From: Lishizhenia tianjinensis
GTDB taxonomy: Bacteria; Bacteroidota; Bacteroidia; Flavobacteriales_D; Crocinitomicaceae
Length of the DNA: 64,000 nt
Assembly (NCBI RefSeq): GCF_900116425.1
Contig: NZ_FPAS01000006.1
Span: forward strand, 62,001 to 126,000
Direction of reading: 5' to 3'
The notes beneath the pieces were generated by a model that saw only the letters and a list, made by a program, of their open reading frames with translations, did not search any database and was not told the origin of the DNA. A program made the translations under genes and the position numbers. This document shows positions 1 to 64,000 of this stretch, piece after piece. How positions within the stretch are numbered: the stretch's first letter is position 1; the number at the start of each line of letters is the position of its first letter.

Positions 1-3000
1 AATACCTTTGTTACCGTGACGACCCGCCATCTTATCTCCTACTTTCAGTTTTCTCTTCTTAGCTACGTATACTTTTGCCAATTTCACAATTCCTGATGGA
101 AGTTCATCTCCAACTGAAATGTGGAATTTCTTACGCTTGTAGTTACCCAATAAATCGTTCGCCTTGATGTTGAAGTTGTGGATAACACGTTGTATCAATG
201 AGTTCACGTGAGTATCCGCAGTCCATTTCGCTGGGTTCACGATAGTGTAATCAATGATAGACAAATTCTTTTGTGTGAACTTAGAACCTTTCTTGATGAT
301 TTCTTCACGGAAGTTGTTAGTTACACCGTCAGACTTGTGTCCTTCTAATACAACCAATAACTTGTCAACTAATCTATCTTTTAAAGCTGCTAAATCCTTT
401 TCGTATTCCGTATCTAATTGCTCTAAGATTGGTTTATCTTGAGCTTTAGTTTTTCTGTCTTTAATTGCTCTAGAGAACAATTTCTTACCGATAACTACAC
501 CTCTCAATGATGGGCTAGCTTTTAACGATGCATCTTTCACATCACCTGCCTTATCACCGAAGATAGCTCTCAATAATTTTTCTTCTGGAGATGGATCAGT
601 TTCTCCTTTTGGTGTAATCTTACCAATAAGGATATCACCTTCTTTAATCTCAGCACCAACTCTGATTAATCCGTTTTCATCTAAGTCTTTTGTAGCCTCT
701 TCAGAAACGTTAGGAATATCAGCAGTTAATTCTTCCATACCTCTTTTCGTATCTCTTACTTCTAGAGAGTACTCATCGATGTGGATAGATGTAAAGATAT
801 CATCTCTTACTACTTTCTCAGAAATTACAATCGCATCCTCGAAGTTGTACCCTTTCCAAGGCATGAAGGCAACCTTCATGTTTTGTCCAAGTGCCAACTC
901 ACCAGCTTGCGTTGCATAACCTTCACAAAGAACCTGACCTTTTTCAACTCTATCACCTTTCTTAACGATAGGCTTCAAGTTCATTGTAGATCCTTGGTTA
1001 GTTTTCTGGAACTTCGTTAATTTATACGTTTTAGTTTCACCGTCGAAGCTTACTAACTTATCTTCTTCCGTTAAATCGTAACGGATAGAAATTTCATTAG
1101 AGTCAACGTATTCCACTACTCCATCTCCCTCTGCGTTGATTAATACACGAGAATCTCTAGCTACAAGTCTTTCGATTCCTGTACCAACGATAGGAGAATT
1201 TGGTTTCAATAAAGGAACTGCCTGACGCTGCATGTTCGATCCCATCAATGCACGGTTGGCATCATCGTGTTCCAAGAAAGGAATAGATGAAGCGGCAATA
1301 GATGCAATCTGGTTAGCTCCAACGTCCATAAGGTCGATCTTCTGTGGTTCAACCACTGGGAAATCACCTTCCAAACGCGCTTTAACAACTTCAGTCTGGA
1401 ATTCACCTTTGTCGTTAATGTTTGCGTTAGCCTGAGCAATCATTTTTTCATCTTCCTCTTCCGCTGACAAGTAAATAGGTGGTGTGTTTAAATCAACTAC
1501 ACCATTATCTACCTTACGGTAAGGAGTTTCAATGAAACCTAATTTGTTCACTTTCGCGAATACACATAAAGAAGAAATCAAACCAATGTTTGGTCCCTCC
1601 GGTGTTTCAATCGTACACAAACGTCCATAGTGAGTGTAGTGAACGTCACGTACCTCGAATCCTGCTCTCTCACGAGAAAGACCACCAGGCCCTAATGCAG
1701 ATAAACGACGCTTGTGCGTTACCTCAGAAAGTGGATTGGTTTGATCCATGAACTGAGACAACTGGTTGGTTCCAAAGAAAGAATTAATTACAGACGATAA
1801 TGTTTTTGCATTGATAAGGTCAATTGGTGTAAAGACCTCATTATCTCTTACGTTCATACGCTCACGAATCGTACGCGCCATACGTGCAAGACCAACTCCG
1901 AACTGAGAGTACAACTGTTCACCAACTGTACGTACACGTCTGTTAGACAAGTGGTCGATATCATCCACCTCTGCCTTAGAGTTAATTAATTCAATTAAGT
2001 ATTTAATAATTCGGATGATGTCTGTTTTCGTCATTACTCTTGACTCTTCAGAATCGTCCAAATTCAATTTTCTATTCATTCTGTAACGACCTACCTCACC
2101 TAAATCGTAACGTGTATCAGAGAAGAACAATTTCTCAAATACAGAACGCGCCGTTTCTTGATCTGGCGGCTCAGCATTACGCAACTGACGGTAGATGTGT
2201 TCTACAGCTTCCTTCTCAGAGTTTGATGTATCTTTTTGAAGGGTATTGTAAATGATAGTGTAATCTGCTGTGTTTACATCTTCTTTGTGAAGGATCACAG
2301 TTTTTACACCTGCATCTAAGATTTCATCTATGTGATGCTCTTCGATGATAGTCTCACGGTCTAAGATTACCTCGTTTCTTTCGATAGATACAACTTCTCC
2401 TGTATCCTCATCAACGAAATCCTCAACCCATGATTTAAGAACTCTTGCAGCAAGTTTTCTACCTACCAACTTCTTCAAGTTAGTTTTTGTAGCTTTTACT
2501 TCGTCAGCAAGACCGAATATCTCTAAGATATCCTTATCACTTTCGTAACCAATTGCTCTAAACAATGTAGTTACAGGTAACTTTTTCTTACGGTCAATGT
2601 AAGCATACATCACATTGTTGATGTCTGTAGCAAACTCTATCCAAGAACCTTTGAAAGGAATTACTCTCGCAGAGTATAATTTAGTACCGTTTGCGTGTCT
2701 ACTTTGTCCAAAGAATACACCAGGAGAACGGTGTAACTGAGAAACAATAACTCTTTCAGCCCCATTCACTACGAATGACCCTTTTGGTGTCATGTAAGGA
2801 ATAGTACCTAAGTAAACGTCCTGTACTATTGTTTCGAAATCCTCGTGTTCAGGATCTGTACAATATAACTTCAGTTTAGCCTTTAACGGAACACTGTATG
2901 TTAAACCTCTTTCTATACACTCTTCTAGTGAGTAACGAGGGGGATCTACGAAGTAATCCAAGAATTCCAATACGAATTGGTTTCTTGTATCTGTGATAGG

Positions 3001-3177
3001 GAAGTTTTCAGAAAATACTTTAAACAAACCTTCCTTCTCACGGTTCTCTGGAGTTGTCTCTAATTGGAAAAACTCCATGAAAGATTTTATTTGAATATCC
3101 AAGAAATCTGGATAGTCAAATGGACTTTTGCTCGAGGCAAAATTAATCCTTGTTGCTATGTTGCTTGTTGTTGCCAA
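1..3177 (-). CDS. rpoB: RNA polymerase beta subunit (partial, 3' end outside window)
   Basis: Catalytic beta subunit of RNA polymerase. 1059 codons are visible without a stop; the C-terminal part lies beyond the left edge. The protein begins [17 protein letters not shown], typical of the family in Bacteroidota. The start codon is TTG at 3177-3175: an in-frame TAA lies seven codons upstream and no ATG is available near the conserved N-terminus. The rifampicin-binding segment (about 1682-1787) reads [17 protein letters not shown] and then [13 protein letters not shown], keeping the residues equivalent to E. coli D516, H526 and S531. The visible part ends in the conserved [10 protein letters not shown] region near the active site. 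It follows rplL after 109 bp containing a strong hairpin. Confidence 0.98.
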
Positions 3178-3223
3178 TGCTAAAAAATTTTATTAGAAAA
3201 AGGACCTAATAGTGCTTGTATGC

Positions 3224-3271
3224 ACAAAAACAGGAGTAGGCACCACCAAATTTGGCGTGCCTATTCCTGTT
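3224..3271 (-). terminator. hairpin/attenuator between rplL and rpoB
   Basis: Arms 3229-3243 and 3257-3271 pair over 15 bp with one mismatch, and a CCAAATTTGG palindrome sits at the centre. In the minus-strand transcript the hairpin is followed by five U. This looks like a partial terminator in the rplL-rpoB gap. A transcription attenuator in this position is known in E. coli; the same role here is inference. A weaker GTGC/GCAC dyad (3212-3226) follows directly. Confidence 0.65.
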
Positions 3272-3286
3272 ATAAAAAGTAAAAAA

Positions 3287-3661
3287 TTACTTAATCTCAA
3301 CTTCAGCTCCAGCCTCTTCTAATGAAGATTTAAGACCTTCAGCTTCGTCTTTCGCAACACCTTCTTTCAATGCAGAAGGAGCTCCGTCTACTAATTCTTT
3401 AGCTTCTTTAAGTCCAAGTCCAGTTAATTCTTTAACCAACTTTACTACTGCTAATTTGCTACCACCAGCTGATTTCAATATTACATCGAATTCAGTTTTT
3501 TCTTCAGCAGCATCACCACCTGCAGCACCACCTGCAGCTACAGCTACTGCAGCAGCAGCTGGTTCAATTCCGTACTCATCCTTAAGGATAGTTGCTAGTT
3601 CGTTTACGTCTTTTACAGTTAAGTTTACTAACGTTTCTGCGATTTCTTTTAAATCAGCCAT
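3287..3661 (-). CDS. rplL: 50S ribosomal protein bL12 (L7/L12)
   Basis: Stalk protein of the large ribosomal subunit that recruits translation factors. At 124 residues it has the usual length: an N-terminal dimerisation part (1-35), an Ala/Gly hinge (about 36-52, [15 protein letters not shown]) and the C-terminal factor-binding domain with the conserved [20 protein letters not shown] stretch and [12 protein letters not shown]. It starts at ATG 3661, 45 bp after the rplJ stop. The usual rplJ-rplL-rpoB order holds. Confidence 0.98.
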
Positions 3662-3706
3662 TTTATTTAATTTAAATAAATTCTTAAAAAATAATAATTA
3701 ATTGTG

Positions 3707-4228
3707 TTACGCTCTTTCTTCAAGCGTTTTAAGGATACCTGCGATTTTTGCACCTTGTCCTTTAAGACCAGAAACAACGTTCTTAGCCGGGCTCTGAAGT
3801 AAGCTAATGATATCTCCGATAAGCTCTTCCTTGCTCTTGATAGATACAAGTGCGTCTAATTGCTCATCTCCAATATATACTGCTTCTTCAACGTAAGCTC
3901 CTTTAAGGATAGGCTTATCATTCTTCTTACGGAAATCCTTGATTACTTTTGCAGGCGCGTTACCTACCTCAGCAAACATGATAGATGTTGGTCCAGAAAG
4001 CACTGCTCTCAAGTCTCCAAAATCCTTATCTTCAACTCGATCCATTGCTTTTTCAAGCAAAGTGTTCTTGATAACTCTTAATTCGATGTTATTTTGGAAA
4101 CACTTTCTTCTCAAGTTGTTGATCGCCTCAACAGTTAATTCTGCCGTATCTGCTAAGTAGAATATACCAGCTTCTTTTAATTCAGCTGCTAATTCATCTA
4201 TGTATTGCGCTTTTTGTTCTTTAGTCAT
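3707..4228 (-). CDS. rplJ: 50S ribosomal protein uL10
   Basis: Stalk base protein that binds 23S rRNA and carries the L12 dimers. 173 residues, ATG start, N-terminal rRNA-binding domain and a C-terminal helix (GLKGQGAKIAGILKTLEERA) for L12. The gap to rplA is only 13 bp, so the long rplJ leader used for L10 autoregulation in E. coli is absent; any such control would have to act inside rplA or elsewhere. The identification rests on sequence and invariant gene order. Confidence 0.97.
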   Translation of the reverse strand: MTKEQKAQYIDELAAELKEAGIFYLADTAELTVEAINNLRRKCFQNNIELRVIKNTLLEKAMDRVEDKDFGDLRAVLSGPTSIMFAEVGNAPAKVIKDFRKKNDKPILKGAYVEEAVYIGDEQLDALVSIKSKEELIGDIISLLQSPAKNVVSGLKGQGAKIAGILKTLEERA

Positions 4229-4241
4229 AATAATAAAGTTT

Positions 4242-4937
4242 TTAAGCTACAACAGATTTAGCATCAATTTGAACACTAGGACTCATCGTAGAGCTCAAGT
4301 AAATACTCTTGATGTAAGTTCCTTTAGCTGCTGCTGGCTTCATTTTAATTAAAGTCTGAATTAATTCCTTCGCGTTCTCTGAAATTTTGCTTCCGTCAAA
4401 TGACACTTTAGCAATGTTTGAGTGTACGATACCGAATTTATCAACTCTAAAGTCAATTTTACCCGCTTTCACTTCTTGAACTGCCTTCGCTATGTCCATC
4501 GTTACTGTACCAGTTTTTGGGTTAGGCATTAAACCTCTTGGTCCTAAAATACGACCTAAAGCACCTACTTTACCCATTACTGATGGCATAGTGATGATAA
4601 CATCAATATCAGTCCATCCACCTTTAATTTTAGCGATGTAATCGTCTAAACCTACGTAATCAGCACCTGCAGCTTTTGCTTCTTCTTCTTTGTCAGGAGT
4701 ACACAATACCAAAACTTTGATATCTTTACCTGTACCGTGAGGAAGTGCTACTGTACCTCTAACCATTTGGTTAGCTTTACGTGGATCTACACCTAATCTT
4801 ACGCTAATATCAACTGAAGCATCAAACTTAGTGTTTGTGATTTCCTTAACTACATCACACGCTTCTGTCAACGAGTACGCTTTGCTCAAATCAAATTTTG
4901 CAAGCGCTTCTTTTCTTTTCTTAGAAATACGTCCCAT
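4242..4937 (-). CDS. rplA: 50S ribosomal protein uL1
   Basis: L1 stalk protein, which helps release deacylated tRNA. 231 residues, the usual length, with the signature region [19 protein letters not shown] (about residues 128-146) and the C-terminal [20 protein letters not shown] segment. ATG start at 4937, 12 bp after the rplK stop. In many bacteria L1 represses translation of the rplK-rplA message; a hairpin lies in the rplK leader here, but its role is untested. Confidence 0.98.
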
Positions 4938-4949
4938 AATTCATGTAAT

Positions 4950-5390
4950 TTAGTTAGAAGGAAAATCTCCTTTTACTGTGATACCCATACTTCTTGCTGT
5001 ACCTGCAACCATCTTCATACCTGATTCAACTGTAAAACAGTTCATATCTGGTAACTTATCTTCAGCGATTGCCTTAACCTGATCCCAAGTAACTTGCGCT
5101 ACTTTTACTCTGTTTGGTTCTGCTGAACCAGACTTGATCTTAGCCGCTTCTAATAATTGAACCGCTGCTGGTGGAGTTTTGATAACGAAATCAAAAGATT
5201 TATCACTGTAAACAGTAATAACCACTGGCAAAACCTTTCCTGCTTTATCCTGAGTTCTCGCATTAAACTGCTTACAGAACTCCATGATGTTCACACCTTT
5301 CGCACCAAGAGCTGGTCCTACGGGAGGAGAAGGATTGGCTGCACCACCTTTGATCTGCAATTTGATCAATCCTGCTACTTCTTTAGCCAT
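4950..5390 (-). CDS. rplK: 50S ribosomal protein uL11
   Basis: Component of the GTPase-associated centre of the large subunit. 146 residues; the N-terminal domain carries the proline-rich [20 protein letters not shown] segment that contacts 23S rRNA and the thiostrepton site; the C-terminal rRNA-binding domain ends with [20 protein letters not shown] start at 5390. It is preceded by an 87-bp leader after nusG, the longest gap in this ribosomal operon segment apart from the one before rpoB. Confidence 0.98.
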
Positions 5391-5406
5391 TTGTTGTTTA
5401 TATTAT

Positions 5407-5460
5407 GTAGTCCTAACGTGGGAGTCAATGGGAAGCTTTAATCATTGCCCTCACTACTAC
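5407..5460 (-). promoter_or_regulatory. candidate structured leader upstream of rplK
   Basis: In the minus-strand transcript a foldable region precedes rplK: outer arms GTAGT/ACTAC and inner arms CAATG/CATTG, with GGG facing CCC. Its position matches L1-binding leaders of rplK-rplA operons in other bacteria. I could not match the L1 site sequence itself, so only the hairpin is supported. Confidence 0.3.
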
Positions 5461-5477
5461 TGATTAATTACAATTTT

Positions 5478-6029
5478 CTATGCTTCTTTTTCTACTTGCA
5501 TGTAGCTTAACTCAAGAAGGTTCTTTCTACCGAAGATTTTAACCATAACCTTCAATTTCTTCTTCTCTTCGTTAATCTCATCAATAACACCGCTGAAATT
5601 GTTGAAAGGTCCGTCAATTACCTTAACAGATTCTCCAACAACAAAAGGAATTTTCATTTCCTCTTCAGTTTCAGATAACTCATCCACTTTTCCTAAAATA
5701 CGGTTTACTTCTGCTTGACGCATAGGCATAGGATCACCGCCCTTCTCCGCTCCAAGGAATCCAATTACGTTTGGAATACCTTTGATAACGTGAGGAACTT
5801 CACCTACTAATGCTGCTTCGATCAAAACATATCCTGGTAAATAAGCTTTTTCTTTGCTTACCTTCTTACCGTTACGGATTTGAAACACTTTCTCTGTTGG
5901 AATCAAAACTTGATCAACATAATCAGTCAATTTCAATCTAGATATTTCCATATCTAAATATTCTTTAACCTTCGCTTCTTTTCCGCTCACGGCACGAACA
6001 ACGTACCATCTCTTTTTTATATCAGCCAC
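5478..6029 (-). CDS. nusG: transcription termination/antitermination factor NusG
   Basis: Elongation factor that binds RNA polymerase and couples it to Rho or the ribosome. 183 residues: NGN domain (KKRWYVVRAVSGKEAKVKE at the N-terminus, then YLPGYVLIE) and a C-terminal KOW domain (VGESVKVIDGPFNNFSGVI, about residues 128-146). The start is GTG at 6029-6027, the only start giving the normal MADIKKRWYVVRA N-terminus. It lies 12 bp after secE, in the standard secE-nusG-rplK order. Confidence 0.97.
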   Translation of the reverse strand: MADIKKRWYVVRAVSGKEAKVKEYLDMEISRLKLTDYVDQVLIPTEKVFQIRNGKKVSKEKAYLPGYVLIEAALVGEVPHVIKGIPNVIGFLGAEKGGDPMPMRQAEVNRILGKVDELSETEEEMKIPFVVGESVKVIDGPFNNFSGVIDEINEEKKKLKVMVKIFGRKNLLELSYMQVEKEA

Positions 6030-6041
6030 GAATGTCTTGTT

Positions 6042-6260
6042 TTAAATGATGTCGTAGATAATACCTAAAATACCTTTCCACCATGAGATACCTGTTGAAT
6101 AACCAAAGATGTTATCCATCAAGAAAATCAAAAGTGAAAAAATAACTGAAGCAACAACCACTACAATGGTGTTGCTTTGTAATTCATTCCACGTTGGCCA
6201 AGTCACCTTGTGCACTAATTCGTGCACGGTTTCTTGTAAATAATTCTTAATATTCGCCAC
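6042..6260 (-). CDS. secE: preprotein translocase subunit SecE
   Basis: Small essential subunit of the SecYEG channel. 72 residues, MANIKNYLQETVHELVHKVT then WPTWNEL, followed by a single membrane helix (about 31-48). The short, one-helix form is normal outside the enterobacteria. The start is GTG at 6260-6258: a longer reading frame exists but would run into tRNA-Trp and translate tRNA sequence (GSNPTARAK), so it is rejected. The start codon is only 14 bp from the 3' end of tRNA-Trp, so tRNA processing would leave a very short leader. Confidence 0.95.
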   Translation of the reverse strand: MANIKNYLQETVHELVHKVTWPTWNELQSNTIVVVVASVIFSLLIFLMDNIFGYSTGISWWKGILGIIYDII

Positions 6261-6274
6261 AATTATGTCTTTTG

Positions 6275-6347
6275 CACGGGCGGTAGGATTCGAACCCACG
6301 ACCAATGGTTTTGGAGACCAGTACTCTACCAGCTGAGCTACACCCGT
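6275..6347 (-). tRNA. tRNA-Trp (anticodon CCA)
   Basis: 73-nt cloverleaf on the minus strand. Acceptor stem ACGGGTG/CGCCCGT with discriminator G; D-arm GCTCAGCTGGTAGAGT; anticodon loop CTCCAAA (CCA); T-loop GGGTTCGAATCC. CCA is not encoded. It lies between the tuf terminator and secE, a common bacterial position. Confidence 0.97.
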
Positions 6348-6352
6348 GTGTT

Positions 6353-6383
6353 AAAAAGAGGGAGAGGTTATCTCCCTCTTTTT
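6353..6383 (-). terminator. strong intrinsic terminator after tuf
   Basis: Perfect 13-bp stem, arms 6353-6365 and 6371-6383 (AAAAAGAGGGAGA), 5-nt loop, five T at the end on either strand. It lies 20 bp past the tuf stop and only 5 bp before the 5' end of tRNA-Trp, leaving no visible room for a separate promoter. Confidence 0.85.
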
Positions 6384-6403
6384 ATATCTTTAATAAGCTA
6401 TGC

Positions 6404-7588
6404 TTATAAAATTTCAGTAACCTGTCCAGCACCTACTGTTCTACCACCCTCACGGATTGCAAAACGAAGTCCTTTATCCATCGCTACAGGTACGATCAAG
6501 TTAACGTTGATTGTTACGTTATCACCTGGCATTACCATTTCACGACCTTCTTCTAATAAGATCTCTCCAGTTACGTCAGTTGTTCTGAAGTAGAACTGAG
6601 GACGGTATCTGTTGTGGAAAGGAGTGTGACGACCACCTTCTTCTTTCTTCAATACGTAGATCTCAGCTTTGAACTTATCGTGTGGAGTAGTTGAACCTGG
6701 CTTACAGATAACCATACCTCTCTTGATATCTTTCTTATCGATACCTCTTAATAAAAGACCTACGTTATCTCCAGCTTCACCTCTATCTAAGATTTTACGG
6801 AACATCTCAACCCCAGTAACAGTTGACTTCAATTTCTCGTCACCCATACCTAAGATATCAACTTCTTCTCCAGAGTTAATAACTCCAGTCTCGATACGTC
6901 CTGTTGCTACAGTACCACGTCCAGTAATAGAGAATACGTCCTCAACTGGCATCAAGAATGGCTTATCAACATCACGTGGAGGAAGTTCGATGTAAGTATC
7001 AACTGCTTCCATCAATTCGTTTACAGTGTTAACCCACTTCTCTTCACCGTTCAATGCACCTAATGCAGATCCAGCGATGATTGGCGTGTTATCTCCGTCG
7101 TAATCGTAGAAAGAAAGCAATTCTCTAACTTCCATTTCAACTAATTCTAACAACTCTTCGTCGTCAACCATATCAACTTTGTTCAAGAATACAACGATTC
7201 TTGGAACACCTACCTGACGTCCTAAAAGGATGTACTCACGTGTTTGTGGCATTGGTCCATCAGTAGCAGCAACTACCAAGATAGCACCGTCCATCTGAGC
7301 AGCTCCAGTAACCATGTTCTTTACGTAATCGGCGTGACCTGGACAGTCAACGTGTGCGTAGTGACGGTTTAAAGTTTCATACTCAATGTGAGATGTGTTA
7401 ATAGTAATACCACGCTCTTTTTCTTCTGGCGCGTTATCAATTGTATCGAAGCTACGGTTCTGAGCAAGACCTTGTGCAGCTAATACACTTGAAATTGCAG
7501 CAGTTAATGTAGTTTTACCGTGGTCAACGTGACCAATTGTTCCAATGTTTACGTGCGGTTTTGAACGCTCGAATGTTTCCTTAGCCAT
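6404..7588 (-). CDS. tuf: elongation factor Tu
   Basis: GTPase delivering aminoacyl-tRNA to the ribosome. 394 residues, normal length, ATG start. G1 [11 protein letters not shown] (about residues 20-30), effector region with [10 protein letters not shown]3 [13 protein letters not shown]4 NKVDMVDD, then the two beta-barrel domains ending [18 protein letters not shown]. It follows the four-tRNA cluster Thr-Tyr-Gly-Thr, the same order as the E. coli tufB operon. In the stretch [10 protein letters not shown] the His common in other EF-Tu proteins is Tyr. A strong terminator follows. Confidence 0.99.
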
Positions 7589-7697
7589 TGTTTTATTTGT
7601 TACTTGTTAATAAAATCTTTAAAATCTCAATTTTAAAATATGCGAAATTTCACCCAATGAATGGATGAATTCCTAATCTCTTTTTCTTTTGTTTTAG

Positions 7698-7769
7698 AGC
7701 CAATGACGAGATTTGAACTCGTGACCTCTTCCTTACCAAGAAAGCGCTCTACCCCTGAGCTACACCGGC
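7698..7769 (-). tRNA. tRNA-Thr (anticodon GGT)
   Basis: 72-nt cloverleaf: acceptor GCCGGTG/CATTGGC, D-arm GCTCAGGGGTAGAGC, anticodon loop TTGGTAA, T-arm GAGTTCAAATCTC, discriminator T. CCA is not encoded. Last tRNA of the cluster before tuf. Confidence 0.97.
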
Positions 7770-7798
7770 ACAAAGCTTTTTAAAAGAAAATGAAAAAG

Positions 7799-7871
7799 AG
7801 CGGGAGACGAGACTCGAACTCGCGACCCTCAGCTTGGAAGGCTGACGCTCTACCAACTGAGCTACTCCCGC
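7799..7871 (-). tRNA. tRNA-Gly (anticodon TCC)
   Basis: 73-nt cloverleaf: acceptor GCGGGAG/CTCCCGC, anticodon loop CTTCCAA, T-arm GAGTTCGAGTCTC, discriminator T. Third gene of the Thr-Tyr-Gly-Thr cluster in the direction of transcription. Confidence 0.97.
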
Positions 7872-7891
7872 AATTTCTTGAAATATTTTGG

Positions 7892-7973
7892 TGGGGGTGG
7901 CTGGACTCGAACCAGCGATACCTTACGGTGACAGATTTACAGTCTGCTGCAATAGCCACTATGCGACACCCCC
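7892..7973 (-). tRNA. tRNA-Tyr (anticodon GTA)
   Basis: 82-nt class II tRNA with a long variable arm. Acceptor GGGGGTG/CACCCCC, anticodon within ACTGTAAAT, T-arm GGTTCGAGTCC, discriminator A. Confidence 0.97.
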
Positions 7974-7988
7974 TTTATCATAAAATAG

Positions 7989-8062
7989 AGCCGATGGAGG
8001 GACTCGAACCCCCGACCTGCTGATTACAAATCAGCTGCTCTAGCCAGCTGAGCTACATCGGC
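7989..8062 (-). tRNA. tRNA-Thr (anticodon TGT)
   Basis: 74-nt cloverleaf: acceptor GCCGATG/CATCGGC, anticodon loop TTTGTAA, T-arm GGGTTCGAGTCCC, discriminator T. First gene of the cluster, about 66 bp downstream of the cluster promoter. Confidence 0.97.
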
Positions 8063-8128
8063 ATCTTATGTTTTTATTTCACTAATCTTTTAAAGAACTT
8101 TCCGTCAGGTGTGAACCGTTTGGGGTTG

Positions 8129-8158
8129 CAAATGTAAGCAACTAATTTAAATCTGCAA
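8129..8158 (-). promoter_or_regulatory. promoter of the tRNA-tuf operon
   Basis: Minus-strand -7 element TACATTTG (8136-8129), exact to the Bacteroidota consensus TAnnTTTG, with TTG (8158-8156) exactly 19 nt upstream as the -33 element. It sits between the raiA terminator and the first tRNA. Best candidate for driving the four tRNAs and tuf, and by readthrough tRNA-Trp, secE and the ribosomal genes. Confidence 0.75.
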
Positions 8159-8184
8159 TGCTTTTTTCGAAAAAAAATAAAAAA

Positions 8185-8211
8185 AAATCTCACTTTTTTC
8201 AAGTGAGATTT
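8185..8211 (-). terminator. intrinsic terminator after raiA
   Basis: Perfect 11-bp stem AAATCTCACTT/AAGTGAGATTT (8185-8195 and 8201-8211), 5-nt loop. In the minus-strand transcript it is followed by a long U-rich stretch. It separates raiA from the tRNA operon promoter. Confidence 0.85.
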
Positions 8212-8232
8212 ATAACTAATTAATTATCAGTA

Positions 8233-8529
8233 TTAAGCTGAAATCTTAGCTTTATGTTTTTTTACTTGTTTTCTTAAAGCATCGACTGCAAGATCTGCCG
8301 CTTCCTCAAAACTATCGCATTGTTTTTTGGCAAATAATTCCTTTCCAGGAATAGAAATTTTGATTTCTGCTATCTTATTTTCCTTAGAAGCTTTCTTGTC
8401 TACTTTCAAAAAGACCTCGCTTGAAATAATATGATCATAGAATAACTCTAATTTGTTTACCTTATCGTTCACAAAATTTATCAACTTTTGATCTGCTGCA
8501 AAATGAATTGCTTGAACTTTTACATCCAT
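8233..8529 (-). CDS. raiA: ribosome hibernation factor, short HPF/RaiA type
   Basis: Binds the 30S subunit and stalls idle ribosomes in stationary phase. 98 residues, only the S30AE domain (MDVKVQAIHFAADQKLINFV at the start, positively charged C-terminus KQVKKHKAK), without the C-terminal dimerisation domain of long HPF. ATG at 8529 is chosen; a GTG seven codons upstream would overlap xerC by 20 bp, whereas this start leaves a 1-bp gap after the xerC stop. Co-transcribed with xerC and followed by a strong terminator. Confidence 0.9.
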   Translation of the reverse strand: MDVKVQAIHFAADQKLINFVNDKVNKLELFYDHIISSEVFLKVDKKASKENKIAEIKISIPGKELFAKKQCDSFEEAADLAVDALRKQVKKHKAKISA

Positions 8530-8530
8530 A

Positions 8531-9406
8531 CTACTTCGTATTGTGCCCACCTCTGGGGTGCGCTTGTTTGTAAATCTTATTTATTTCATCAAACGAATTA
8601 TGGGTATACACTTGCGTCGCACTTAAATTAGCATGCCCTAGCAGCTCTTTTATGGTTTCAAGGCCGGCACCATTGTTTAACATGTGAGTAGCGAAGGTGT
8701 GTCTAAGTACGTGCGGACTGCGTTTATCCAAATTCGTCACACATGAAAGATACTTATTAATTCGCCTATATACAAATTTCGGATAGAGTTTATTCCCCTT
8801 TTTTGTAATAAAAATGTAAGGTGTCTTCGCTAAATCTGACCGTTTACTTTTCATTTCATTCAGTCCAGCCAAGAGTTCACTAGAAATGGGTATTATCCTT
8901 TCCTTATTTCTTTTACCTAAAACTTTAAGACTAGCATTTTGAATATCAGTAAATTTCAAATTTATCAGCTCTGACAAACGCATGCCAGTTTGGTAAAATA
9001 CCTCGACCATCAACATGTCTTCCACCTCTAGATTGGCCCCTACTTTTTGACTAATGTTAAAATTATCTAATTCTTCAACTTTAACGAATTCAGGTAAGCG
9101 TTTACTGGTTTTTGGTCCTTTAACAAGAAGCATAGGATTCTTTTCCACCACCTCTTCCTTTAAACACCATTTATAGAAAGTTCTGAGCGTGGATAGTTTT
9201 CTATTGACAGACCTATTAGAAACTCCATTATCTATAAGATGAACCATCCAAGATCTAACCAATTGATGATTGACCTCCTTGAGTTCTTCAAAATCATCAA
9301 TGGCTAAAAAATCAAAAAAATCTTGTAAGTCTTTTTGATAGGCAATTACCGTATGCTCTGAAGCACGTTTCTCGGTTATCAGATATGTAAGGAAATTTTC
9401 AAGCAT
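8531..9406 (-). CDS. xerC: tyrosine recombinase, XerC/XerD family
   Basis: Site-specific recombinase that resolves chromosome dimers at dif. 291 residues: N-terminal core-binding SAM-like domain (1-90) and C-terminal catalytic domain with Arg in TGMRLSELINL, Lys in LGKRNKERIIPI, His-x-x-Arg in HVLRHTFATHML, His in LLGHANLSATQVYTH and the nucleophilic Tyr just after. All six catalytic positions are present. The ATG lies directly after the U-run of the rpsU terminator, so the gene needs readthrough or another promoter. Whether it is XerC or XerD cannot be settled by eye. Confidence 0.93.
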   Translation of the reverse strand: MLENFLTYLITEKRASEHTVIAYQKDLQDFFDFLAIDDFEELKEVNHQLVRSWMVHLIDNGVSNRSVNRKLSTLRTFYKWCLKEEVVEKNPMLLVKGPKTSKRLPEFVKVEELDNFNISQKVGANLEVEDMLMVEVFYQTGMRLSELINLKFTDIQNASLKVLGKRNKERIIPISSELLAGLNEMKSKRSDLAKTPYIFITKKGNKLYPKFVYRRINKYLSCVTNLDKRSPHVLRHTFATHMLNNGAGLETIKELLGHANLSATQVYTHNSFDEINKIYKQAHPRGGHNTK

Positions 9407-9438
9407 AAAAAAAGGAGTCTAAATTAATTAGACTCCTT
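9407..9438 (-). terminator. intrinsic terminator between rpsU and xerC
   Basis: Perfect 11-bp stem (9412-9422 with 9428-9438, AAGGAGTCTAA) and 5-nt loop, followed by T7 in the minus direction. The T-run touches the xerC ATG. It is probably both the end of the short rpsU message and a throttle on xerC-raiA. Confidence 0.85.
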
Positions 9439-9466
9439 AAATATAAATATTCTTCAGAAAGATATC

Positions 9467-9658
9467 CTAGATCTCAGCAGATCTCATTCTTTGCTTGTAA
9501 GCAGCTTTGATCTTTTGCTGTCTTTCAGTTACAGAAGGCTTTTCGAATTCTTTACGAGATCTCAATTCTCTCATAATTCCAGTCTTCTCATATTTTTTCT
9601 TATACTTCTTAAGAGCTCTTTCGATGTTCTCTCCTTCTTTAACAGGTACTACTAACAT
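9467..9658 (-). CDS. rpsU: 30S ribosomal protein bS21
   Basis: Small-subunit protein near the 3' end of 16S rRNA. 63 residues, MLVVPVKEGENIERALKKYK, basic helices, ending KAAYKQRMRSAEI. ATG at 9658 is chosen because family members begin M-[LV]-[IV]-[IV]-P-[VI]-KEGEN; a TTG seven codons upstream adds residues not seen in relatives. In Bacteroidota bS21 is known to help hide the anti-Shine-Dalgarno sequence. I see only a weak purine stretch (AAGAAAAG) before the ATG. It has its own full promoter and terminator. Confidence 0.93.
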   Translation of the reverse strand: MLVVPVKEGENIERALKKYKKKYEKTGIMRELRSRKEFEKPSVTERQQKIKAAYKQRMRSAEI

Positions 9659-9692
9659 ATCTTTTCTTGTTATTTTCAATATTATTGGTCTG

Positions 9693-9723
9693 CAAAAGTA
9701 GCAAACAAATTTTTATCAACAAA
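9693..9723 (-). promoter_or_regulatory. promoter of rpsU
   Basis: -33 element TTTG (9723-9720), 19 nt, then -7 element TACTTTTG (9700-9693): an exact match to the Bacteroidota consensus with ideal spacing. It lies 34 bp upstream of the rpsU ATG. Confidence 0.8.
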
Positions 9724-9725
9724 TA

Positions 9726-10865
9726 TTATTTTAAAATTTCTCGAGAAATTACAACTTTTTGAATTTCCGAAGTTCCCTCACCTATGGTCATTAACTTCGC
9801 GTCTCTCAAGTACTTCTCTGCTGGATACTCCTTTGTATAACCGTATCCACCCATGATTTGCACGGCTTCATTACCACACATTACTGCAACTTCACTGGCG
9901 AAATATTTCGCATAAGCCCCCTCTTTTGTTAGCGGCATTTTGTTGTTTTTCAAGTACGCTGCATTGTAGGTTAACAATTCAGCAGCCTTCACTTGCGTTG
10001 CCATATCCGCCAATTTGAAACTTATCCCTTGGAATTGTGCAATAGGCTTTCCAAACTGTTCTCTTTCTTTTGCATATTGAACAGAAGCTTCATAAGCTCC
10101 ACGTGCAACACCACAACTTAAAGCAGCTATAGAAATTCTCCCACCATCTAATACTTGCATCGCTTGAATGAATCCCATTCCAACTTCTCCGATTACGTTT
10201 TCTTCCGGAACGCGTACATTATCAAAAATTAATTCAGCAGTTTCAGAAGCTCTTACTCCTAACTTATCTTTAATTTTTACAGCAGAGAAACCAGGCATAC
10301 CTTTCTCTATGATGAAAGCAGTAATACCTTTACTATCCAATAACTCACCTGTTCTTACCAAAACAACCGCTACGTCTCCAGATAAACCATGTGTAATCCA
10401 GTTTTTAGCACCGTTAATTACCCATTCGTTCCCTTCTTTAACCGCAGTGGTTTTCATTCGCATAGCATCAGACCCTGTATTCGGCTCTGTTAATCCCCAA
10501 GCACCGATAAACTCACCTGAAGCTAATTTTGGTAAATACTTCTTTTTTTGTTCTTCTGTACCGTGGTAATAAATATGACCTGTACATAAAGAGTTATGTG
10601 CAGCTACAGACAATCCAACACCACCACATACTTTACCTAATTCAATTAATGCAGTAACATATTCATCATAAGAAAATCCTGAACCTCCGTATTCTTCAGG
10701 TATGTAAATACCTAATAAACCAAGCTCACCCATTTTTTTCATTACATCAACTGGGAAATGCTCTTCTTCATCCCATTTATTTCTGTTTGGGCGAATTTCT
10801 TTTTCAGCAAAATCACGAACCATTTGTTCGATCATTAATTGATTTTCGTTTTTTGCAAAATTCAT
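9726..10865 (-). CDS. acyl-CoA dehydrogenase
   Basis: FAD-dependent alpha,beta-dehydrogenation of acyl-CoA in the first step of beta-oxidation or branched-chain amino-acid breakdown, in the cytoplasm. 379 residues, the length of short/medium-chain enzymes. N-terminal helical domain (1-115), middle beta domain with the FAD-contact segment GAWGLTEPNTGSDA, C-terminal helical domain with QFGKPIAQFQ and GGYGYTKEYPAEKYLRDAK, which contains the expected catalytic Glu; IGEGTSEIQK near the end. Chain-length preference cannot be read from sequence. It lies 41 bp after apt on the same strand. Confidence 0.95.
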   Translation of the reverse strand: MNFAKNENQLMIEQMVRDFAEKEIRPNRNKWDEEEHFPVDVMKKMGELGLLGIYIPEEYGGSGFSYDEYVTALIELGKVCGGVGLSVAAHNSLCTGHIYYHGTEEQKKKYLPKLASGEFIGAWGLTEPNTGSDAMRMKTTAVKEGNEWVINGAKNWITHGLSGDVAVVLVRTGELLDSKGITAFIIEKGMPGFSAVKIKDKLGVRASETAELIFDNVRVPEENVIGEVGMGFIQAMQVLDGGRISIAALSCGVARGAYEASVQYAKEREQFGKPIAQFQGISFKLADMATQVKAAELLTYNAAYLKNNKMPLTKEGAYAKYFASEVAVMCGNEAVQIMGGYGYTKEYPAEKYLRDAKLMTIGEGTSEIQKVVISREILK

Positions 10866-10906
10866 TTTTGTTCTTTCTTTAATTGTACGTTAACAGCGGC
10901 TAACGC

Positions 10907-11443
10907 TTAATAGTTCACGATAGCCTGTATATTATCTGTAAATTGTTTTAATTTTTGATCTCCTTCTAAAAAATCAAGGCTTACCAAGAAGTTAAAAGCC
11001 TCAACGCTCGCTCCACATTTCTTAATCAAATGCGCAGCAGCTTCTGCAGATCCACCGGTTGCCAATAAATCGTCGTGCACCAACACTTTATCGTTTGCAT
11101 CAACAGCATCCTCATGCATTTCTATCGTAGCAGAACCATATTCCAAATCATAACTATAGCTCACCTTTTTGTAAGGCAACTTTCCTTTTTTACGAATTAA
11201 AATAAAAGGGATTCCCAAACGCATGGCTAGTGGGTAACCGAATAAAAAGCCGCGACTCTCAATTCCTGCAATCTTTGTAATACCAGAATCTTTGTATTGC
11301 GTCGCTAAATGTTCTACGATTTCATTAGACAACTGAGGGTCTAACATGATAGGTGTAATATCTTTAAACACTATCCCCTCTTTTGGAAAGTCAACCACAT
11401 CTCTAATCTCTGCTTTAACTTTCTCTACTAAATCTATATTCAT
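10907..11443 (-). CDS. apt: adenine phosphoribosyltransferase
   Basis: Purine salvage: adenine + PRPP to AMP. 178 residues; FPKEGIVFKDITPIM near the N-terminus, GIESRGFLFGYPLA, and the PRPP-binding motif VLVHDDLLATGGSA (about residues 121-134). All family landmarks are present. The ATG overlaps the stop of the preceding helix-hairpin-helix gene by 4 bp (ATGA), implying translational coupling. Part of a purine theme in the window with purM, purK, purE and hpt-adk. Confidence 0.97.
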   Translation of the reverse strand: MNIDLVEKVKAEIRDVVDFPKEGIVFKDITPIMLDPQLSNEIVEHLATQYKDSGITKIAGIESRGFLFGYPLAMRLGIPFILIRKKGKLPYKKVSYSYDLEYGSATIEMHEDAVDANDKVLVHDDLLATGGSAEAAAHLIKKCGASVEAFNFLVSLDFLEGDQKLKQFTDNIQAIVNY

Positions 11444-12342
11444 TCTACCTTTAAGTAAGGCCTCACCTTGTTAAAGGTTTCGGCATTCATTAGCACTAGT
11501 TCCTTTAATTCCTCAACCGAAGAATACGCCCCATGTGTTTTCCTGTAGGCGATAATGGAGTTTGCTAATTTATAACTTATATACGGATGTTGCTTTAATT
11601 CCTGGAGATTAATTTCATTAATGTTATGTCTCTTTACAAAACTTGTATCAATGGTTATATTTCTAGAAATTAGGTCAGCTAAGCTATCTGGAAGATGATA
11701 AACTTCCTTCAATTGCTGGGTATTCACAAAACCTCCCAGTGCATCTCTGAAATTCAACACTTTAGTAGCGTAATAATCTCCCACACCTTTTAATTTCACC
11801 AAATCATCCTTGGTCATTATATTAATAGAATGAACCATTTGTTCCGGCGCTTTCTTCTCAACACTAAAACTTTCTAAGCTTTCTTTCTTCTCCAAGGTGT
11901 CTGGCAAATCTATGTAGGTATAAAGTTGAGCATAACTTTCTTCATCCATAATAAATAACTTTTTCAGGTCAGATTTCACCTTAAATTGAAAACCAGATGC
12001 TCTAAAATTCATTACTGAAGCTGCTTGTTTTTGACTATACCCCAAGCGCATCCAATCATCCAAGTTGTATTCATTCGGATTAAACTTAGCTTCTGGCACC
12101 TTAATACGCCATTTTCTCTTTTCCTGCCTTTTGTAATTAATCTGTTGTGGGAGTTCTGCAATTCGAGCTTTTTCTATCGGCGAAATCTGAACCGGAACAT
12201 TCTTTAAAGGATGGGTGAGTTTGAAATAGACCTTCACTCCAACGATGACCAATACGCCTATAACAACAAGGGATAATATGGCGATACGTGATCGTTTCTG
12301 AAAACGTAAAAAGTCTTGGTTCCAATCTTTAAAGGTACTCAT
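11440..12342 (-). CDS. membrane-anchored helix-hairpin-helix protein
   Basis: 300 residues. One membrane helix (about 20-38) follows basic residues KRSR, predicting the N-terminus inside and the rest in the periplasm. The C-terminal part carries repeated helix-hairpin-helix units: IMTKDDLVKLKGVGDYYATK (about 178-197) with a following GGF hairpin, and INEINLQELKQHPYISYKLA with HGAYSSVEEL. These resemble ComEA, the periplasmic DNA receptor of natural transformation, but the middle region (50-170) is unfamiliar. DNA binding and any uptake role are inference. Coupled by 4-bp overlap to apt. Confidence 0.8.
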   Translation of the reverse strand: MSTFKDWNQDFLRFQKRSRIAILSLVVIGVLVIVGVKVYFKLTHPLKNVPVQISPIEKARIAELPQQINYKRQEKRKWRIKVPEAKFNPNEYNLDDWMRLGYSQKQAASVMNFRASGFQFKVKSDLKKLFIMDEESYAQLYTYIDLPDTLEKKESLESFSVEKKAPEQMVHSINIMTKDDLVKLKGVGDYYATKVLNFRDALGGFVNTQQLKEVYHLPDSLADLISRNITIDTSFVKRHNINEINLQELKQHPYISYKLANSIIAYRKTHGAYSSVEELKELVLMNAETFNKVRPYLKVE

Positions 12343-12356
12343 GGTGGTTGATTCAT

Positions 12357-12390
12357 AAAAAAAGGTCTGCTACACCAAGTAACAGACCTT
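12357..12390 (-). terminator. intrinsic terminator after the symporter gene
   Basis: 12-bp stem (12362-12373 with 12379-12390, outer AAGGTCTG/CAGACCTT, one G-U pair), 5-nt loop and a T-run in the minus direction. It ends the symporter transcript 15 bp before the next ATG. Confidence 0.85.
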
Positions 12391-12412
12391 CAAGTTATGA
12401 ATTTTCTATGAG

Positions 12413-14464
12413 TTATTTAAACTTTTTTATCGCTCCAGATTTAATGCGCTCGAAGTAATCCTTCAAATCGGCACTAACTTCTCCAGACATCAATATCAAC
12501 CCTAAAATATTTGGGAAAGCCATCCCTAAAATCATAAGGTCTGAGAAATCAATTACGGCTCCTAGTCCTACAGATGATCCAATCACCACGAAAACTAAGA
12601 AGATAAATTTATACACTAATCCAGCTGATTTTGTCTCTCCAAACAAATAAGTCCACGCTTTCAAACCATAGTAAGACCAAGAAATCATTGTTGAGAAGGC
12701 AAACAATACTACGGCAAATGTTAATACGTATAACGACCAATCACCTAAAGAAGATGAGAAGGCGGCTGAAGTTAATGCGGCTCCCTCTAATCCTTCTGGA
12801 TCTGCAGAATAACCCGTAAAAATAATTACTAAAGCAGTCATTGTACACACTACAACAGTATCAATAAACGGTTCTAATAAAGCCACTATTCCTTCTGAAA
12901 TTGGTTCGTCTGTAATTGCCGCAGAGTGAGCGATAGCTGAAGATCCAACACCGGCCTCATTCGAGAAAGCTGCTCTTTGGAAACCTAAGATTAATACTCC
13001 AATAAATCCACCGTAAATGGCGTCTGGACTAAATGCTCCATTAAAAATAGTTCTGAAACCAAATCCTAAATTATCGTAGTTAAAACCAATAATTACCAAC
13101 GCACTTATAACGTAAATCCCGACCATAGTAGGAACGATTTTATCTGTTACTTTGGCAATACTCTTGATACCTCCAACGATAACAACACCCACCAAGATGG
13201 CCATTACTATACCGAAGTAAAACCCGTAAGAAGAGAAACCTTCTAATCCTGGCAACTGAGACAATTGGTTAAATGCTTGGTTGGCTTGGAACATATTTCC
13301 ACCTCCTAAAGAACCTCCTACACAAAGAATGGCAAATAAAAGCGCCAGTACTTTACCGAGTTGCGCAAAGAAAGGTCCTTTCTTTGCCAAACCTTTTGAC
13401 AAATAGTACATTGGTCCACCGAAAACTTCACCATCTTCTTTTTGATGTCTGTATTTCACACCTAAAGTACATTCCACAAACTTTGAGGCCATCCCTAATA
13501 GTCCGGCTAATATCATCCAGAAAGTAGCACCTGGTCCACCCATAGAAATTGCAATTGCAACCCCAGCAATATTACCCAATCCTACCGTTGCAGAAAGCGC
13601 TGTAACCAATGCCTGGAAGTGAGAAACCTCACCGTGGTGTCCATCTGGATCATCGTACTTACCTTGTACTAATTCTATTGCGTGTTTTGGTCCTCTAAAA
13701 TTGATGAACTTCATACGAACTGTAAAGAATACAGCTCCCAGAACTAACCAAAGTACTATTAAAGGAAATCCTTGTGTCTTGGTTGTTAAATTCTTGTGGT
13801 AAAAAGGCTGTCTATTTGGATAGTCAATTATTGCCAGTACTTTATCAGAACGGTTTCCTCTTTTATTTACAAAGTGCACCTGTTCTCCTGCCTTCGCTTT
13901 AATCTCTAGAACTCCTGTTCCTACAGCAAAGAGAGGAAATTCCTTCTCCCCATCCTTTAAAATCGCTATTGCTTGCTGGTGTTTAACCTTTGCTCCGTCT
14001 TCTACCAACCACTCCTTAACGAAATAGTCCTTTTTTGTTTCATCAAGCGCAAAAGGTGCTTTCAATACATTGTTTGGAACCTTAACGGTGTCTGCAAATA
14101 CTTCATAAAAAAGTATACTTTGCATGAAGGCCACTGCCGGTTTCATTGCATTGTTAAAATGCTCTGGAATACTTTCGGCGTCAACTATACCCTTTTTAGT
14201 GATAGAGTTATTGGCAGCATCTATAACAGTAACAGCAATGGTATCTCCTTCTGATAAACCTGTTGCTTTACTTGTATAAATATTAACCCCTTTTTGCGAC
14301 CAAATGTAACGATAAGGCTCAACTCCACCTTTTACTGTAACCTCTGCAGTTACATCGTCAATTTTATCTTCAAAATCTTGAACTTTTAAATCTACTTGTA
14401 ATGTCTCTTGTGAAAATGTTAGAAATGTCGTTGTTAAAAATAAAAGCGTAAGTAATTTTTTCAT
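12413..14464 (-). CDS. sodium:amino-acid symporter (AGCS family) with fused extracytoplasmic domains
   Basis: 683 residues from ATG 14464. Order: signal peptide ([19 protein letters not shown]), a SprB-type repeat (about 35-85; [13 protein letters not shown] then [14 protein letters not shown]), a lipoyl/biotinyl-like barrel (about 135-210; [18 protein letters not shown]) without the usual modified Lys context, then a complete AGCS transporter (about 225-680) with [18 protein letters not shown] and [21 protein letters not shown] proteins carry alanine or glycine with Na+ and are normally about 450 residues. The N-terminal extension is expected on the periplasmic side; it may bind or sense substrate (inference). 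An exact -7 element lies 21 bp upstream. A TTG further upstream is part of that element, not the start. Confidence 0.9.
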
Positions 14465-14485
14465 AAAGTTTTTGCTTGATTTCTT

Positions 14486-14493
14486 CAAAAATA
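14486..14493 (-). promoter_or_regulatory. -7 element of the symporter gene
   Basis: TATTTTTG on the minus strand, an exact TAnnTTTG match, 21 bp upstream of the ATG. I see no clear TTG at the -33 position. Confidence 0.55.
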
Positions 14494-14518
14494 TAAATAT
14501 TTATTGCTTTGGAAAGAA

Positions 14519-15403
14519 TTATAAACGTTCGAGTATCTGTTCCAAGGTTTTAGGATTATATCCTAGCTCATTTTTTGCTTTACTTAAATCAAAACCCGTT
14601 TTAGGTGGACGTTTTGCTTTTTGATTCAATGAGCTTGATTTAATGGGTTGAATAAGTTGGGTATTTAAGTCGTAATATTTACCAACGCGGTGCACAATTT
14701 CAAGTATGCTCAAAGTCTCTGGTCCGCAAATGTGATAAATCCCTTTTTTGTCTAATTCAACGATGCGTAGACAGGCCCAAGCTAAATCATCTGCCCAAGT
14801 TGGAGCTCTAAACTGATCGTCCACTATGGTCAACGCGTCTCCTTTCTCCAAAGCACCTTTAGCCCAAAGTAAAATGTTAGACCTGCTCATACCCGGAGTT
14901 TTTCCAAGAATAATAATGGTTCTAACAATAGACCAATTCGTGTTTTCGTCTTGTGTTAAAATATGCTCGGCATCTAGTTTAGACTGACCGTAAACACTGA
15001 GAGGATTGGGTTCATCTGTCTCTTTATAATTACCTTGTTTCCCATCGAAAACAAAATCCGTAGATAACAATTGTAAATGCGCCCCTATTTTTTTCGCTGC
15101 CTTCCATAAGATTTCAACTGCCTTCACATTCAACAACTCACAACCTTCAACATCATCTTCACACGCATCCACATTGGTCATGGCTGCGGTATTGATAACA
15201 TGTGTTGGCTGTAATTTTTGAAAGCTACTCTCAACCTCGTCTTCCAAGGTTATGTCTAAACTATGGTATTTTTCTGGCGGACAATTTGGGTTTCTATTCT
15301 CTCCTCTACCGGTAGCAATATAATCTTGTCCTTTACTTTCTAATTGGTTAACAATTTTTTGCCCTAACAAACCATTGGCACCAGTAATCAATATTTTACG
15401 CAT
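14519..15403 (-). CDS. RmlD-like NAD(P)-dependent sugar-nucleotide reductase
   Basis: 294 residues, extended SDR fold. Rossmann motif ITGANGLLGQKIV near the N-terminus, NTAAMTNVDACEDD, the active-site region LLSTDFVFDGKQGNY with YGQSK (Tyr-x-x-x-Lys), and RAPTWADDLAWA, all typical of dTDP-4-dehydrorhamnose reductase-like proteins. ATG at 15403 chosen over a TTG three codons earlier. It overlaps the K+ channel gene by 8 bp. It is not beside other rhamnose genes (an rfbC homologue lies at 34.7 kb), so true rhamnose synthesis is uncertain. Confidence 0.82.
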   Translation of the reverse strand: MRKILITGANGLLGQKIVNQLESKGQDYIATGRGENRNPNCPPEKYHSLDITLEDEVESSFQKLQPTHVINTAAMTNVDACEDDVEGCELLNVKAVEILWKAAKKIGAHLQLLSTDFVFDGKQGNYKETDEPNPLSVYGQSKLDAEHILTQDENTNWSIVRTIIILGKTPGMSRSNILLWAKGALEKGDALTIVDDQFRAPTWADDLAWACLRIVELDKKGIYHICGPETLSILEIVHRVGKYYDLNTQLIQPIKSSSLNQKAKRPPKTGFDLSKAKNELGYNPKTLEQILERL

Positions 15404-16421
15404 CAAATTCAAAGTATTTTCTCAAATTATCTATTTGTTCCTTATCCCCTAACATCAGAATTTTACAACCTTCTGTAATCAAGGTGTTTCCTGAAGGATT
15501 GATTTGATAATCTCCATCTTGTTCTTTAATCCCCACTACGGAACAACCAGAAATCTCAGCATCTTTGAACACCTGTAACTTCTGATCTTTAAACTTCAAG
15601 GGTAGGTTCTTGTAATTGATGGCTACAATATTTGGGGTATAGTCGGAGGATATAATAATTTCATCAATAAATTCCATAACATCTGGTCTCACAACCAAAG
15701 ATGCCATGTGAGAACCACCTACAGAATCGGGCATAATAACAGAATTTGCACCTGCTATTTTTAGTTTATTATAGGTTTCATTCTTTGAGGCTCTTGCAAT
15801 AATTTGAATGTTTTTGTTCATCTCTCTTGCTGCCAACACTACATAAACATTATTTGCATCTGAGGGCATACAGGTAATTATGGCTTTGGCATTTTCTAAG
15901 TTTGCATTTACCAAATTCTCATCCACTGTCGCATCACCCACTACAAAATTGTAATTCTCATCTTCCTCGTATTTTACAACACGTGCCGGATCCAGCTCTA
16001 CAACCACAAAACTCTGATTAGTTCGGGCAAAATCTTCGGCCACTTGTCTTCCGACACGACCAAAACCACAAATTACCACATGATTTTTCAGGGCATCGAT
16101 TTTACGTTTTTCCATGATAGCTTTTCTTAGTTTTCTAAAATCACCTCCAAAAAGGTAAGAGGATAGCGAGGTTATAGCATAGGCAAAAGTACCCAAGCTC
16201 ATTATTATTAATAGTGAGGTGAAGATTTTTCCGTGAGGAGATAAAGATTGAACTTCACCAAACCCAACGGTGGAAATCGTGATCATGGTCATGTAAAAAG
16301 CATCCAGGGTGTCATATCCCTCCAACCCAACATAACCAAGAATACCAATGAGTATACACACTATAATTAGTGATATACTGTAGAGTAGTCGATAATATAA
16401 CTTATGATAAGCTTTAAACAT
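15396..16421 (-). CDS. potassium channel with RCK (TrkA-N/TrkA-C) domains
   Basis: 341 residues. Two membrane helices (about 10-30 and 67-90) flank a pore with the K+ selectivity filter TVGFG (residues 51-55). An RCK domain begins at about 113 with the nucleotide-binding motif HVVICGFGRVGRQVAEDF, and a TrkA-C-like domain follows (about 250-340). This is the MthK/Kch type of ligand-gated tetrameric K+ channel in the inner membrane. Adjacent stop and start codons tie it to the PspC-like gene, and it overlaps the RmlD-like gene by 8 bp. Confidence 0.93.
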   Translation of the reverse strand: MFKAYHKLYYRLLYSISLIIVCILIGILGYVGLEGYDTLDAFYMTMITISTVGFGEVQSLSPHGKIFTSLLIIMSLGTFAYAITSLSSYLFGGDFRKLRKAIMEKRKIDALKNHVVICGFGRVGRQVAEDFARTNQSFVVVELDPARVVKYEEDENYNFVVGDATVDENLVNANLENAKAIITCMPSDANNVYVVLAAREMNKNIQIIARASKNETYNKLKIAGANSVIMPDSVGGSHMASLVVRPDVMEFIDEIIISSDYTPNIVAINYKNLPLKFKDQKLQVFKDAEISGCSVVGIKEQDGDYQINPSGNTLITEGCKILMLGDKEQIDNLRKYFEFDA

Positions 16422-16655
16422 CTATAGTTCCCAAATTGATCTCGGTTTAGAACTTAGTCGCAAAGTATGTTTGTGTTCTAAGAGCCATCCCATAACAAGA
16501 TACAACAATAATGGAGAGCCCAAACCGATAAAAGAAATGTAGATAAAAAATCTTCTTACGTGTTCGGTACGCAATCTAAGTTTTTTGGCCCACCAGGCAC
16601 ATACACCAAAGGAGCGTATTTCAAAAAACAAAACTATTTTTTGTATTGTTCTCAT
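16422..16655 (-). CDS. small PspC-domain-like membrane protein
   Basis: 77 residues; FFEIRSFGVCAWWAKKLRLR then one hydrophobic segment (about 34-57) ending MGWLLEHK, matching the short PspC-like proteins of Bacteroidota. PspC is an envelope-stress protein in proteobacteria; a similar role here is not shown. The ATG overlaps the stop of the DUF2851 gene (ATGA), and the next gene starts immediately after its stop, so it is clearly in the operon. Confidence 0.75.
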   Translation of the reverse strand: MRTIQKIVLFFEIRSFGVCAWWAKKLRLRTEHVRRFFIYISFIGLGSPLLLYLVMGWLLEHKHTLRLSSKPRSIWEL

Positions 16656-17923
16656 GATTTATTCGATAGCATAAAATTACCAATTTTACAGTGAAGACAC
16701 TTCCTAATGCTACAAAAAAACTGATTTTGTTCTAAAAGAGCTTGCGTATCGAAAGCACTTTCTATATCTACTCCCCTTTTCTTCCATTTTTCTACTATCG
16801 CATTCTCCTCTGGGGGCAATTGTAGCAAAATGTCCATGGCCATCTGCAAATCTCTATCCTTCCCTTTTTGCTTGCCCCGAAACCAAAAAAACAAAGCAAA
16901 AGCATTGATGAATATTACATTTTGTGCCTTTTCACTTAAATGGGCTTCATGCTTTTTCAGGGTTCTAGACTTGAAGGAATAGTGATTTCTCCAAAATGGA
17001 GAGATATTACTTTTAAACTTTTCGCGTAACTGGTTTAAATTATTCGACTGAAAAGGTAAGAACTCGTATTTCCATTGCACTATGAAATGCGCCAACTGTA
17101 CGATTTTTAAATTGGGAAAACTGCTCGGTCTTACACCACTAAAACGCCAAGCACTCGGATGCATCTCTATCAATCCATACTTCTGCTTTAAAAAATACCA
17201 ATGCTCTTTTAATCTATCTGTATAAGGATGATTTGCTGCTGATGAAAGCAAGCCACTACTTCCCAACATAAGCGCTTCTACACGTTGTATATCCCAAGCC
17301 TCTCGTAACAAAAGTTGATAGGATAAAATTTGTGACAATTGCTGGAAGGGAAGTTTATTGACACGACCACCGAAACTTTGAAACAATAGATAATGCAAAA
17401 CCTGTTTATAATCCTGATTCGCATTTTCAAACACTTGGTTTAACTCCTTAAATTTTCGATCAAATCGATGAGAAAAAGCTACACTTACCTGCTGAAAAAC
17501 CAATAATTTATTCTGTTTGAGTTGAGGCTGACAGGGTAACACTTCATCCTTTTTAAACACATATTGGAAATTTTTAAAATGATCTAAATCTAAGTAGGCC
17601 CTCAATTCTAACGTTGGCAATTCGCGCCCATTCACAAATACGGCTTCATCATAGTTATAGACAACGTGTAATATTACATTGTTGTAGGTGGGGTCATGTT
17701 GATGCCCATGTTTGTACCAATCCGAAGAATTGACATGCATTTCTACATTGCCAGACCAAATCAATTCTTCTAAACGCAATTTTGCATTGAAAAAATCTGG
17801 ACCGGTGTCGTGATTAAGTTGTCCAAATTCTAATATTTCTAAGGGGTTCCCATCCACAAGGACGAGTTTTTGCACAGGTAATCTTTTCGACTCCCATACA
17901 TAATGGATATACTCTTCTTTCAT
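16652..17923 (-). CDS. DUF2851 family protein
   Basis: 423 residues, start at ATG 17923 (MKEEYIHYVWESKRLP). Conserved family stretches include DGNPLEILEFGQLNHDTGPD, FFNAKLRLEELIWSGNVEMH and NNVILHVVYNYD. The family is widespread in Bacteroidota and has no assigned function. I see no signal peptide or membrane helix, so it is probably cytoplasmic. It is the first gene of an operon with a PspC-like protein, a K+ channel and an RmlD-like reductase. Confidence 0.85.
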   Translation of the reverse strand: MKEEYIHYVWESKRLPVQKLVLVDGNPLEILEFGQLNHDTGPDFFNAKLRLEELIWSGNVEMHVNSSDWYKHGHQHDPTYNNVILHVVYNYDEAVFVNGRELPTLELRAYLDLDHFKNFQYVFKKDEVLPCQPQLKQNKLLVFQQVSVAFSHRFDRKFKELNQVFENANQDYKQVLHYLLFQSFGGRVNKLPFQQLSQILSYQLLLREAWDIQRVEALMLGSSGLLSSAANHPYTDRLKEHWYFLKQKYGLIEMHPSAWRFSGVRPSSFPNLKIVQLAHFIVQWKYEFLPFQSNNLNQLREKFKSNISPFWRNHYSFKSRTLKKHEAHLSEKAQNVIFINAFALFFWFRGKQKGKDRDLQMAMDILLQLPPEENAIVEKWKKRGVDIESAFDTQALLEQNQFFCSIRKCLHCKIGNFMLSNKS

Positions 17924-17981
17924 AGCGATTAGGTTGAAACTAGAAGTTACGAAAAAGCGCAGAGCTAAAAAAATAAAGCAC

Positions 17982-18011
17982 AAAAAAAGGTGAATTGTTT
18001 CAACCCACCTT
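17982..18011 (-). terminator. intrinsic terminator after pyrF
   Basis: Arms 17987-17997 and 18001-18011 (AAGGTG..., two G-U pairs in RNA), 3-nt loop, then a T-run in the minus direction. Ends the purM-prfA-pyrF transcript. Confidence 0.75.
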
Positions 18012-18031
18012 CTTCCTAATTTTATTATGAA

Positions 18032-18850
18032 TTACCAGCCTTTCGCTTGTAATATCTTGTGCATATCTTGCTGTATGGCCTGAGCAGCTTCAGCAGCTTT
18101 TTGAGCAAAATCTTCACCCTGTCCGGCATAAATAATACCGCGTGATGAATTCACCAACAAACCACAATCCTCATTGAATCCGTATTGAGCAACATCTTCT
18201 AAGCTTCCACCTTGGGCACCTACACCAGGCACCAAAAAGAAGTTATTTGGAACCGTTTTTCTTACCTCTCCAATACCTTCAGCACGCGTTGCACCCACTA
18301 CATACATAAGGTTTTCTGGCGTACCCCATTCTGAAGTTTTACGCAAGACCTTTTTGTACAACTCCTCACCTTGTGCATCTTTCACAAATTGAAAATCAAG
18401 CGCACCTGCGTTAGAAGTTAAGGCTAAAACGATTACCCATTTATCTTCGAATTGTAAGAAAGGCGTAACAGAGTCTTCTCCCATGTAAGGAGCAACAGTT
18501 ACCGAATCAAAATTTAAATATTCAAAGAAAGTTTTGGCATAATAACTAGAAGTGTTTCCTATATCCCCACGTTTTGCATCAGCAATGGTAAAGATGTTCT
18601 CTGGAATGTACTCCATGGTTTTCTCCAAAGACTCCCACCCCTTCTTACCTAAGCATTCGTAAAATGCAATGTTAGGTTTATAAGCTACACAGTAATCTTT
18701 AGTAGCATCTATAATCTGCTTGTTGAATTCGAAGATTGGATCTTCAGTATCTAACAAGTGCTTTGGAATTTTATTCAAATCTGTATCCAACCCAACACAT
18801 AAGAAGGACTGTTTTCTTTTGATCTCAGCAACTAATTCTTCCTTCTTCAT
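18032..18850 (-). CDS. pyrF: orotidine-5'-phosphate decarboxylase, type 2
   Basis: Last step of UMP synthesis. 272 residues, the longer type 2 enzyme: [17 protein letters not shown] near the N-terminus, YKPNIAFYE, the catalytic motif [11 protein letters not shown] (about residues 90-100), and PGVGAQGG near the phosphate site. ATG start 2 bp after prfA; the third gene of a purM-prfA-pyrF operon. Confidence 0.96.
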
Positions 18851-18852
18851 GC

Positions 18853-19932
18853 TTAAGCTGTTTCTCCTTTCATTTTCTCTGCATTCTCAGCAACCTTCAA
18901 GGCATCTATCATTTCTTGAATATCTCCGTTAATGAAGTTAGAAAGGTTATACATAGTTTTATTGATACGGTGATCTGTTACACGACCTTGTGGGTAGTTG
19001 TACGTTCTAATTTTGGCAGATCTATCTCCCGTAGAAACTAAAGATTTTCTTTGTTCTGCACGTTCCGCATTCTTCTTTTCCAATTCCTGCGTGTACATTC
19101 TTGAGCGCAATACAGAAATTGCCTTCTCTAAGTTTTTGTGCTGTGAACGTCCATCCTGACACTCTACAACTATACCTGTTGGAATGTGTGTTAAACGAAT
19201 AGCAGATTCCGTCTTGTTAACGTGCTGTCCACCCGCACCAGATGCTCTAAAGGTATCTCTTTTCACATCCGACATGTTTAATTCAACATCCACTTCTTCT
19301 GCCTCTGGTAAAACCGCAACAGTGATTGCAGATGTATGCACACGACCTTGTGATTCAGTTTCAGGAACACGTTGTACACGGTGAACTCCAGATTCGAACT
19401 TCATGGTTCCATACACACCTTCACCTGCCACATTCATGGAGATTTCTTTGTATCCTTTGGTTCCCCCTTCGTTCGAGTTCAATACTTCAACTTGCCATCC
19501 TTTGTTTTTGAAGTACATGCTATACATTCTGAAGACATCCTCCACGAAAATACACGCTTCATCTCCTCCTGTACCGGCACGTAATTCCACAATAACGTTT
19601 TTATCGTCTTCCGGATCTTTAGGAATCAACAACATCTTCAACTCTTCTTCAAGAGCAGGCTTTTGCGATTCCAATTCGTGCAATTCCATTTTAGCCATTT
19701 CTTTCATTTCTTCATCTTCTTCCATTTCTAGAAGCTCCTTTGATGAAGTAATGTTGTCTAAAATGTTCTTGTATTTTTTATACGCTACAACTATCTCTTC
19801 AAGGTCTTTGTACTCCTTGTTCAATTTTACGTAACGTTTCATATCCGCAATGATGTCTGGATCGACGATCAAACGTCCAACCTCTTCAAAGCGGTAATTT
19901 ATATCTTCTAATTTACCTAGTAAATCTTCCAT
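18853..19932 (-). CDS. prfA: peptide chain release factor 1
   Basis: Ends translation at UAA and UAG. 359 residues. The stop-codon recognition tripeptide is P-E-T within [17 protein letters not shown] (RF1 PxT type), and the catalytic GGQ lies in [17 protein letters not shown] (about residues 220-236). Length and both motifs separate it from RF2. The ATG overlaps the purM stop by one base (TAATG). Confidence 0.97.
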
Positions 19933-21104
19933 TATTTATCGTAAATGAATTCTCCGTATGGAGATTGTATCGTTAATTTCTTTCCTTCATGCTCTTCCAC
20001 TCTACCTACGATCTGAGCATCTACATTGAAAGATTTAGAAATTTCTATGATTGAAGCAGCGATTTCTTCTGGAACATAAATTTCCATTCTGTGCCCCATA
20101 TTAAACACCTTGTACATTTCCTTCCACTCTGTTCCTGATTCTTTTTGAATCACATCAAACAATGGAGGAATAGGGAACATATTATCTTTAATCACGTGTA
20201 CGTTATCCACGAAGTGTAACACTTTTGTTTGTGCACCACCACTACAGTGAACCATACCTGCGATATCTGCTCTGTGCTTGTCTAAAATTTTCTTGATAAT
20301 TGGCGCGTATGTACGTGTTGGAGACAACACCATTTTACCTGCATCCACAGGAACACCATCTATCTGATCTGTTAATCCGTAAGAACCCGAGTATACTAAA
20401 TCATCTTGAACTGATGGATCAAAACTCTCTGGGAATTTAGTAGCTAAGTCGTGCTTAAATACATCGTGACGTGCAGAAGTTAATCCATTACTTCCCATAC
20501 CACCGTTGTATTCTTTCTCGTAAGTTGCTTGACCAAATGAAGCCAAACCAACGATTACATTACCACCTTTGATGTTGTGGTTAGAAACAACGTCCTCACG
20601 CTTCATTCTAGCTACTACTGTTGAGTCAACAATAATCGTTCTTACTAAGTCACCTACATCTGCAGTTTCACCACCTGTAGAGAAAATACCAATTCCTTGT
20701 TCTCTTAAATCAGACAACAACTCTTCAGTACCATTAATTATTTCGGCAATAACATCACCGTTTACTAGATTTTTATTTCTACCAATAGTACTTGATAAAA
20801 GGATATTATCTGTAGCTCCTACACACAATAAATCATCTATGTTCATGATCAATGCATCTTGAGCAATACCTTTCCATACAGATAAATCACCTGTTTCTTT
20901 CCAGTACATGTAGGCCAAAGAAGATTTTGTACCTGCACCATCAGCGTGCATTACTACACAGTAGTCTTCATCACCTGTTAAGTGATCTGGAACTATTTTA
21001 CAAAATGCTTTTGGAAACAATCCTTTATCAACATTCTTGATTGCGTTGTGAACATCCTCTTTTCCAGCGGAAACGCCTCTTAAGTTATATCTAGTATCTG
21101 CCAT
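19932..21104 (-). CDS. purM: phosphoribosylformylglycinamidine cyclo-ligase
   Basis: AIR synthetase, fifth step of purine synthesis. 390 residues, longer than the roughly 345 of E. coli PurM and typical of Bacteroidota. HADGAGTKSSLAYMYW (about residues 53-68), IAQDALIMNIDDLLCVGA, the glycine-rich STGGETADVGD and FNMGHRMEIYVP are ATP-binding and family landmarks. An exact -7 element lies 16 bp upstream. It is followed by prfA with 1-bp overlap, then pyrF. Confidence 0.96.
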   Translation of the reverse strand: MADTRYNLRGVSAGKEDVHNAIKNVDKGLFPKAFCKIVPDHLTGDEDYCVVMHADGAGTKSSLAYMYWKETGDLSVWKGIAQDALIMNIDDLLCVGATDNILLSSTIGRNKNLVNGDVIAEIINGTEELLSDLREQGIGIFSTGGETADVGDLVRTIIVDSTVVARMKREDVVSNHNIKGGNVIVGLASFGQATYEKEYNGGMGSNGLTSARHDVFKHDLATKFPESFDPSVQDDLVYSGSYGLTDQIDGVPVDAGKMVLSPTRTYAPIIKKILDKHRADIAGMVHCSGGAQTKVLHFVDNVHVIKDNMFPIPPLFDVIQKESGTEWKEMYKVFNMGHRMEIYVPEEIAASIIEISKSFNVDAQIVGRVEEHEGKKLTIQSPYGEFIYDK

Positions 21105-21120
21105 AATAATTCTTGGACGG

Positions 21121-21128
21121 CAAAGATA
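21121..21128 (-). promoter_or_regulatory. -7 element of the purM operon
   Basis: TATCTTTG on the minus strand, exact TAnnTTTG, 16 bp before the ATG, just downstream of the terminator of the preceding gene. No clear -33 TTG. Confidence 0.55.
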
Positions 21129-21170
21129 ACTATTATAATTTATCTAAGCGAGTCCGACTTTTATAAATCA

Positions 21171-21203
21171 AAAAATCCCGACGGCTTTCACCATCGGGAT
21201 TTT
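21171..21203 (-). terminator. intrinsic terminator after the PorE-like gene
   Basis: Stem AATCCCGA/TCGGGATT (21174-21181 with 21194-21201) with a partly paired 12-nt interior, then T-run in the minus direction. Confidence 0.8.
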
Positions 21204-21226
21204 CAAATATTTCTAAAACCTTGTTG

Positions 21227-23329
21227 TTATTCTGCTGAAGTTGTACCTCCTGCAACGTAGTCCATACTCACAACCTTTCCTTCCGTTCTACGGTTGAATT
21301 GGTGAAGTTTTTCAAACAACGTAGGATTTGATTTCTTGAACTTATTGATGTAAGACTCTGTCAACAATACTTCTTCGTAAACGGTTCCCATCTCTGGTTT
21401 GTCTACTACATAGTTTCCATTTACTAAGTATACTGTTCTTGGTTCATTTTCACCAGCTCCTTCAGGAACCAATCTTTCTCTTGGAACTCCTTTTTCATTC
21501 ACTAAGTAATCAACACAAGATTGAGCTCTGGCTTGTGCCAACTTCTCATTTGCAGATGCGCTACCACGTGAATCGGTGTGTGACACTAGACGAATTACCA
21601 TTCCTGGGTATTCTTCTAACATGTCGTAAACAAAGTTCAAGGAATCTTTTGAGTTAATTGAATCTTGAATAACCATCAACTTCGCACTACCAAGTTCGTA
21701 ACGAACCTCAGGTAAACGAATTGGTGTTTTTGGTACCATGTTCATTGCAAAGTAGAAATCTTGGTTATCTGGCAATCCTTTTGTTGTAAACTCAACCATT
21801 TGTGGGTTGTCGTGGTACCCTTCTAATGGCAACAATTTCACTTTAAAATCACCTTCTTCTCCAATGTAACGGTCACCATTTGGTTTTTTCTCCCAGTACA
21901 CCATTCCACTTTCGTTCGTTACTCCTGTAAAAGTTCCCTCTGCAGTTGTAATCTCAACTGATGCTCCATTTACTTTCTCAGAAGAACCTAACTTACTTAC
22001 TACAACTTTAAGTGTAAATAAGTTTGGTGGAATTTCGTAAGAGTAAATGTTTGTAGCGTTAGAACCTTTCTTTCTATCAGAAGTAAAGTATCCTCTCTTC
22101 TCGTCTACTTGCGTTAAGTGGAAGTCATTATCTTTTGAGTTAAAAGGGTAACCCATGTTTTCTGGCGCTGCCCATTTGTACTCTGTACCTACTCTTTTCG
22201 CAACAAAGATATCCATACCTCCTAATCCAACGTGACCAGAAGAAGCAAAGAACAATTCTCCGTTCAATCCGAAAGTTGGGAACAACTCATCTTGAGCTGT
22301 ATTAATTTCTGGACCCATATTTACAGGATCAGACCAAGAATCAGATCTTCTATCGTACTCTGTGTACCATAAATCTTTTCCTCCAAATCCACCTGGCATA
22401 TCAGAAGCAAAGATTAAGAATCTTCCATCTTCTGAAGGACAAGGGTGACCAACAGAAATTGTATCGTTTGGCTTCAAGTTAATTTTCTCTGGAATATCCC
22501 AAGATTTTCCTTTTGCTTGAGAAACGAAGATATCACATCCAAAGAAGTTATCATCTGGGTTGTAACATCTTGTAAAGAACATTTGCTTGTAACGACCATC
22601 AAAAGCTACTGTTGCTTCGTGGTGTTCTGTATTAATACTATCGTCTTCTACTGGAGTTACCTCTCTGTAGTTTCCGTTTTTATCTAATTCTGAGTAAAAA
22701 ATATCGTAGTACTTCTCTCCCGAACGTGGATCTATATCCTTTCCTAAAGACTCTGCTCTTGCAGAAGAGAACATGATTTTATCCCCTCTTCTATCAGCAA
22801 TAACCAAAGCCATGTCTGAAGCCTTGTCATTAATTTTTTCTTCAGGTTTAATCGTAACCTTTTTTGCCAATGCTACAGTAATTGGAGCTTGCTCACATGA
22901 CTTGATTGCATCCTCTGCAGCCTTATCACCAGGCACTAATTCTAAATACTCTTGGTATTGTTCTTTGGCTTTGTCGTAATCTCCCGTAAAACGGTGAGTT
23001 TCTCCATAGTTAAAATGAACTTTAGGATCTGTTTTAGCGAATCCTAAGTCTATAGCTCTTTCATACCATTCTTTTGCTGCTTCGTGTTGCTCTGTTAGGC
23101 GGTATGATTCTGCAACGCAATATGCCATTTCTGCTTTGTATTCCTTTGACTTCCCAGCCTTGTAAGGAATTTTATTATATGCTTTTTCACATTCTTCGAC
23201 AGCCACAGCATAGTTCCTTCCAGAAAATGCTTTTCTTGCATCTTTGATAGGTCCTTTTTGCGCGAAAAGCGAAAGACTACAGAATGTTAACGTAACGACA
23301 AGTAGTGATTTATAGCTCATGTACGACAT
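21227..23329 (-). CDS. PorE-like outer-membrane protein (TPR, PD40 propeller, CRD, OmpA domain)
   Basis: 700 residues. Signal peptide (to about 24, SLSLFAQ), tetratricopeptide region (about 28-150), PD40-type beta-propeller (about 185-440, with GHPCPSEDGRFLIFASD and GKDLWYTE), carboxypeptidase-regulatory-like domain (about 445-535), and a C-terminal OmpA peptidoglycan-binding domain (VSHTDSRGSASANEKLAQAR). This order matches PorE of the type IX secretion system and relatives. Unlike the P. gingivalis protein it has no lipobox Cys, and about 30 residues are inserted between GAGENEP and the conserved NRR. It is therefore called PorE-like, not PorE. Confidence 0.8.
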   Translation of the reverse strand: MSYMSYKSLLVVTLTFCSLSLFAQKGPIKDARKAFSGRNYAVAVEECEKAYNKIPYKAGKSKEYKAEMAYCVAESYRLTEQHEAAKEWYERAIDLGFAKTDPKVHFNYGETHRFTGDYDKAKEQYQEYLELVPGDKAAEDAIKSCEQAPITVALAKKVTIKPEEKINDKASDMALVIADRRGDKIMFSSARAESLGKDIDPRSGEKYYDIFYSELDKNGNYREVTPVEDDSINTEHHEATVAFDGRYKQMFFTRCYNPDDNFFGCDIFVSQAKGKSWDIPEKINLKPNDTISVGHPCPSEDGRFLIFASDMPGGFGGKDLWYTEYDRRSDSWSDPVNMGPEINTAQDELFPTFGLNGELFFASSGHVGLGGMDIFVAKRVGTEYKWAAPENMGYPFNSKDNDFHLTQVDEKRGYFTSDRKKGSNATNIYSYEIPPNLFTLKVVVSKLGSSEKVNGASVEITTAEGTFTGVTNESGMVYWEKKPNGDRYIGEEGDFKVKLLPLEGYHDNPQMVEFTTKGLPDNQDFYFAMNMVPKTPIRLPEVRYELGSAKLMVIQDSINSKDSLNFVYDMLEEYPGMVIRLVSHTDSRGSASANEKLAQARAQSCVDYLVNEKGVPRERLVPEGAGENEPRTVYLVNGNYVVDKPEMGTVYEEVLLTESYINKFKKSNPTLFEKLHQFNRRTEGKVVSMDYVAGGTTSAE

Positions 23330-23457
23330 TGGTTTTATAAAATTTTACGAAAGAAAATAATTTTAATCGGTTTAAGCAAACAAAATAAAACAAAGTTTCC
23401 TAACCCTAAAGTCTTCCGTTCATTAATTTAGATATTTAACGTATTAGATTGAAAGGG

Positions 23458-24495
23458 TTACACTTCCCTCGATGACATGTACACTTCCCACTTATCTAAA
23501 ACAGCCTGAAAATTGGCTGGAAGATCAGAATCAAAACGTTTATACTCATCTTTAACAGGATGCTGAAACCCTAAAGTTTTTGCATGTAATGCTTGTCCAG
23601 GCAAAAGCGCAAAACAGTTCTCTACAAACTGTCTATACTTAGTAAAAGTAGTTCCTTTTAAGATCTTATCACCTCCGTATTCGTTGTCATTAAACAAAGG
23701 GTGACCAATAGATTTAAAGTGCGCACGGATTTGGTGAGTTCTACCTGTTTCCAATTTACACTCTACCAAAGTAACATACCCGAATCGTCTGATAACTTTA
23801 TAGTGTGTTACCGCATGTTTACCGTGTTCTCCTTCTGGGAAAACATCCATCACTTTTCTATTCTTTAAGGAACGACCTATATGCCCAGTAATGGTTCCAT
23901 CTTCCTCTATATCACCCCAAACTAAGGCATGGTACCTACGTTCTGTGGTTCTATCGAAGAATTGTTTGGCCAAGTGAGTTAAAGCGTGTTCTGTTTTCGC
24001 AATAACCATTAACCCCGTAGTATTCTTATCTAAACGGTGCACCAATCCTGGTCTTCCGTAATAATCTTCCGTCTTCTGAGGTAAATTATCAATATGGTAA
24101 ACCAAAGCATTCACCAAGGTACCCGTGTAATTTCCATAACCTGGGTGCACCACCATTTCCGCTGGCTTATTCACCACTAATAAGGTGTCATCCTCGTAAT
24201 GGATTTCCAAAGGAATATCTTCTGGAATTAATTCGATTTCTCGAACAGGATAAGGAAACTCTACCGTGATTACATCATCTGGCTTTACCTTATAATTTTG
24301 TTTTACAGCTTTACCGTTGGCATGGATGTTACCATTTTTGGCTGCTGTTTGTATTTTATTACGCGTAGTATTTGGTAAGCGGTCCAATAAGAATTTATCT
24401 ACCCTTAAAACCTCTTGCCCTTTATCCGCTACAACTTTATGATGTTCAAATAACTCTTCTGATTCTGAATTAAAGTCTTCTATCTCTTCGCTCAC
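23458..24495 (-). CDS. rluD: RluA/RluD-family pseudouridine synthase
   Basis: Converts uridine to pseudouridine in 23S rRNA. 345 residues: S4 RNA-binding domain (about 30-90), then catalytic domain with GRPGLVHRLDKNTTGLMVIA carrying the catalytic Asp in HRLDK, and LETGRTHQIRAHF. The start is GTG at 24495, overlapping the stop of the preceding gene by 4 bp (GTGA); no nearby ATG exists. RluD assignment is the most likely of the RluA/C/D group, not proven. Confidence 0.9.
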   Translation of the reverse strand: MSEEIEDFNSESEELFEHHKVVADKGQEVLRVDKFLLDRLPNTTRNKIQTAAKNGNIHANGKAVKQNYKVKPDDVITVEFPYPVREIELIPEDIPLEIHYEDDTLLVVNKPAEMVVHPGYGNYTGTLVNALVYHIDNLPQKTEDYYGRPGLVHRLDKNTTGLMVIAKTEHALTHLAKQFFDRTTERRYHALVWGDIEEDGTITGHIGRSLKNRKVMDVFPEGEHGKHAVTHYKVIRRFGYVTLVECKLETGRTHQIRAHFKSIGHPLFNDNEYGGDKILKGTTFTKYRQFVENCFALLPGQALHAKTLGFQHPVKDEYKRFDSDLPANFQAVLDKWEVYMSSREV

Positions 24496-26735
24496 CTCTT
24501 AACTATTTTTGCCGTTTTCAATATTTGATGTTGTTCATCGTAAATGCTCACCAAATATATTCCGGCGTCAAAGTTAGCTAAATCTAAGGATAGCGCATTT
24601 GATTTTCTAAAAAGTTCTCTTCCTCCTAAATCATACACAGCTACCGTATAGTCTTTTTCATAATCCGTTTTAAGGTTCACCCAACCGCTCGAAGGATTTG
24701 GATAGAGCGTAAAATCGACCGCTTTCTCCTCCTCAATTTCTTCAGTAGACAACTGGTAATCTAATTTCGTAGAGAACATAGGACGCATCATAACCGACCC
24801 TTCAAAACCTGTATTCTCCCATGAATTTTCACCATCCAAACTGAAGAATATTTTATCGTTATTGGCGATATTCATATCTAAACCAACATTCAATCTATCG
24901 GCATCTAATTGTCTCCATCCTATGTAAAACACCTCATCAACCGGTACTTTTGCTGTATCCTTAAAATAATAAGTATAGAAACCATTGTTACCATAGGTAT
25001 ATTGCGGTTGACGCACAGAGATAAAATCATCTTGGTATAAAACAGCACCTGGCTCTCCGTTGTCATCTCCCCAAACCGTTAATAAAAACAACTTGTTCGA
25101 AACATCATTTGCCGCTGGCACAAAGTGGATCTGAATAGCCACCAAAGAATCAGCTTCATAGGCCTCAAACTTATAGGCAAGTCTTACCTGTGTTCCGTTT
25201 GGTCCGTAAGCCAACTCTGCCGTACCATCGTCATAAGCATAAACCGCTTTAAAGGTTTGCGTTCCGAAAGTAGAATCGTTGTAACTAAAGTCATTGAAAG
25301 GAACACTCGCTTCGGCTATCCAATCAAACTCGGCCATAGTATCATTGGCAAGGTTGGCGTCAAAACTATATCCTCCGCTCAAGTCAATTTCAGAAAAATA
25401 ATGTGTTCTTGGTGCGTAATCCAAATCAGGGTTAGACAAATCGGCACCAACGAAATTGAAACTTCCTTCAAAAACATCGTTGTAATATACATTCAAACTT
25501 CCCCCTGCTGAGTTGTTGGCAGCAACTGACTGGTTATTGCGCAAAGCTATCTGTAAAGCATCAGTCATTTTACCATTCGGGTTGTTTCTGTAGTGATCCC
25601 AAGGCACCTGGGTGTAGTCCTTTAATAAAGTATATAAAGGATAAGCAAAAGCAAAATCCTCAAACAATGTATCGTCGTAGGCCGACATCTCTCGCAACAT
25701 CACATAATCTACGTGAAACTGATCCAAGGCTCCAGATGGCAACCCATAATTCACAAAACGAAATTGAAAACCATCTGCAAAATATTTCGCATCGCTGATG
25801 CGGATATGTCCCGCGTTAAAGTTTGTTCCTTGTCCACCCTGCGTACTCCAAACTCTCTCCCAAACTTGATCTACAGGTGAGTAAAATTCAACATACAAAG
25901 AATCGTCAGACTCTGTAGGATCGCCCAAACCTTCTGTTTGGTACAGAAAACTAAAGTAAACAGAATCACTTGCCTGATATCCACCCATATTAATAGGCTT
26001 TGAGGTCAAATAATCACACAAAGCATTAGTTATGCTTCCAAAATTGTAAGGATATCCAAACTCGTTTAAACCATCAAAAGTAGCCACTCCAAGTGTTATG
26101 GGATTTTTAGCCATTCTGTAGTTGTGGTAAGCATAGGTGTCTAACCAAAGCTTCGTAGAGTCATTCAATTGCGTAAAGAAAATACGCGCTTCATATTGTT
26201 CAAATTCTGGATCTAATACAAAAACAGTATCTGAAGTCAAGTTCCCATTCTCCAAAGTATCAAACACAAAATAGTTGGGATAACCATAGTTCTGTATATA
26301 GTTCACCGGATAAATATCCAAGGCATTGTATTCGAAAACCGTGCTGTCGTAATATACCGTATCGCTGGTATTATTATCCACGTTCACATTCACTTTAAAC
26401 GTCTTGCTTGTGGTAAACTTACTCCCTGCAGGCATAGGTGTTGTACTCGCCTCCATAAGCATAGAGTAGTACAATTCCTCCGTTACACCAGCACCAGTAA
26501 AATCAGTAGGATATACTTGAAAATTATTGCGCGAAAAATCATCAAAAAAAGGAAGTTCTAAACTATCCGATTGATACACAAAAGTACTATCAAAGGAATT
26601 CTCTAAACTTTTTTGATAGGCTACAGCATGCTCTTTTTGTAAGGATGGATTACCAATTAATGGCGCTACACTTTCCTGCGCATATGCAGTAATTCCTGAT
26701 AGAAGGATGGATATAGCAAAAGCTATTCTTCTCAT
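24492..26735 (-). CDS. secreted T9SS cargo protein with type A sorting domain
   Basis: 747 residues. Signal peptide MRRIAFAISILLSGITAYAQ; the end (about 675-747) is a type A T9SS C-terminal domain: FTLYPNPSSGWVNLKTDY, TVAVYDLGGRELFR, and a final FDAGIYLVSIYDEQ...TAKIVKR. The middle is rich in aromatic and acidic residues and predicted beta structure; I recognise no enzyme motif. Likely exported through the T9SS and fixed on the cell surface or released (inference from the sorting domain). Coupled to rluD by a 4-bp overlap. Confidence 0.85.
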   Translation of the reverse strand: MRRIAFAISILLSGITAYAQESVAPLIGNPSLQKEHAVAYQKSLENSFDSTFVYQSDSLELPFFDDFSRNNFQVYPTDFTGAGVTEELYYSMLMEASTTPMPAGSKFTTSKTFKVNVNVDNNTSDTVYYDSTVFEYNALDIYPVNYIQNYGYPNYFVFDTLENGNLTSDTVFVLDPEFEQYEARIFFTQLNDSTKLWLDTYAYHNYRMAKNPITLGVATFDGLNEFGYPYNFGSITNALCDYLTSKPINMGGYQASDSVYFSFLYQTEGLGDPTESDDSLYVEFYSPVDQVWERVWSTQGGQGTNFNAGHIRISDAKYFADGFQFRFVNYGLPSGALDQFHVDYVMLREMSAYDDTLFEDFAFAYPLYTLLKDYTQVPWDHYRNNPNGKMTDALQIALRNNQSVAANNSAGGSLNVYYNDVFEGSFNFVGADLSNPDLDYAPRTHYFSEIDLSGGYSFDANLANDTMAEFDWIAEASVPFNDFSYNDSTFGTQTFKAVYAYDDGTAELAYGPNGTQVRLAYKFEAYEADSLVAIQIHFVPAANDVSNKLFLLTVWGDDNGEPGAVLYQDDFISVRQPQYTYGNNGFYTYYFKDTAKVPVDEVFYIGWRQLDADRLNVGLDMNIANNDKIFFSLDGENSWENTGFEGSVMMRPMFSTKLDYQLSTEEIEEEKAVDFTLYPNPSSGWVNLKTDYEKDYTVAVYDLGGRELFRKSNALSLDLANFDAGIYLVSIYDEQHQILKTAKIVKR

Positions 26736-26745
26736 AATTTTATTT

Positions 26746-27576
26746 CTAGGGTTCTACCTCGCGGTTATCTACAAAATTCAACGTGGCAAAAGCGGTGATA
26801 GTTGCCCCACTTGGCACCATACTCCCTTCACCCGCCACGGGCGTTTGTGCATTAATTATGGCTTTCGCGCTATCTGCAGCACTTACGCACTCCGGACACG
26901 AAACATATAAATTCAAACCAACGCTCGCATTTAAACGGGTTTGCGCTTCATTTATTGTTAATCCATATAAATTAGGAACGGGTAATAATTCGCCGTTGGC
27001 ATTTCGTCCAACCACCAATTCTACCACAGAATTTATAGGCAATTGCTCACCATACTTCATTTCCTTTCCTCTATACTTTACCTTCAAAACAGATCCAGGT
27101 GTTTCTGAGGCAACATAGGTCGTTTTCGAACGCAATCCAACCGTTGTAATCAAAGCCTCGGCAAAGCGTTGCGACTTATCAATCAACTTCGGCATTTTCA
27201 CATTTCGTGTACGCTTAGATACGCGCAATTTTATTTTACGACCAGACTTTACGTACTGACCAGATTTCACTGTTGGCAAAGGATCCTGATAAATCACCGT
27301 TCCATCCACTAATCCGGGTTTGTAAACAGAGTCTAATACTTCATACTCCAAACCGGAACCATTCAATAGCGTTTCTACATCTTTTATGTTTACCACATAC
27401 TCTTTTCCATCACTTACAAGCGTTGGAACTTCAATTTTCTCACCGTGTTTCGTGGTAGAATTAAAATAAGATAAAGCACCCCAAATAATGGCTACCCAAG
27501 CCAAAACAATTAGAAGGATATTGATCCAGAAAGCTTTAGATGTTAAAAGATTGAAGGTCTTTTTTATTAAACTCAT
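26746..27576 (-). CDS. PASTA-domain membrane protein
   Basis: 276 residues: one membrane helix (about 16-37) and three PASTA domains (about 47-118, 119-190, 195-270; for example VPNLYGLTINEAQTRL). PASTA domains bind muropeptides or beta-lactams. There is no kinase or transpeptidase domain, unlike PknB or PBP2x, so this is a stand-alone PASTA protein as found in many Bacteroidota. Divergent from ddl, a cell-wall gene, which fits a peptidoglycan-related role (inference). Confidence 0.88.
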   Translation of the reverse strand: MSLIKKTFNLLTSKAFWINILLIVLAWVAIIWGALSYFNSTTKHGEKIEVPTLVSDGKEYVVNIKDVETLLNGSGLEYEVLDSVYKPGLVDGTVIYQDPLPTVKSGQYVKSGRKIKLRVSKRTRNVKMPKLIDKSQRFAEALITTVGLRSKTTYVASETPGSVLKVKYRGKEMKYGEQLPINSVVELVVGRNANGELLPVPNLYGLTINEAQTRLNASVGLNLYVSCPECVSAADSAKAIINAQTPVAGEGSMVPSGATITAFATLNFVDNREVEP

Positions 27577-27593
27577 TTCCGATTAGTTTGCAA

Positions 27594-27601
27594 CAAATAT
27601 A
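27594..27601 (-). promoter_or_regulatory. -7 element of the PASTA gene
   Basis: TATATTTG on the minus strand, exact TAnnTTTG, 17 bp upstream of the ATG. No clear -33 match. Confidence 0.55.
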
Positions 27602-27708
27602 GAAATATACTCTTCCATTCTGAGCCCCTAAAGTCTATTCTTTGTTAAGAACAATTATTTGCTCATAACTTTTACGTATTTGACCACTTCTTCACTTAGA
27701 TTAAGCTT

Positions 27709-27716
27709 TATTTTTG
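27709..27716 (+). promoter_or_regulatory. -7 element of ddl
   Basis: TATTTTTG, exact TAnnTTTG, 15 bp before the ddl ATG. A TTTG at 27679 is 26 bp upstream, longer than usual spacing. The terminal TTG of this element can be mistaken for a start codon. Confidence 0.55.
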
Positions 27717-27731
27717 CTTCAAACATGTATT

Positions 27732-28700
27732 ATGAAAAAGGTTGGACTTCTCTACGGTGGTTACTCATCAGAATTTGAAATTTCTAAGAACAGTGCGCAA
27801 ACAATTTATAACAACAGCGCCAACAACTACCAACTTTATTTAATAGAAGTTAAAAAAGAAGCTTGGACAGTGGTCTTGGAGGATGAACGCATTCCTTTCG
27901 ACTTTCAAAACTTCCAATTCCAACGCAACGGTGAAAACATTCAACTGGATGCAGCTCACATTTATATACATGGTAATCCTGGCGAGAATGGTAAAATCCA
28001 AGCCTTGCTAGACATGAAGGGTATTCCTTACGTAAACTCAAATGCTCTGGCTAGTGAACTTTCTTTCGACAAATGGTTTTGCAACCAATTCTTAAAAGGC
28101 TTGGGAGCTAATGTTGCCAAGAGTAAGGTACTGCAAAAAAACACGACTTATTCAACCGAAGAAGTTATCGAAGAACTCGGACTCCCCCTCTTTGTTAAAC
28201 CTTGTGACAGTGGTTCTAGCTATGGTATTTCTAAGGTGAAAAATGCAGCAGATTTAACACCTGCCATAGAAGCAGCCTTTAATGAAGGTCAAACCGTAGT
28301 TATAGAAAGTTTCTTAGACGGTAGAGAATTCACCTGTGGTGTTTACCAAGACAAAGATGGCGTTCATGCATTGCCGGTTACTGAAATAATTTCTGACACT
28401 GACTTTTTCGATTTCACCGCCAAATACGAAGGGAAATCGAAAGAAATTACACCCGCAAATTTAGATCAAAAAGCTACAGAGGCCATACAAAAAGAAGCGG
28501 TTAAAGCTTACCAATTCTTACAGTTATCATCTGTGGCACGTATAGATTTCATGTTGGTAAAAGATACACCTTACATCATAGAAGTAAATACAACGCCAGG
28601 ATTTAGCAAGGCATCTATTGTTCCACAAATGTTGGCCGCACAGGGTACAAAGATTTCAGATTTCTGGACCAACATTTACAATTACATTTTAGAAGACTAG
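27732..28700 (+). CDS. ddl: D-alanine--D-alanine ligase
   Basis: Makes the D-Ala-D-Ala dipeptide for peptidoglycan. 322 residues from ATG 27732: MKKVGLLYGGYSSEFEIS (N-terminal substrate loop), ATP-grasp region with KPCDSGSSYGISKV, ESFLDGREFTCGVY, and the metal-binding VARIDFML...IIEVNTTPGFSKAS. All Ddl landmarks are present. Its stop codon TAG lies inside the end of a dispersed intergenic repeat (28695-28841). Confidence 0.95.
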   Translation: MKKVGLLYGGYSSEFEISKNSAQTIYNNSANNYQLYLIEVKKEAWTVVLEDERIPFDFQNFQFQRNGENIQLDAAHIYIHGNPGENGKIQALLDMKGIPYVNSNALASELSFDKWFCNQFLKGLGANVAKSKVLQKNTTYSTEEVIEELGLPLFVKPCDSGSSYGISKVKNAADLTPAIEAAFNEGQTVVIESFLDGREFTCGVYQDKDGVHALPVTEIISDTDFFDFTAKYEGKSKEITPANLDQKATEAIQKEAVKAYQFLQLSSVARIDFMLVKDTPYIIEVNTTPGFSKASIVPQMLAAQGTKISDFWTNIYNYILED

Positions 28701-28841
28701 GCTCCCTTTTCGCGCTATCCCTTATAGTCCCCAAAAGATAGTTTAAGTCGCACAACAAGCTACCATCACTTCCGCTGGTCGTAAGGGTAGCTCGTGGCTT
28801 ACTAAAACTCTATCTTGGGGAGCTGCCAGTACTATCGCGGG
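28695..28841 (-). repeat. dispersed intergenic repeat, copy 1
   Basis: 147 bp between the convergent genes ddl and dacB. Read on the minus strand it begins CCCGCGATAGTACTGGCA and ends GGATAGCGCGAAAAGG then GAGCCTAGTC. Copy 2 (56308-56452, plus strand) has the same ends with few changes and almost the same length. Most of this copy folds as one long imperfect inverted repeat (28711-28839), with inner arms GAGCTACC/GGTAGCTT. The end nearest ddl supplies the ddl stop codon. It may also act as a terminator for both genes. Confidence 0.75.
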
Positions 28842-28846
28842 TAGAT

Positions 28847-30301
28847 TTACATATTTGCTATAGCATTAAACAAGGACTCAAACCTCACAACCATAGTTCT
28901 CGAACTCGTATTGAAATTTTGTGCTACTATGGCAAAAGCATATTTCTTACCCGATTTTCCATACACATATCCGGCATAAGACTTCACACCATTTAAAGAA
29001 CCACTTTTGGCTTTAATTTTTCCGTGACCTGCCTCCCCATTACACACATATTTCAAAGTTCCGCTCACACCCGCTATAGGTAAAGTCGTTTCAAACTCAC
29101 CCATTACCTTCGATTGATGCATGTAGGTCAACATCTCCACAAAGTGCTGCGCTGAAATTCTATTGGTTCTAGACAAACCACTTCCATCTGTCATCTCAAA
29201 ACCACTACTGAGTTTATCCTTCCAATATTCATTAATAAACTTCAACCCCGATTTAATACTCGTATTGCCTTGTGCATCTTTGCCCAACCATGTCAACAAT
29301 TGCTCGGCATATAAATTAATACTCTTGTGATTGGTTAACACTGCTATTTCTAACAGCGACTTTCCTTTAAAAGCACCTACAACCCTGTCCTCAACCTTGT
29401 AAATTTCTTCCAAATCTTGTCGTTGCTTATGCACAGCCTCAACCTCCCCTTCAATTTCAACTCCCTCTTGTTCCAAAGCCTGCTTAAAACTATACGCCAT
29501 TAAATATTCTGGATCTGGTACTGAAGCTTTTACCACAAAATCACTTCTATTGTAGGGTATTTCACCCGTCACATACCTATTGTTTTGATGCGGTGCCCCG
29601 TATACGTAGGCATTGTCTGCATTCGATTGTGCTGCCACAACAAAATTCTCAAAAGCAACATTGGGCAACTCAGGTTCCACACGTGTAATCTTTGTTAATG
29701 TACCCACTCCTCCTGTTTTAAAATGGAGCTCCATCAAATTATCGAAAACTGTACATCCCGCCGGACCTGCACCGTAGTAATTCCCCATATCATTCCATGT
29801 CCAATCTTTTGGAATACCTTCATAGGCATAAGCACTTCCATCAGCTATAACCTTTCCTGTTATACGTTTGATTCCTTTAGTCCTCACCGCCTTAGTCCAA
29901 TGTTTAATAAAGGCATACTTTTCCTCTCCTTCATAGAAATACTTGCTCCCCAAACTCGGATCACCACAACCTTGAATCACCAAATCTCCCTTCAACACGC
30001 TATCTTGAACAAACCCTGTGTAATACACTTTTGTACGCAGTGCATAATCACTCGGAAAAACTAAAAGGTTGGTAGCCGTAGTAAATAATTTGGCTGTAGA
30101 AGCTGTAGCTAAGGTTGCCTTCTCATTGTGAGCTATTACAATTTCATCATTGCTTAAATCCTTCACTACAAATCCAAGCGTAGCGTTTTGCATATCTGGT
30201 TTTTCCAACAAACTATTTAAACTTTGCTCTAAGCTTGTTATTTGTCCAAACCCGAATTGAATTTGACTTAAAAGGCACACTAATGCTATAATCTTCTTCA
30301 T
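28847..30301 (-). CDS. dacB: D-alanyl-D-alanine carboxypeptidase/endopeptidase (PBP4, DacB family)
   Basis: Periplasmic penicillin-binding protein that trims peptidoglycan cross-links. 484 residues from ATG 30301; signal peptide MKKIIALVCLLSQIQFGFGQ. Active-site Ser-x-x-Lys is STAK in LATASTAKLFTTA (about residue 70), the SxN motif lies in HKSINLYAEQ, and the KTG-type motif is KSG in IKAKSGSLNGVKSYAGYV. The long insert between the first two motifs is usual for class C PBP4. It faces ddl across the repeat element, so two D-Ala-D-Ala enzymes are neighbours. Confidence 0.94.
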   Translation of the reverse strand: MKKIIALVCLLSQIQFGFGQITSLEQSLNSLLEKPDMQNATLGFVVKDLSNDEIVIAHNEKATLATASTAKLFTTATNLLVFPSDYALRTKVYYTGFVQDSVLKGDLVIQGCGDPSLGSKYFYEGEEKYAFIKHWTKAVRTKGIKRITGKVIADGSAYAYEGIPKDWTWNDMGNYYGAGPAGCTVFDNLMELHFKTGGVGTLTKITRVEPELPNVAFENFVVAAQSNADNAYVYGAPHQNNRYVTGEIPYNRSDFVVKASVPDPEYLMAYSFKQALEQEGVEIEGEVEAVHKQRQDLEEIYKVEDRVVGAFKGKSLLEIAVLTNHKSINLYAEQLLTWLGKDAQGNTSIKSGLKFINEYWKDKLSSGFEMTDGSGLSRTNRISAQHFVEMLTYMHQSKVMGEFETTLPIAGVSGTLKYVCNGEAGHGKIKAKSGSLNGVKSYAGYVYGKSGKKYAFAIVAQNFNTSSRTMVVRFESLFNAIANM

Positions 30302-30403
30302 AATATCTATGTTCTTGATCAACCTACCGATTTTCTTTGAAGTTTGTCTAAAATTCAGATTTACTTAACTTAGGACTCCTATTTTTACAGAAAATACATT
30401 TAC

Positions 30404-31576
30404 TTGACAAAGAAGATAAAAATACTCAGAATTATCAACCGGTTTAACATTGGAGGACCAACCTTCAATGCAACTTTTTTAACCGCGTTCCTTTCTGATG
30501 AATTCGAAACCAAATTAATTGGAGGCGTGCCAGACGAGGGTGAAAAAGACTCTCTGCACATTCTTCAACAATATGGTGTAGAACCTCAAATTATTACTTC
30601 TTTACAACGCAACCCTAATTATAAGTCAGACAGGGAGGCATACAAAGAAATCAAGCAAATCATTAAAGAATTCCAACCTGACATTGTACACACCCACGCC
30701 TCTAAAGCGGGTGCATTGGGAAGAAAGGCAGCGCATGCATGTAAGGTTCCTGTAATCGTTCACACTTTCCACGGACATGTTTTTCATTCTTATTTCGGAA
30801 AATTTAAAACCAAACTCTTCCAACAAATAGAACGCAACTTGGCAAAAAAATCCTCGCAGATTATTGCCATAAGTCCATTGCAAAAACATGAATTAACCAC
30901 AGAGTATAAAATTTGCTCTCCCGATAAAACAAGTGTTATTCCTTTGGGTTTCGATCTTGCAAAATTCCAACTCAATCTGGAAGGGAACAGAACAAGAATT
31001 AGAGAACAATATAATATAACTCAGGAAGAAGTAGCTTTGGCCATAGTGGGTAGGTTAGCTCCTATCAAAGACCACGATTTCTTTCTCGACGCCATTGAGG
31101 AACTCGCACAACGAACAACCCGAAAATTTAAAGTTTTCATTGTTGGGGATGGTAGCGAATATTCCGCCATACATGCTAGAGTTCAATATTTAAAAGCCAA
31201 ATATGGTTGTGAGATTATCATGACATCTTGGATCAAAGACATCGCTGAATTCAACGCAGGAATGGATGTAATTTGTTTAAGTTCTAAAAACGAAGGAACT
31301 CCGGTGAGTTTAATTGAAGCTCAAGCCACCAACCTACCTGTTTTAAGTACGGATGTTGGCGGTGTTCGCGACATCGTTCTCGACGGTGAAACAGGATTTA
31401 TTGTAGAAAAAGGAAATCTTGAAACTTACACCGAAAAATTGCGTTTACTCATAGAGAACGATGAATTAAGGATAAGTATGGGGCAAAAAGGTTACCCACA
31501 TGTTTCCGAAAAATTCCATTACTCGAGATTAGTTAAAGATATGGAAAGGCTTTACAAACAACTTTTAGAAAAATGA
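30404..31576 (+). CDS. glycosyltransferase, GT4 family
   Basis: 390 residues, GT-B fold. N-terminal INRFNIGGPTFNATFL (acceptor side), VHTHASKAGALGRKAAH, and the donor-binding C-terminal half with VGRLAPIKDHDFF and SSKNEGTPVSLIEAQATNLP followed by STDVGGVRDIV, the Glu-x7-Glu region of GT4 enzymes. The start is TTG at 30404: there is an in-frame stop upstream and no ATG until far into the protein. It opens a surface-polysaccharide operon and overlaps the next gene by 4 bp. Sugar specificity unknown. Confidence 0.9.
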   Translation: MTKKIKILRIINRFNIGGPTFNATFLTAFLSDEFETKLIGGVPDEGEKDSLHILQQYGVEPQIITSLQRNPNYKSDREAYKEIKQIIKEFQPDIVHTHASKAGALGRKAAHACKVPVIVHTFHGHVFHSYFGKFKTKLFQQIERNLAKKSSQIIAISPLQKHELTTEYKICSPDKTSVIPLGFDLAKFQLNLEGNRTRIREQYNITQEEVALAIVGRLAPIKDHDFFLDAIEELAQRTTRKFKVFIVGDGSEYSAIHARVQYLKAKYGCEIIMTSWIKDIAEFNAGMDVICLSSKNEGTPVSLIEAQATNLPVLSTDVGGVRDIVLDGETGFIVEKGNLETYTEKLRLLIENDELRISMGQKGYPHVSEKFHYSRLVKDMERLYKQLLEK

Positions 31577-32316
31577 AAAACCTCTTTTACTTCCTTATAA
31601 TAGTCGCTCTTACATCTTGTAACATCAACAGTAATTTGATGTTTAAAAATCTAGACAGATCTGATGTTGTAATCAAAGACAGCATTCCTATGGCTCCACA
31701 AGAGAGCTATAGAATGAGTACTAACGATAGATTTAGTTTTGAACTTTACCCGCAAGATGGAGAACAAATAGTTGAAAATACCGGACAAAAACAGTTCGAA
31801 ATTACTCCTTTAGAGTATACCATACGTCCTGATGGAAAAGCTGAATTACCAGTAATTGGGGATATACACCTTGCAGGTTTAACCGTACAAGAATGTGAAG
31901 ACACCTTGGAACACTATTTCTCTTTCACCCATAACAATCCTTTTGTACAGGTTAAAATTTTAAACAAGCGTGTTATTGTTTTCCCTGGAAATGGTAGTGA
32001 GGCAAAAGTGGTTAACCTCATCAATGAAAACACAACCTTGATGGAGGTTCTAGCCTTAGCAGGAGGTATAGCTGAACGCGGAAAATCTAAATCCATAAAA
32101 ATATTGCGCAATGTGGGTAACCAAAGAGAGGTGTATGAAATTAACCTCAGTACTTTAGACGGCTTAAAGTACACCGATATGATTATCCAAGCCAACGATT
32201 ACATTTACATAGAACCCACCAAAGAAATTACCCGTGGAATTTTGAGAGAAGTAACACCACTTTTAGGAATTATTACATCCTCTCTTGCTATAATTACTAT
32301 CTTTTCGAAATTGTAA
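31573..32316 (+). CDS. polysaccharide export lipoprotein (Wza-like)
   Basis: 247 residues. Lipoprotein signal with lipobox LTSC (Cys16). A polysaccharide-export domain follows (about 45-125; MSTNDRFSFELYP, YTIRPDGKAELPVIGDIHLA), then a SLBB domain (about 135-215), and a hydrophobic C-terminus (about 225-247). Such proteins form the outer-membrane exit channel for capsule or exopolysaccharide, partnered by a Wzc-type kinase, which is the next gene. Confidence 0.92.
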   Translation: MKNLFYFLIIVALTSCNINSNLMFKNLDRSDVVIKDSIPMAPQESYRMSTNDRFSFELYPQDGEQIVENTGQKQFEITPLEYTIRPDGKAELPVIGDIHLAGLTVQECEDTLEHYFSFTHNNPFVQVKILNKRVIVFPGNGSEAKVVNLINENTTLMEVLALAGGIAERGKSKSIKILRNVGNQREVYEINLSTLDGLKYTDMIIQANDYIYIEPTKEITRGILREVTPLLGIITSSLAIITIFSKL

Positions 32317-32323
32317 GTCATCC

Positions 32324-34675
32324 ATGAACAGTTCTAAAAATCGATTTTTTGTAAACACTGAATTTGATCTCGACATCATCCGAAATGTCCTGAAAAAGAA
32401 TTTCCTGTTTGCCTTATTGATTATTGCTTTTTTTGGAGCACTATCCTTCCTTTACTTAAGGTACACCAAACCGGTTTACCAATCTCAAATGGTTATTCAG
32501 ATAGACAATGAAGACCAAGGGGCAAATGTTCTCGATTTAAAGAATGTGAATAACGACGGTAACATTTCGAAAGAAATCGAATTGTTACGCTCTCAATTCC
32601 TTTTCGAAGAAGCATTAAAACGTCTAAATTTAGAAGTGAGTCATTTTGCCAAGGGTGAATTTCTTACCGAAGAAAGGTATACACAATCACAATTTCAGGT
32701 GCAACTCTTTAAATTGAACGAACCTGATTTATACAACCTACCCATATACTTTTACAAAGACAACTCGAATCAATACAAAATAAAATATAACTACAAAGGC
32801 AAGGAATATATAGAAGAGGTCTTTTTAAATCAAGCTCACAAGAACGAATTCTTTCACATCTTTATTAAGTCAGAAAATGAAGAGGTTTTAAAGCGCGACA
32901 TCAACGACAACGAACTTTATTTTGTTTTCAACAACACTCAAAGTCTTATGGCGCGACTCCATGGAGATTTAACCATAGCTCCTTTGGACGTTAAGGCGAA
33001 AAGTATCTTAATTTCTTACCGCAGTAACAACGCGCATCTCTCGCAAGACATCTGTAATGCCGTAGGTGAAAGTTTCTTTGATTATGACGACCACCTCCAG
33101 CAAGAAAGTAGCGAGAAAATATTGAAGTTCATTAATGCGCAGTTAGACTCTTTAAATAAAGAACTCATACTCTCTCGTAATGCTTTAACGGAGTTTCAAC
33201 GTCGTGAAAATTTATCAGATCTCGAAAACATAGAGAGCAATCTCTCCGCGAAAGTAAACACGCTTGAAAATGAGCTTGAAAAATTAAAAATTGAACACCA
33301 AGATTTAAAGCGTATAAAAACAGAAATCAATAATTCACCGCGCAGCACAGAGGTATATAAGTTATTGCCCGTTCTCATAGAAAAAAGCTACCAAAATGCT
33401 TTAAAAGATCAAATTGAAACTCTTTTTTCCAAATTGGAACAAAGGGAAAACTTGCTTTATACGGTGACCGAAGAAAGTAGAACCATCACCCAACTCGATA
33501 AGAAAATTTCGGCAGACATTGAGATCACCAATAAAATCATCAATGCCTTAGAAGAGAAAACTGCTGAACGCATTGATTTCCTGGAAAATGAGGTAAAAGA
33601 AGCTCGCAGTCAATTCTTCTCTATTCCAGATAAAAAGATGGAATTGAGTCGTTTAAAAAACAAGCAAGACCTTAACGAAAAATACTACACATCACTCAAC
33701 GAAAAAAAGGTGGCCTACGCTATTTCGAATGCAGGTTACACCTCAGAGAACAAAGTACTTTCTAAAGCACTACTGAATTCAACTCCTGTAGAACCGAACA
33801 AATTTCAGATTTATTACACCTATTTCATATTGGGTATTCTGCTGGCTTTACTTTTCCTTTTCTTCAAATATGTTAGTTATGATGAACTCAACAATTTGGG
33901 AGATTTAGAAAAACTGGCTCAAAACCAAATGAATATTTTGGGTTCAATTCCATTTCAGAATTCAGATTCACCGCACTCTCAGTTGGTGGTACACAATAAT
34001 CCAAAATCTTATTTATCCGAAGCATTTAGAGGTATACGTAGTAACCTAAAATTCATTAATCCAGAGGCGAAAACCATAGCCATTTCTTCCTCTATTTCAG
34101 GAGAAGGGAAAACCTTTGTGGCTTTGAATTTAAGTGCAATTTTAGCCATGTCTGGCAAGCGTGTGGTAATTCTTGACTTAGACCTTAGAAAACCCAAAGT
34201 TCACTTGGGAGTATCTTTGGATAACAAACTCGGTGTTTCCGATTTTTTGAGTCAAAACTGCACCTTAGAAGAATGCATCAACAAAGATGTTATTCCAAAT
34301 TTGGATGTCATTACAGCCGGAAGTATTCCTCCGAATCCATCCGAACTCATCCTAAGTAAATATTTAACTGAGCTTATCGAAAACCTTAAAACCAAATACG
34401 ATTACGTATTAATCGACAATCCACCTGTAGGAATCGTATCAGATGGTGTACAATTACTCCACGATGCTGATATTCCCATTTACATTTTTAAAGCAAATTA
34501 TTCCAAACGACAATTCATCAAACGCGTTTTGGAACTCAAGGAAATTCAGAAAATCAAATCTATTAACCTGCTCCTAAACGGAGTTGAGCAACGCAACTCG
34601 AAATACGGGTACGGCTATGGTTATGGATACGGGTACACTGCTGATCAAAAGAAAAATAGACGATTTAAAAAATGA
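32324..34675 (+). CDS. polysaccharide co-polymerase/BY tyrosine kinase (Wzc family)
   Basis: 783 residues. Wzz domain after TM1 (about 29-49), a long coiled-coil-rich periplasmic part, TM2 (about 500-520), and a cytoplasmic BY-kinase domain: Walker A ISSSISGEGKTFVALN (about 585-600), Walker A' VVILDLDLRKPKVH, Walker B YDYVLIDNPPVG. The tail (about 758-772) is an alternating Tyr-Gly cluster, YGYGYGYGYGY, the expected autophosphorylation site. These kinases control chain length and export. It overlaps rfbC by 4 bp. Confidence 0.95.
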   Translation: MNSSKNRFFVNTEFDLDIIRNVLKKNFLFALLIIAFFGALSFLYLRYTKPVYQSQMVIQIDNEDQGANVLDLKNVNNDGNISKEIELLRSQFLFEEALKRLNLEVSHFAKGEFLTEERYTQSQFQVQLFKLNEPDLYNLPIYFYKDNSNQYKIKYNYKGKEYIEEVFLNQAHKNEFFHIFIKSENEEVLKRDINDNELYFVFNNTQSLMARLHGDLTIAPLDVKAKSILISYRSNNAHLSQDICNAVGESFFDYDDHLQQESSEKILKFINAQLDSLNKELILSRNALTEFQRRENLSDLENIESNLSAKVNTLENELEKLKIEHQDLKRIKTEINNSPRSTEVYKLLPVLIEKSYQNALKDQIETLFSKLEQRENLLYTVTEESRTITQLDKKISADIEITNKIINALEEKTAERIDFLENEVKEARSQFFSIPDKKMELSRLKNKQDLNEKYYTSLNEKKVAYAISNAGYTSENKVLSKALLNSTPVEPNKFQIYYTYFILGILLALLFLFFKYVSYDELNNLGDLEKLAQNQMNILGSIPFQNSDSPHSQLVVHNNPKSYLSEAFRGIRSNLKFINPEAKTIAISSSISGEGKTFVALNLSAILAMSGKRVVILDLDLRKPKVHLGVSLDNKLGVSDFLSQNCTLEECINKDVIPNLDVITAGSIPPNPSELILSKYLTELIENLKTKYDYVLIDNPPVGIVSDGVQLLHDADIPIYIFKANYSKRQFIKRVLELKEIQKIKSINLLLNGVEQRNSKYGYGYGYGYGYTADQKKNRRFKK

Positions 34676-35217
34676 AATTTACGAAAGGAGAAATAGAAGG
34701 ACTTTGGGTAATTGAACCAAAGGTATTTGGTGATCACAGAGGTTATTTTATGGAGAGTTTTCAACGCGATAGATTTACAGCGGAAACGGGACAAGACATA
34801 CAATTTGTGCAAGACAATGAATCACTTTCCTCAAAAGGAGTATTGCGTGGTATGCACTTTCAAAAACCACCCCATGCTCAAGGTAAATTGGTACGCGTTA
34901 TTTCAGGAGCTGTTTTAGATGTTGCCGTAGATATTAGAAAAGACTCTCCTACTTATGGTAAACACCAAAGTATACTCCTAAGTGGTGAAAATAAAACTCA
35001 ATTTTACATTCCTCCCGGATTTGCCCACGGATTTTTAACCCTCGAAGACAACACCTTGTTTAGTTACAAGTGTACAAATTTTTATCACCCAGAAAGCGAA
35101 GGTTCTCTTGCTTGGTTTGATAAAGATTTAGCTATAGAATGGGGAGACATTGCACCTGTAATATCTGAAAAAGATAGAGATGCAGACGCTTTTGCTTCTT
35201 TTGTTTCTCCCTTTTAA
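34672..35217 (+). CDS. rfbC: dTDP-4-dehydrorhamnose 3,5-epimerase
   Basis: 181 residues, cupin fold. FGDHRGYFMESFQRDRF, QDNESLSSKGVLRGMHFQ (with the catalytic-region His), VDIRKDSPTYGKH and IPPGFAHGFLTLEDNTLFSYKCTNFYHPE are all family motifs. rfbA, rfbB and a neighbouring rfbD are not in this operon; an RmlD-like gene lies at 14.5 kb. ATGA overlap with the Wzc gene. Confidence 0.95.
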   Translation: MKFTKGEIEGLWVIEPKVFGDHRGYFMESFQRDRFTAETGQDIQFVQDNESLSSKGVLRGMHFQKPPHAQGKLVRVISGAVLDVAVDIRKDSPTYGKHQSILLSGENKTQFYIPPGFAHGFLTLEDNTLFSYKCTNFYHPESEGSLAWFDKDLAIEWGDIAPVISEKDRDADAFASFVSPF

Positions 35218-35227
35218 CCCTTAGCAC

Positions 35228-36307
35228 ATGTCTATATTAATGGTTAAAATCATACAGATACTTATTTTCTTCTTTTTGGGAATTACTGTGTCTATTATGA
35301 CCAATGGACTTATTTTGCATTTTGCTCAAACCTTAGGTATTCGTAATAAAAACGACGTAATTATTCGCTGGAGTAATGAATCTAAACCTTCACTAGGAGG
35401 GATTAGTTTTTTCGTTGTTTTCATGTTTTCTATTTTCGCTTTTGCAATTTTCTATGCAGACGCGAACATATTCAGGAATCACGAATTTCTTGGTTTATTA
35501 GCCGGATCGGTTGTTGCTTTTTTTATGGGAATGGCAGATGATGCCTACAATACTCGCCCCATGCTGAAGCTTTCCATGCAAATCCTTTCAGGAGTAATAC
35601 TTGTGTTGTTTGATACCATTATTCAAATTACCCCATATTACTCCATCAATGCCCTATTCACCATCCTCTGGGTTGTGGGTATAATGAACAGTTTGAATAT
35701 GCTCGACAATATGGACGGAATAACAGCAACTGTGGTGGTAGGAATATTAACCAGTTGTTTGTTTATTAGCTTCATCACCTTAGACATTAACACAAATTTC
35801 TGGACCATTATCTTAGTTACGCAAGTAGGAGGATTAATAGGGTTTTTGAAGTACAACATACACCCCTCTAAAATGTTTATGGGAGATACAGGCTCTCAAT
35901 TCATTGGCTTGTTTGTGAGCTTTTTCTCTATAAAAGGATTATGGAATTCTACCTCAATTTTAGAATTAGCGGGATGGAAAGCCATAGTGATTACCCTTGT
36001 TGCATTTACCCCAGCCATCGTAGATACGCTTACGGTTACTATAAATAGAATCAAAGCAGGTAAATCTCCCATGGTAGGAGGAAAAGATCACACTACGCAC
36101 CATATGGTTTACAAAGGAAAAACAGACTATCAAGTATGGTTTAACTTTCTACTGCTTTCAATTTGCTCTTCCGCGCTCAGCATATTACTCATAACTTTAA
36201 TCGATGTCAATATTTATTTAAGCTGGGGAGTTGGACTAACGTACTTTCTTATTGTTTTCGCACGTCTTTACAGCAATACTCAGCGTTTTAAAGCACCTTC
36301 CAAATAG
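35228..36307 (+). CDS. MraY/WecA-type phospho-sugar transferase
   Basis: 359 residues, about ten membrane helices. It carries the family motifs: MADDAYN (Asp-Asp), NSLNMLDNMDGITA, KMFMGDTGSQF and GGKDHTTHH. It transfers a sugar-1-phosphate from a UDP-sugar to undecaprenyl phosphate and so starts lipid-linked polysaccharide. Its place behind Wza-like, Wzc and rfbC genes argues for WecA-like rather than MraY function; the substrate is unknown. Confidence 0.9.
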   Translation: MSILMVKIIQILIFFFLGITVSIMTNGLILHFAQTLGIRNKNDVIIRWSNESKPSLGGISFFVVFMFSIFAFAIFYADANIFRNHEFLGLLAGSVVAFFMGMADDAYNTRPMLKLSMQILSGVILVLFDTIIQITPYYSINALFTILWVVGIMNSLNMLDNMDGITATVVVGILTSCLFISFITLDINTNFWTIILVTQVGGLIGFLKYNIHPSKMFMGDTGSQFIGLFVSFFSIKGLWNSTSILELAGWKAIVITLVAFTPAIVDTLTVTINRIKAGKSPMVGGKDHTTHHMVYKGKTDYQVWFNFLLLSICSSALSILLITLIDVNIYLSWGVGLTYFLIVFARLYSNTQRFKAPSK

Positions 36308-36318
36308 TGTAGAAAAGA

Positions 36319-36326
36319 TAATTTTG
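36319..36326 (+). promoter_or_regulatory. -7 element upstream of the lytic transglycosylase
   Basis: TAATTTTG, exact TAnnTTTG, 12 bp before the ATG and within the 31-bp gap after the WecA-like gene. It suggests the transglycosylase, uvrA and LOG genes can be transcribed apart from the polysaccharide operon. No -33 match seen. Confidence 0.5.
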
Positions 36327-36338
36327 TTATTTTACAGT

Positions 36339-37265
36339 ATGACAAAATTTGCAACAATCTTCTTCTTGGGAAGCTTACTTTATGCATGTACACCTGCAGC
36401 TCCAGAGCAAACCAAAGAAATACAGATAGAAAACAATATTGAAAGACCCTTTAGTGATTTCGAACTTCCAGACCATGTCAATTTCTTAGGTACAGAAATT
36501 CAACTTAAAGATATAGACCTTAGAGAAAGATATGAAAGAGAAATCATCACAAATGCTTACTACCATTCGAGCACCTTTTTTATCTTAAAAAGAAGCAAGC
36601 GTTGGTTTCCTTTAATCGAAAAAATATTAAAAGAAGAAGGCTTACCCAATGATTTCAAATACTTGGCTGTAGCAGAAAGCGGACTTACCCAAGCTCGCAG
36701 CTATGTAGGCGCTTTAGGATTTTGGCAATTCATGGAAGGAACAGCCAAAGACTACGGACTTACCCTCAACAAAGATATAGACGAAAGAAAACACGTTGAA
36801 AAAAGTACACGAGCAGCTTGTGCCTATCTCAAAAGCGCTAAAGAAAAACTGGGAAGTTGGATACTGGCCGCAGCTGCCTATAACAGAGGAGTTAATGGTA
36901 TACAAAACAATCTTGAAGCTCAATACGCTGATAACTTCTTCGATTTGAATTTGAATACAGAAACCTCTCGTTACGTATTTAGAATCATGGCTTTAAAGGA
37001 AATCATAGAACATCCTGAAAAATATAATTTTAAGATTAACACCTATTACAATCCTTATCAAATCAAAGAAATTAGGGTGGACAGCACCATCTCTGATTTG
37101 TCGCTTTGGGCTAAAAATGAAGGTTTCAATAAAAAAATTCTCAAAAAACTCAATCCGTGGTTAATTTCGAACCAATTAAGGGTTGAACCCGGTAAATCCT
37201 ATGTAATTTTGTTGCCTGCAAAAGGGGCTAATTTAAACGCATACCGAGAAGATAATGGAGAGTAA
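36339..37265 (+). CDS. lytic transglycosylase lipoprotein (SLT family)
   Basis: 308 residues from ATG 36339, MTKFATIFFLGSLLYACTPA: lipoprotein signal with lipobox LYAC. The SLT domain (about 100-225) has the catalytic Glu in YLAVAESGLTQARSYVGALG, then FWQFMEGTAKDYG and AAAAYNRGVNGI, the MltD/Slt-like motifs. C-terminal end is LysM-like in character but weak. It cleaves the glycan strand of peptidoglycan. It overlaps uvrA by 11 bp. Confidence 0.92.
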   Translation: MTKFATIFFLGSLLYACTPAAPEQTKEIQIENNIERPFSDFELPDHVNFLGTEIQLKDIDLRERYEREIITNAYYHSSTFFILKRSKRWFPLIEKILKEEGLPNDFKYLAVAESGLTQARSYVGALGFWQFMEGTAKDYGLTLNKDIDERKHVEKSTRAACAYLKSAKEKLGSWILAAAAYNRGVNGIQNNLEAQYADNFFDLNLNTETSRYVFRIMALKEIIEHPEKYNFKINTYYNPYQIKEIRVDSTISDLSLWAKNEGFNKKILKKLNPWLISNQLRVEPGKSYVILLPAKGANLNAYREDNGE

Positions 37266-40077
37266 AGATCAAAGAGAATTTATAGAAATTTACGGTGCTA
37301 AAGAACATAATTTAAAGAATGTTGACCTTAAAATTCCACGCAACGAATTGGTGGTTTTTACAGGTTTAAGTGGAAGTGGAAAATCTTCTTTGGCCTTTGA
37401 CACCATCTTTGCTGAAGGTCAGCGTAGGTACTTAGAGACTTTCTCCTCTTATGCCCGACAATTTTTATCTGGTTTGGAAAGACCCAATGTGGATAAAATT
37501 GAAGGATTGAGTCCTGTAATTTCCATAGAACAAAAAACGGTTTCTAAAAGTCCGCGTTCTACAGTGGGAACCATTACAGAGATCTACGATTTCTTGCGAC
37601 TTCTTTTTGCACGTGTGGGAACTGCTTACTCTTACGTGAGTGGTGAAGCCATGGTAAAATACTCAGATGATCAAATTACAGACCTTATTCTTCGCGATTT
37701 TGAAGGAGAAAAGATTGCCCTTCTTGCTCCAAAAATCAAAGGTAGAAAAGGACATTACCGCGAGCTTTTTGAACAAATTGGTAAGCTTGGATTTACCAAA
37801 GTGCGTGTAGATGGAGAATTACTCGACATCGAAAAAGGCATGAAACTCGACAGGTACAAAATTCACGATATAGAAATTGTGATAGACCGTTTATCTGTGG
37901 AGGAAAAATACAGAACGCGTTTAGCTAAGAGTATACAAACCGCCATGAAATATGGAGATAAATCCATGATGGTGATGCGTAAAGACGATGAAAAAAATGT
38001 GCGTCACTTCTCTAGAGCTTTGATGTGTCCAACTTCAGGTATTAGTTACCCAGAACCAGAACCCAATTTATTTTCGTTCAACTCGCCTTATGGAGCCTGT
38101 CCAAAATGTAGTGGATTGGGTGAAATCTCTGAGGTAGATGAAGATAAAATTATTCCGAATAGAGCTTTAAGTATAGCCAAGGGTGGACTTGCTCCACTGG
38201 GGGAGTACAAAAACAACTGGATGTTTGCTTTGTTGGAAGAATTCGTCGAGCAAAATGGACTTACACTAAAAAAACCTTTGAGTGATTTCCCAGAGGAGCT
38301 TATCGATAAAATTCTTTATGGTGCAAGTGGTTTAAAAGATGTACGCGGTAGAGATTTACCCGACTTCGAAGGTGTGGTCAACATCGTTAATCGTCATGCA
38401 GAGATGGCAAAAGGTGCGGCTGTAAAAAGATGGGCCGAGAGTTTCTTGAATAAGATTCCATGTCCAACGTGTCACGGTACCCGCATCAAAAAAGAAGCAC
38501 ATTACTTTAAAATATTAGACAAGAACATTGGTGATTTGGCCATGTTCGACATACAAGAACTACATGATTTCTTTGAAGGAATAGAAGCCAAACTTACAGA
38601 TGATCAATTAAAAATTGGAAAAGAAGTCATCAAAGAAATTAGAGATAGAATCAACTTTATTTTAGAAGTTGGATTGGATTATCTCACCCTACACCGATCT
38701 GCTAAATCTTTATCTGGAGGTGAAGCACAACGTATTCGATTGGCCACGCAAATTGGATCCGAATTGATGAATGTATTGTACGTTTTAGATGAGCCTTCTA
38801 TTGGTTTACACCAAAGAGATAATACACGTTTAATTGACTCTTTAAAGAAATTAAGAGATACAGGAAACTCTGTTATTGTGGTGGAACATGATAGGGAGAT
38901 GATAGAGGCTGCAGACTTTGTGGTAGATATAGGTCCTGGAGCCGGTATACACGGTGGTGCCATTGTAAATGCAGATAAATTCTCCAATATCAAGGAGGTA
39001 AATTCACATACTACTTCTTACCTTTTGGGAGATAAAGAAATTGAAATTCCTGCAGAAAGAAGAAAAGGAAATGGCAACTATTTAAGTCTTTTAGGCGCAA
39101 GTGGTCATAACCTTAAAAATGTGGACATTGCCGTTCCTTTAGGAACTTTTACTTGTGTAACAGGGGTATCGGGAAGTGGAAAATCTACTTTGATCAACCA
39201 AACCCTCTACCCTATTTTAAATGCACATATCTACAACGGGGTAAAAAAACCTATGCCTTACAAAAAGGTGGAAGGTTTGGAGCACATTGATAAGGTAATC
39301 GAAATCGATCAGAGTCCTATAGGTAGAACTCCACGTTCTAACCCTGCAACTTACACGAATGTATTTACAGAAATACGTTCACTCTTCGCCTCCATGCCTG
39401 AAGCTCAAATTCGAGGGTACAAACCGGGAAGATTTAGCTTTAATGTGAAAGGCGGAAGATGTGAGACCTGTAAAGGGGCCGGAGTTAAGGTAATTGAGAT
39501 GAATTTCTTACCCGATGTTCATGTTGAATGCGAAACCTGTAATGGGAAACGTTATAATAGAGAAACACTGGAAATCAGGTACAAAGGAAAATCCATTTCA
39601 GATGTTCTAGATATGAACATAGGAGCGGCTTCTAAGTTTTTTGAAAACATACCTAAAATTCACAGAATTCTGAGTACATTAGAATCAGTAGGATTAGGGT
39701 ATATCAAACTTGGACAACCCTCTACCACTGTATCCGGAGGAGAAGCGCAACGTATTAAATTATCAACAGAACTCTCTAAACGATCAACTGGAAAAACCTT
39801 TTACATCCTGGATGAGCCGTCAACAGGATTGCATTTTGAAGATATAAGAATGTTACTCGAAGTATTGCAACGTTTAGTTGAAGAGGGGAACACTGTGTTG
39901 GTAATCGAACACAACTTAGATATCGTCAAAGTTGCCGATCACATCATAGACATAGGTCCAGAAGGAGGTAAAGGTGGTGGAAGTGTTTTATTCCAAGGTA
40001 GCCCGGAAGGTTTGGCCAATTTAAAAAGGTCGAAATCTCATACAGGAAAGTACCTGAAGAAAGAATTAAAACTCTAA
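37255..40077 (+). CDS. uvrA: excinuclease ABC subunit A
   Basis: Damage-recognition ATPase of nucleotide excision repair. 940 residues, full length. Two ABC modules: Walker A GLSGSGKSSLAF (about 38-49) and GVSGSGKSTLIN (about 640-651); signatures LSGGEAQRIRLATQIG and VSGGEAQRIKLSTEL; Walker B VLYVLDEPSIGLHQ and TFYILDEPSTGLH. Zinc-binding CPKCSGLGE, CPTCHG and CETCKGAG...CETCNG are intact. It starts inside the end of the lytic transglycosylase gene. Confidence 0.98.
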   Translation: MESKDQREFIEIYGAKEHNLKNVDLKIPRNELVVFTGLSGSGKSSLAFDTIFAEGQRRYLETFSSYARQFLSGLERPNVDKIEGLSPVISIEQKTVSKSPRSTVGTITEIYDFLRLLFARVGTAYSYVSGEAMVKYSDDQITDLILRDFEGEKIALLAPKIKGRKGHYRELFEQIGKLGFTKVRVDGELLDIEKGMKLDRYKIHDIEIVIDRLSVEEKYRTRLAKSIQTAMKYGDKSMMVMRKDDEKNVRHFSRALMCPTSGISYPEPEPNLFSFNSPYGACPKCSGLGEISEVDEDKIIPNRALSIAKGGLAPLGEYKNNWMFALLEEFVEQNGLTLKKPLSDFPEELIDKILYGASGLKDVRGRDLPDFEGVVNIVNRHAEMAKGAAVKRWAESFLNKIPCPTCHGTRIKKEAHYFKILDKNIGDLAMFDIQELHDFFEGIEAKLTDDQLKIGKEVIKEIRDRINFILEVGLDYLTLHRSAKSLSGGEAQRIRLATQIGSELMNVLYVLDEPSIGLHQRDNTRLIDSLKKLRDTGNSVIVVEHDREMIEAADFVVDIGPGAGIHGGAIVNADKFSNIKEVNSHTTSYLLGDKEIEIPAERRKGNGNYLSLLGASGHNLKNVDIAVPLGTFTCVTGVSGSGKSTLINQTLYPILNAHIYNGVKKPMPYKKVEGLEHIDKVIEIDQSPIGRTPRSNPATYTNVFTEIRSLFASMPEAQIRGYKPGRFSFNVKGGRCETCKGAGVKVIEMNFLPDVHVECETCNGKRYNRETLEIRYKGKSISDVLDMNIGAASKFFENIPKIHRILSTLESVGLGYIKLGQPSTTVSGGEAQRIKLSTELSKRSTGKTFYILDEPSTGLHFEDIRMLLEVLQRLVEEGNTVLVIEHNLDIVKVADHIIDIGPEGGKGGGSVLFQGSPEGLANLKRSKSHTGKYLKKELKL

Positions 40078-40080
40078 CGT

Positions 40081-40764
40081 ATGAACAAAGTAAGAAAGGA
40101 TTGGAATGAAATAAAAACAAACGATAGCTGGGCGATTTTTAAAATCATGTCTGAGTTTGTGGAGGCCTATGAAAAAATGGCCAAAATTGGACCTTGTATT
40201 TCTATCTTCGGATCTGCACGTACAAAAGATCACGACGAATATTATAAAATAGGAACTGAGATTGCTCAAAAACTTTCTCAAAAAGGATATGGTATCATTA
40301 CAGGAGGTGGACCAGGAATTATGGAAGCCGGAAACAAAGGTGCTCAAGCCGGAGGTGGACAATCCGTGGGGTTGAATATAGACCTTCCCTTCGAGCAAAA
40401 CTGTAATCCTTTTATTGACCCACAACACAACTTGCAATTCGACTACTTCTTTGTAAGAAAAGTGATTTTTGTAAAATACTCACAAGGCTTTATCATCCTT
40501 CCTGGAGGATTTGGAACCTTGGATGAACTTTTCGAAGCATTAACCTTAATGCAAACCAAGAAAATAAATAGACGACCTTTTGTTTTGGTAGGAAGCGATT
40601 ATTGGTCGGGTTTAATTGAATGGATCAAGCGCACCATGTTGGAGAAAGAAAACAACATCAACGAAAAAGACTTAGAACTTTTCACCGTTGTGGATGATGC
40701 AGATGAGGCTATAGAATTCATAGACGACTTCTTTAAAATTCACTCTTTCACGCCAAACTTCTAG
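40081..40764 (+). CDS. LOG family protein (TIGR00730)
   Basis: 227 residues, Rossmann fold. Carries both LOG motifs: GGGPGIMEAGNKGAQ (about 76-90) and PGGFGTLDELFEALT (about 141-155). Characterised members hydrolyse nucleoside 5'-monophosphates such as cytokinin ribotides or AMP to base and ribose-5-phosphate. The real substrate here is unknown; purine turnover is possible. Starts 3 bp after uvrA. Confidence 0.92.
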   Translation: MNKVRKDWNEIKTNDSWAIFKIMSEFVEAYEKMAKIGPCISIFGSARTKDHDEYYKIGTEIAQKLSQKGYGIITGGGPGIMEAGNKGAQAGGGQSVGLNIDLPFEQNCNPFIDPQHNLQFDYFFVRKVIFVKYSQGFIILPGGFGTLDELFEALTLMQTKKINRRPFVLVGSDYWSGLIEWIKRTMLEKENNINEKDLELFTVVDDADEAIEFIDDFFKIHSFTPNF

Positions 40765-40777
40765 TGCCCTTAGGGCC

Positions 40778-40810
40778 TTTGGTAATTTTTAGAAATAAAT
40801 TTTACTTTTG
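40778..40810 (+). promoter_or_regulatory. promoter of the acyltransferase gene
   Basis: -33 TTTG (40778-40781), 21 nt, then -7 TACTTTTG (40803-40810): both elements exact and spacing ideal for Bacteroidota. The ATG follows 23 bp later. Confidence 0.8.
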
Positions 40811-40833
40811 CGCTCTGGTAAAAAACTCCAACG

Positions 40834-42156
40834 ATGAGATTAGCATATTTAGCACTGAAGTTTACGTTGAAATTTTCGCTATGGGTGTACTATCCAAGAA
40901 CGAGAAAAATAAACGAACCCACAAAGAGATTTGCACGCACCATTTTCGTGAGTAATCACGCGGCCTCTTTTATGGATCCTTTGGTGGTAGCCTCTAATCA
41001 AAAGCCCATCGTGTTTTTTATGACCAGAGCCGATGTGTTTAAACCTATCATGATGCCTATACTGTGGGCGGCACACATGCTTCCTATCTACAGAGCACAT
41101 GATGGTGAAGACACCAAAAAGAAAAACGAAGAGGTTTTTGAAAAGTGCAATAAGATTTTAAAAAACGGAAGAAGCTTATTAATTTTTGGAGAAGGATTTA
41201 CAGATGATGTATTTATTCGTCGTTTGAAACCCTTGAAAAAAGGAGCAGCGCGTATAGGTTTTGGTGCGTTGGAAAAAATCAATTGGTCTAAGAATATCTA
41301 CATCCAAACGGTGGGTGTAAACTACACAGAACCTAATAAATTTGGCAGTGGAACTCTCATTTCTAACGGAGACCCTATTTGTTTAAATGACTACCGTAAA
41401 GAATACGAAGAGAATCCAAACAAGGTCATTAATCACCTTACACAACACATAGAAAAAGACTTACGTTCGCAATTAACCCACGTGGACAAAAAAGAATGGG
41501 CACCTTTCCATGAAAACGTTATGCGACTTACGCGTAAGGGAATGAATCCAGATAATTTCGATAAGAAATACACCCTTGTAGAACGTTGGAAATACTCTCA
41601 ACAATTAGCCAACTGGCTCAATGAACAAGATCTTGAAAATGATGAGCAATTAATTGGACTTAAAAAAGATACTGACAGATACTTCGCTTTATTGAAAAGA
41701 AGTAAACTGGATGAAAAGTATATGTTTAATTTAGTTAGCGAAGAAACTACACGCTACAAAGATTTATTGTTCTTGATTTTAAGTTTACCCGTTACGCTTC
41801 TAGGACTCATTCACGGATTTATTCCCTACATCATCACCAAGAAATTTGTGGAGAATACCATGAAGAGAAAAGTATTCTGGAGTTCGGTAAAAATGATGGT
41901 GGGGCATATTTTAATGGGACTTTATAACATAGGTATAGTCATGTTGATCAATGCATTGTTCATCAAAAACACACCAATAGCTTGGGCGTACTTTTTCCTT
42001 GTACCTATGCTATCTGGTTTAATTGCCTACAAAGCAATACAACACTTAAAAGATTACAAAATCAAATCGAAATTAGCCAAGCAAGATGTTTCTACTTTGG
42101 TTAAAATGAGAAAAGATATTTTAGAAAAGATAGGTGCAATTATCCCTGTTGCTTAG
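40834..42156 (+). CDS. PlsC-type glycerolipid acyltransferase
   Basis: 440 residues. An acyltransferase domain (about 35-200) with SNHAASFMDPLVVAS (the His...Asp motif in the five-residue-spaced variant common in Bacteroidota), FMTRADVF, and IFGEGFTDDVFIRRLKPLKKG in place of the FPEGTRS block. Two to four membrane helices follow (about 305-400). Probably acylates glycerol-phosphate or lysophospholipid at the inner membrane. It converges on and overlaps crcB by 17 bp. It has its own full promoter. Confidence 0.85.
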   Translation: MRLAYLALKFTLKFSLWVYYPRTRKINEPTKRFARTIFVSNHAASFMDPLVVASNQKPIVFFMTRADVFKPIMMPILWAAHMLPIYRAHDGEDTKKKNEEVFEKCNKILKNGRSLLIFGEGFTDDVFIRRLKPLKKGAARIGFGALEKINWSKNIYIQTVGVNYTEPNKFGSGTLISNGDPICLNDYRKEYEENPNKVINHLTQHIEKDLRSQLTHVDKKEWAPFHENVMRLTRKGMNPDNFDKKYTLVERWKYSQQLANWLNEQDLENDEQLIGLKKDTDRYFALLKRSKLDEKYMFNLVSEETTRYKDLLFLILSLPVTLLGLIHGFIPYIITKKFVENTMKRKVFWSSVKMMVGHILMGLYNIGIVMLINALFIKNTPIAWAYFFLVPMLSGLIAYKAIQHLKDYKIKSKLAKQDVSTLVKMRKDILEKIGAIIPVA

Positions 42157-42508
42157 CTATAAACAACATCAAGCCAAAACAAATCAATACAGAGGCAGCT
42201 ATGTTCATAAAGGCGTAGAAATACAACTTGTCTTGAAATAGCTGTACACTTTCTAAAGAAAAGGTAGAAAAAGTGGAGAATCCTCCGCAAAAACCTATGC
42301 CTATTAATGAATACAACCAAGGTTGTTCATTGATTTTATCTTTCAATAAGTAAACTGTAATGGCCAAGATAATACAGGCTAAAACATTGGTGAGTACAGT
42401 AGCCAGAGGAAAAGTTTTTTGCCATTGAAAACTTTTAAAAAGATAGCTTATTCCAAACCTTGAAAGGCTACCCAAACCTCCTCCTATAAATATTGCCAAC
42501 CAGTTCAT
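42140..42508 (-). CDS. crcB: fluoride ion channel CrcB (Fluc)
   Basis: 122 residues, four membrane helices. GGGLGSLSRFGISYLF, ATVLTNVLACIILA (the Asn of the pore) and GFCGGFSTFSTFSLE are the conserved Fluc motifs. Exports fluoride by passive flow. The 3' end overlaps the convergent acyltransferase gene by 17 bp, so no terminator fits between them. No fluoride riboswitch is visible in the 30-bp upstream gap. Confidence 0.94.
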   Translation of the reverse strand: MNWLAIFIGGGLGSLSRFGISYLFKSFQWQKTFPLATVLTNVLACIILAITVYLLKDKINEQPWLYSLIGIGFCGGFSTFSTFSLESVQLFQDKLYFYAFMNIAASVLICFGLMLFIAKQQG

Positions 42509-42538
42509 AGCACTAAAATAAGATTAATTTGAGGAACA

Positions 42539-43132
42539 CTAAAGTTCTTCTACCGGGTGTATGAAACGTTGAAATAGGTATTTGTAAAGAAGATATGCAA
42601 CACCACTCCCTACCAAAGCGCCAGCAGCGATATCACTTAAATAGTGTACCCCTAAATAGATTCTAGAAAAAGAAACCAAAGTAGCCCAAAACAACATCCA
42701 TTTCATGATGTTTTTAAAGTAAGGTTTTAATACCAAACTACTCAGCATGGCTATTCCAAAGGAATTGGTAGCATGACCAGAAATAAAACTAAACTTCCCT
42801 CCTCTGTAGAACTCACCCGGTCTCATTTCATAGAAATGAAGCTGATCGGTAAGCAGCAAATTATGAGAAGGTCGCCAACGGGCAACTAAGGGTTTGAACA
42901 AGGTACTTGAAATTTGATCGCACAACAAAATGAGCAAAGCAAAGGTACCGAGGTAAATGAGAAAATTTTTGAGTTTGTACTTTTTGTAGACCAGTACAAA
43001 AAGCAAAAGATATAGCGGGAACCAAACAGGAATCTTGCTGGTGTACCACATCAACTCATCCAAAACTGGGTTGTGGAGTCCGTTAACGGCTACAACAATA
43101 TTCCTGTCTAATTCTTCTAAATACGCTATCAT
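42539..43132 (-). CDS. PAP2-family membrane phosphatase
   Basis: 197 residues with about five membrane helices. The three phosphatase motifs are all present: [20 protein letters not shown] and [16 protein letters not shown]. Members dephosphorylate phosphatidate or undecaprenyl pyrophosphate; the latter would suit the cell-wall genes nearby, but the substrate cannot be told from sequence. Start overlaps the obgE stop by 4 bp (ATGA). Confidence 0.92.
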
Positions 43133-44118
43133 TTATTCAAGTGTTTCCAGATCAAATCCTTCAACTCTACAATATTCATTTGTGCTACCGATGAAATAAA
43201 GATGTGTGGAATACCTGGTAAATCCTGTTCCATCTCTGCCTTCAATTCCTCATCCAACATGTCTGATTTGGTGATGGCCAACAACCTTTCCTTATCCAAT
43301 AATTCAGGGTTGTACAACTTTAATTCATTCAATAATACTTTGTATTCTTTATGGATGTCATCGCTATCTGCGGGAACCATAAACAACAACAAAGAGTTAC
43401 GCTCTATGTGTCTTAAGAATCGCAATCCTAAACCTTTTCCTTCGTGGGCTCCTTCAATAATTCCAGGAATATCTGCCATCACAAAAGATTGATTATCTCT
43501 GTACGAAACCATACCTAAGTTTGGTTTTAATGTCGTAAACGGATAATCTGCAATTTCAGGTTTAGCTGCAGAAACTACTGAAAGTAAAGTACTTTTTCCT
43601 GCATTAGGGAAACCTACTAAACCAACATCGGCCAACACTTTCAACTCTAAGATAATCCATCCTTCTTGGAAGGGTTCTCCGGGTTGTGCGTAACGTGGAG
43701 TTTGATTGGTAGATGATTTAAAATGATCATTTCCTAAACCACCTCTACCTCCAGGCATTACAATTTCTTCCTGACCGTGCTCAGAAATTTCATACATAAT
43801 TTCCTTGGTTTCACCATCTCTTACGATGGTCCCCACAGGAACTTCTATATATACATCCTCCCCTTGTGCACCGGTTTTTAACTGGCCCGATCCATGTCCT
43901 CCATGTCCTGCCTTATGGTGCTTTTGGTACTTCAAGTGAAGTAAGGTCCACATTTGCTCATTACCTCTTACGATAATGTGTCCACCTCTACCACCATCAC
44001 CTCCATCTGGTCCACCTTTGGGGATGTACTTTTCTCTACGCATGTGGGTAGACCCAGCCCCGCCGTTTCCAGACTTACAATGAATCCTTACATAATCTAC
44101 AAAACTAGTACCCGCCAT
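43129..44118 (-). CDS. obgE: GTPase Obg (CgtA)
   Basis: Essential GTPase of 50S assembly and stress control. 329 residues. Glycine-rich Obg fold (1-158; [34 protein letters not shown]), G domain with G1 GFPNAGKST (about 165-173), switch [18 protein letters not shown], and G4 as TKSD rather than NKxD. It has no long C-terminal extension. Lies 9 bp after hpt-adk. Confidence 0.97.
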
Positions 44119-44127
44119 GTTATATTT

Positions 44128-45240
44128 TTACAATTTATCAATTGCTGTGTATAAACGCTCAGAAATCTCATCCATAGAACCTAATCCATCAATTGCAATA
44201 AATTTATCTTGCTTTTGGTAGAATTCTTTTACTGGTTCTGTTTCATTTCTGTACACGTTAATTCTATTCTGAATAATCGCTGGATCAGCATCATCTGCTC
44301 TACCGGAAACTTCAGCACGTTTTGCCAAACGCGTTTTTAATTCTTCTTCCGGAACTTCCAAGGCTAACATGGCAGAAATAGACATATCTAAAGAAGCCAA
44401 AAACTCATCCAAAGCATCTGCTTGTGCATTTGTTCTTGGGAATCCATCAAAAATAAACCCTTTCGCTGCTGGGTATTTTTTCACCTCTGATTTCAACATA
44501 TCTATAGTTACAGCATCCGGAACCAATTGTCCTTTATCGATGTAACTTTTTGCCAAAACTCCAAGTTCTGTTCCACCACCTATGTTGGCTCTAAAAATAT
44601 CTCCAGTTGATAAATGCACTAAATCATATTTAGTAATCAACCTTTCTGACTGTGTTCCCTTCCCTGCTCCAGGAGGGCCGAATAATACTATGTTTAACAT
44701 ATCTTTTTGTACTGTATTAAGTTGAAAAATGGCATCCAAATTTCTACCTTTTTCATTATAGTCTAAACCATAACCAACCACAAATGTATTGGAGATTTCT
44801 AAGCCCACAAATTTAGGCCTATCTTCGAATAAAAATGCATCTGGTTTAAAAAGAAAAGTAGCGACTTCAAAACTTTTACATTTTGCAACACCTACTATGT
44901 CTTTTACCTTTTCAATCGTTCTTCCCGTATCCACAATATCCTCGAGAATCACAACGTTTTTTCCTTCAAGTTCTACATCCAAGCCCAAGAGTGTCTCCAC
45001 ATTTTCGGTGCTTTTTGTTCCCTCATAAGATTGCACTTTCACAAAACTAATTTCACACGTCAAATCAACATGCTTCAATAAATCAGCTGCGAACATGAAA
45101 GCTCCATCTAAAATAGCCAAGAAAATGACTTCTTCGCCTTTGTAATGAGAATTTATTGATTGTGCTACAGACTTCACCGCCGCTTGAACGCGCGCAGCAT
45201 TTATGAAAGTTGAAAATGTTTTGTCTTGCAGCCTTAACAA
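44128..45240 (-). CDS. bifunctional hypoxanthine phosphoribosyltransferase/adenylate kinase
   Basis: 370 residues made of two enzymes. N-terminal part (1-175): HPRT with LAILDGAFMFAADL, VKVQSYEGTKS and the PRPP loop VVILEDIVDTGRTI. C-terminal part (about 181-370): adenylate kinase with P-loop LFGPPGAGKGTQSE, LVHLSTGDIFRANI, FIFDGFPRTNAQA and a short LID (RAEVSGRADDAD) lacking zinc Cys. There is no ATG at the N-terminus. TTG at 45240 gives MLRLQDKTF, like normal HPRT starts; a TTG nine codons upstream lies inside the -7 promoter element. This fusion is known in Bacteroidota. Confidence 0.93.
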   Translation of the reverse strand: MLRLQDKTFSTFINAARVQAAVKSVAQSINSHYKGEEVIFLAILDGAFMFAADLLKHVDLTCEISFVKVQSYEGTKSTENVETLLGLDVELEGKNVVILEDIVDTGRTIEKVKDIVGVAKCKSFEVATFLFKPDAFLFEDRPKFVGLEISNTFVVGYGLDYNEKGRNLDAIFQLNTVQKDMLNIVLFGPPGAGKGTQSERLITKYDLVHLSTGDIFRANIGGGTELGVLAKSYIDKGQLVPDAVTIDMLKSEVKKYPAAKGFIFDGFPRTNAQADALDEFLASLDMSISAMLALEVPEEELKTRLAKRAEVSGRADDADPAIIQNRINVYRNETEPVKEFYQKQDKFIAIDGLGSMDEISERLYTAIDKL

Positions 45241-45264
45241 ACCTGAGAATTGCCTTAAAAACTG

Positions 45265-45272
45265 CAAAAATA
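45265..45272 (-). promoter_or_regulatory. -7 element of hpt-adk
   Basis: TATTTTTG on the minus strand, exact TAnnTTTG, 24 bp upstream of the chosen TTG start. Its own last three bases form an upstream TTG in the reading frame. Divergent from the purK element. Confidence 0.55.
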
Positions 45273-45347
45273 AGATTTTAGCTTAAAGAGATGGTCGTCA
45301 GATGCAATAACTCTGTAAAAATGGAAGATATTTTAGTAAAAGGCACT

Positions 45348-45355
45348 TATATTTG
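45348..45355 (+). promoter_or_regulatory. -7 element of purK
   Basis: TATATTTG, exact TAnnTTTG. Only 4 bp separate it from the purK ATG, so transcription should begin at or next to the start codon: a leaderless or nearly leaderless message is predicted. Confidence 0.55.
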
Positions 45356-45359
45356 CAGC

Positions 45360-46508
45360 ATGAATTCAATTTGGTACGGAAATAATTTTAAACTCGGCGT
45401 TTTAGGCGGAGGTCAACTAGGTAGAATGTTAATCCAAGAAGCGATTAATTACGATGTACACGTGCATTGTATGGATAACGATCCTGATGCGCCTTGTTCT
45501 AAAATTGCCAATTCGTACACTTTAGGAAAACTAACAGACTACGATGATGTGATGAACTTTGGAAAAGACAAAGATGTAATCACCGTAGAAATTGAACACG
45601 TAAATGTTCAAGCACTTAAAGAATTAGAAGCTGCAGGTGTAAAAGTTTATCCGCAACCGCATATCTTAGAAATGATTCAAGATAAAGGTTTACAAAAAGA
45701 ATTCTATCAGAACAATGGTATCCCCACTGCTCCTTTTGCCTTGGTAAATTCGAAAGAAGAAATTTTTGACAATCTCGAGCTATTGCCCGTAATGCAAAAA
45801 TTAAGAAAAGGTGGATACGATGGGAAAGGTGTTCAAGCGGTGAAAACTGAAGCTGATATTGCACATGGATTTGATGGTCCTTGCGTTTTAGAATCTTTCG
45901 TTGATTTCAAAAAAGAGCTTTCTGTGATCGTTGCAAGAAATGCAAAAGGTGAAATAAAAACTTTCCCAACGGTTGAATGCGAATTCAGTAAAGAACTAAA
46001 CCTTGTTGAATTCTTGTTCTCTCCTGCTGAAATCTCTGAAGAAGTAGAAGTTAGATCACAAGAATTGGCCAAAGAAATCATTGAGAAATTAGACATGGTT
46101 GGAATTTTAGCCATAGAATATTTCTTAACGCAAGAAGATGAACTTTTAGTAAATGAAATTGCTCCCCGCCCTCACAATTCTGGTCATCATACCATAGAAG
46201 CGAACTTAACTTCTCAGTTTGAGCAGCATTTGAGAGCAATTACCAATACTCCTTTAGGGGATACAGCTATTGTTCAACCCGGCGTAATGATTAATGTTTT
46301 GGGAGATCCAAATTACGAAGGTCCAACCGTGTATGACGGACTTGACTTTGTGATGCAACAAGCTGGAGCTTACGCACATATGTATGGAAAGGCATCTACA
46401 AAGCCTAACCGTAAAATGGGACACATTACGGTAATAAATCCAGACTTGGAAAAAGCAAAGGAAACCGCTCGCGTGATTAAAAGCAGGTTTAAAGTGATAA
46501 GTGAATAA
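45360..46508 (+). CDS. purK: 5-(carboxyamino)imidazole ribonucleotide synthase
   Basis: ATP-dependent carboxylation of AIR to N5-CAIR in purine synthesis. 382 residues from ATG 45360 (MNSIWYGNNFKLGVLGGGQL). N-terminal GGGQLGRMLIQEA, ATP-grasp domain with KLRKGGYDGKGVQAVK, and VNEIAPRPHNSGHHTIEA near the end, a PurK hallmark. A longer open frame would begin upstream of the promoter element and is not used. Its usual partner purE is 4.4 kb downstream, beyond the sensor phosphatase gene. Confidence 0.97.
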   Translation: MNSIWYGNNFKLGVLGGGQLGRMLIQEAINYDVHVHCMDNDPDAPCSKIANSYTLGKLTDYDDVMNFGKDKDVITVEIEHVNVQALKELEAAGVKVYPQPHILEMIQDKGLQKEFYQNNGIPTAPFALVNSKEEIFDNLELLPVMQKLRKGGYDGKGVQAVKTEADIAHGFDGPCVLESFVDFKKELSVIVARNAKGEIKTFPTVECEFSKELNLVEFLFSPAEISEEVEVRSQELAKEIIEKLDMVGILAIEYFLTQEDELLVNEIAPRPHNSGHHTIEANLTSQFEQHLRAITNTPLGDTAIVQPGVMINVLGDPNYEGPTVYDGLDFVMQQAGAYAHMYGKASTKPNRKMGHITVINPDLEKAKETARVIKSRFKVISE

Positions 46509-46575
46509 AGAAAGTTTTTATATTTACCTCTTCGCCTCCTTTTATTATTGAACGAAGCACTGCAAAAAAAGTTTA

Positions 46576-49500
46576 ATGGTAAAATACTACTTTCTTAGTT
46601 TCCTTCTTGCTTCAATTTGGAGCTGTATTGGCTATGGCCAAACCTTCAAAGTGCAAAATTTTGATCACAAAACAGAAATAGGAACCAATATCATCAACAC
46701 CCTTGCAGAAGATGAAAATGGATACATTTGGATAGGTACAGAAGGTTTAGGTATTGCACGGTATAACGGAACAAGTTTTCAGTACTACAACAACGTCTTG
46801 GTAAAAGATGGATTACATGTCAAATCCATTTCTTTTGACACGGATAAAAACATCTATATTGGATCTTACAACACAGGCTTTTTTCATAGTCACATAGATT
46901 CTTTAGCAAACGTTAGGCTACATCCCGACTCTAAATCACCATCTGTTTATTACGTAGAAAAAAAAGAAGACAGAACCATTATTGCTGGGCTTGATATTCT
47001 TACCCTTTATTCAGGAGGCCAAATCATCAACCAAATCACCTTTGAAAAGGGCGATGCCCCAAAAATATACAACACTTTAAAACTCCCTTCTTTTACCATA
47101 CTATTAACCAACAGAGGTAACTTTGTCGTAGACGCGTATGAAATAACACCCTTAGACCAATGGTTAGGAACGGAAAAAGAACTGGCTAACAACTGTATAC
47201 ATGCCTTTCATGAAAACAATAAAATCACTTTATTAACTAAAGATGGAAAGCGCAGTGTAAATGTTTTTCTTAACGATGAACAGGCAAAGTTTTTCTATAT
47301 AGACACGTTAAAACAGACAACTCCATTTTTACCCAATGAGTTCATCACTTATTCAGATAGATCTCAACAATACAGTTATTTCATCACCAACTTGGGAAGA
47401 GTGTTCAAAAGTGATGGTCATGTTAGCGCTCTACTAAAATCGAATTTCAAAGAATCTATCCGAGTTCCCACAGGTATTATAGTTGATAGAAATGAGAACT
47501 TATGGGTGAGTTCCAGGATTCAAGGACTTTTTAAGTTTAGTAAATGTGCTTTCACCCCGGTAAACTTTAACAAGGATCTTAAAGAACCAGACATCATCTT
47601 TTACCATGAGTTTAATGATAGCGTTATCGTTTTTACGCGTGACAATGATCAAAGTACCCTTATAGGGTTTCAGAATCAGGAGAGTCCGTTTACGAGCTAC
47701 CCCTTTAGAGTTTACAGTCATTCCCAACAAAACTCGACCCATTTCTTTGGTACCACACATGGGGTTTACAAGTATGAAAACGCAAAACTTGTCAATGCAA
47801 TTCCAGCACTGAAAAATAAAATGTGTTTCATCAGTAAAAAAAACGAAGAAGAATTTTTCATTTACGAGAAGGAAAAAGGACTTTACACCTTCCACCTAAA
47901 AAAGGGATTGAACTATCTTAAAAATCAACCCGAAGAAAATATTGACTTCCTTTACACGGGATCAAAAGTACCCGGAGAAAACAGTTATTTTTTTGGAGGT
48001 ATAGGTTGTACACAACTCCTAAAAAATGAGAAGTGGTATAATTTGACTCCAAGCTTTAAAAATAAAGGTGCTGCAAACACTTACGTACATTCAATTCCAG
48101 ACGATAAAAGAAAGATACTTTGGTTAATGAGTCCATCTTCTCTTGTGGGCTATCACCCCAATGGTGAGCTTCAAATAATAGATAAGTTATCTTGGATAAA
48201 ATCTACCGTTGTTTACGACGCCATTTTAGATGAAGCTGGAAATCTCATTCTTGGAACAGCCAATGGTATTGTTTATTTAGAATTGAACGAAAAAGGTTTC
48301 CCTGTCTACTCTACGTTATACGGAAACCGTGAAGGCTACGAAGTTTATGAGGTAAACTACAATACGATAACTCATGTTGGTGAGGGACTTTACAGGTTTG
48401 CAACACTGGAGGGTGTTTATACTTTGGATGTTAAGGAATTACCATTATACCATACTCCGAAAGCACCTATAGTCGACCAAATTAGAATTGCCAATCAGCA
48501 AATTAAATATGGAGGTAAGGGAACTTACATTACGTTAAAAGATAACGAGGAGGTTCTCATCCAATACAACGTGATTAATCCACAAAGTAGTGTGGTGTAT
48601 TATTCTTATAGAATAAATGATAAAAACAATGGTACCTGGAGTGTTTGGAGCAGAGAAAATTCTTCACTCATTAGTAGTGCTTTAGGACCGGGTATCTATC
48701 AACTTGAAATAAGAGCTTCCTTCAATAAAAAAACCAGTAGTCCGATTAGCAACCTTGAATTGGTAGTCAAACGACCTTTCTTTAAAAGTCAGAGTTTTAT
48801 TGGTTCCCTTATCCTATTGCTTCTCATCTTAAATATTACCTATTTGGTAAGAAGGAAAAACCACAGCGTGGACCAAATGATACTGTCCAAAGATTTACAC
48901 CTTCAATCAAAATCAGCTGGTTTTCTAATGATTTTTGGCGCCCTAACTATACTCCTCGTCTTTAACACAGCACATTTAATAGTTACAGATTTACCTTACT
49001 TTCCAATACTCACTTGGATACCAGGTGGTATTACGCTTATCCTGGGGCTTGGTGTTTTGATGGTCCCAAACATCAGGAAATCTCCTCAAATCCCAACGGT
49101 AATAGGATATTTATTGGTATTGGGATACAATCTCGTAGGTTGTCAACTCACCAATCTTCACCCCCTCTACATTTTAGGTGTGGTCTTAACCCTCATTGTT
49201 ACACCTATCGTTATCACAAAATTCAGTCAGATAATTTCCGTATGCATCATTGTTTTAACTTCTTCCTTCTTTATCGTTTACACCGTAGAAGGAGAGTTGT
49301 TATTTTCTGATGTATTTTTTATCGTAGATATATTTATCACCTTGTTTTTAGTAATCATTACCACTTACGTAAGAAACGATGCCTTGGAAAAATTAATTTT
49401 CACTTCTGGGGTAATTAACAATGAAGACTTCTTGGTAGCCTCCTTTAAACCCAATCAGGAAATTGTTTACCTCAATGAAACCTTTAAGTATCTACTTCCT

Positions 49501-50895
49501 AGAAATTTAGAATCTTACATTAATAAAAATATCTCAGAGCTTTCCGTTATAGAAACCTTCAATCAAAACCCGTTTAACAAAGTAGTCTTAGAAGAGTTTA
49601 GAGACAAACATATGTTCAACATTACTTTGGAGTTAAACACGGGTGAACTCAAACACTTCCAATTTGCCTGTAAAGTGTTTAAGAACAAGTTAAGGGTAAT
49701 AATCGGCCAAGATATTACGGAAAAAATTGAGCTTGAAAAATACTACGAAGTAATCGTAAACAATTCTCAAGACTTAATTTACAGATTAGATATATCTGGT
49801 CACCTGACCTTCGTAAACAAACAATGTGAAAAGACCCTCGGAATTAAATCTAAAGATGTAATCGGAAACTTCTACACCTCGGTAGTACATCCAGAATGGA
49901 GAGAGGAAGTTTTGGATTTCTACTCCCATCAATTTAAAAAACGTATTAAAAACACCTATTCTGAAATTCCAATTTTAACGAAAAATGGAAGTACGATATG
50001 GTTGGGTCAGCACATGACTGCCATCTTTAAAGAAGGAGACGAAAAAGTGATTACGGGTTACTTGGGTATTGGACGTAACATTACAGATAGAAGAAGAAAA
50101 GACGAAATCATTAATAACCAAAACAAGGATATACGCGACTCGTTGAACTACGCCAAACGTATACAAATGAATTTAATTCCTGATGCTGATAAAGTAGCTC
50201 AGCACTTTAAAGAATCTTTCGTTTATTTCTCTCCAAAGGATATTGTTTCGGGTGATTTCTATTGGATAGAGCGCCTTCAAAACAAAACGGTTTTAATTAC
50301 AGCTGATTGCACCGGTCATGGAGTACCAGGTGCTTTTATGACCTTACTTGGAATTAACCTTTTGAATCAAATTATCCTAGAGAACAAAATAATTGATGCC
50401 GGAGAAATCTTGAATCAATTAGACCTTAGATTGACTCAGGCTTTACGTAGAAATAAATCGGAAGTACTGAACGACGGTATGGAATGTACAGTTTGTATTT
50501 TCGACGATGAAAACAACGAGTTGGAATATGCAGTTTCTGGTAGCAAGTTCTTTTTAGTACAAAACAAGGAAATCAAAGAAGTAAATGGAACCAGCTCTCA
50601 TATAGGGGAAGGCCATGCGCTATCCACCCCTTACCAAAGCACAAAAATTCCCTTCCTAGAAAATGATGTTATTTATCTTTTCAGTGATGGTATCGTAGAT
50701 CAATTCGGAGGAGAAAAAGGTAAGAAGTTAAAGAAATCTAGGTTCATTAACCTTATAGACAGCGTTCAAGAACTTCCAATGGCGGCACAAGAAAAAGCCA
50801 TTAAAAACTTTATGGCAGACTGGATGAAAAATGAAGAGCAAACCGATGACATCTGTTTAATTGCTGTGAAAAGAGAGGGTGCAAACAGATTATAA
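46576..50895 (+). CDS. propeller/Y_Y_Y sensor with membrane helices, PAS domains and PP2C (SpoIIE) phosphatase
   Basis: 1439 residues. Signal peptide (1-22), two-component-type beta-propeller (about 25-625; EDENGYIWIGTEGLGIARYN), Y_Y_Y domain (about 630-735), a membrane helix (about 740-760) and some six more (to about 935), a PAS-like region (about 945-1050), a clear PAS domain (about 1055-1180; LIYRLDISGHLTFVNKQCE), a short coiled linker, and a SpoIIE-type PP2C domain (about 1190-1435). The metal-binding Asp residues are present in SGDFYWIE, ADCTGHGVPGAFM, FSDGIVDQ and TDDICLIA. There is no kinase or DNA-binding domain. Probably senses an external signal and dephosphorylates an unknown protein. 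It lies between purK and purE. Confidence 0.9.
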   Translation: MVKYYFLSFLLASIWSCIGYGQTFKVQNFDHKTEIGTNIINTLAEDENGYIWIGTEGLGIARYNGTSFQYYNNVLVKDGLHVKSISFDTDKNIYIGSYNTGFFHSHIDSLANVRLHPDSKSPSVYYVEKKEDRTIIAGLDILTLYSGGQIINQITFEKGDAPKIYNTLKLPSFTILLTNRGNFVVDAYEITPLDQWLGTEKELANNCIHAFHENNKITLLTKDGKRSVNVFLNDEQAKFFYIDTLKQTTPFLPNEFITYSDRSQQYSYFITNLGRVFKSDGHVSALLKSNFKESIRVPTGIIVDRNENLWVSSRIQGLFKFSKCAFTPVNFNKDLKEPDIIFYHEFNDSVIVFTRDNDQSTLIGFQNQESPFTSYPFRVYSHSQQNSTHFFGTTHGVYKYENAKLVNAIPALKNKMCFISKKNEEEFFIYEKEKGLYTFHLKKGLNYLKNQPEENIDFLYTGSKVPGENSYFFGGIGCTQLLKNEKWYNLTPSFKNKGAANTYVHSIPDDKRKILWLMSPSSLVGYHPNGELQIIDKLSWIKSTVVYDAILDEAGNLILGTANGIVYLELNEKGFPVYSTLYGNREGYEVYEVNYNTITHVGEGLYRFATLEGVYTLDVKELPLYHTPKAPIVDQIRIANQQIKYGGKGTYITLKDNEEVLIQYNVINPQSSVVYYSYRINDKNNGTWSVWSRENSSLISSALGPGIYQLEIRASFNKKTSSPISNLELVVKRPFFKSQSFIGSLILLLLILNITYLVRRKNHSVDQMILSKDLHLQSKSAGFLMIFGALTILLVFNTAHLIVTDLPYFPILTWIPGGITLILGLGVLMVPNIRKSPQIPTVIGYLLVLGYNLVGCQLTNLHPLYILGVVLTLIVTPIVITKFSQIISVCIIVLTSSFFIVYTVEGELLFSDVFFIVDIFITLFLVIITTYVRNDALEKLIFTSGVINNEDFLVASFKPNQEIVYLNETFKYLLPRNLESYINKNISELSVIETFNQNPFNKVVLEEFRDKHMFNITLELNTGELKHFQFACKVFKNKLRVIIGQDITEKIELEKYYEVIVNNSQDLIYRLDISGHLTFVNKQCEKTLGIKSKDVIGNFYTSVVHPEWREEVLDFYSHQFKKRIKNTYSEIPILTKNGSTIWLGQHMTAIFKEGDEKVITGYLGIGRNITDRRRKDEIINNQNKDIRDSLNYAKRIQMNLIPDADKVAQHFKESFVYFSPKDIVSGDFYWIERLQNKTVLITADCTGHGVPGAFMTLLGINLLNQIILENKIIDAGEILNQLDLRLTQALRRNKSEVLNDGMECTVCIFDDENNELEYAVSGSKFFLVQNKEIKEVNGTSSHIGEGHALSTPYQSTKIPFLENDVIYLFSDGIVDQFGGEKGKKLKKSRFINLIDSVQELPMAAQEKAIKNFMADWMKNEEQTDDICLIAVKREGANRL

Positions 50896-50899
50896 TCCA

Positions 50900-50907
50900 T
50901 ATTTTTG
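50900..50907 (+). promoter_or_regulatory. -7 element of purE
   Basis: TATTTTTG, exact TAnnTTTG, 15 bp before the purE ATG and just after the sensor stop codon. Suggests purE has its own promoter despite the tight spacing. No -33 match. Confidence 0.5.
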
Positions 50908-50922
50908 TGCAAAAATTATAGA

Positions 50923-51402
50923 ATGGCAGAAGTAGGAATCATCATGGGAAGCAAATCTGACTTACCCATCATGCAAGAAGCAGCAGATATCTTAAAAGAG
51001 TTAGGTGTTGAATACGAAATGAACATTGTTTCGGCGCACAGAACTCCAGAATTAATGTTCGACTACGCGAAAAACGCGCATAAAAGAGGAATTAAAGTAA
51101 TTGTTGCAGGTGCCGGTGGTGCTGCACATTTACCAGGTATGACTGCTTCCTTAACTCCACTTCCTGTAATTGGGGTTCCTGTAAAATCTAGCAATTCAAT
51201 TGATGGTTGGGATTCTATTTTATCTATCCTTCAAATGCCTAACGGTATACCCGTAGCAACTGTAGCTTTAAACGCAGCAAAGAATGCAGGTATTTTGGCA
51301 GCTAAAATCATTGGAGCTTCTCGTCCAGAATTATTAGAGCGTTTATCTGCTTACATGGAAGAGTTAAAAGAAAAAGTAATGGAGAGTGCGAAAGATCTTT
51401 AA
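50923..51402 (+). CDS. purE: N5-carboxyaminoimidazole ribonucleotide mutase
   Basis: Converts N5-CAIR to CAIR, the step after PurK. 159 residues from ATG 50923: [49 protein letters not shown] and [10 protein letters not shown] are the class I PurE motifs. A TTG further upstream belongs to the promoter element. It is followed by a bidirectional terminator shared with the convergent NamZ-like gene. Confidence 0.97.
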
Positions 51403-51423
51403 GCACGAAACTAAAGACATAAA

Positions 51424-51455
51424 AAAAGCCCACTGAAATTACTCAGTGGGCTTTT
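51424..51455. terminator. bidirectional intrinsic terminator
   Basis: Perfect 13-bp stem AAAAGCCCACTGA/TCAGTGGGCTTTT (51424-51436 with 51443-51455), 6-nt loop, T-runs on both strands. It serves purE (plus) and the NamZ-like gene (minus), which converge here. Confidence 0.9.
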
Positions 51456-51458
51456 AAT

Positions 51459-52682
51459 TTATTGATAAATCAAGTAAGCTTTTCTCATTTCCTTAAAGGC
51501 ATCCAAATCGGCCTTCCACGAACCTCTAATTAAAGTTTCTGGTAAACCTTTTTCGATTTGTTTTCTCAACTCATCCGTACCGGCCAATAAATCAAACCAA
51601 TTTCCGCCTTTGGTAAAGAATTCATCTACTTCCGTGTTTTTATAGGCATCGATTAACCAAGACAAGTACAGGTAATTCATTTTCTTTTTTCCTGCTTGGT
51701 GTAAATTTTTCCCTCTACAAAGTTCACCTTCTAATTTAGGATGTTTGGCTCCATAGCTTGGAGTTGGTGTAAAATTAAATGCTGTAGAACTATCGCCATA
51801 ATTAGGGTGACCATACACCTCAAAAGGTGTATCCGTTCCTCTTCCCACACTCATTGCGGTTCCTTCAAATAAGCATAAACTCGGATACAGGTAAATAGCC
51901 TCTCTTGTTCTCAAGTTGGGAGAGGGTGCGATTGGCAAGACGTAGTTATCGGTTCTGCGGTAATTTAAGCAGGGAACAACAGTTAAATCACAGGAAATTC
52001 CATTTCCCAACCACTTTTCTCCGTTAATCATTTTCGCATACTCACCTATGGTCATTCCATGTAATATTGGAATAGGATGCATCCCTACGAAACTTTCGAA
52101 ACCTTCCTTTCTTACCGGACCATCCACCACGTCTATGTTCGGATTGGGTCTATCCAAAACAACAACAGCTATCCCCTCCTCTGCGCAAGCCTCCATTACA
52201 TAGTGTAAAGTAGATATGTAAGTGTAAAAACGCACGCCCACATCTTGTAAGTCAAAAACTACTACATCCAACCCTTTCAATTGTTCTGGACTCGGTTTTT
52301 TGTTACTCCCGTATAAGGAAACAAGCGGTAATCCGGTTTTTGCGTCTGTATCGCTTTTCACGTGTTCTCCCGCATCTGCATTTCCTCTAAAACCGTGTTC
52401 CGGAGAAAAAACGCGTGCCACTTTAATTTTTTCATTCAAAAGAAAATCTACCAAATGCAAGGTATCCTTTGTACTGGTTTGGTTGGCTACCACTCCAACG
52501 GTTTTGCCTTTCAATTGTTCTAGGTATGCTTCCGTATTCTCCGCTCCCATTTGTAACGGTCTTTTAAACTCCACTTGAACAGGTATTGTCTCTGTTGCTT
52601 GTGAGTCGTTTTGAGCGTGAAGCGAACCTACTCCCAAAGAAATAGTAAAAAGAAGTCCGAAAAATTTATGTATTGAGTACAT
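51459..52682 (-). CDS. DUF1343 protein, NamZ-like exo-beta-N-acetylmuramidase
   Basis: 407 residues from ATG 52682. Signal peptide (to about 24, GVGSLHAQ). The DUF1343 domain follows: GVVANQTST, ARVFSPEHGFRGNADAGEHV, DLQDVGVRFYTYISTLHYVM, VLDRPNPN and HGMTIGEYA. The characterised member, B. subtilis NamZ (YbbC), removes N-acetylmuramic acid from the end of peptidoglycan fragments; the same activity is inferred. It fits the cell-wall genes elsewhere in the window. The start lies only 19 bp from that of the divergent permease gene. Confidence 0.88.
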   Translation of the reverse strand: MYSIHKFFGLLFTISLGVGSLHAQNDSQATETIPVQVEFKRPLQMGAENTEAYLEQLKGKTVGVVANQTSTKDTLHLVDFLLNEKIKVARVFSPEHGFRGNADAGEHVKSDTDAKTGLPLVSLYGSNKKPSPEQLKGLDVVVFDLQDVGVRFYTYISTLHYVMEACAEEGIAVVVLDRPNPNIDVVDGPVRKEGFESFVGMHPIPILHGMTIGEYAKMINGEKWLGNGISCDLTVVPCLNYRRTDNYVLPIAPSPNLRTREAIYLYPSLCLFEGTAMSVGRGTDTPFEVYGHPNYGDSSTAFNFTPTPSYGAKHPKLEGELCRGKNLHQAGKKKMNYLYLSWLIDAYKNTEVDEFFTKGGNWFDLLAGTDELRKQIEKGLPETLIRGSWKADLDAFKEMRKAYLIYQ

Positions 52683-52701
52683 TAGCAAATAAATTTTAAA
52701 A

Positions 52702-54423
52702 TTGAATTTCGCGTATTACATAGCAAAAAGGTTGCAAAAGGGAAAAGACGAAGGAAAGAAAATCTCTCGACCTATCGTCAGAATCTCCGTAATCAGCATA
52801 GCCATTTCGCTAGCGGTAAATTTAATAACAATTGCCGTTGTTACAGGATTTCAAGAAGAAGTTAGAGACAAAGTTGCAGGATTTGGATCTCACGCTCAAA
52901 TTTTAAAGGCTGGTGAGTATTCTACTTTTGAGGGAGAACCCATAGTAAAAGACCCTGAATTTGAACAACTCATCTTAAACTTACCTGAGGTAAAAAGCAT
53001 ACAAAGCTTCGCCTATAAGCCGGCATTACTTCAATCCAAACTTGATACCATTTGGTACAACATCAATGGAATTGACACGTTTCAATTGGAACAAGAGATA
53101 CAAGGCGTTGTTGTAAAAGGCGCCGGTGCTGAATTCGATTGGAGCTTTTTTAAAGAGAATTTAGTAGAAGGAAAAATTCCAGATTTCACCGCAGAAAACA
53201 AATCGAATGAAATTCTAATTTCTGATAAAATTGCCCAAAACCTCAACCTAAAGGTCAATGAAAAAACCCGAGCTTTCTTTGTAGAAAACAACGCGGTTAA
53301 AAAACTTTTCACTGTTGCTGGTATATTCAATTCCGGCCTTGAAGAATTTGATAAAGAAATCATCTTGGCTGATATACGCCAAGTGCAAGACTTAAACGAT
53401 TGGGGAGTACAGGCAAAAATTAGGGTGGCAGACACCATGATGGCGGATCAACTGCTCATCTATGCAGATGTTAATGGTGGAAATGGAAATTACAAATACG
53501 ACTGGGGACGAGGCTACGAAAAGAACTATGGCTTTACCTATTGTGATGTGAAAGACACGGTAATTAGACTTATCGTTTCTGACTATTGGATGGAACTTTC
53601 ACAACGCGAAGAAGACAGCAGCATACCCGATACCGCCTACTTGAAAATTCAAGTTAAAGGAAATAAAAACATTCCGTGCGAAGCTAATGTAGATATGTTT
53701 GGGGAGATAGAAAAAGAATACCTCAACGAAGACGGAACGCAATTCGCCATACATTTTAAACACGGTAAATCCATGTATTTCGAATACATAGATGGCAAGG
53801 GAAGTTCTGAAAACTACATAGGAGGTTACGAAATTAGTGTGAAAGAATGGGACCAACTTTCTACCATAGTAGACAACATTAAAGACATGTTGATTACCCA
53901 AGAAACGGTGGACGTGAACGGTCAATCTCAAATGCTCCTGAACAAATACAACATTAGAAGTATAAAACAAGACAGAGAAGAAATCTTCTTATGGCTCGAC
54001 TTTTTAGATTTGAACGTCTACATCATACTTATACTCATGCTCTTAATAGGTATAATTAACATGGGGTCTGGACTCTTGGTTCTCATCATAACTAAAACCA
54101 ATTTCATAGGTTTATTTAAGGCTTTAGGCTCTAGTAATTGGAATATCAGAAAGGTATTTTTGTACCAAGTAAGTTTCTTAATCATACGCGGTTTATTTTT
54201 CGGAAACTTAGTAGGAATAGGCTTCTGTGTACTTCAAGAATACTTTACAATAATTCCATTAGACGCCAATATATATTACCTCAACGCAGTACCAGTAAAC
54301 TTAAGTTTGTGGCATATTTTGGCCTTGAATGTGGGTACATTATTGGTGTGTGTTATCGCCTTGATTATACCGAGTTACGTGATTACGAAAATTAGTCCGG
54401 TTAAGGCCATGAAACTGAAATAG
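52702..54423 (+). CDS. LolE/FtsX-type ABC transporter permease with large insertion
   Basis: 573 residues. The N-terminus MNFAYYIAKRLQKGK and first membrane helix (about 30-50) match LolC/E-like permeases; three more helices at the end (about 440-570) give the FtsX core, ending KISPVKAMKLK. Relatives are near 400 residues; here about 150 extra residues (roughly 235-390) lie in the periplasmic part. Lipoprotein release to the outer membrane is the family role. The start is TTG at 52702, the only codon giving the conserved N-terminus. No ATPase gene is adjacent. Confidence 0.85.
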   Translation: MNFAYYIAKRLQKGKDEGKKISRPIVRISVISIAISLAVNLITIAVVTGFQEEVRDKVAGFGSHAQILKAGEYSTFEGEPIVKDPEFEQLILNLPEVKSIQSFAYKPALLQSKLDTIWYNINGIDTFQLEQEIQGVVVKGAGAEFDWSFFKENLVEGKIPDFTAENKSNEILISDKIAQNLNLKVNEKTRAFFVENNAVKKLFTVAGIFNSGLEEFDKEIILADIRQVQDLNDWGVQAKIRVADTMMADQLLIYADVNGGNGNYKYDWGRGYEKNYGFTYCDVKDTVIRLIVSDYWMELSQREEDSSIPDTAYLKIQVKGNKNIPCEANVDMFGEIEKEYLNEDGTQFAIHFKHGKSMYFEYIDGKGSSENYIGGYEISVKEWDQLSTIVDNIKDMLITQETVDVNGQSQMLLNKYNIRSIKQDREEIFLWLDFLDLNVYIILILMLLIGIINMGSGLLVLIITKTNFIGLFKALGSSNWNIRKVFLYQVSFLIIRGLFFGNLVGIGFCVLQEYFTIIPLDANIYYLNAVPVNLSLWHILALNVGTLLVCVIALIIPSYVITKISPVKAMKLK

Positions 54424-54532
54424 TGTACAATTATTTCCCGCCAAAATTACTGTAAAGGTGGCGTTCTGTCTGCCTCTACGCCCTTTTTCTAATTTTTTCT
54501 CTGACAAAGTGTCTTATTTCCCTTAATGGCAA

Positions 54533-54540
54533 TATCTTTG
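54533..54540 (+). promoter_or_regulatory. -7 element of grpE-dnaJ
   Basis: TATCTTTG, exact TAnnTTTG, 25 bp upstream of the grpE ATG, in the 142-bp gap after the permease gene. No -33 match and no CIRCE inverted repeat seen nearby. Confidence 0.5.
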
Positions 54541-54565
54541 CCTCCGCAAAAGCAAATTGAAATAC

Positions 54566-55108
54566 ATGGCAAAGCAAGAAGATAAAATACAAGAAGAAAT
54601 AACTCAAGAAGAGATGGATGCGCAAGCAACTGAACAAGTTGAAGGCCAAGAAGAAACTCCTCAAGAACCTACTTGGGAGGAGAAGTACAATGAGTTGAAC
54701 GACAAGTATTTAAGACTATACTCTGATTTCGATAATTTCAGAAAGAGAAACATCAAAGAGAAGGCTGATTTAATTAGCAACGCTGGTGCTGGAGTTATCA
54801 AAGACTTGCTCCCAATTTTAGATGATTTTGAGCGTGCAATTAAGAGCAATGCCACGACAGAAGATGTGAATGGTTTAAAAGAAGGTTTTGAGTTAATTGC
54901 CAACAAGATGAACAACATTTTAAGTTCTAAAGGACTAAAAATGATGGAATCTAAAGAAACGGCATTTGATGCAGACTTGCACGAAGCAATTACAAACATA
55001 CCTGCTCCTACAGAAGAATTAAAGGGAAAGGTAGTTGATGTTATTGAGAACGGATACTACTTAAACGACAAAGTATTGCGTTACGCAAAAGTAGTAGTTG
55101 GTCAATAG
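54566..55108 (+). CDS. grpE: nucleotide exchange factor GrpE
   Basis: Releases ADP from DnaK. 180 residues from ATG 54566. Acidic, Gln-rich N-terminal tail (1-45), long coiled-coil helix (about 46-95; YSDFDNFRKRNIKEKADLI is typical), then the C-terminal beta-wing domain (DADLHEAITNIPA, VIENGYYLNDKVLRYAKVVV). Twelve base pairs before dnaJ; dnaK is not in the window. Confidence 0.96.
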   Translation: MAKQEDKIQEEITQEEMDAQATEQVEGQEETPQEPTWEEKYNELNDKYLRLYSDFDNFRKRNIKEKADLISNAGAGVIKDLLPILDDFERAIKSNATTEDVNGLKEGFELIANKMNNILSSKGLKMMESKETAFDADLHEAITNIPAPTEELKGKVVDVIENGYYLNDKVLRYAKVVVGQ

Positions 55109-55120
55109 GAAAAAGATAAT

Positions 55121-56245
55121 ATGAGTCAAAAAAGAGATTATTACGAGGTACTCGGTGTTTCAAAAGGAGCGGCAGCAGCTGAAATCAAAAAGGCATACCG
55201 TAAACTCGCCTTGAAATATCACCCGGATAAAAACCCAGACAACAAGGAAGCTGAAGAGAAGTTTAAAGAAGCGGCTGAGGCTTACGAGGTGTTGAGCGAC
55301 GATCAAAAACGTCAGCGTTACGACCAATTTGGTCATGCTGGAGTTGGAGGAGCTGCCGGAGGAGGATTCGGTGGTGGAGGTATGAATATGGATGACATAT
55401 TCTCTCAATTTGGAGACATATTCGGTGGAGCTTTTGGTGGATTCGGTGGCGGAAGTCGCGGTGGAGGACCAAGACGCTCGAAAGGAACCAACCTTAGAGT
55501 TAAGATTAAACTTACTTTGGCAGAAATCGCTGAAGGGGTTAAGAAGAAAATAAAAGTAAACAAGTTAGTAAACGCAGAAGGAGTAACTTTCAACGATTGT
55601 TCTACTTGTAACGGAACCGGAGCACAAACGCGTGTAGCCAACACTCCATTCGGAGCCATGCAAACGCAAACGACGTGTTCTTCTTGTAACGGTACGGGTA
55701 AAGTAATTGGTAAAAAACCTTCTGGAGCAGATAACAATGGTTTAGAGCGCAAGGAAGAGGTGATAGAAATCGACATCCCTGCTGGAGTTGAGGAAGGAAT
55801 GCAACTTTCTGTAAGAGGAAAAGGTAATGCGGGACCCTTCAACGGTATACCAGGTGATTTACTGATTGTTATTGAAGAAGTACCACATGAAAGCTTACGA
55901 AGAGATGGTGACAACCTTCACTACGAAGCTTACATCAACTTTGCAGATGCTGCCTTAGGTGCAAGTGTAGAAGTACCAACGGTAAGTAGCAAAGTGAAAA
56001 TTAAAGTAGATCCAGGAACACAAAGTGGCAAAATGTTGCGCTTAAGAGGTAAAGGTTTACCAAGTGTTCAAGGATATAGCAATGGAGATTTGTTTGTCCA
56101 CATCAACGTTTGGACGCCGAAGAATGTTTCTAAGGAAGAAAAAGAGATGTTGGAAAAATTAAGAGAAAGCGAAAACTTTATCCCTAACCCAGACGGGAAG
56201 GAAAAAGGCTTTTTCCAAAGGGTGAAGGACATGTTCCAAGCCTAG
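55121..56245 (+). CDS. dnaJ: chaperone DnaJ with two-motif zinc region
   Basis: 374 residues. J domain (1-70) with the HPD motif in [14 protein letters not shown]; Gly/Phe-rich linker (about 72-118); zinc region with only two CxxCxGxG motifs, CSTCNGTG and CSSCNGTG, where E. coli DnaJ has four, so one zinc centre is expected; then the two peptide-binding barrels and a C-terminal tail ending [11 protein letters not shown]. The two-motif form is, as I recall, usual in Flavobacteriia. Works with GrpE upstream. Confidence 0.95.
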
Positions 56246-56262
56246 TTTTATAGTTAGTACTT

Positions 56263-56300
56263 AAAAATCCCGATGCATTACAGATGTATCGGGATTTTTT
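56263..56300 (+). terminator. intrinsic terminator after dnaJ
   Basis: Long stem AAAATCCCGATGCAT against ATGTATCGGGATTTT (one G-U pair), 5-nt loop, T6 on the plus strand; 17 bp past the dnaJ stop. Confidence 0.88.
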
Positions 56301-56307
56301 GTTTCTG

Positions 56308-56452
56308 CCCCCGATAGCAATGGCACCCCGAAGGTTAAAAAGTTAGAAATATGGGAAAAGGGCAAGCGACTTTAGAAGCTTGGTATTTGACCTAATATTA
56401 CTTGCTTTTAAAACGAGGAGTAGAATGGATAGCGGGAAAAGGCAGCCTAATC
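56308..56452 (+). repeat. dispersed intergenic repeat, copy 2
   Basis: 145 bp between dnaJ (with its terminator) and the convergent O-antigen ligase-like gene. It begins CCCCCGATAGCAATGGCA and ends GGATAGCGGGAAAAGG then CAGCCTAATC, matching copy 1 (28695-28841, minus) at both ends; over the last 26 bp only three bases differ. The middle is different in sequence but again can fold (GCAAG/CTTGC). GATAGC occurs at both ends in direct orientation. The rest of the 222-bp gap holds only the dnaJ terminator. Confidence 0.75.
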
Positions 56453-56467
56453 TAGGAAAGGATAAAC

Positions 56468-57901
56468 TTAGCCTTCTATATGCTGTTTACGACGTTCTTC
56501 TAAGGCTAAGAAGATGGCACATATACCCCAGATAGGAATGGAGGCTTTATCGGTATCTAAATAGTTATTTAAGAAACCGTGAACGAAATAGGTTACCAAA
56601 GCCAGGACCAACAAAAGAATGATTCTTCTGTACTCCGTATCTTCTTGTGGGTACTTAATATAGAGGGTAATTCCTTGATAGAAAATAGCGGCAACCACCA
56701 ACAATATACTAACGAGTCCGAGTAAACCACTCTCTGAAAGCGGACCCAAGTATTCTGAATGGGCATTACCTCCATCTCCAAAGTTGGTAGAAATAATGGT
56801 TAAATTTTCTGGATCTTGAAAACGTGCATATTCAAAGGCATAGGTTCCTGGTCCGTACCCAAACACCGGTCTGTCTTTAAACATTTCTATGGCACAATCC
56901 CAACGGTTTAAACGTTCCAAATTGGAAGCATCTGTTGTTACGTTGGTTGCAGACTGTAAACGTTCACCAAAATCTTCTGTGGTATGCTCCTTGTCGTTAC
57001 GCGCCATTTCCATTTGTATGGTATCCCAAGAAAACAGTACAATTAAACCTGCAAAAACGGTGAGTCCTGCCAAATATTTAAACTTGATTTTAAAGTGTAT
57101 ACACAGATAAACCAAAAAGGCTGCAACCACAGATAACCAAGCGGCACGCGTATATGAAAAGTACAAACCAACAAGGTTCACCACCAGAAAAGACACCAAT
57201 ACCACCAAAGTAAGGGGATCGTGTTTTTTGGAGAGTAATAAGGCCAAAACGATGTATAAATTTAAAGCTACAGCTGCTCCGTAAATGGTGTGATCTTTAA
57301 AGAAGGGTGACATAACCCAGTGCCCTTCCTTTTCACCAAATGCATATAAACTATGATTAATTACGGTGTAAATCATGGTAATGACCATACCCGTTGCAAA
57401 GAGCCATAAGAAGGTTTTGATGCGTTGTTTTTTACGGAAAACATAGGTACCGTAGAGCAATGCAGGTATGATGAACCAGAGCTTGACCAACAAAAACTTA
57501 AAACTCACCAAGACGTGAGAGCTGGTTAGCGAGGTAGTAAACATCCAAAACAGGTAGAAACCTAGGGCCCAAACGATTGGTTGTTTCCACAGATGTTGCG
57601 GTAGGAATCTTTTGTGAAAATGCTGCATTAAAATCCACAACATCAATCCAAATAAAAGGGGCTCAGTAGGAATAAAGAGTCCCATTTTACCATCTGTAAA
57701 TTCTTCTAAATTGACAGATAAGGGCGTTAGCAAGGCTACTAAAAGAAAGACCTGTTCGGTATGAAAAATAGCAAAATAAACGACCAACAGCACCAAGGGA
57801 ATTACATTGAGGTAGTAATTTCCATCGAGCATAAAATAAGCATTGAGGAGAATAAAAATTCCCACCAAAGGCCAGATCAATTTATTTTTTAGTAGCAGCA
57901 T
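56468..57901 (-). CDS. O-antigen ligase/polymerase-like membrane protein (Wzy_C family)
   Basis: 477 residues with about ten to twelve membrane helices. The conserved periplasmic loop (about 285-400) holds RLNRWDCAIEMFKDRPVFGYG and the NAHSEYLGPLSESGLLGL stretch with the conserved His, marks of the Wzy_C/WaaL family. It either polymerises repeat units or ligates a finished chain to a lipid. It follows the Wzz-like gene with a 4-bp gap, but lies 20 kb from the other polysaccharide genes. Confidence 0.88.
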   Translation of the reverse strand: MLLLKNKLIWPLVGIFILLNAYFMLDGNYYLNVIPLVLLVVYFAIFHTEQVFLLVALLTPLSVNLEEFTDGKMGLFIPTEPLLFGLMLWILMQHFHKRFLPQHLWKQPIVWALGFYLFWMFTTSLTSSHVLVSFKFLLVKLWFIIPALLYGTYVFRKKQRIKTFLWLFATGMVITMIYTVINHSLYAFGEKEGHWVMSPFFKDHTIYGAAVALNLYIVLALLLSKKHDPLTLVVLVSFLVVNLVGLYFSYTRAAWLSVVAAFLVYLCIHFKIKFKYLAGLTVFAGLIVLFSWDTIQMEMARNDKEHTTEDFGERLQSATNVTTDASNLERLNRWDCAIEMFKDRPVFGYGPGTYAFEYARFQDPENLTIISTNFGDGGNAHSEYLGPLSESGLLGLVSILLVVAAIFYQGITLYIKYPQEDTEYRRIILLLVLALVTYFVHGFLNNYLDTDKASIPIWGICAIFLALEERRKQHIEG

Positions 57902-57905
57902 AGAA

Positions 57906-58895
57906 TTACGCTACCTTTTTTAATTCCTTAATTTTCTCCGCTACTAACAAGTAGAAAATTGTTAAAACAAAGGCAGAGAAAGTAATCAAAAGAACGATAA
58001 TAGAACGCTTTGGTTTTGCTTTTTTATCTGCAGGAACCGCACTCTCTACAACGAATTTGTGCGTAAAGTTTTCGTAAGCATCCGATTCAGCCTGTTCGTA
58101 AGAAACCTCTTGATCTGTTAACTTTTCGATACGGAATTCTCTTAAATCTGCCAAGGCATCGTAGCGCGAACCATACTTCACGTTTACTTCGATTTGCTTT
58201 CTGAAAAACTCTCTGTCTTCCGGTCTAGATTCATTCAATGCACTAAACAAATTTGCTCTAGCTTCTGGTCCGACTACCCCCATAGCTGCCAAACTGTCCA
58301 TTTCAGCAATTAGTTCTCTTTGAGATTCATTCAACTTATCTAACTTACGTTTGTTTACTTCGTAAGCAGGAATTGTTCTTTCCTTAATCAAATCGTTTTT
58401 AACCGTATCGATTAAATCTACAATCTTGTTGGCAATGTTTGCTGCGCGTTCTGGTTGCTCATCCAAAACATCAATTAAAATAGATCCGTAACGCGTACGC
58501 TCGAAAGCAATGTGTTGTTCGTAAGCTTTACCCAATTTAAAGTAACGGTTGGGATCATCTTGGTCTATTTCGTACACTTCCATTAAGTTGAAGCGCTCTA
58601 CTATCTTATTACGGATTTTAGATGATTGTAAGATTTGGATCAACTGCTCTGCTTGCTCCTCTTCTCCGAAGTCCATAGCATTTGCCTTGGCATTTCTTTG
58701 TTCTGAGAAAGAAACTGTACTTGTTGCCGCTGGGAAAACAATAGCAGTAGATTGATACAAAACGGTCATCATTAAAGAAACTACAATTCCGATTACAAAA
58801 GCTACTGCCGAAATACCTATAATCACTTTTCGTTTCGCCCACAAAAAGATAAGTAAGTCTTGCGCTCCTGAGTTGTTGGTTTCTGTTTTTTCCAT
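57906..58895 (-). CDS. Wzz-like chain-length determinant (no kinase domain)
   Basis: 329 residues. TM1 (about 22-45), Wzz domain (YQSTAIVFPAATSTVSF), a coiled-coil periplasmic part (about 150-280), TM2 (about 298-320) preceded by the Pro-rich PADKKAKPKRS, and a short cytoplasmic end. It lacks the BY-kinase domain of the Wzc protein at 32.3 kb. It probably sets polysaccharide chain length with the adjacent Wzy_C protein. Confidence 0.9.
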   Translation of the reverse strand: MEKTETNNSGAQDLLIFLWAKRKVIIGISAVAFVIGIVVSLMMTVLYQSTAIVFPAATSTVSFSEQRNAKANAMDFGEEEQAEQLIQILQSSKIRNKIVERFNLMEVYEIDQDDPNRYFKLGKAYEQHIAFERTRYGSILIDVLDEQPERAANIANKIVDLIDTVKNDLIKERTIPAYEVNKRKLDKLNESQRELIAEMDSLAAMGVVGPEARANLFSALNESRPEDREFFRKQIEVNVKYGSRYDALADLREFRIEKLTDQEVSYEQAESDAYENFTHKFVVESAVPADKKAKPKRSIIVLLITFSAFVLTIFYLLVAEKIKELKKVA

Positions 58896-58912
58896 AGTCG
58901 AGAAATTTTGGG

Positions 58913-58920
58913 CAAAAATA
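58913..58920 (-). promoter_or_regulatory. -7 element of the wzz-wzy pair
   Basis: TATTTTTG on the minus strand, exact TAnnTTTG, 17 bp before the Wzz-like ATG. No -33 TTG at normal spacing. Confidence 0.55.
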
Positions 58921-58980
58921 ATCTTATTTATTTTCTTTTATGAAGGAATAAACTATTAGTTACGGGTTTTATTGTACACA

Positions 58981-59007
58981 AAAAAATGTCGCACCCTAAG
59001 ATGCGAC
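58981..59007 (-). terminator. intrinsic terminator after the C25 peptidase gene
   Basis: GTCGCA/TGCGAC stem (58988-58993 with 59002-59007), 8-nt loop, then ATTTTTTT in the minus direction, 28 bp past the peptidase stop codon. Confidence 0.8.
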
Positions 59008-59035
59008 TTTCAATTCATTAATTCGGGTTTAAAAC

Positions 59036-62000
59036 CTATCGAATCAGGTACATTTTACCGAAATTATTTTTAAAATATTTATCGCTTAAGTTAACCTTTT
59101 CATTGTTTTCATCGGTAATATTCACCTCTCTTCGGGTAATGTCTTCACCATCAATTTGAACATCTACACGGTAGATATAAACTCCATTGGCCAATTGATC
59201 GCCAAAATCATCTCTACCATCCCATGCATACTCCGTGATGTTTCTACCTATGCGTATAGGACCTATTTCATCTTCCGTAATGGTTCTAACAACCGTACCT
59301 GTAACGGTCATAATTTGTATACGAATTTGATCGGGCACTTTACTTCCTGTTAAGGTGAACACAAATTGCGTAGAAGTTGAAAAGGGATTGGGGTAATTCA
59401 TCATTTGCGTAATTGTTGATGCATTGATTACCTCAAAGTTCACTTTGTATTCTATATCACCCGATAAATTCCCTGATCTATCTGCACCCTGCACGTAAAG
59501 TTCATACATCCCATCTTTCTTAAACAAAGAAGGATAGATAATTTTAAAGCGCTTGTTTTGATCATTGGCAGGTATCCATTCCATCACAACAGTTCCGTTA
59601 TGCATGAAAGGAATTCTCTTTTGTATACCATCAGGATCTGTGATGAAAATTCCAAATTGAGTAGTATCTGCATCACTATCCATCACTAAGAAATCATTGT
59701 CGTCTTTTAAAGTGATGAGTATCTCTGCTTGAGGATTCACAATGTCACCATTCAAAATATGAATTCCATCAAAGGTAACATCTAGTATAGGATGAACATC
59801 ATCTCCAGTAACGTAGAAAGAGCGTTGTAACACATTGTTAAAGTGAGCTAATTCGGGTTGGTCTGTGGTAACTAAACTTCCATTTACATAAGGGTTGACC
59901 TCCATCCAAAGTGAATTTAGTCCACTCAAGCCAAGGGTATTAAACGTAATGGTATCGCGCAACACATCAATAACTCTTAAACTATCTTGCCTTGGATATG
60001 GAAGTGGAATAATATTTCTATCCTTATCTTCTATCCAGTATTTCACCAGCAAAGAGTCCATATCTATATCATCTATGTTACGCACATCTACCGCAAAACT
60101 GATGTCCTCCCCTTCGTTTAAGGTGTCTTTACCCGGAATCCAAGTGTAGTAATTTTGCGAACCATCTATAGCCGCCTCAGGTAAAGGAGAATATAAAACG
60201 TGCCACCTGTCTACTTGCGCCGGTGTTAATTTCAATTGATCTTCATACTTGGCAATCAACCTTAAGTAGGGATAATTTGCAGCATCAATGAACTGGTTAA
60301 AATTGGTAATAGAATCGTTGTGGGTAAAGAGTGTATCATAGGTTAAAACAACATTTTTACTGTGGTCCAGAGCCTGAATAATCAACCTTGTGGAATCTGC
60401 TGTAGGTGCTTCTAAGGCATCTTGTTTCCAATACATCGTTTTCCATTCTGCAGCCGGACCAATGATGGTAGATGTTTCTGAACCCTTGTAATCGAAACCG
60501 GAAATAACGGCTTCTAACTCTATAAAATCATATACATTTTGAGCAACTGTTTCTGTTGTAAATGCTGGGTTTCCTTTTTGACCTATGTGTATGAACGCCA
60601 TATCATCTTGGCCTACAAAAATACTATCAGAACCTAATGTATTTTGGAAGGTATTGAACAAGTCAGGAGCTAAGTTTTGCCAGTTATCAAACTCAGCATT
60701 TCTAGCCGTGTAAACGATGTAATAATAACCATTAGGAATACCATTGAGTAACATATCATTCAACGCCTGCAACTGTTGTGCACTGTTTTGTCTGAAAATG
60801 AAATATCCTTCAGAACGCGGTCTACACGCACAGTCATCATTAATATTCCCGAAATCCATAGCAGGATCATAGGTACCTGCGGCACAACTACTCATCCACG
60901 GTTCTAGGGTTACCGGATCGACCACTGCAACGTGTATAGAAGTAACGGGTTGACAAATGGCGTAATCCACCATAGCTCCGTTAAGCTTCCACATGGTATA
61001 CACAGAGTTACTATGATCATACACCTCGGCAGAAATTGTTTTTTGTATAGGTCCGAATTCTCTTTTTCTGTGCGCACGAACGTAGTCTACGTTGTTAAAA
61101 CTTCCGTTCTTAAACTGGAAGAAGTGGTCTTGTCCCCAACCTTCTTTTCCTTCTATGTATTGGAACGAATACTCGCGCCATTGCGGAACCGTACTGTCAA
61201 CAGCCACTCTCCAGAAATAAGCAACACTATCTTCTAAAATTAAAGGATCTACTAGGTTCGAATTTGCGTTTTTCCATTCATCAAAGGCCACTTCATATAC
61301 CCCACCTATTCCACTTTTTGTCAACTTTCTTTTTTCCGGACTGTTGAACAAATCAGTGGTGTCAATTTCGAACAAATAGGTATTAAAATCGGCAATAGGA
61401 TTTACCGTGGATGCTTTGATTGTGATTCTATCCTTGGGAACCACAGCGTAATTATGTGGCAATATGGGTATGATTCCATCTACTTTATAGTAGAAAGTTT
61501 TGTCCACTTTGTTGTTCCCAAACTCATCATAGTTTTCAGGAATAAAGGAAGGTAAATCTACTTGTATTTGGAAATTGTTAACTCCCAGCGCTATGGTTGT
61601 TTGCAAGGGGATGGTTAACTTAAAAGTATCTTTATATAACAACCCATTGATGGCCAAATTATAGACACTGTCTACAGCACTAAGCGGAAAATCTCTTCTA
61701 ACCTCTAAATTAAAGGTATCTGTTATGGCCTTTCCTAAATTCGTTAAAATGATGTTGACCGTTAAAGAATCGGTTGCCAAAGAAATATCTTCGGGTGTGA
61801 AGAAAACATCATCTATTTCTAAATCAATTTCTGGTTTCGCATGCCAATTTAAGCGCAAGCCGGGGTCTCCGTGGAAAATCATTTGAGCAGTTGTTGCCTG
61901 CAATAAGAAATTTCCAGCAAAATTCTGTTCATTAATTTTTATGGTTTCTTGAATTTGTTGGGCAAAGGTTTGTCCGTAATTCTTGAAGCCCATTTGTCTA

Positions 62001-64000
62001 TACAATTCAGTAGTGTAGATATTCAACATATAAGGATATCCGTACTCCGAAGAAGATAAAAAACCTATGGTACCGGCGTTTTGCGCATGGTTAAATTCTT
62101 CGGATGCTGAAGAATAGTTGGGTAAGAAAATATTCCCACTCAAACATGCATTTCCGATTAACAAAGGGTATTTACCTTGGTTATTCCAATTTTGAGGATC
62201 TTCAACACTTAAGTCAAACCCATCTGGTGTGGCGTGACCAAAGAAGGTCATCAACGACACTCCCGTCTGCAGTTTATCAAACAACACATTCAAATCTACT
62301 GGGTTAATTGGGTTGGAAGTAGTTTTGTAAAAAGAGAAAACTTCGCCGCCAAAATCGGCACCTTCTATTGTATTTTCATAGATCCCTAAATAAGCTTTAA
62401 ACAAGTTTTGCTGTGCTGCAGTAGACCCCCCCCAAAGTGGAGAATTTTCTTCTGCCATTCCTTTTCATCTTTCGTGTATACGCTGTTTTGATCTTGCGCC
62501 AGTTCAAATTCTTTTACCTTGTTGAGGTAATTGATTAATTCATTGTTGTCTTTTACGGAAACACGTCCAGTTGGAATTGCCGGCACCCAGCTGTACTGCG
62601 GAGTAAAGCCTGTGGTTAACAATATATCTGACGATGGGTAACCATAACTCGGAACCAGAGACATTTGATAGGCTCCGTTGTTTTTTCGCGTTCCTAGCCC
62701 AAAGGTTGAATTAGGAGGATTAGCTTCTCTCACCCCTTTTCCAAGAACCAATAGGGCAGCAGGTTTTACCTGAGCAATGTCGTAGATGTGGTGCAAGAAT
62801 CTTTTAATCCCTAACACGTGCTTCTCAATTCCGCCTCCATATTGTAAATACAATTCCTTTACTTCGGCTGTGAGCACATTATTTTGTCCACCCGCCACAG
62901 AACCTCTATAGGCCGCATATTGAAAAGTACCTGCTTCTATTTTTTTGTTGTAAACAATAATATAAGCCGAGTCTGCATTTACCTGTGAGTAATCCGTAAA
63001 ATATCCAGATGGTGTTACAGGTTCAATATCGGTAACATTACTAATTAAACTCGTTCTGCTGATAATGATTTTTTGTCGATTACCGTTGTTGGCATTAGGA
63101 ATGATTGTGTGCCAAGCACCGTTAAAATATTCCATACGGGTTTTTCTGGGTACGTTCCCACCCAATACATAACATACCCTATCCGCACTTCCTCCACCGG
63201 CAAATTGAATGTAGTTTTTACCTTGAGAATGATCATCAAGTTCCACTTCTAAGTAATTGGCACTCGTGGGTGATTGGGGATATTCTATGGATAAATAATT
63301 TATGGCTTGTCGATCTGAAGCAACATTTAAATCTGGAGTTACTTGGAATAGAAAGCTGGAAGTTCCGTTGTTTAATTCGTTTACATTGAATTGCTTTTCA
63401 TGATAAATGCTCTTATATCCGTTAAAGATTGTATCCGTTAAATCATAAAGAGTTCCTCCTCCTTGGTTGATAAACCATGCTCCATGATGATTACCCGGTC
63501 CGCTGAAACTTGCATTCGATGCTGAAATAGTTTTAGACTTAAATACTGCATTTGGTTGATTTAAATTTTGACCATAACCATAAATATTTGGAGTTGACAA
63601 ATTGTGATAACCACCAGACCAATTCGCTCCTCCGTTATAGGTTCCACCTCCCCAACCTTCTCCAGCTTCGTAAATAGATCTATGTCCAACACCTTCTGTG
63701 GTTCCATAATAGTATTTGTTCGAATAGGCTTTAACGGATTTATTCCAAACATACCGCGTGGTATTATAGGCTGAATAATTATTATCAGTTTCTTTAAAAT
63801 AACGCAAACTTGGGCTTGGAGACCAAGTAATGAAATAGATTAAGGTATCGTTATACAAAGAATATTCAGGGTTCGCAATATCACTTGGAGAAGCATACAA
63901 TTGTTCATCTAACCACCCATTATTGCGCTCAGCATAAAATTCAATAAAATCTGTAGAATCAAAGGCAGGCGTACTTCCAAGTTCTATGTAGAGGGGCACT
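59036..64000 (-). CDS. C25 (gingipain-like) cysteine peptidase, PorU/PorU2-like, frameshifted and partial
   Basis: The 5' end lies beyond the right edge; over 1,650 codons are visible. Reading enters in one frame (64000-62386) and continues in another (62458-59036); the join is a run of eight G at 62433-62426. Before the break: beta-rich N-terminal part and the start of the C25 domain (VKELYLQYGGGIEKHVLGIK, LVPSYGYPSSDILLTTG, IPTGRVSV, KKILHFGGG). After it: GGSTAAQQNLFKAYLG, catalytic His in TFFGHATPDG and Cys in IGNACLSGNIFLP, long beta-domains, and a final FlgD-like/T9SS-type domain (MNYPNPFST ... FGKMYLIR). Nine (or six) G would restore one protein. PorU is the T9SS sortase; this longer form suggests PorU2 or a related peptidase. 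Confidence 0.82.
62426..62433 (-). repeat. poly-G tract (8 G on the coding strand) at the frameshift
   Basis: Eight C on the plus strand. As written, the upstream frame reads HFGGG then LLQHSKTCLKLI and stops, while the sequence after the run continues the peptidase in another frame (GGSTAAQQNLF). It is a natural site for slipped-strand length change or for a base-calling error. Confidence 0.9.

Follow-up and report, generated by a model that had tools for sequence, protein, structure and literature searches.

The repeat found twice in the window (the whole stretch of 64,000 nucleotides that was analysed) is, judging from its sequence, the long form of the orphan candidate RNA Flavo-1 (RF01705), with a homologous base. 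Each element is one bulged rod hairpin of ~140–175 bases, roughly 145 being typical here, and its shape is kept by matched mutations. We propose, with a probability of about 0.45, that the conserved strand works in folded, single-stranded form, more likely as RNA than as single-stranded DNA (ssDNA).

Copy 1 occupies positions 28700–28844 on the minus strand (145 bp) and copy 2 positions 56305–56447 on the plus strand (143 bp), both measured from the 5′ arm of the outermost stem, P1, through the terminal CC. A covariance model, R1, from which both copies had been left out, matched exactly these two in the window, at 28709–28844 (110.1 bits, E = 8.7e-23) and 56305–56438 (90.8 bits, E = 1.8e-18), these E-values being rough; the P1 3′ arm and CC of copy 1 were added from the P1 analysis. 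In copy 1, all on the minus strand, the P1 5′ arm CTACC (28840–28844) forms four of five Watson–Crick pairs with the 3′ arm GGGAG (28702–28706), which is followed by the terminal CC (28700–28701). Its left box GATAGTACTGGCA, containing the internal loops (28824–28836), was placed by folding and alignment of the copies, its tip ACGACCAGCGGAAGT (28768–28782) by alignment with the tips of other copies, and its right box GGACTATAAGGGATAGC (28714–28730) by a box search of the window. Copy 2, on the plus strand, begins with CTGCC, which forms a perfect 5-bp P1 with GGCAG (56441–56447, terminal CC included). Its left box GATAGCAATGGCA (56313–56325) was located from the sequence and box extraction, its tip GCGACTTTAGAAGC (56366–56379) from the sequence and tip alignment, and its right box GGAGTAGAATGGATAGC (56417–56433) by the same box search.

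Sequence comparison and the box search recovered the shared ends of the two segments where the earlier note had placed them, and the near-identical spacing that it described persists after refinement of the ends (145 vs 143 bp). With up to three mismatches allowed, the right-end box occurs three times in the window against 0.14 expected; the third place, at 13488, was not found by the covariance model and was rejected as a copy. The inverted-repeat fold described in the earlier note holds for copy 1, which folds far better than shuffles (z = −3.54), but copy 2 alone does not (z = −0.27), and its structure is accepted because of covariation across copies, not because of its own folding energy. 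BLAST with copy 1 located four more places in the same genome at 73–85% identity. Elsewhere in the window, five tRNA genes lie on the minus strand at 6275–8062.

The covariance-model search suggested by the earlier note, run with the model that omits the window copies, identified at least 56 places in the whole genome (all 56 that were scored of 581 candidates). By their match coordinates these are dispersed and not arranged in arrays such as the cassette arrays of integron attC sites. The right-end pattern has 70 matches genome-wide, compared with 10 for a reversed control, so that neither a lack of further copies nor chance sharing of ends, the two outcomes named as fatal to the idea, was observed. 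The fetched stretches contained 46 distinct sequences with both boxes, identical copies being counted once: 40 long copies, five minis (span of 48–58 bp) and one false match of the box extraction, L072. Of the 56 R1 places, 17 lay beyond this extraction set; all 17 were fetched, are full-length and fall outside the model-building set. R1 was built from A3, a MAFFT alignment of 33 of the 40 long copies that leaves out the two window copies, L007, L016, L033, L030 and L047 (which has a long insert). Three copies near contig ends, L013, L016 and L030, are closely similar and carry the right box GGAGTAGA(A/G)CGG, with identities to L013 of 120/123 (L016) and 113/123 (L030); L013 follows a 5S gene, L030 lies ~1 kb before a 16S gene and L016 is at a contig end, as if the three had been homogenised around rRNA operons. 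L032 and L033, also closely similar and in the same orientation 2.5 kb apart on contig C8, likely represent a local duplication.

Read 5′ to 3′ on the conserved strand, the element consists of P1 (~5 bp of variable sequence), P2 (3–4 bp), an A/G mismatch, 2 bp, a GNA/GGA loop, 2 bp, a GGC/AUA loop, 2 bp, a long variable rod, the tip (CGAC-N(4–6)-GAAG) and the return arm. Its internal loops (A/G 1×1, GNA/GGA 3×3 and GGC/AUA 3×3) are conserved and purine-rich, and almost every copy has the mismatches at the same places; an internal loop may be UAA/GAN-like, and GNA loops might be stable in DNA. An optional side hairpin precedes the P1 3′ arm, and the element ends with CC and an A-rich stretch, C being present at the two terminal positions in 33/35 and 30/35 copies. 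Because the first extraction admitted only spans of 40–62 and 110–132 bp, length constancy was rechecked by an open search to 400 bp upstream of the right box. Among 39 copies with a left box of at most one mismatch, the left-to-right span was 120–127 bp in 33, 48–58 bp in five and 114 bp in one, with no other values; for 24 right boxes, a left box of this quality was missing from the 400 bp.

The pairing of this architecture was evaluated in ungapped anchored blocks from 36 of the 40 long copies, the rows dropped being L007 (no clear tip), L016 and L033 (near-duplicates) and L030 (containing N). Canonical pairing was seen in 317/324 cells for the outer pairs, where permutation gave a mean of 246 and a maximum of 263, and in 258/324 for the tip pairs (permuted mean 150, maximum 189); P1 was perfect in 27/36 copies, with the side hairpin allowed, against a permuted maximum of 11. 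Within A3, 43 of the 47 pairs showed two-sided changes, and the covariation score was 0.600 compared with 0.203 for shuffled alignments; slid versions reached at most 0.264 and none of 500 shuffles attained the score, which leans towards A3 since the structure was derived from that alignment itself. When applied to the first alignment, RNAalifold found the outer pairs but only a portion of the inner stem, so the ungapped blocks and a structure set from the alignment were used. In the variable stems, the count on which we rely, G·T exceeded A·C in the 40 copies of this genome (41 vs 11, p = 3.6e-5), favouring folding of the conserved strand. The same count in 33 dereplicated elements of other genomes gave 20 vs 15 (p = 0.50), or 10 vs 4 with stricter flanks. 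Looser criteria gave 39 vs 12 in this genome and 43 vs 42 in the others, and inclusion of the conserved loops gave 55 vs 35 and 25 vs 40, respectively.

Flavo-1 was reported as a candidate RNA (Weinberg et al, 2010; PMC2864571), and the accessible portions of the literature on it give no function. Its model, RF01705, matched copy 2 at 56303–56443 with 31.2 bits, below the gathering score of 42; copy 1 was not among the matches listed. It found two weak places in the whole genome (35.5 and 19.9 bits, among 150 of 696 candidates) and gave three weak matches (35.5, 34.6 and 29.8 bits), none above cut-off, in 16 other element loci; sub-cut-off matches of this model also occur in 5/14 control genomes. 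L160, the one accepted Flavo-1 instance examined, scored 50.1 bits with Flavo-1 and 47 bits with R1, which argues for homology with accepted Flavo-1 members. The base architecture of Flavo-1 (A/G 1×1 and two 3×3 loops) is present in the element according to alignment, folds and covariation; the two share the order stem, A/G 1×1, 2 bp, 3×3 GNA/GGA, 2 bp, 3×3, stem, and both occur in Bacteroidota. The Flavo-1 model is 76 positions long, ends in a short apical hairpin and lacks P1. In the long form these are joined by P1, a rod of fixed length (a total of 47 modelled pairs), the CGAC/GAAG tip, the optional side hairpin and the terminal CC. Flavo-1 is thus the short relative of the long form. No Rfam family recognised the long form above cut-off in the loci scanned, sub-cut-off miRNA-like matches falling on the GC-rich inner hairpin, and no published description of a long-form repeat in Bacteroidota was evident among the articles retrieved by a literature search, judged mostly by their titles.

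The distribution of the element is patchy across Bacteroidota. The right-end pattern, searched for in named genome contigs, returned 42 loci, of which R1 confirmed 33, all from Bacteroidota; R1 was negative for the other Bacteroidota locus, L128, and for eight loci from other phyla that share the pattern. By R1 match length, Flavobacterium selenitireducens (L109) and several Bacteroidales MAGs are among the carriers of long forms, and Pedobacter, Chryseolinea and Flavitalea among those of minis. The relatives in other Flavobacteriia mentioned by the earlier note are supported by these R1 matches, Flavobacterium among them. R1 was positive in 17 of 58 family or order relatives, all of genera other than the host's, and found nothing in 41 (stricter filters, best 56 candidates per genome); under the same limit, G010 had 14 places, G022 eight, G045 six and the others one to four, vs at least 56 in the host genome. 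A Flavo-1-like right-end pattern is present in 98/295 genomes of the class and is strong in few. In G303, a genome of the same class, loci L201–L218 contain many further long hairpins whose outer frames differ from those of the model; the inner hairpin is GC-rich and the end CC(C)AAA-like in most of them. Only 2/18 of these loci are matched by R1, so that the superfamily is wider than the model. An unrelated ~140-bp repeat, present at L189:1987–2126, occurs in G303 at more than 20 places with 81–93% identity. In viral contigs the long-form box had no exact match; a Flavo-1-like right box had one, L227, on a 52-kb IMG/VR contig.

We carried out the comparison of the ddl–dacB junction that had been suggested for copy 1. 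Six of the 29 relative ddl/dacB loci examined keep the convergent pair, and none of the six has an element between the genes; their stop codons range from 43 bp apart to 23 bp overlapping, vs 146 bp apart here. Because the junction is empty in six relatives, copy 1 was probably gained: gain, judged against other genera, is most likely as the simplest reading, with loss in all six a possibility. The claim that the element supplies the ddl stop codon fails, as only the last base (G, 28700) of the TAG at 28698–28700 is the complement of the element's last C. In several relatives ddl extends a few residues beyond ddl here, where the TAG lies at the element junction, and insertion may have trimmed the end of the gene.

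Stability was evaluated at 13 sites in two genomes of another genus of the same class (g69), G327 and G303. These sites remained from 17 pattern matches in G327 after exclusion of L181, L185 and L191, which lack the left half by eye, and of the ambiguous L177; eleven were matched directly, and L188 and L189 were checked separately. A full-length element is kept at 12/13 sites and the same element at 10/13, L189 keeping only its base in G303. At two sites (L173/L172 and L187/L178) the outer frame is kept and the inner hairpin is wholly different. The new inner hairpin of L172 agrees with that of L213 in 67/70 aligned bases, but the outer frame of L213 differs, which indicates that inner modules are exchanged and hence that copying between repeats occurs. 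In the nine non-exchanged orthologous pairs among the first 11, 1342/1393 element positions are identical (96.3%), and in 9/9 the element is more conserved than the 100 bp on its 5′ side, the 100 bp on its 3′ side and the more distant flanks. Of 27 base pairs changed in orthologous pairs, 16 are broken, 10 consistent and one doubly compensated, which argues against a purely structural constraint. The upstream 100 bp are 45–60% identical in 5/11 orthologous pairs. A short repeat containing AACGGTCTCA lies just upstream of several G327/G303 elements, including in the 5′ flanks of L174, L176 and L179, and disrupts the flank alignment in these genomes.

Gene neighbourhoods were tabulated for 62 copies (45, including the five minis, plus the 17 additional places) by crude ORF calling, in which three copies overlap a predicted ORF. 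Neighbouring genes were convergent in 22 cases, tandem with the element in sense in 17, tandem antisense in 14, divergent in seven and ambiguous in two. The position between convergent genes emphasised by the earlier note is therefore frequent without being general. In the 21 copies whose upstream neighbour points away, at least ~70 bp separate the element from that gene; there are others that come to within ~10 bp of a stop codon or even overlap it. The structure is equally good whichever direction the upstream gene points, antisense included (36 copies), which, together with the indifference to orientation, means that upstream transcription is not needed. The Bacteroidota −7 motif shows no clear excess upstream (10/36 vs 6–7/36 in three controls). 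That the transcription context makes no difference and that no promoter is conserved both count against a conventional ncRNA gene or 3′ UTR element. On the conserved strand, the hairpin is followed by CC and the A-rich stretch and not by the T-run of an intrinsic terminator. By eye, an ordinary-looking hairpin with a T-run does lie 3′ of dnaJ and 5′ of copy 2 (56266–56301, plus strand), outside the element.

The element may be selected as a self-contained folded strand recognised by shape, its fixed-length rod and constant loops offering a recognition surface for a protein, as a decoy or RNP scaffold. Such a surface would let stem sequences drift or be exchanged while constraining length and loops. 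Recognition of this kind is indicated by the constancy of length and loops, the drift of the stems and the exchange of inner parts. Action as RNA, or at least as a single strand, is favoured by the covariation, the out-of-sample R1 matches (both window copies and 17 in the rest of the genome), the G·T excess in the host's own copies, the constrained box spans, the conservation of element over flanks in all nine pairs and the match to L160. RNA sits less well with the indifference to gene orientation, the absence of a clear −7 excess, the poorly conserved upstream 100 bp, the position of copy 2 behind a likely terminator, the non-significant G·T bias and inverse loop-inclusive count in other genomes, and the broken pairs in orthologues. 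It also sits less well with Flavo-1 matches in F. psychrophilum, which in the accessible part of that study are sense or antisense, many outside transcribed regions (PMC9723704). These partly untranscribed matches (PMC9723704), like the irrelevance of gene orientation, a structure that is as good in one context as in another and the failure to see a conserved promoter, would suit a transcription-independent chromosomal site, at which one strand would be extruded as a hairpin in the course of replication, repair or supercoiling, to be recognised by a protein. We consider this action at the DNA level rather unlikely, given the excess of G·T over A·C in the host's copies, the absence by eye of the polarity along contigs in copy coordinates that a replication-strand signal should have, and the lack of a known binding protein. 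Sheared G·A loops are stable in DNA too, however, and ssDNA hairpins tolerate G·T better than A·C, which tells against a reading specific to RNA. A bidirectional terminator or mRNA 3′-end stabiliser between convergent genes, like REP/BIME, would explain the 22/62 convergent copies, some of them within ~10 bp of a stop codon, but is highly improbable: the T-run is lacking, 14 copies are tandem antisense and seven divergent, and copy 2 stands behind an ordinary-looking dnaJ terminator, so that the terminator unit considered in the earlier note is not upheld. Still less credible is a functionless, neutral quasi-palindrome in which template switching or gene conversion maintains the complementarity of the arms. 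It would accommodate the exchange of inner modules, but arm correction would erase the fixed mismatched loops, template switching restores Watson–Crick pairs with no G·T bias expected, and the orthologous pairs suggest that the element evolves more slowly than synonymous sites.

A non-autonomous, MITE- or REP-like element moved by a trans-acting transposase or reverse transcriptase could also retain its structure, since only intact copies would move. The junction empty in six relatives, the multiplication here set against 41/58 relatives with none found (best 56 candidates per genome), the occurrence in either orientation and the distance from the starts of divergent genes all speak for mobility. 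Against it, the genome, which is 99.99% complete, has no match at E ≤ 0.01 to either family covered by the enzyme search, the Y1 transposase (PF01797, Y1_Tnp; 6/14 control genomes positive) or reverse transcriptase (PF00078, RVT_1; 3/14 positive). Nor is there a significant target-site duplication, the longest word shared between flanks averaging 3.51 vs 3.25 in permutations (35 copies; sd 0.18, maximum 3.71 in 200 permutations). In g69, moreover, 12/13 sites are full-length, the 13th retains the base, and the element is more conserved than its flanks. Since a copy was probably gained, yet no Y1 or reverse transcriptase, target duplication or recent movement was seen, we regard mobility as unlikely, and the classical miniature transposon suggested by the earlier note finds no support in the same enzyme and duplication results or in the stability of most sites within another genus. 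The description in that note of a family of repeats whose ends are fixed and whose folding middle varies, with a conserved RNA-like unit, is in contrast supported by the copy number and covariation. Known repeat classes match only in part. In the accessible part of one study (PMC3733652), REPs tagged with GTAG or CGTC are 20–40 bp long, their G-T pairs are taken as a hint of RNA, and CGTC repeats are reported from Bacteroidetes without a dedicated transposase, GTAG not being listed there for Bacteroidetes. The window copies are not 20–40 bp palindromes with a terminal GTAG; they are 143 and 145 bp long and end in P1 and CC. Like REP/BIME systems with RAYT, the elements are multicopy extragenic palindromes, but REPs are shorter and this genome has no Y1_Tnp match. 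ERIC/MITE-type repeats are ~130–150 bp long, intergenic and form a long imperfect hairpin. Our element is similar in size, intergenic location and hairpin form, but its stems diverge widely yet covary, and neither a significant target duplication nor a Y1/RT partner was found.

Beyond the preferred reading of a folded single strand, it is conceivable, if doubtful, that these repeats form a phylum-wide class of modular single-strand-folding elements, neither transposon nor classical ncRNA gene, which multiplies in some lineages without a recognisable Y1 transposase or reverse transcriptase and trades inner hairpins while outer frame and length stay fixed. If that were true, the inherited thing would be the architecture and not the sequence. 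Flavo-1 has been an orphan since 2010, and its Rfam model spans only the base of a larger object, so that dozens of structured elements can be overlooked when a genome like this one is annotated with the current model. With the strict architecture of the long form, the census of its copies, its orthologous sites and the exchange of its inner modules, RNA versus DNA function and mobile versus resident status each become testable in ordinary strains.
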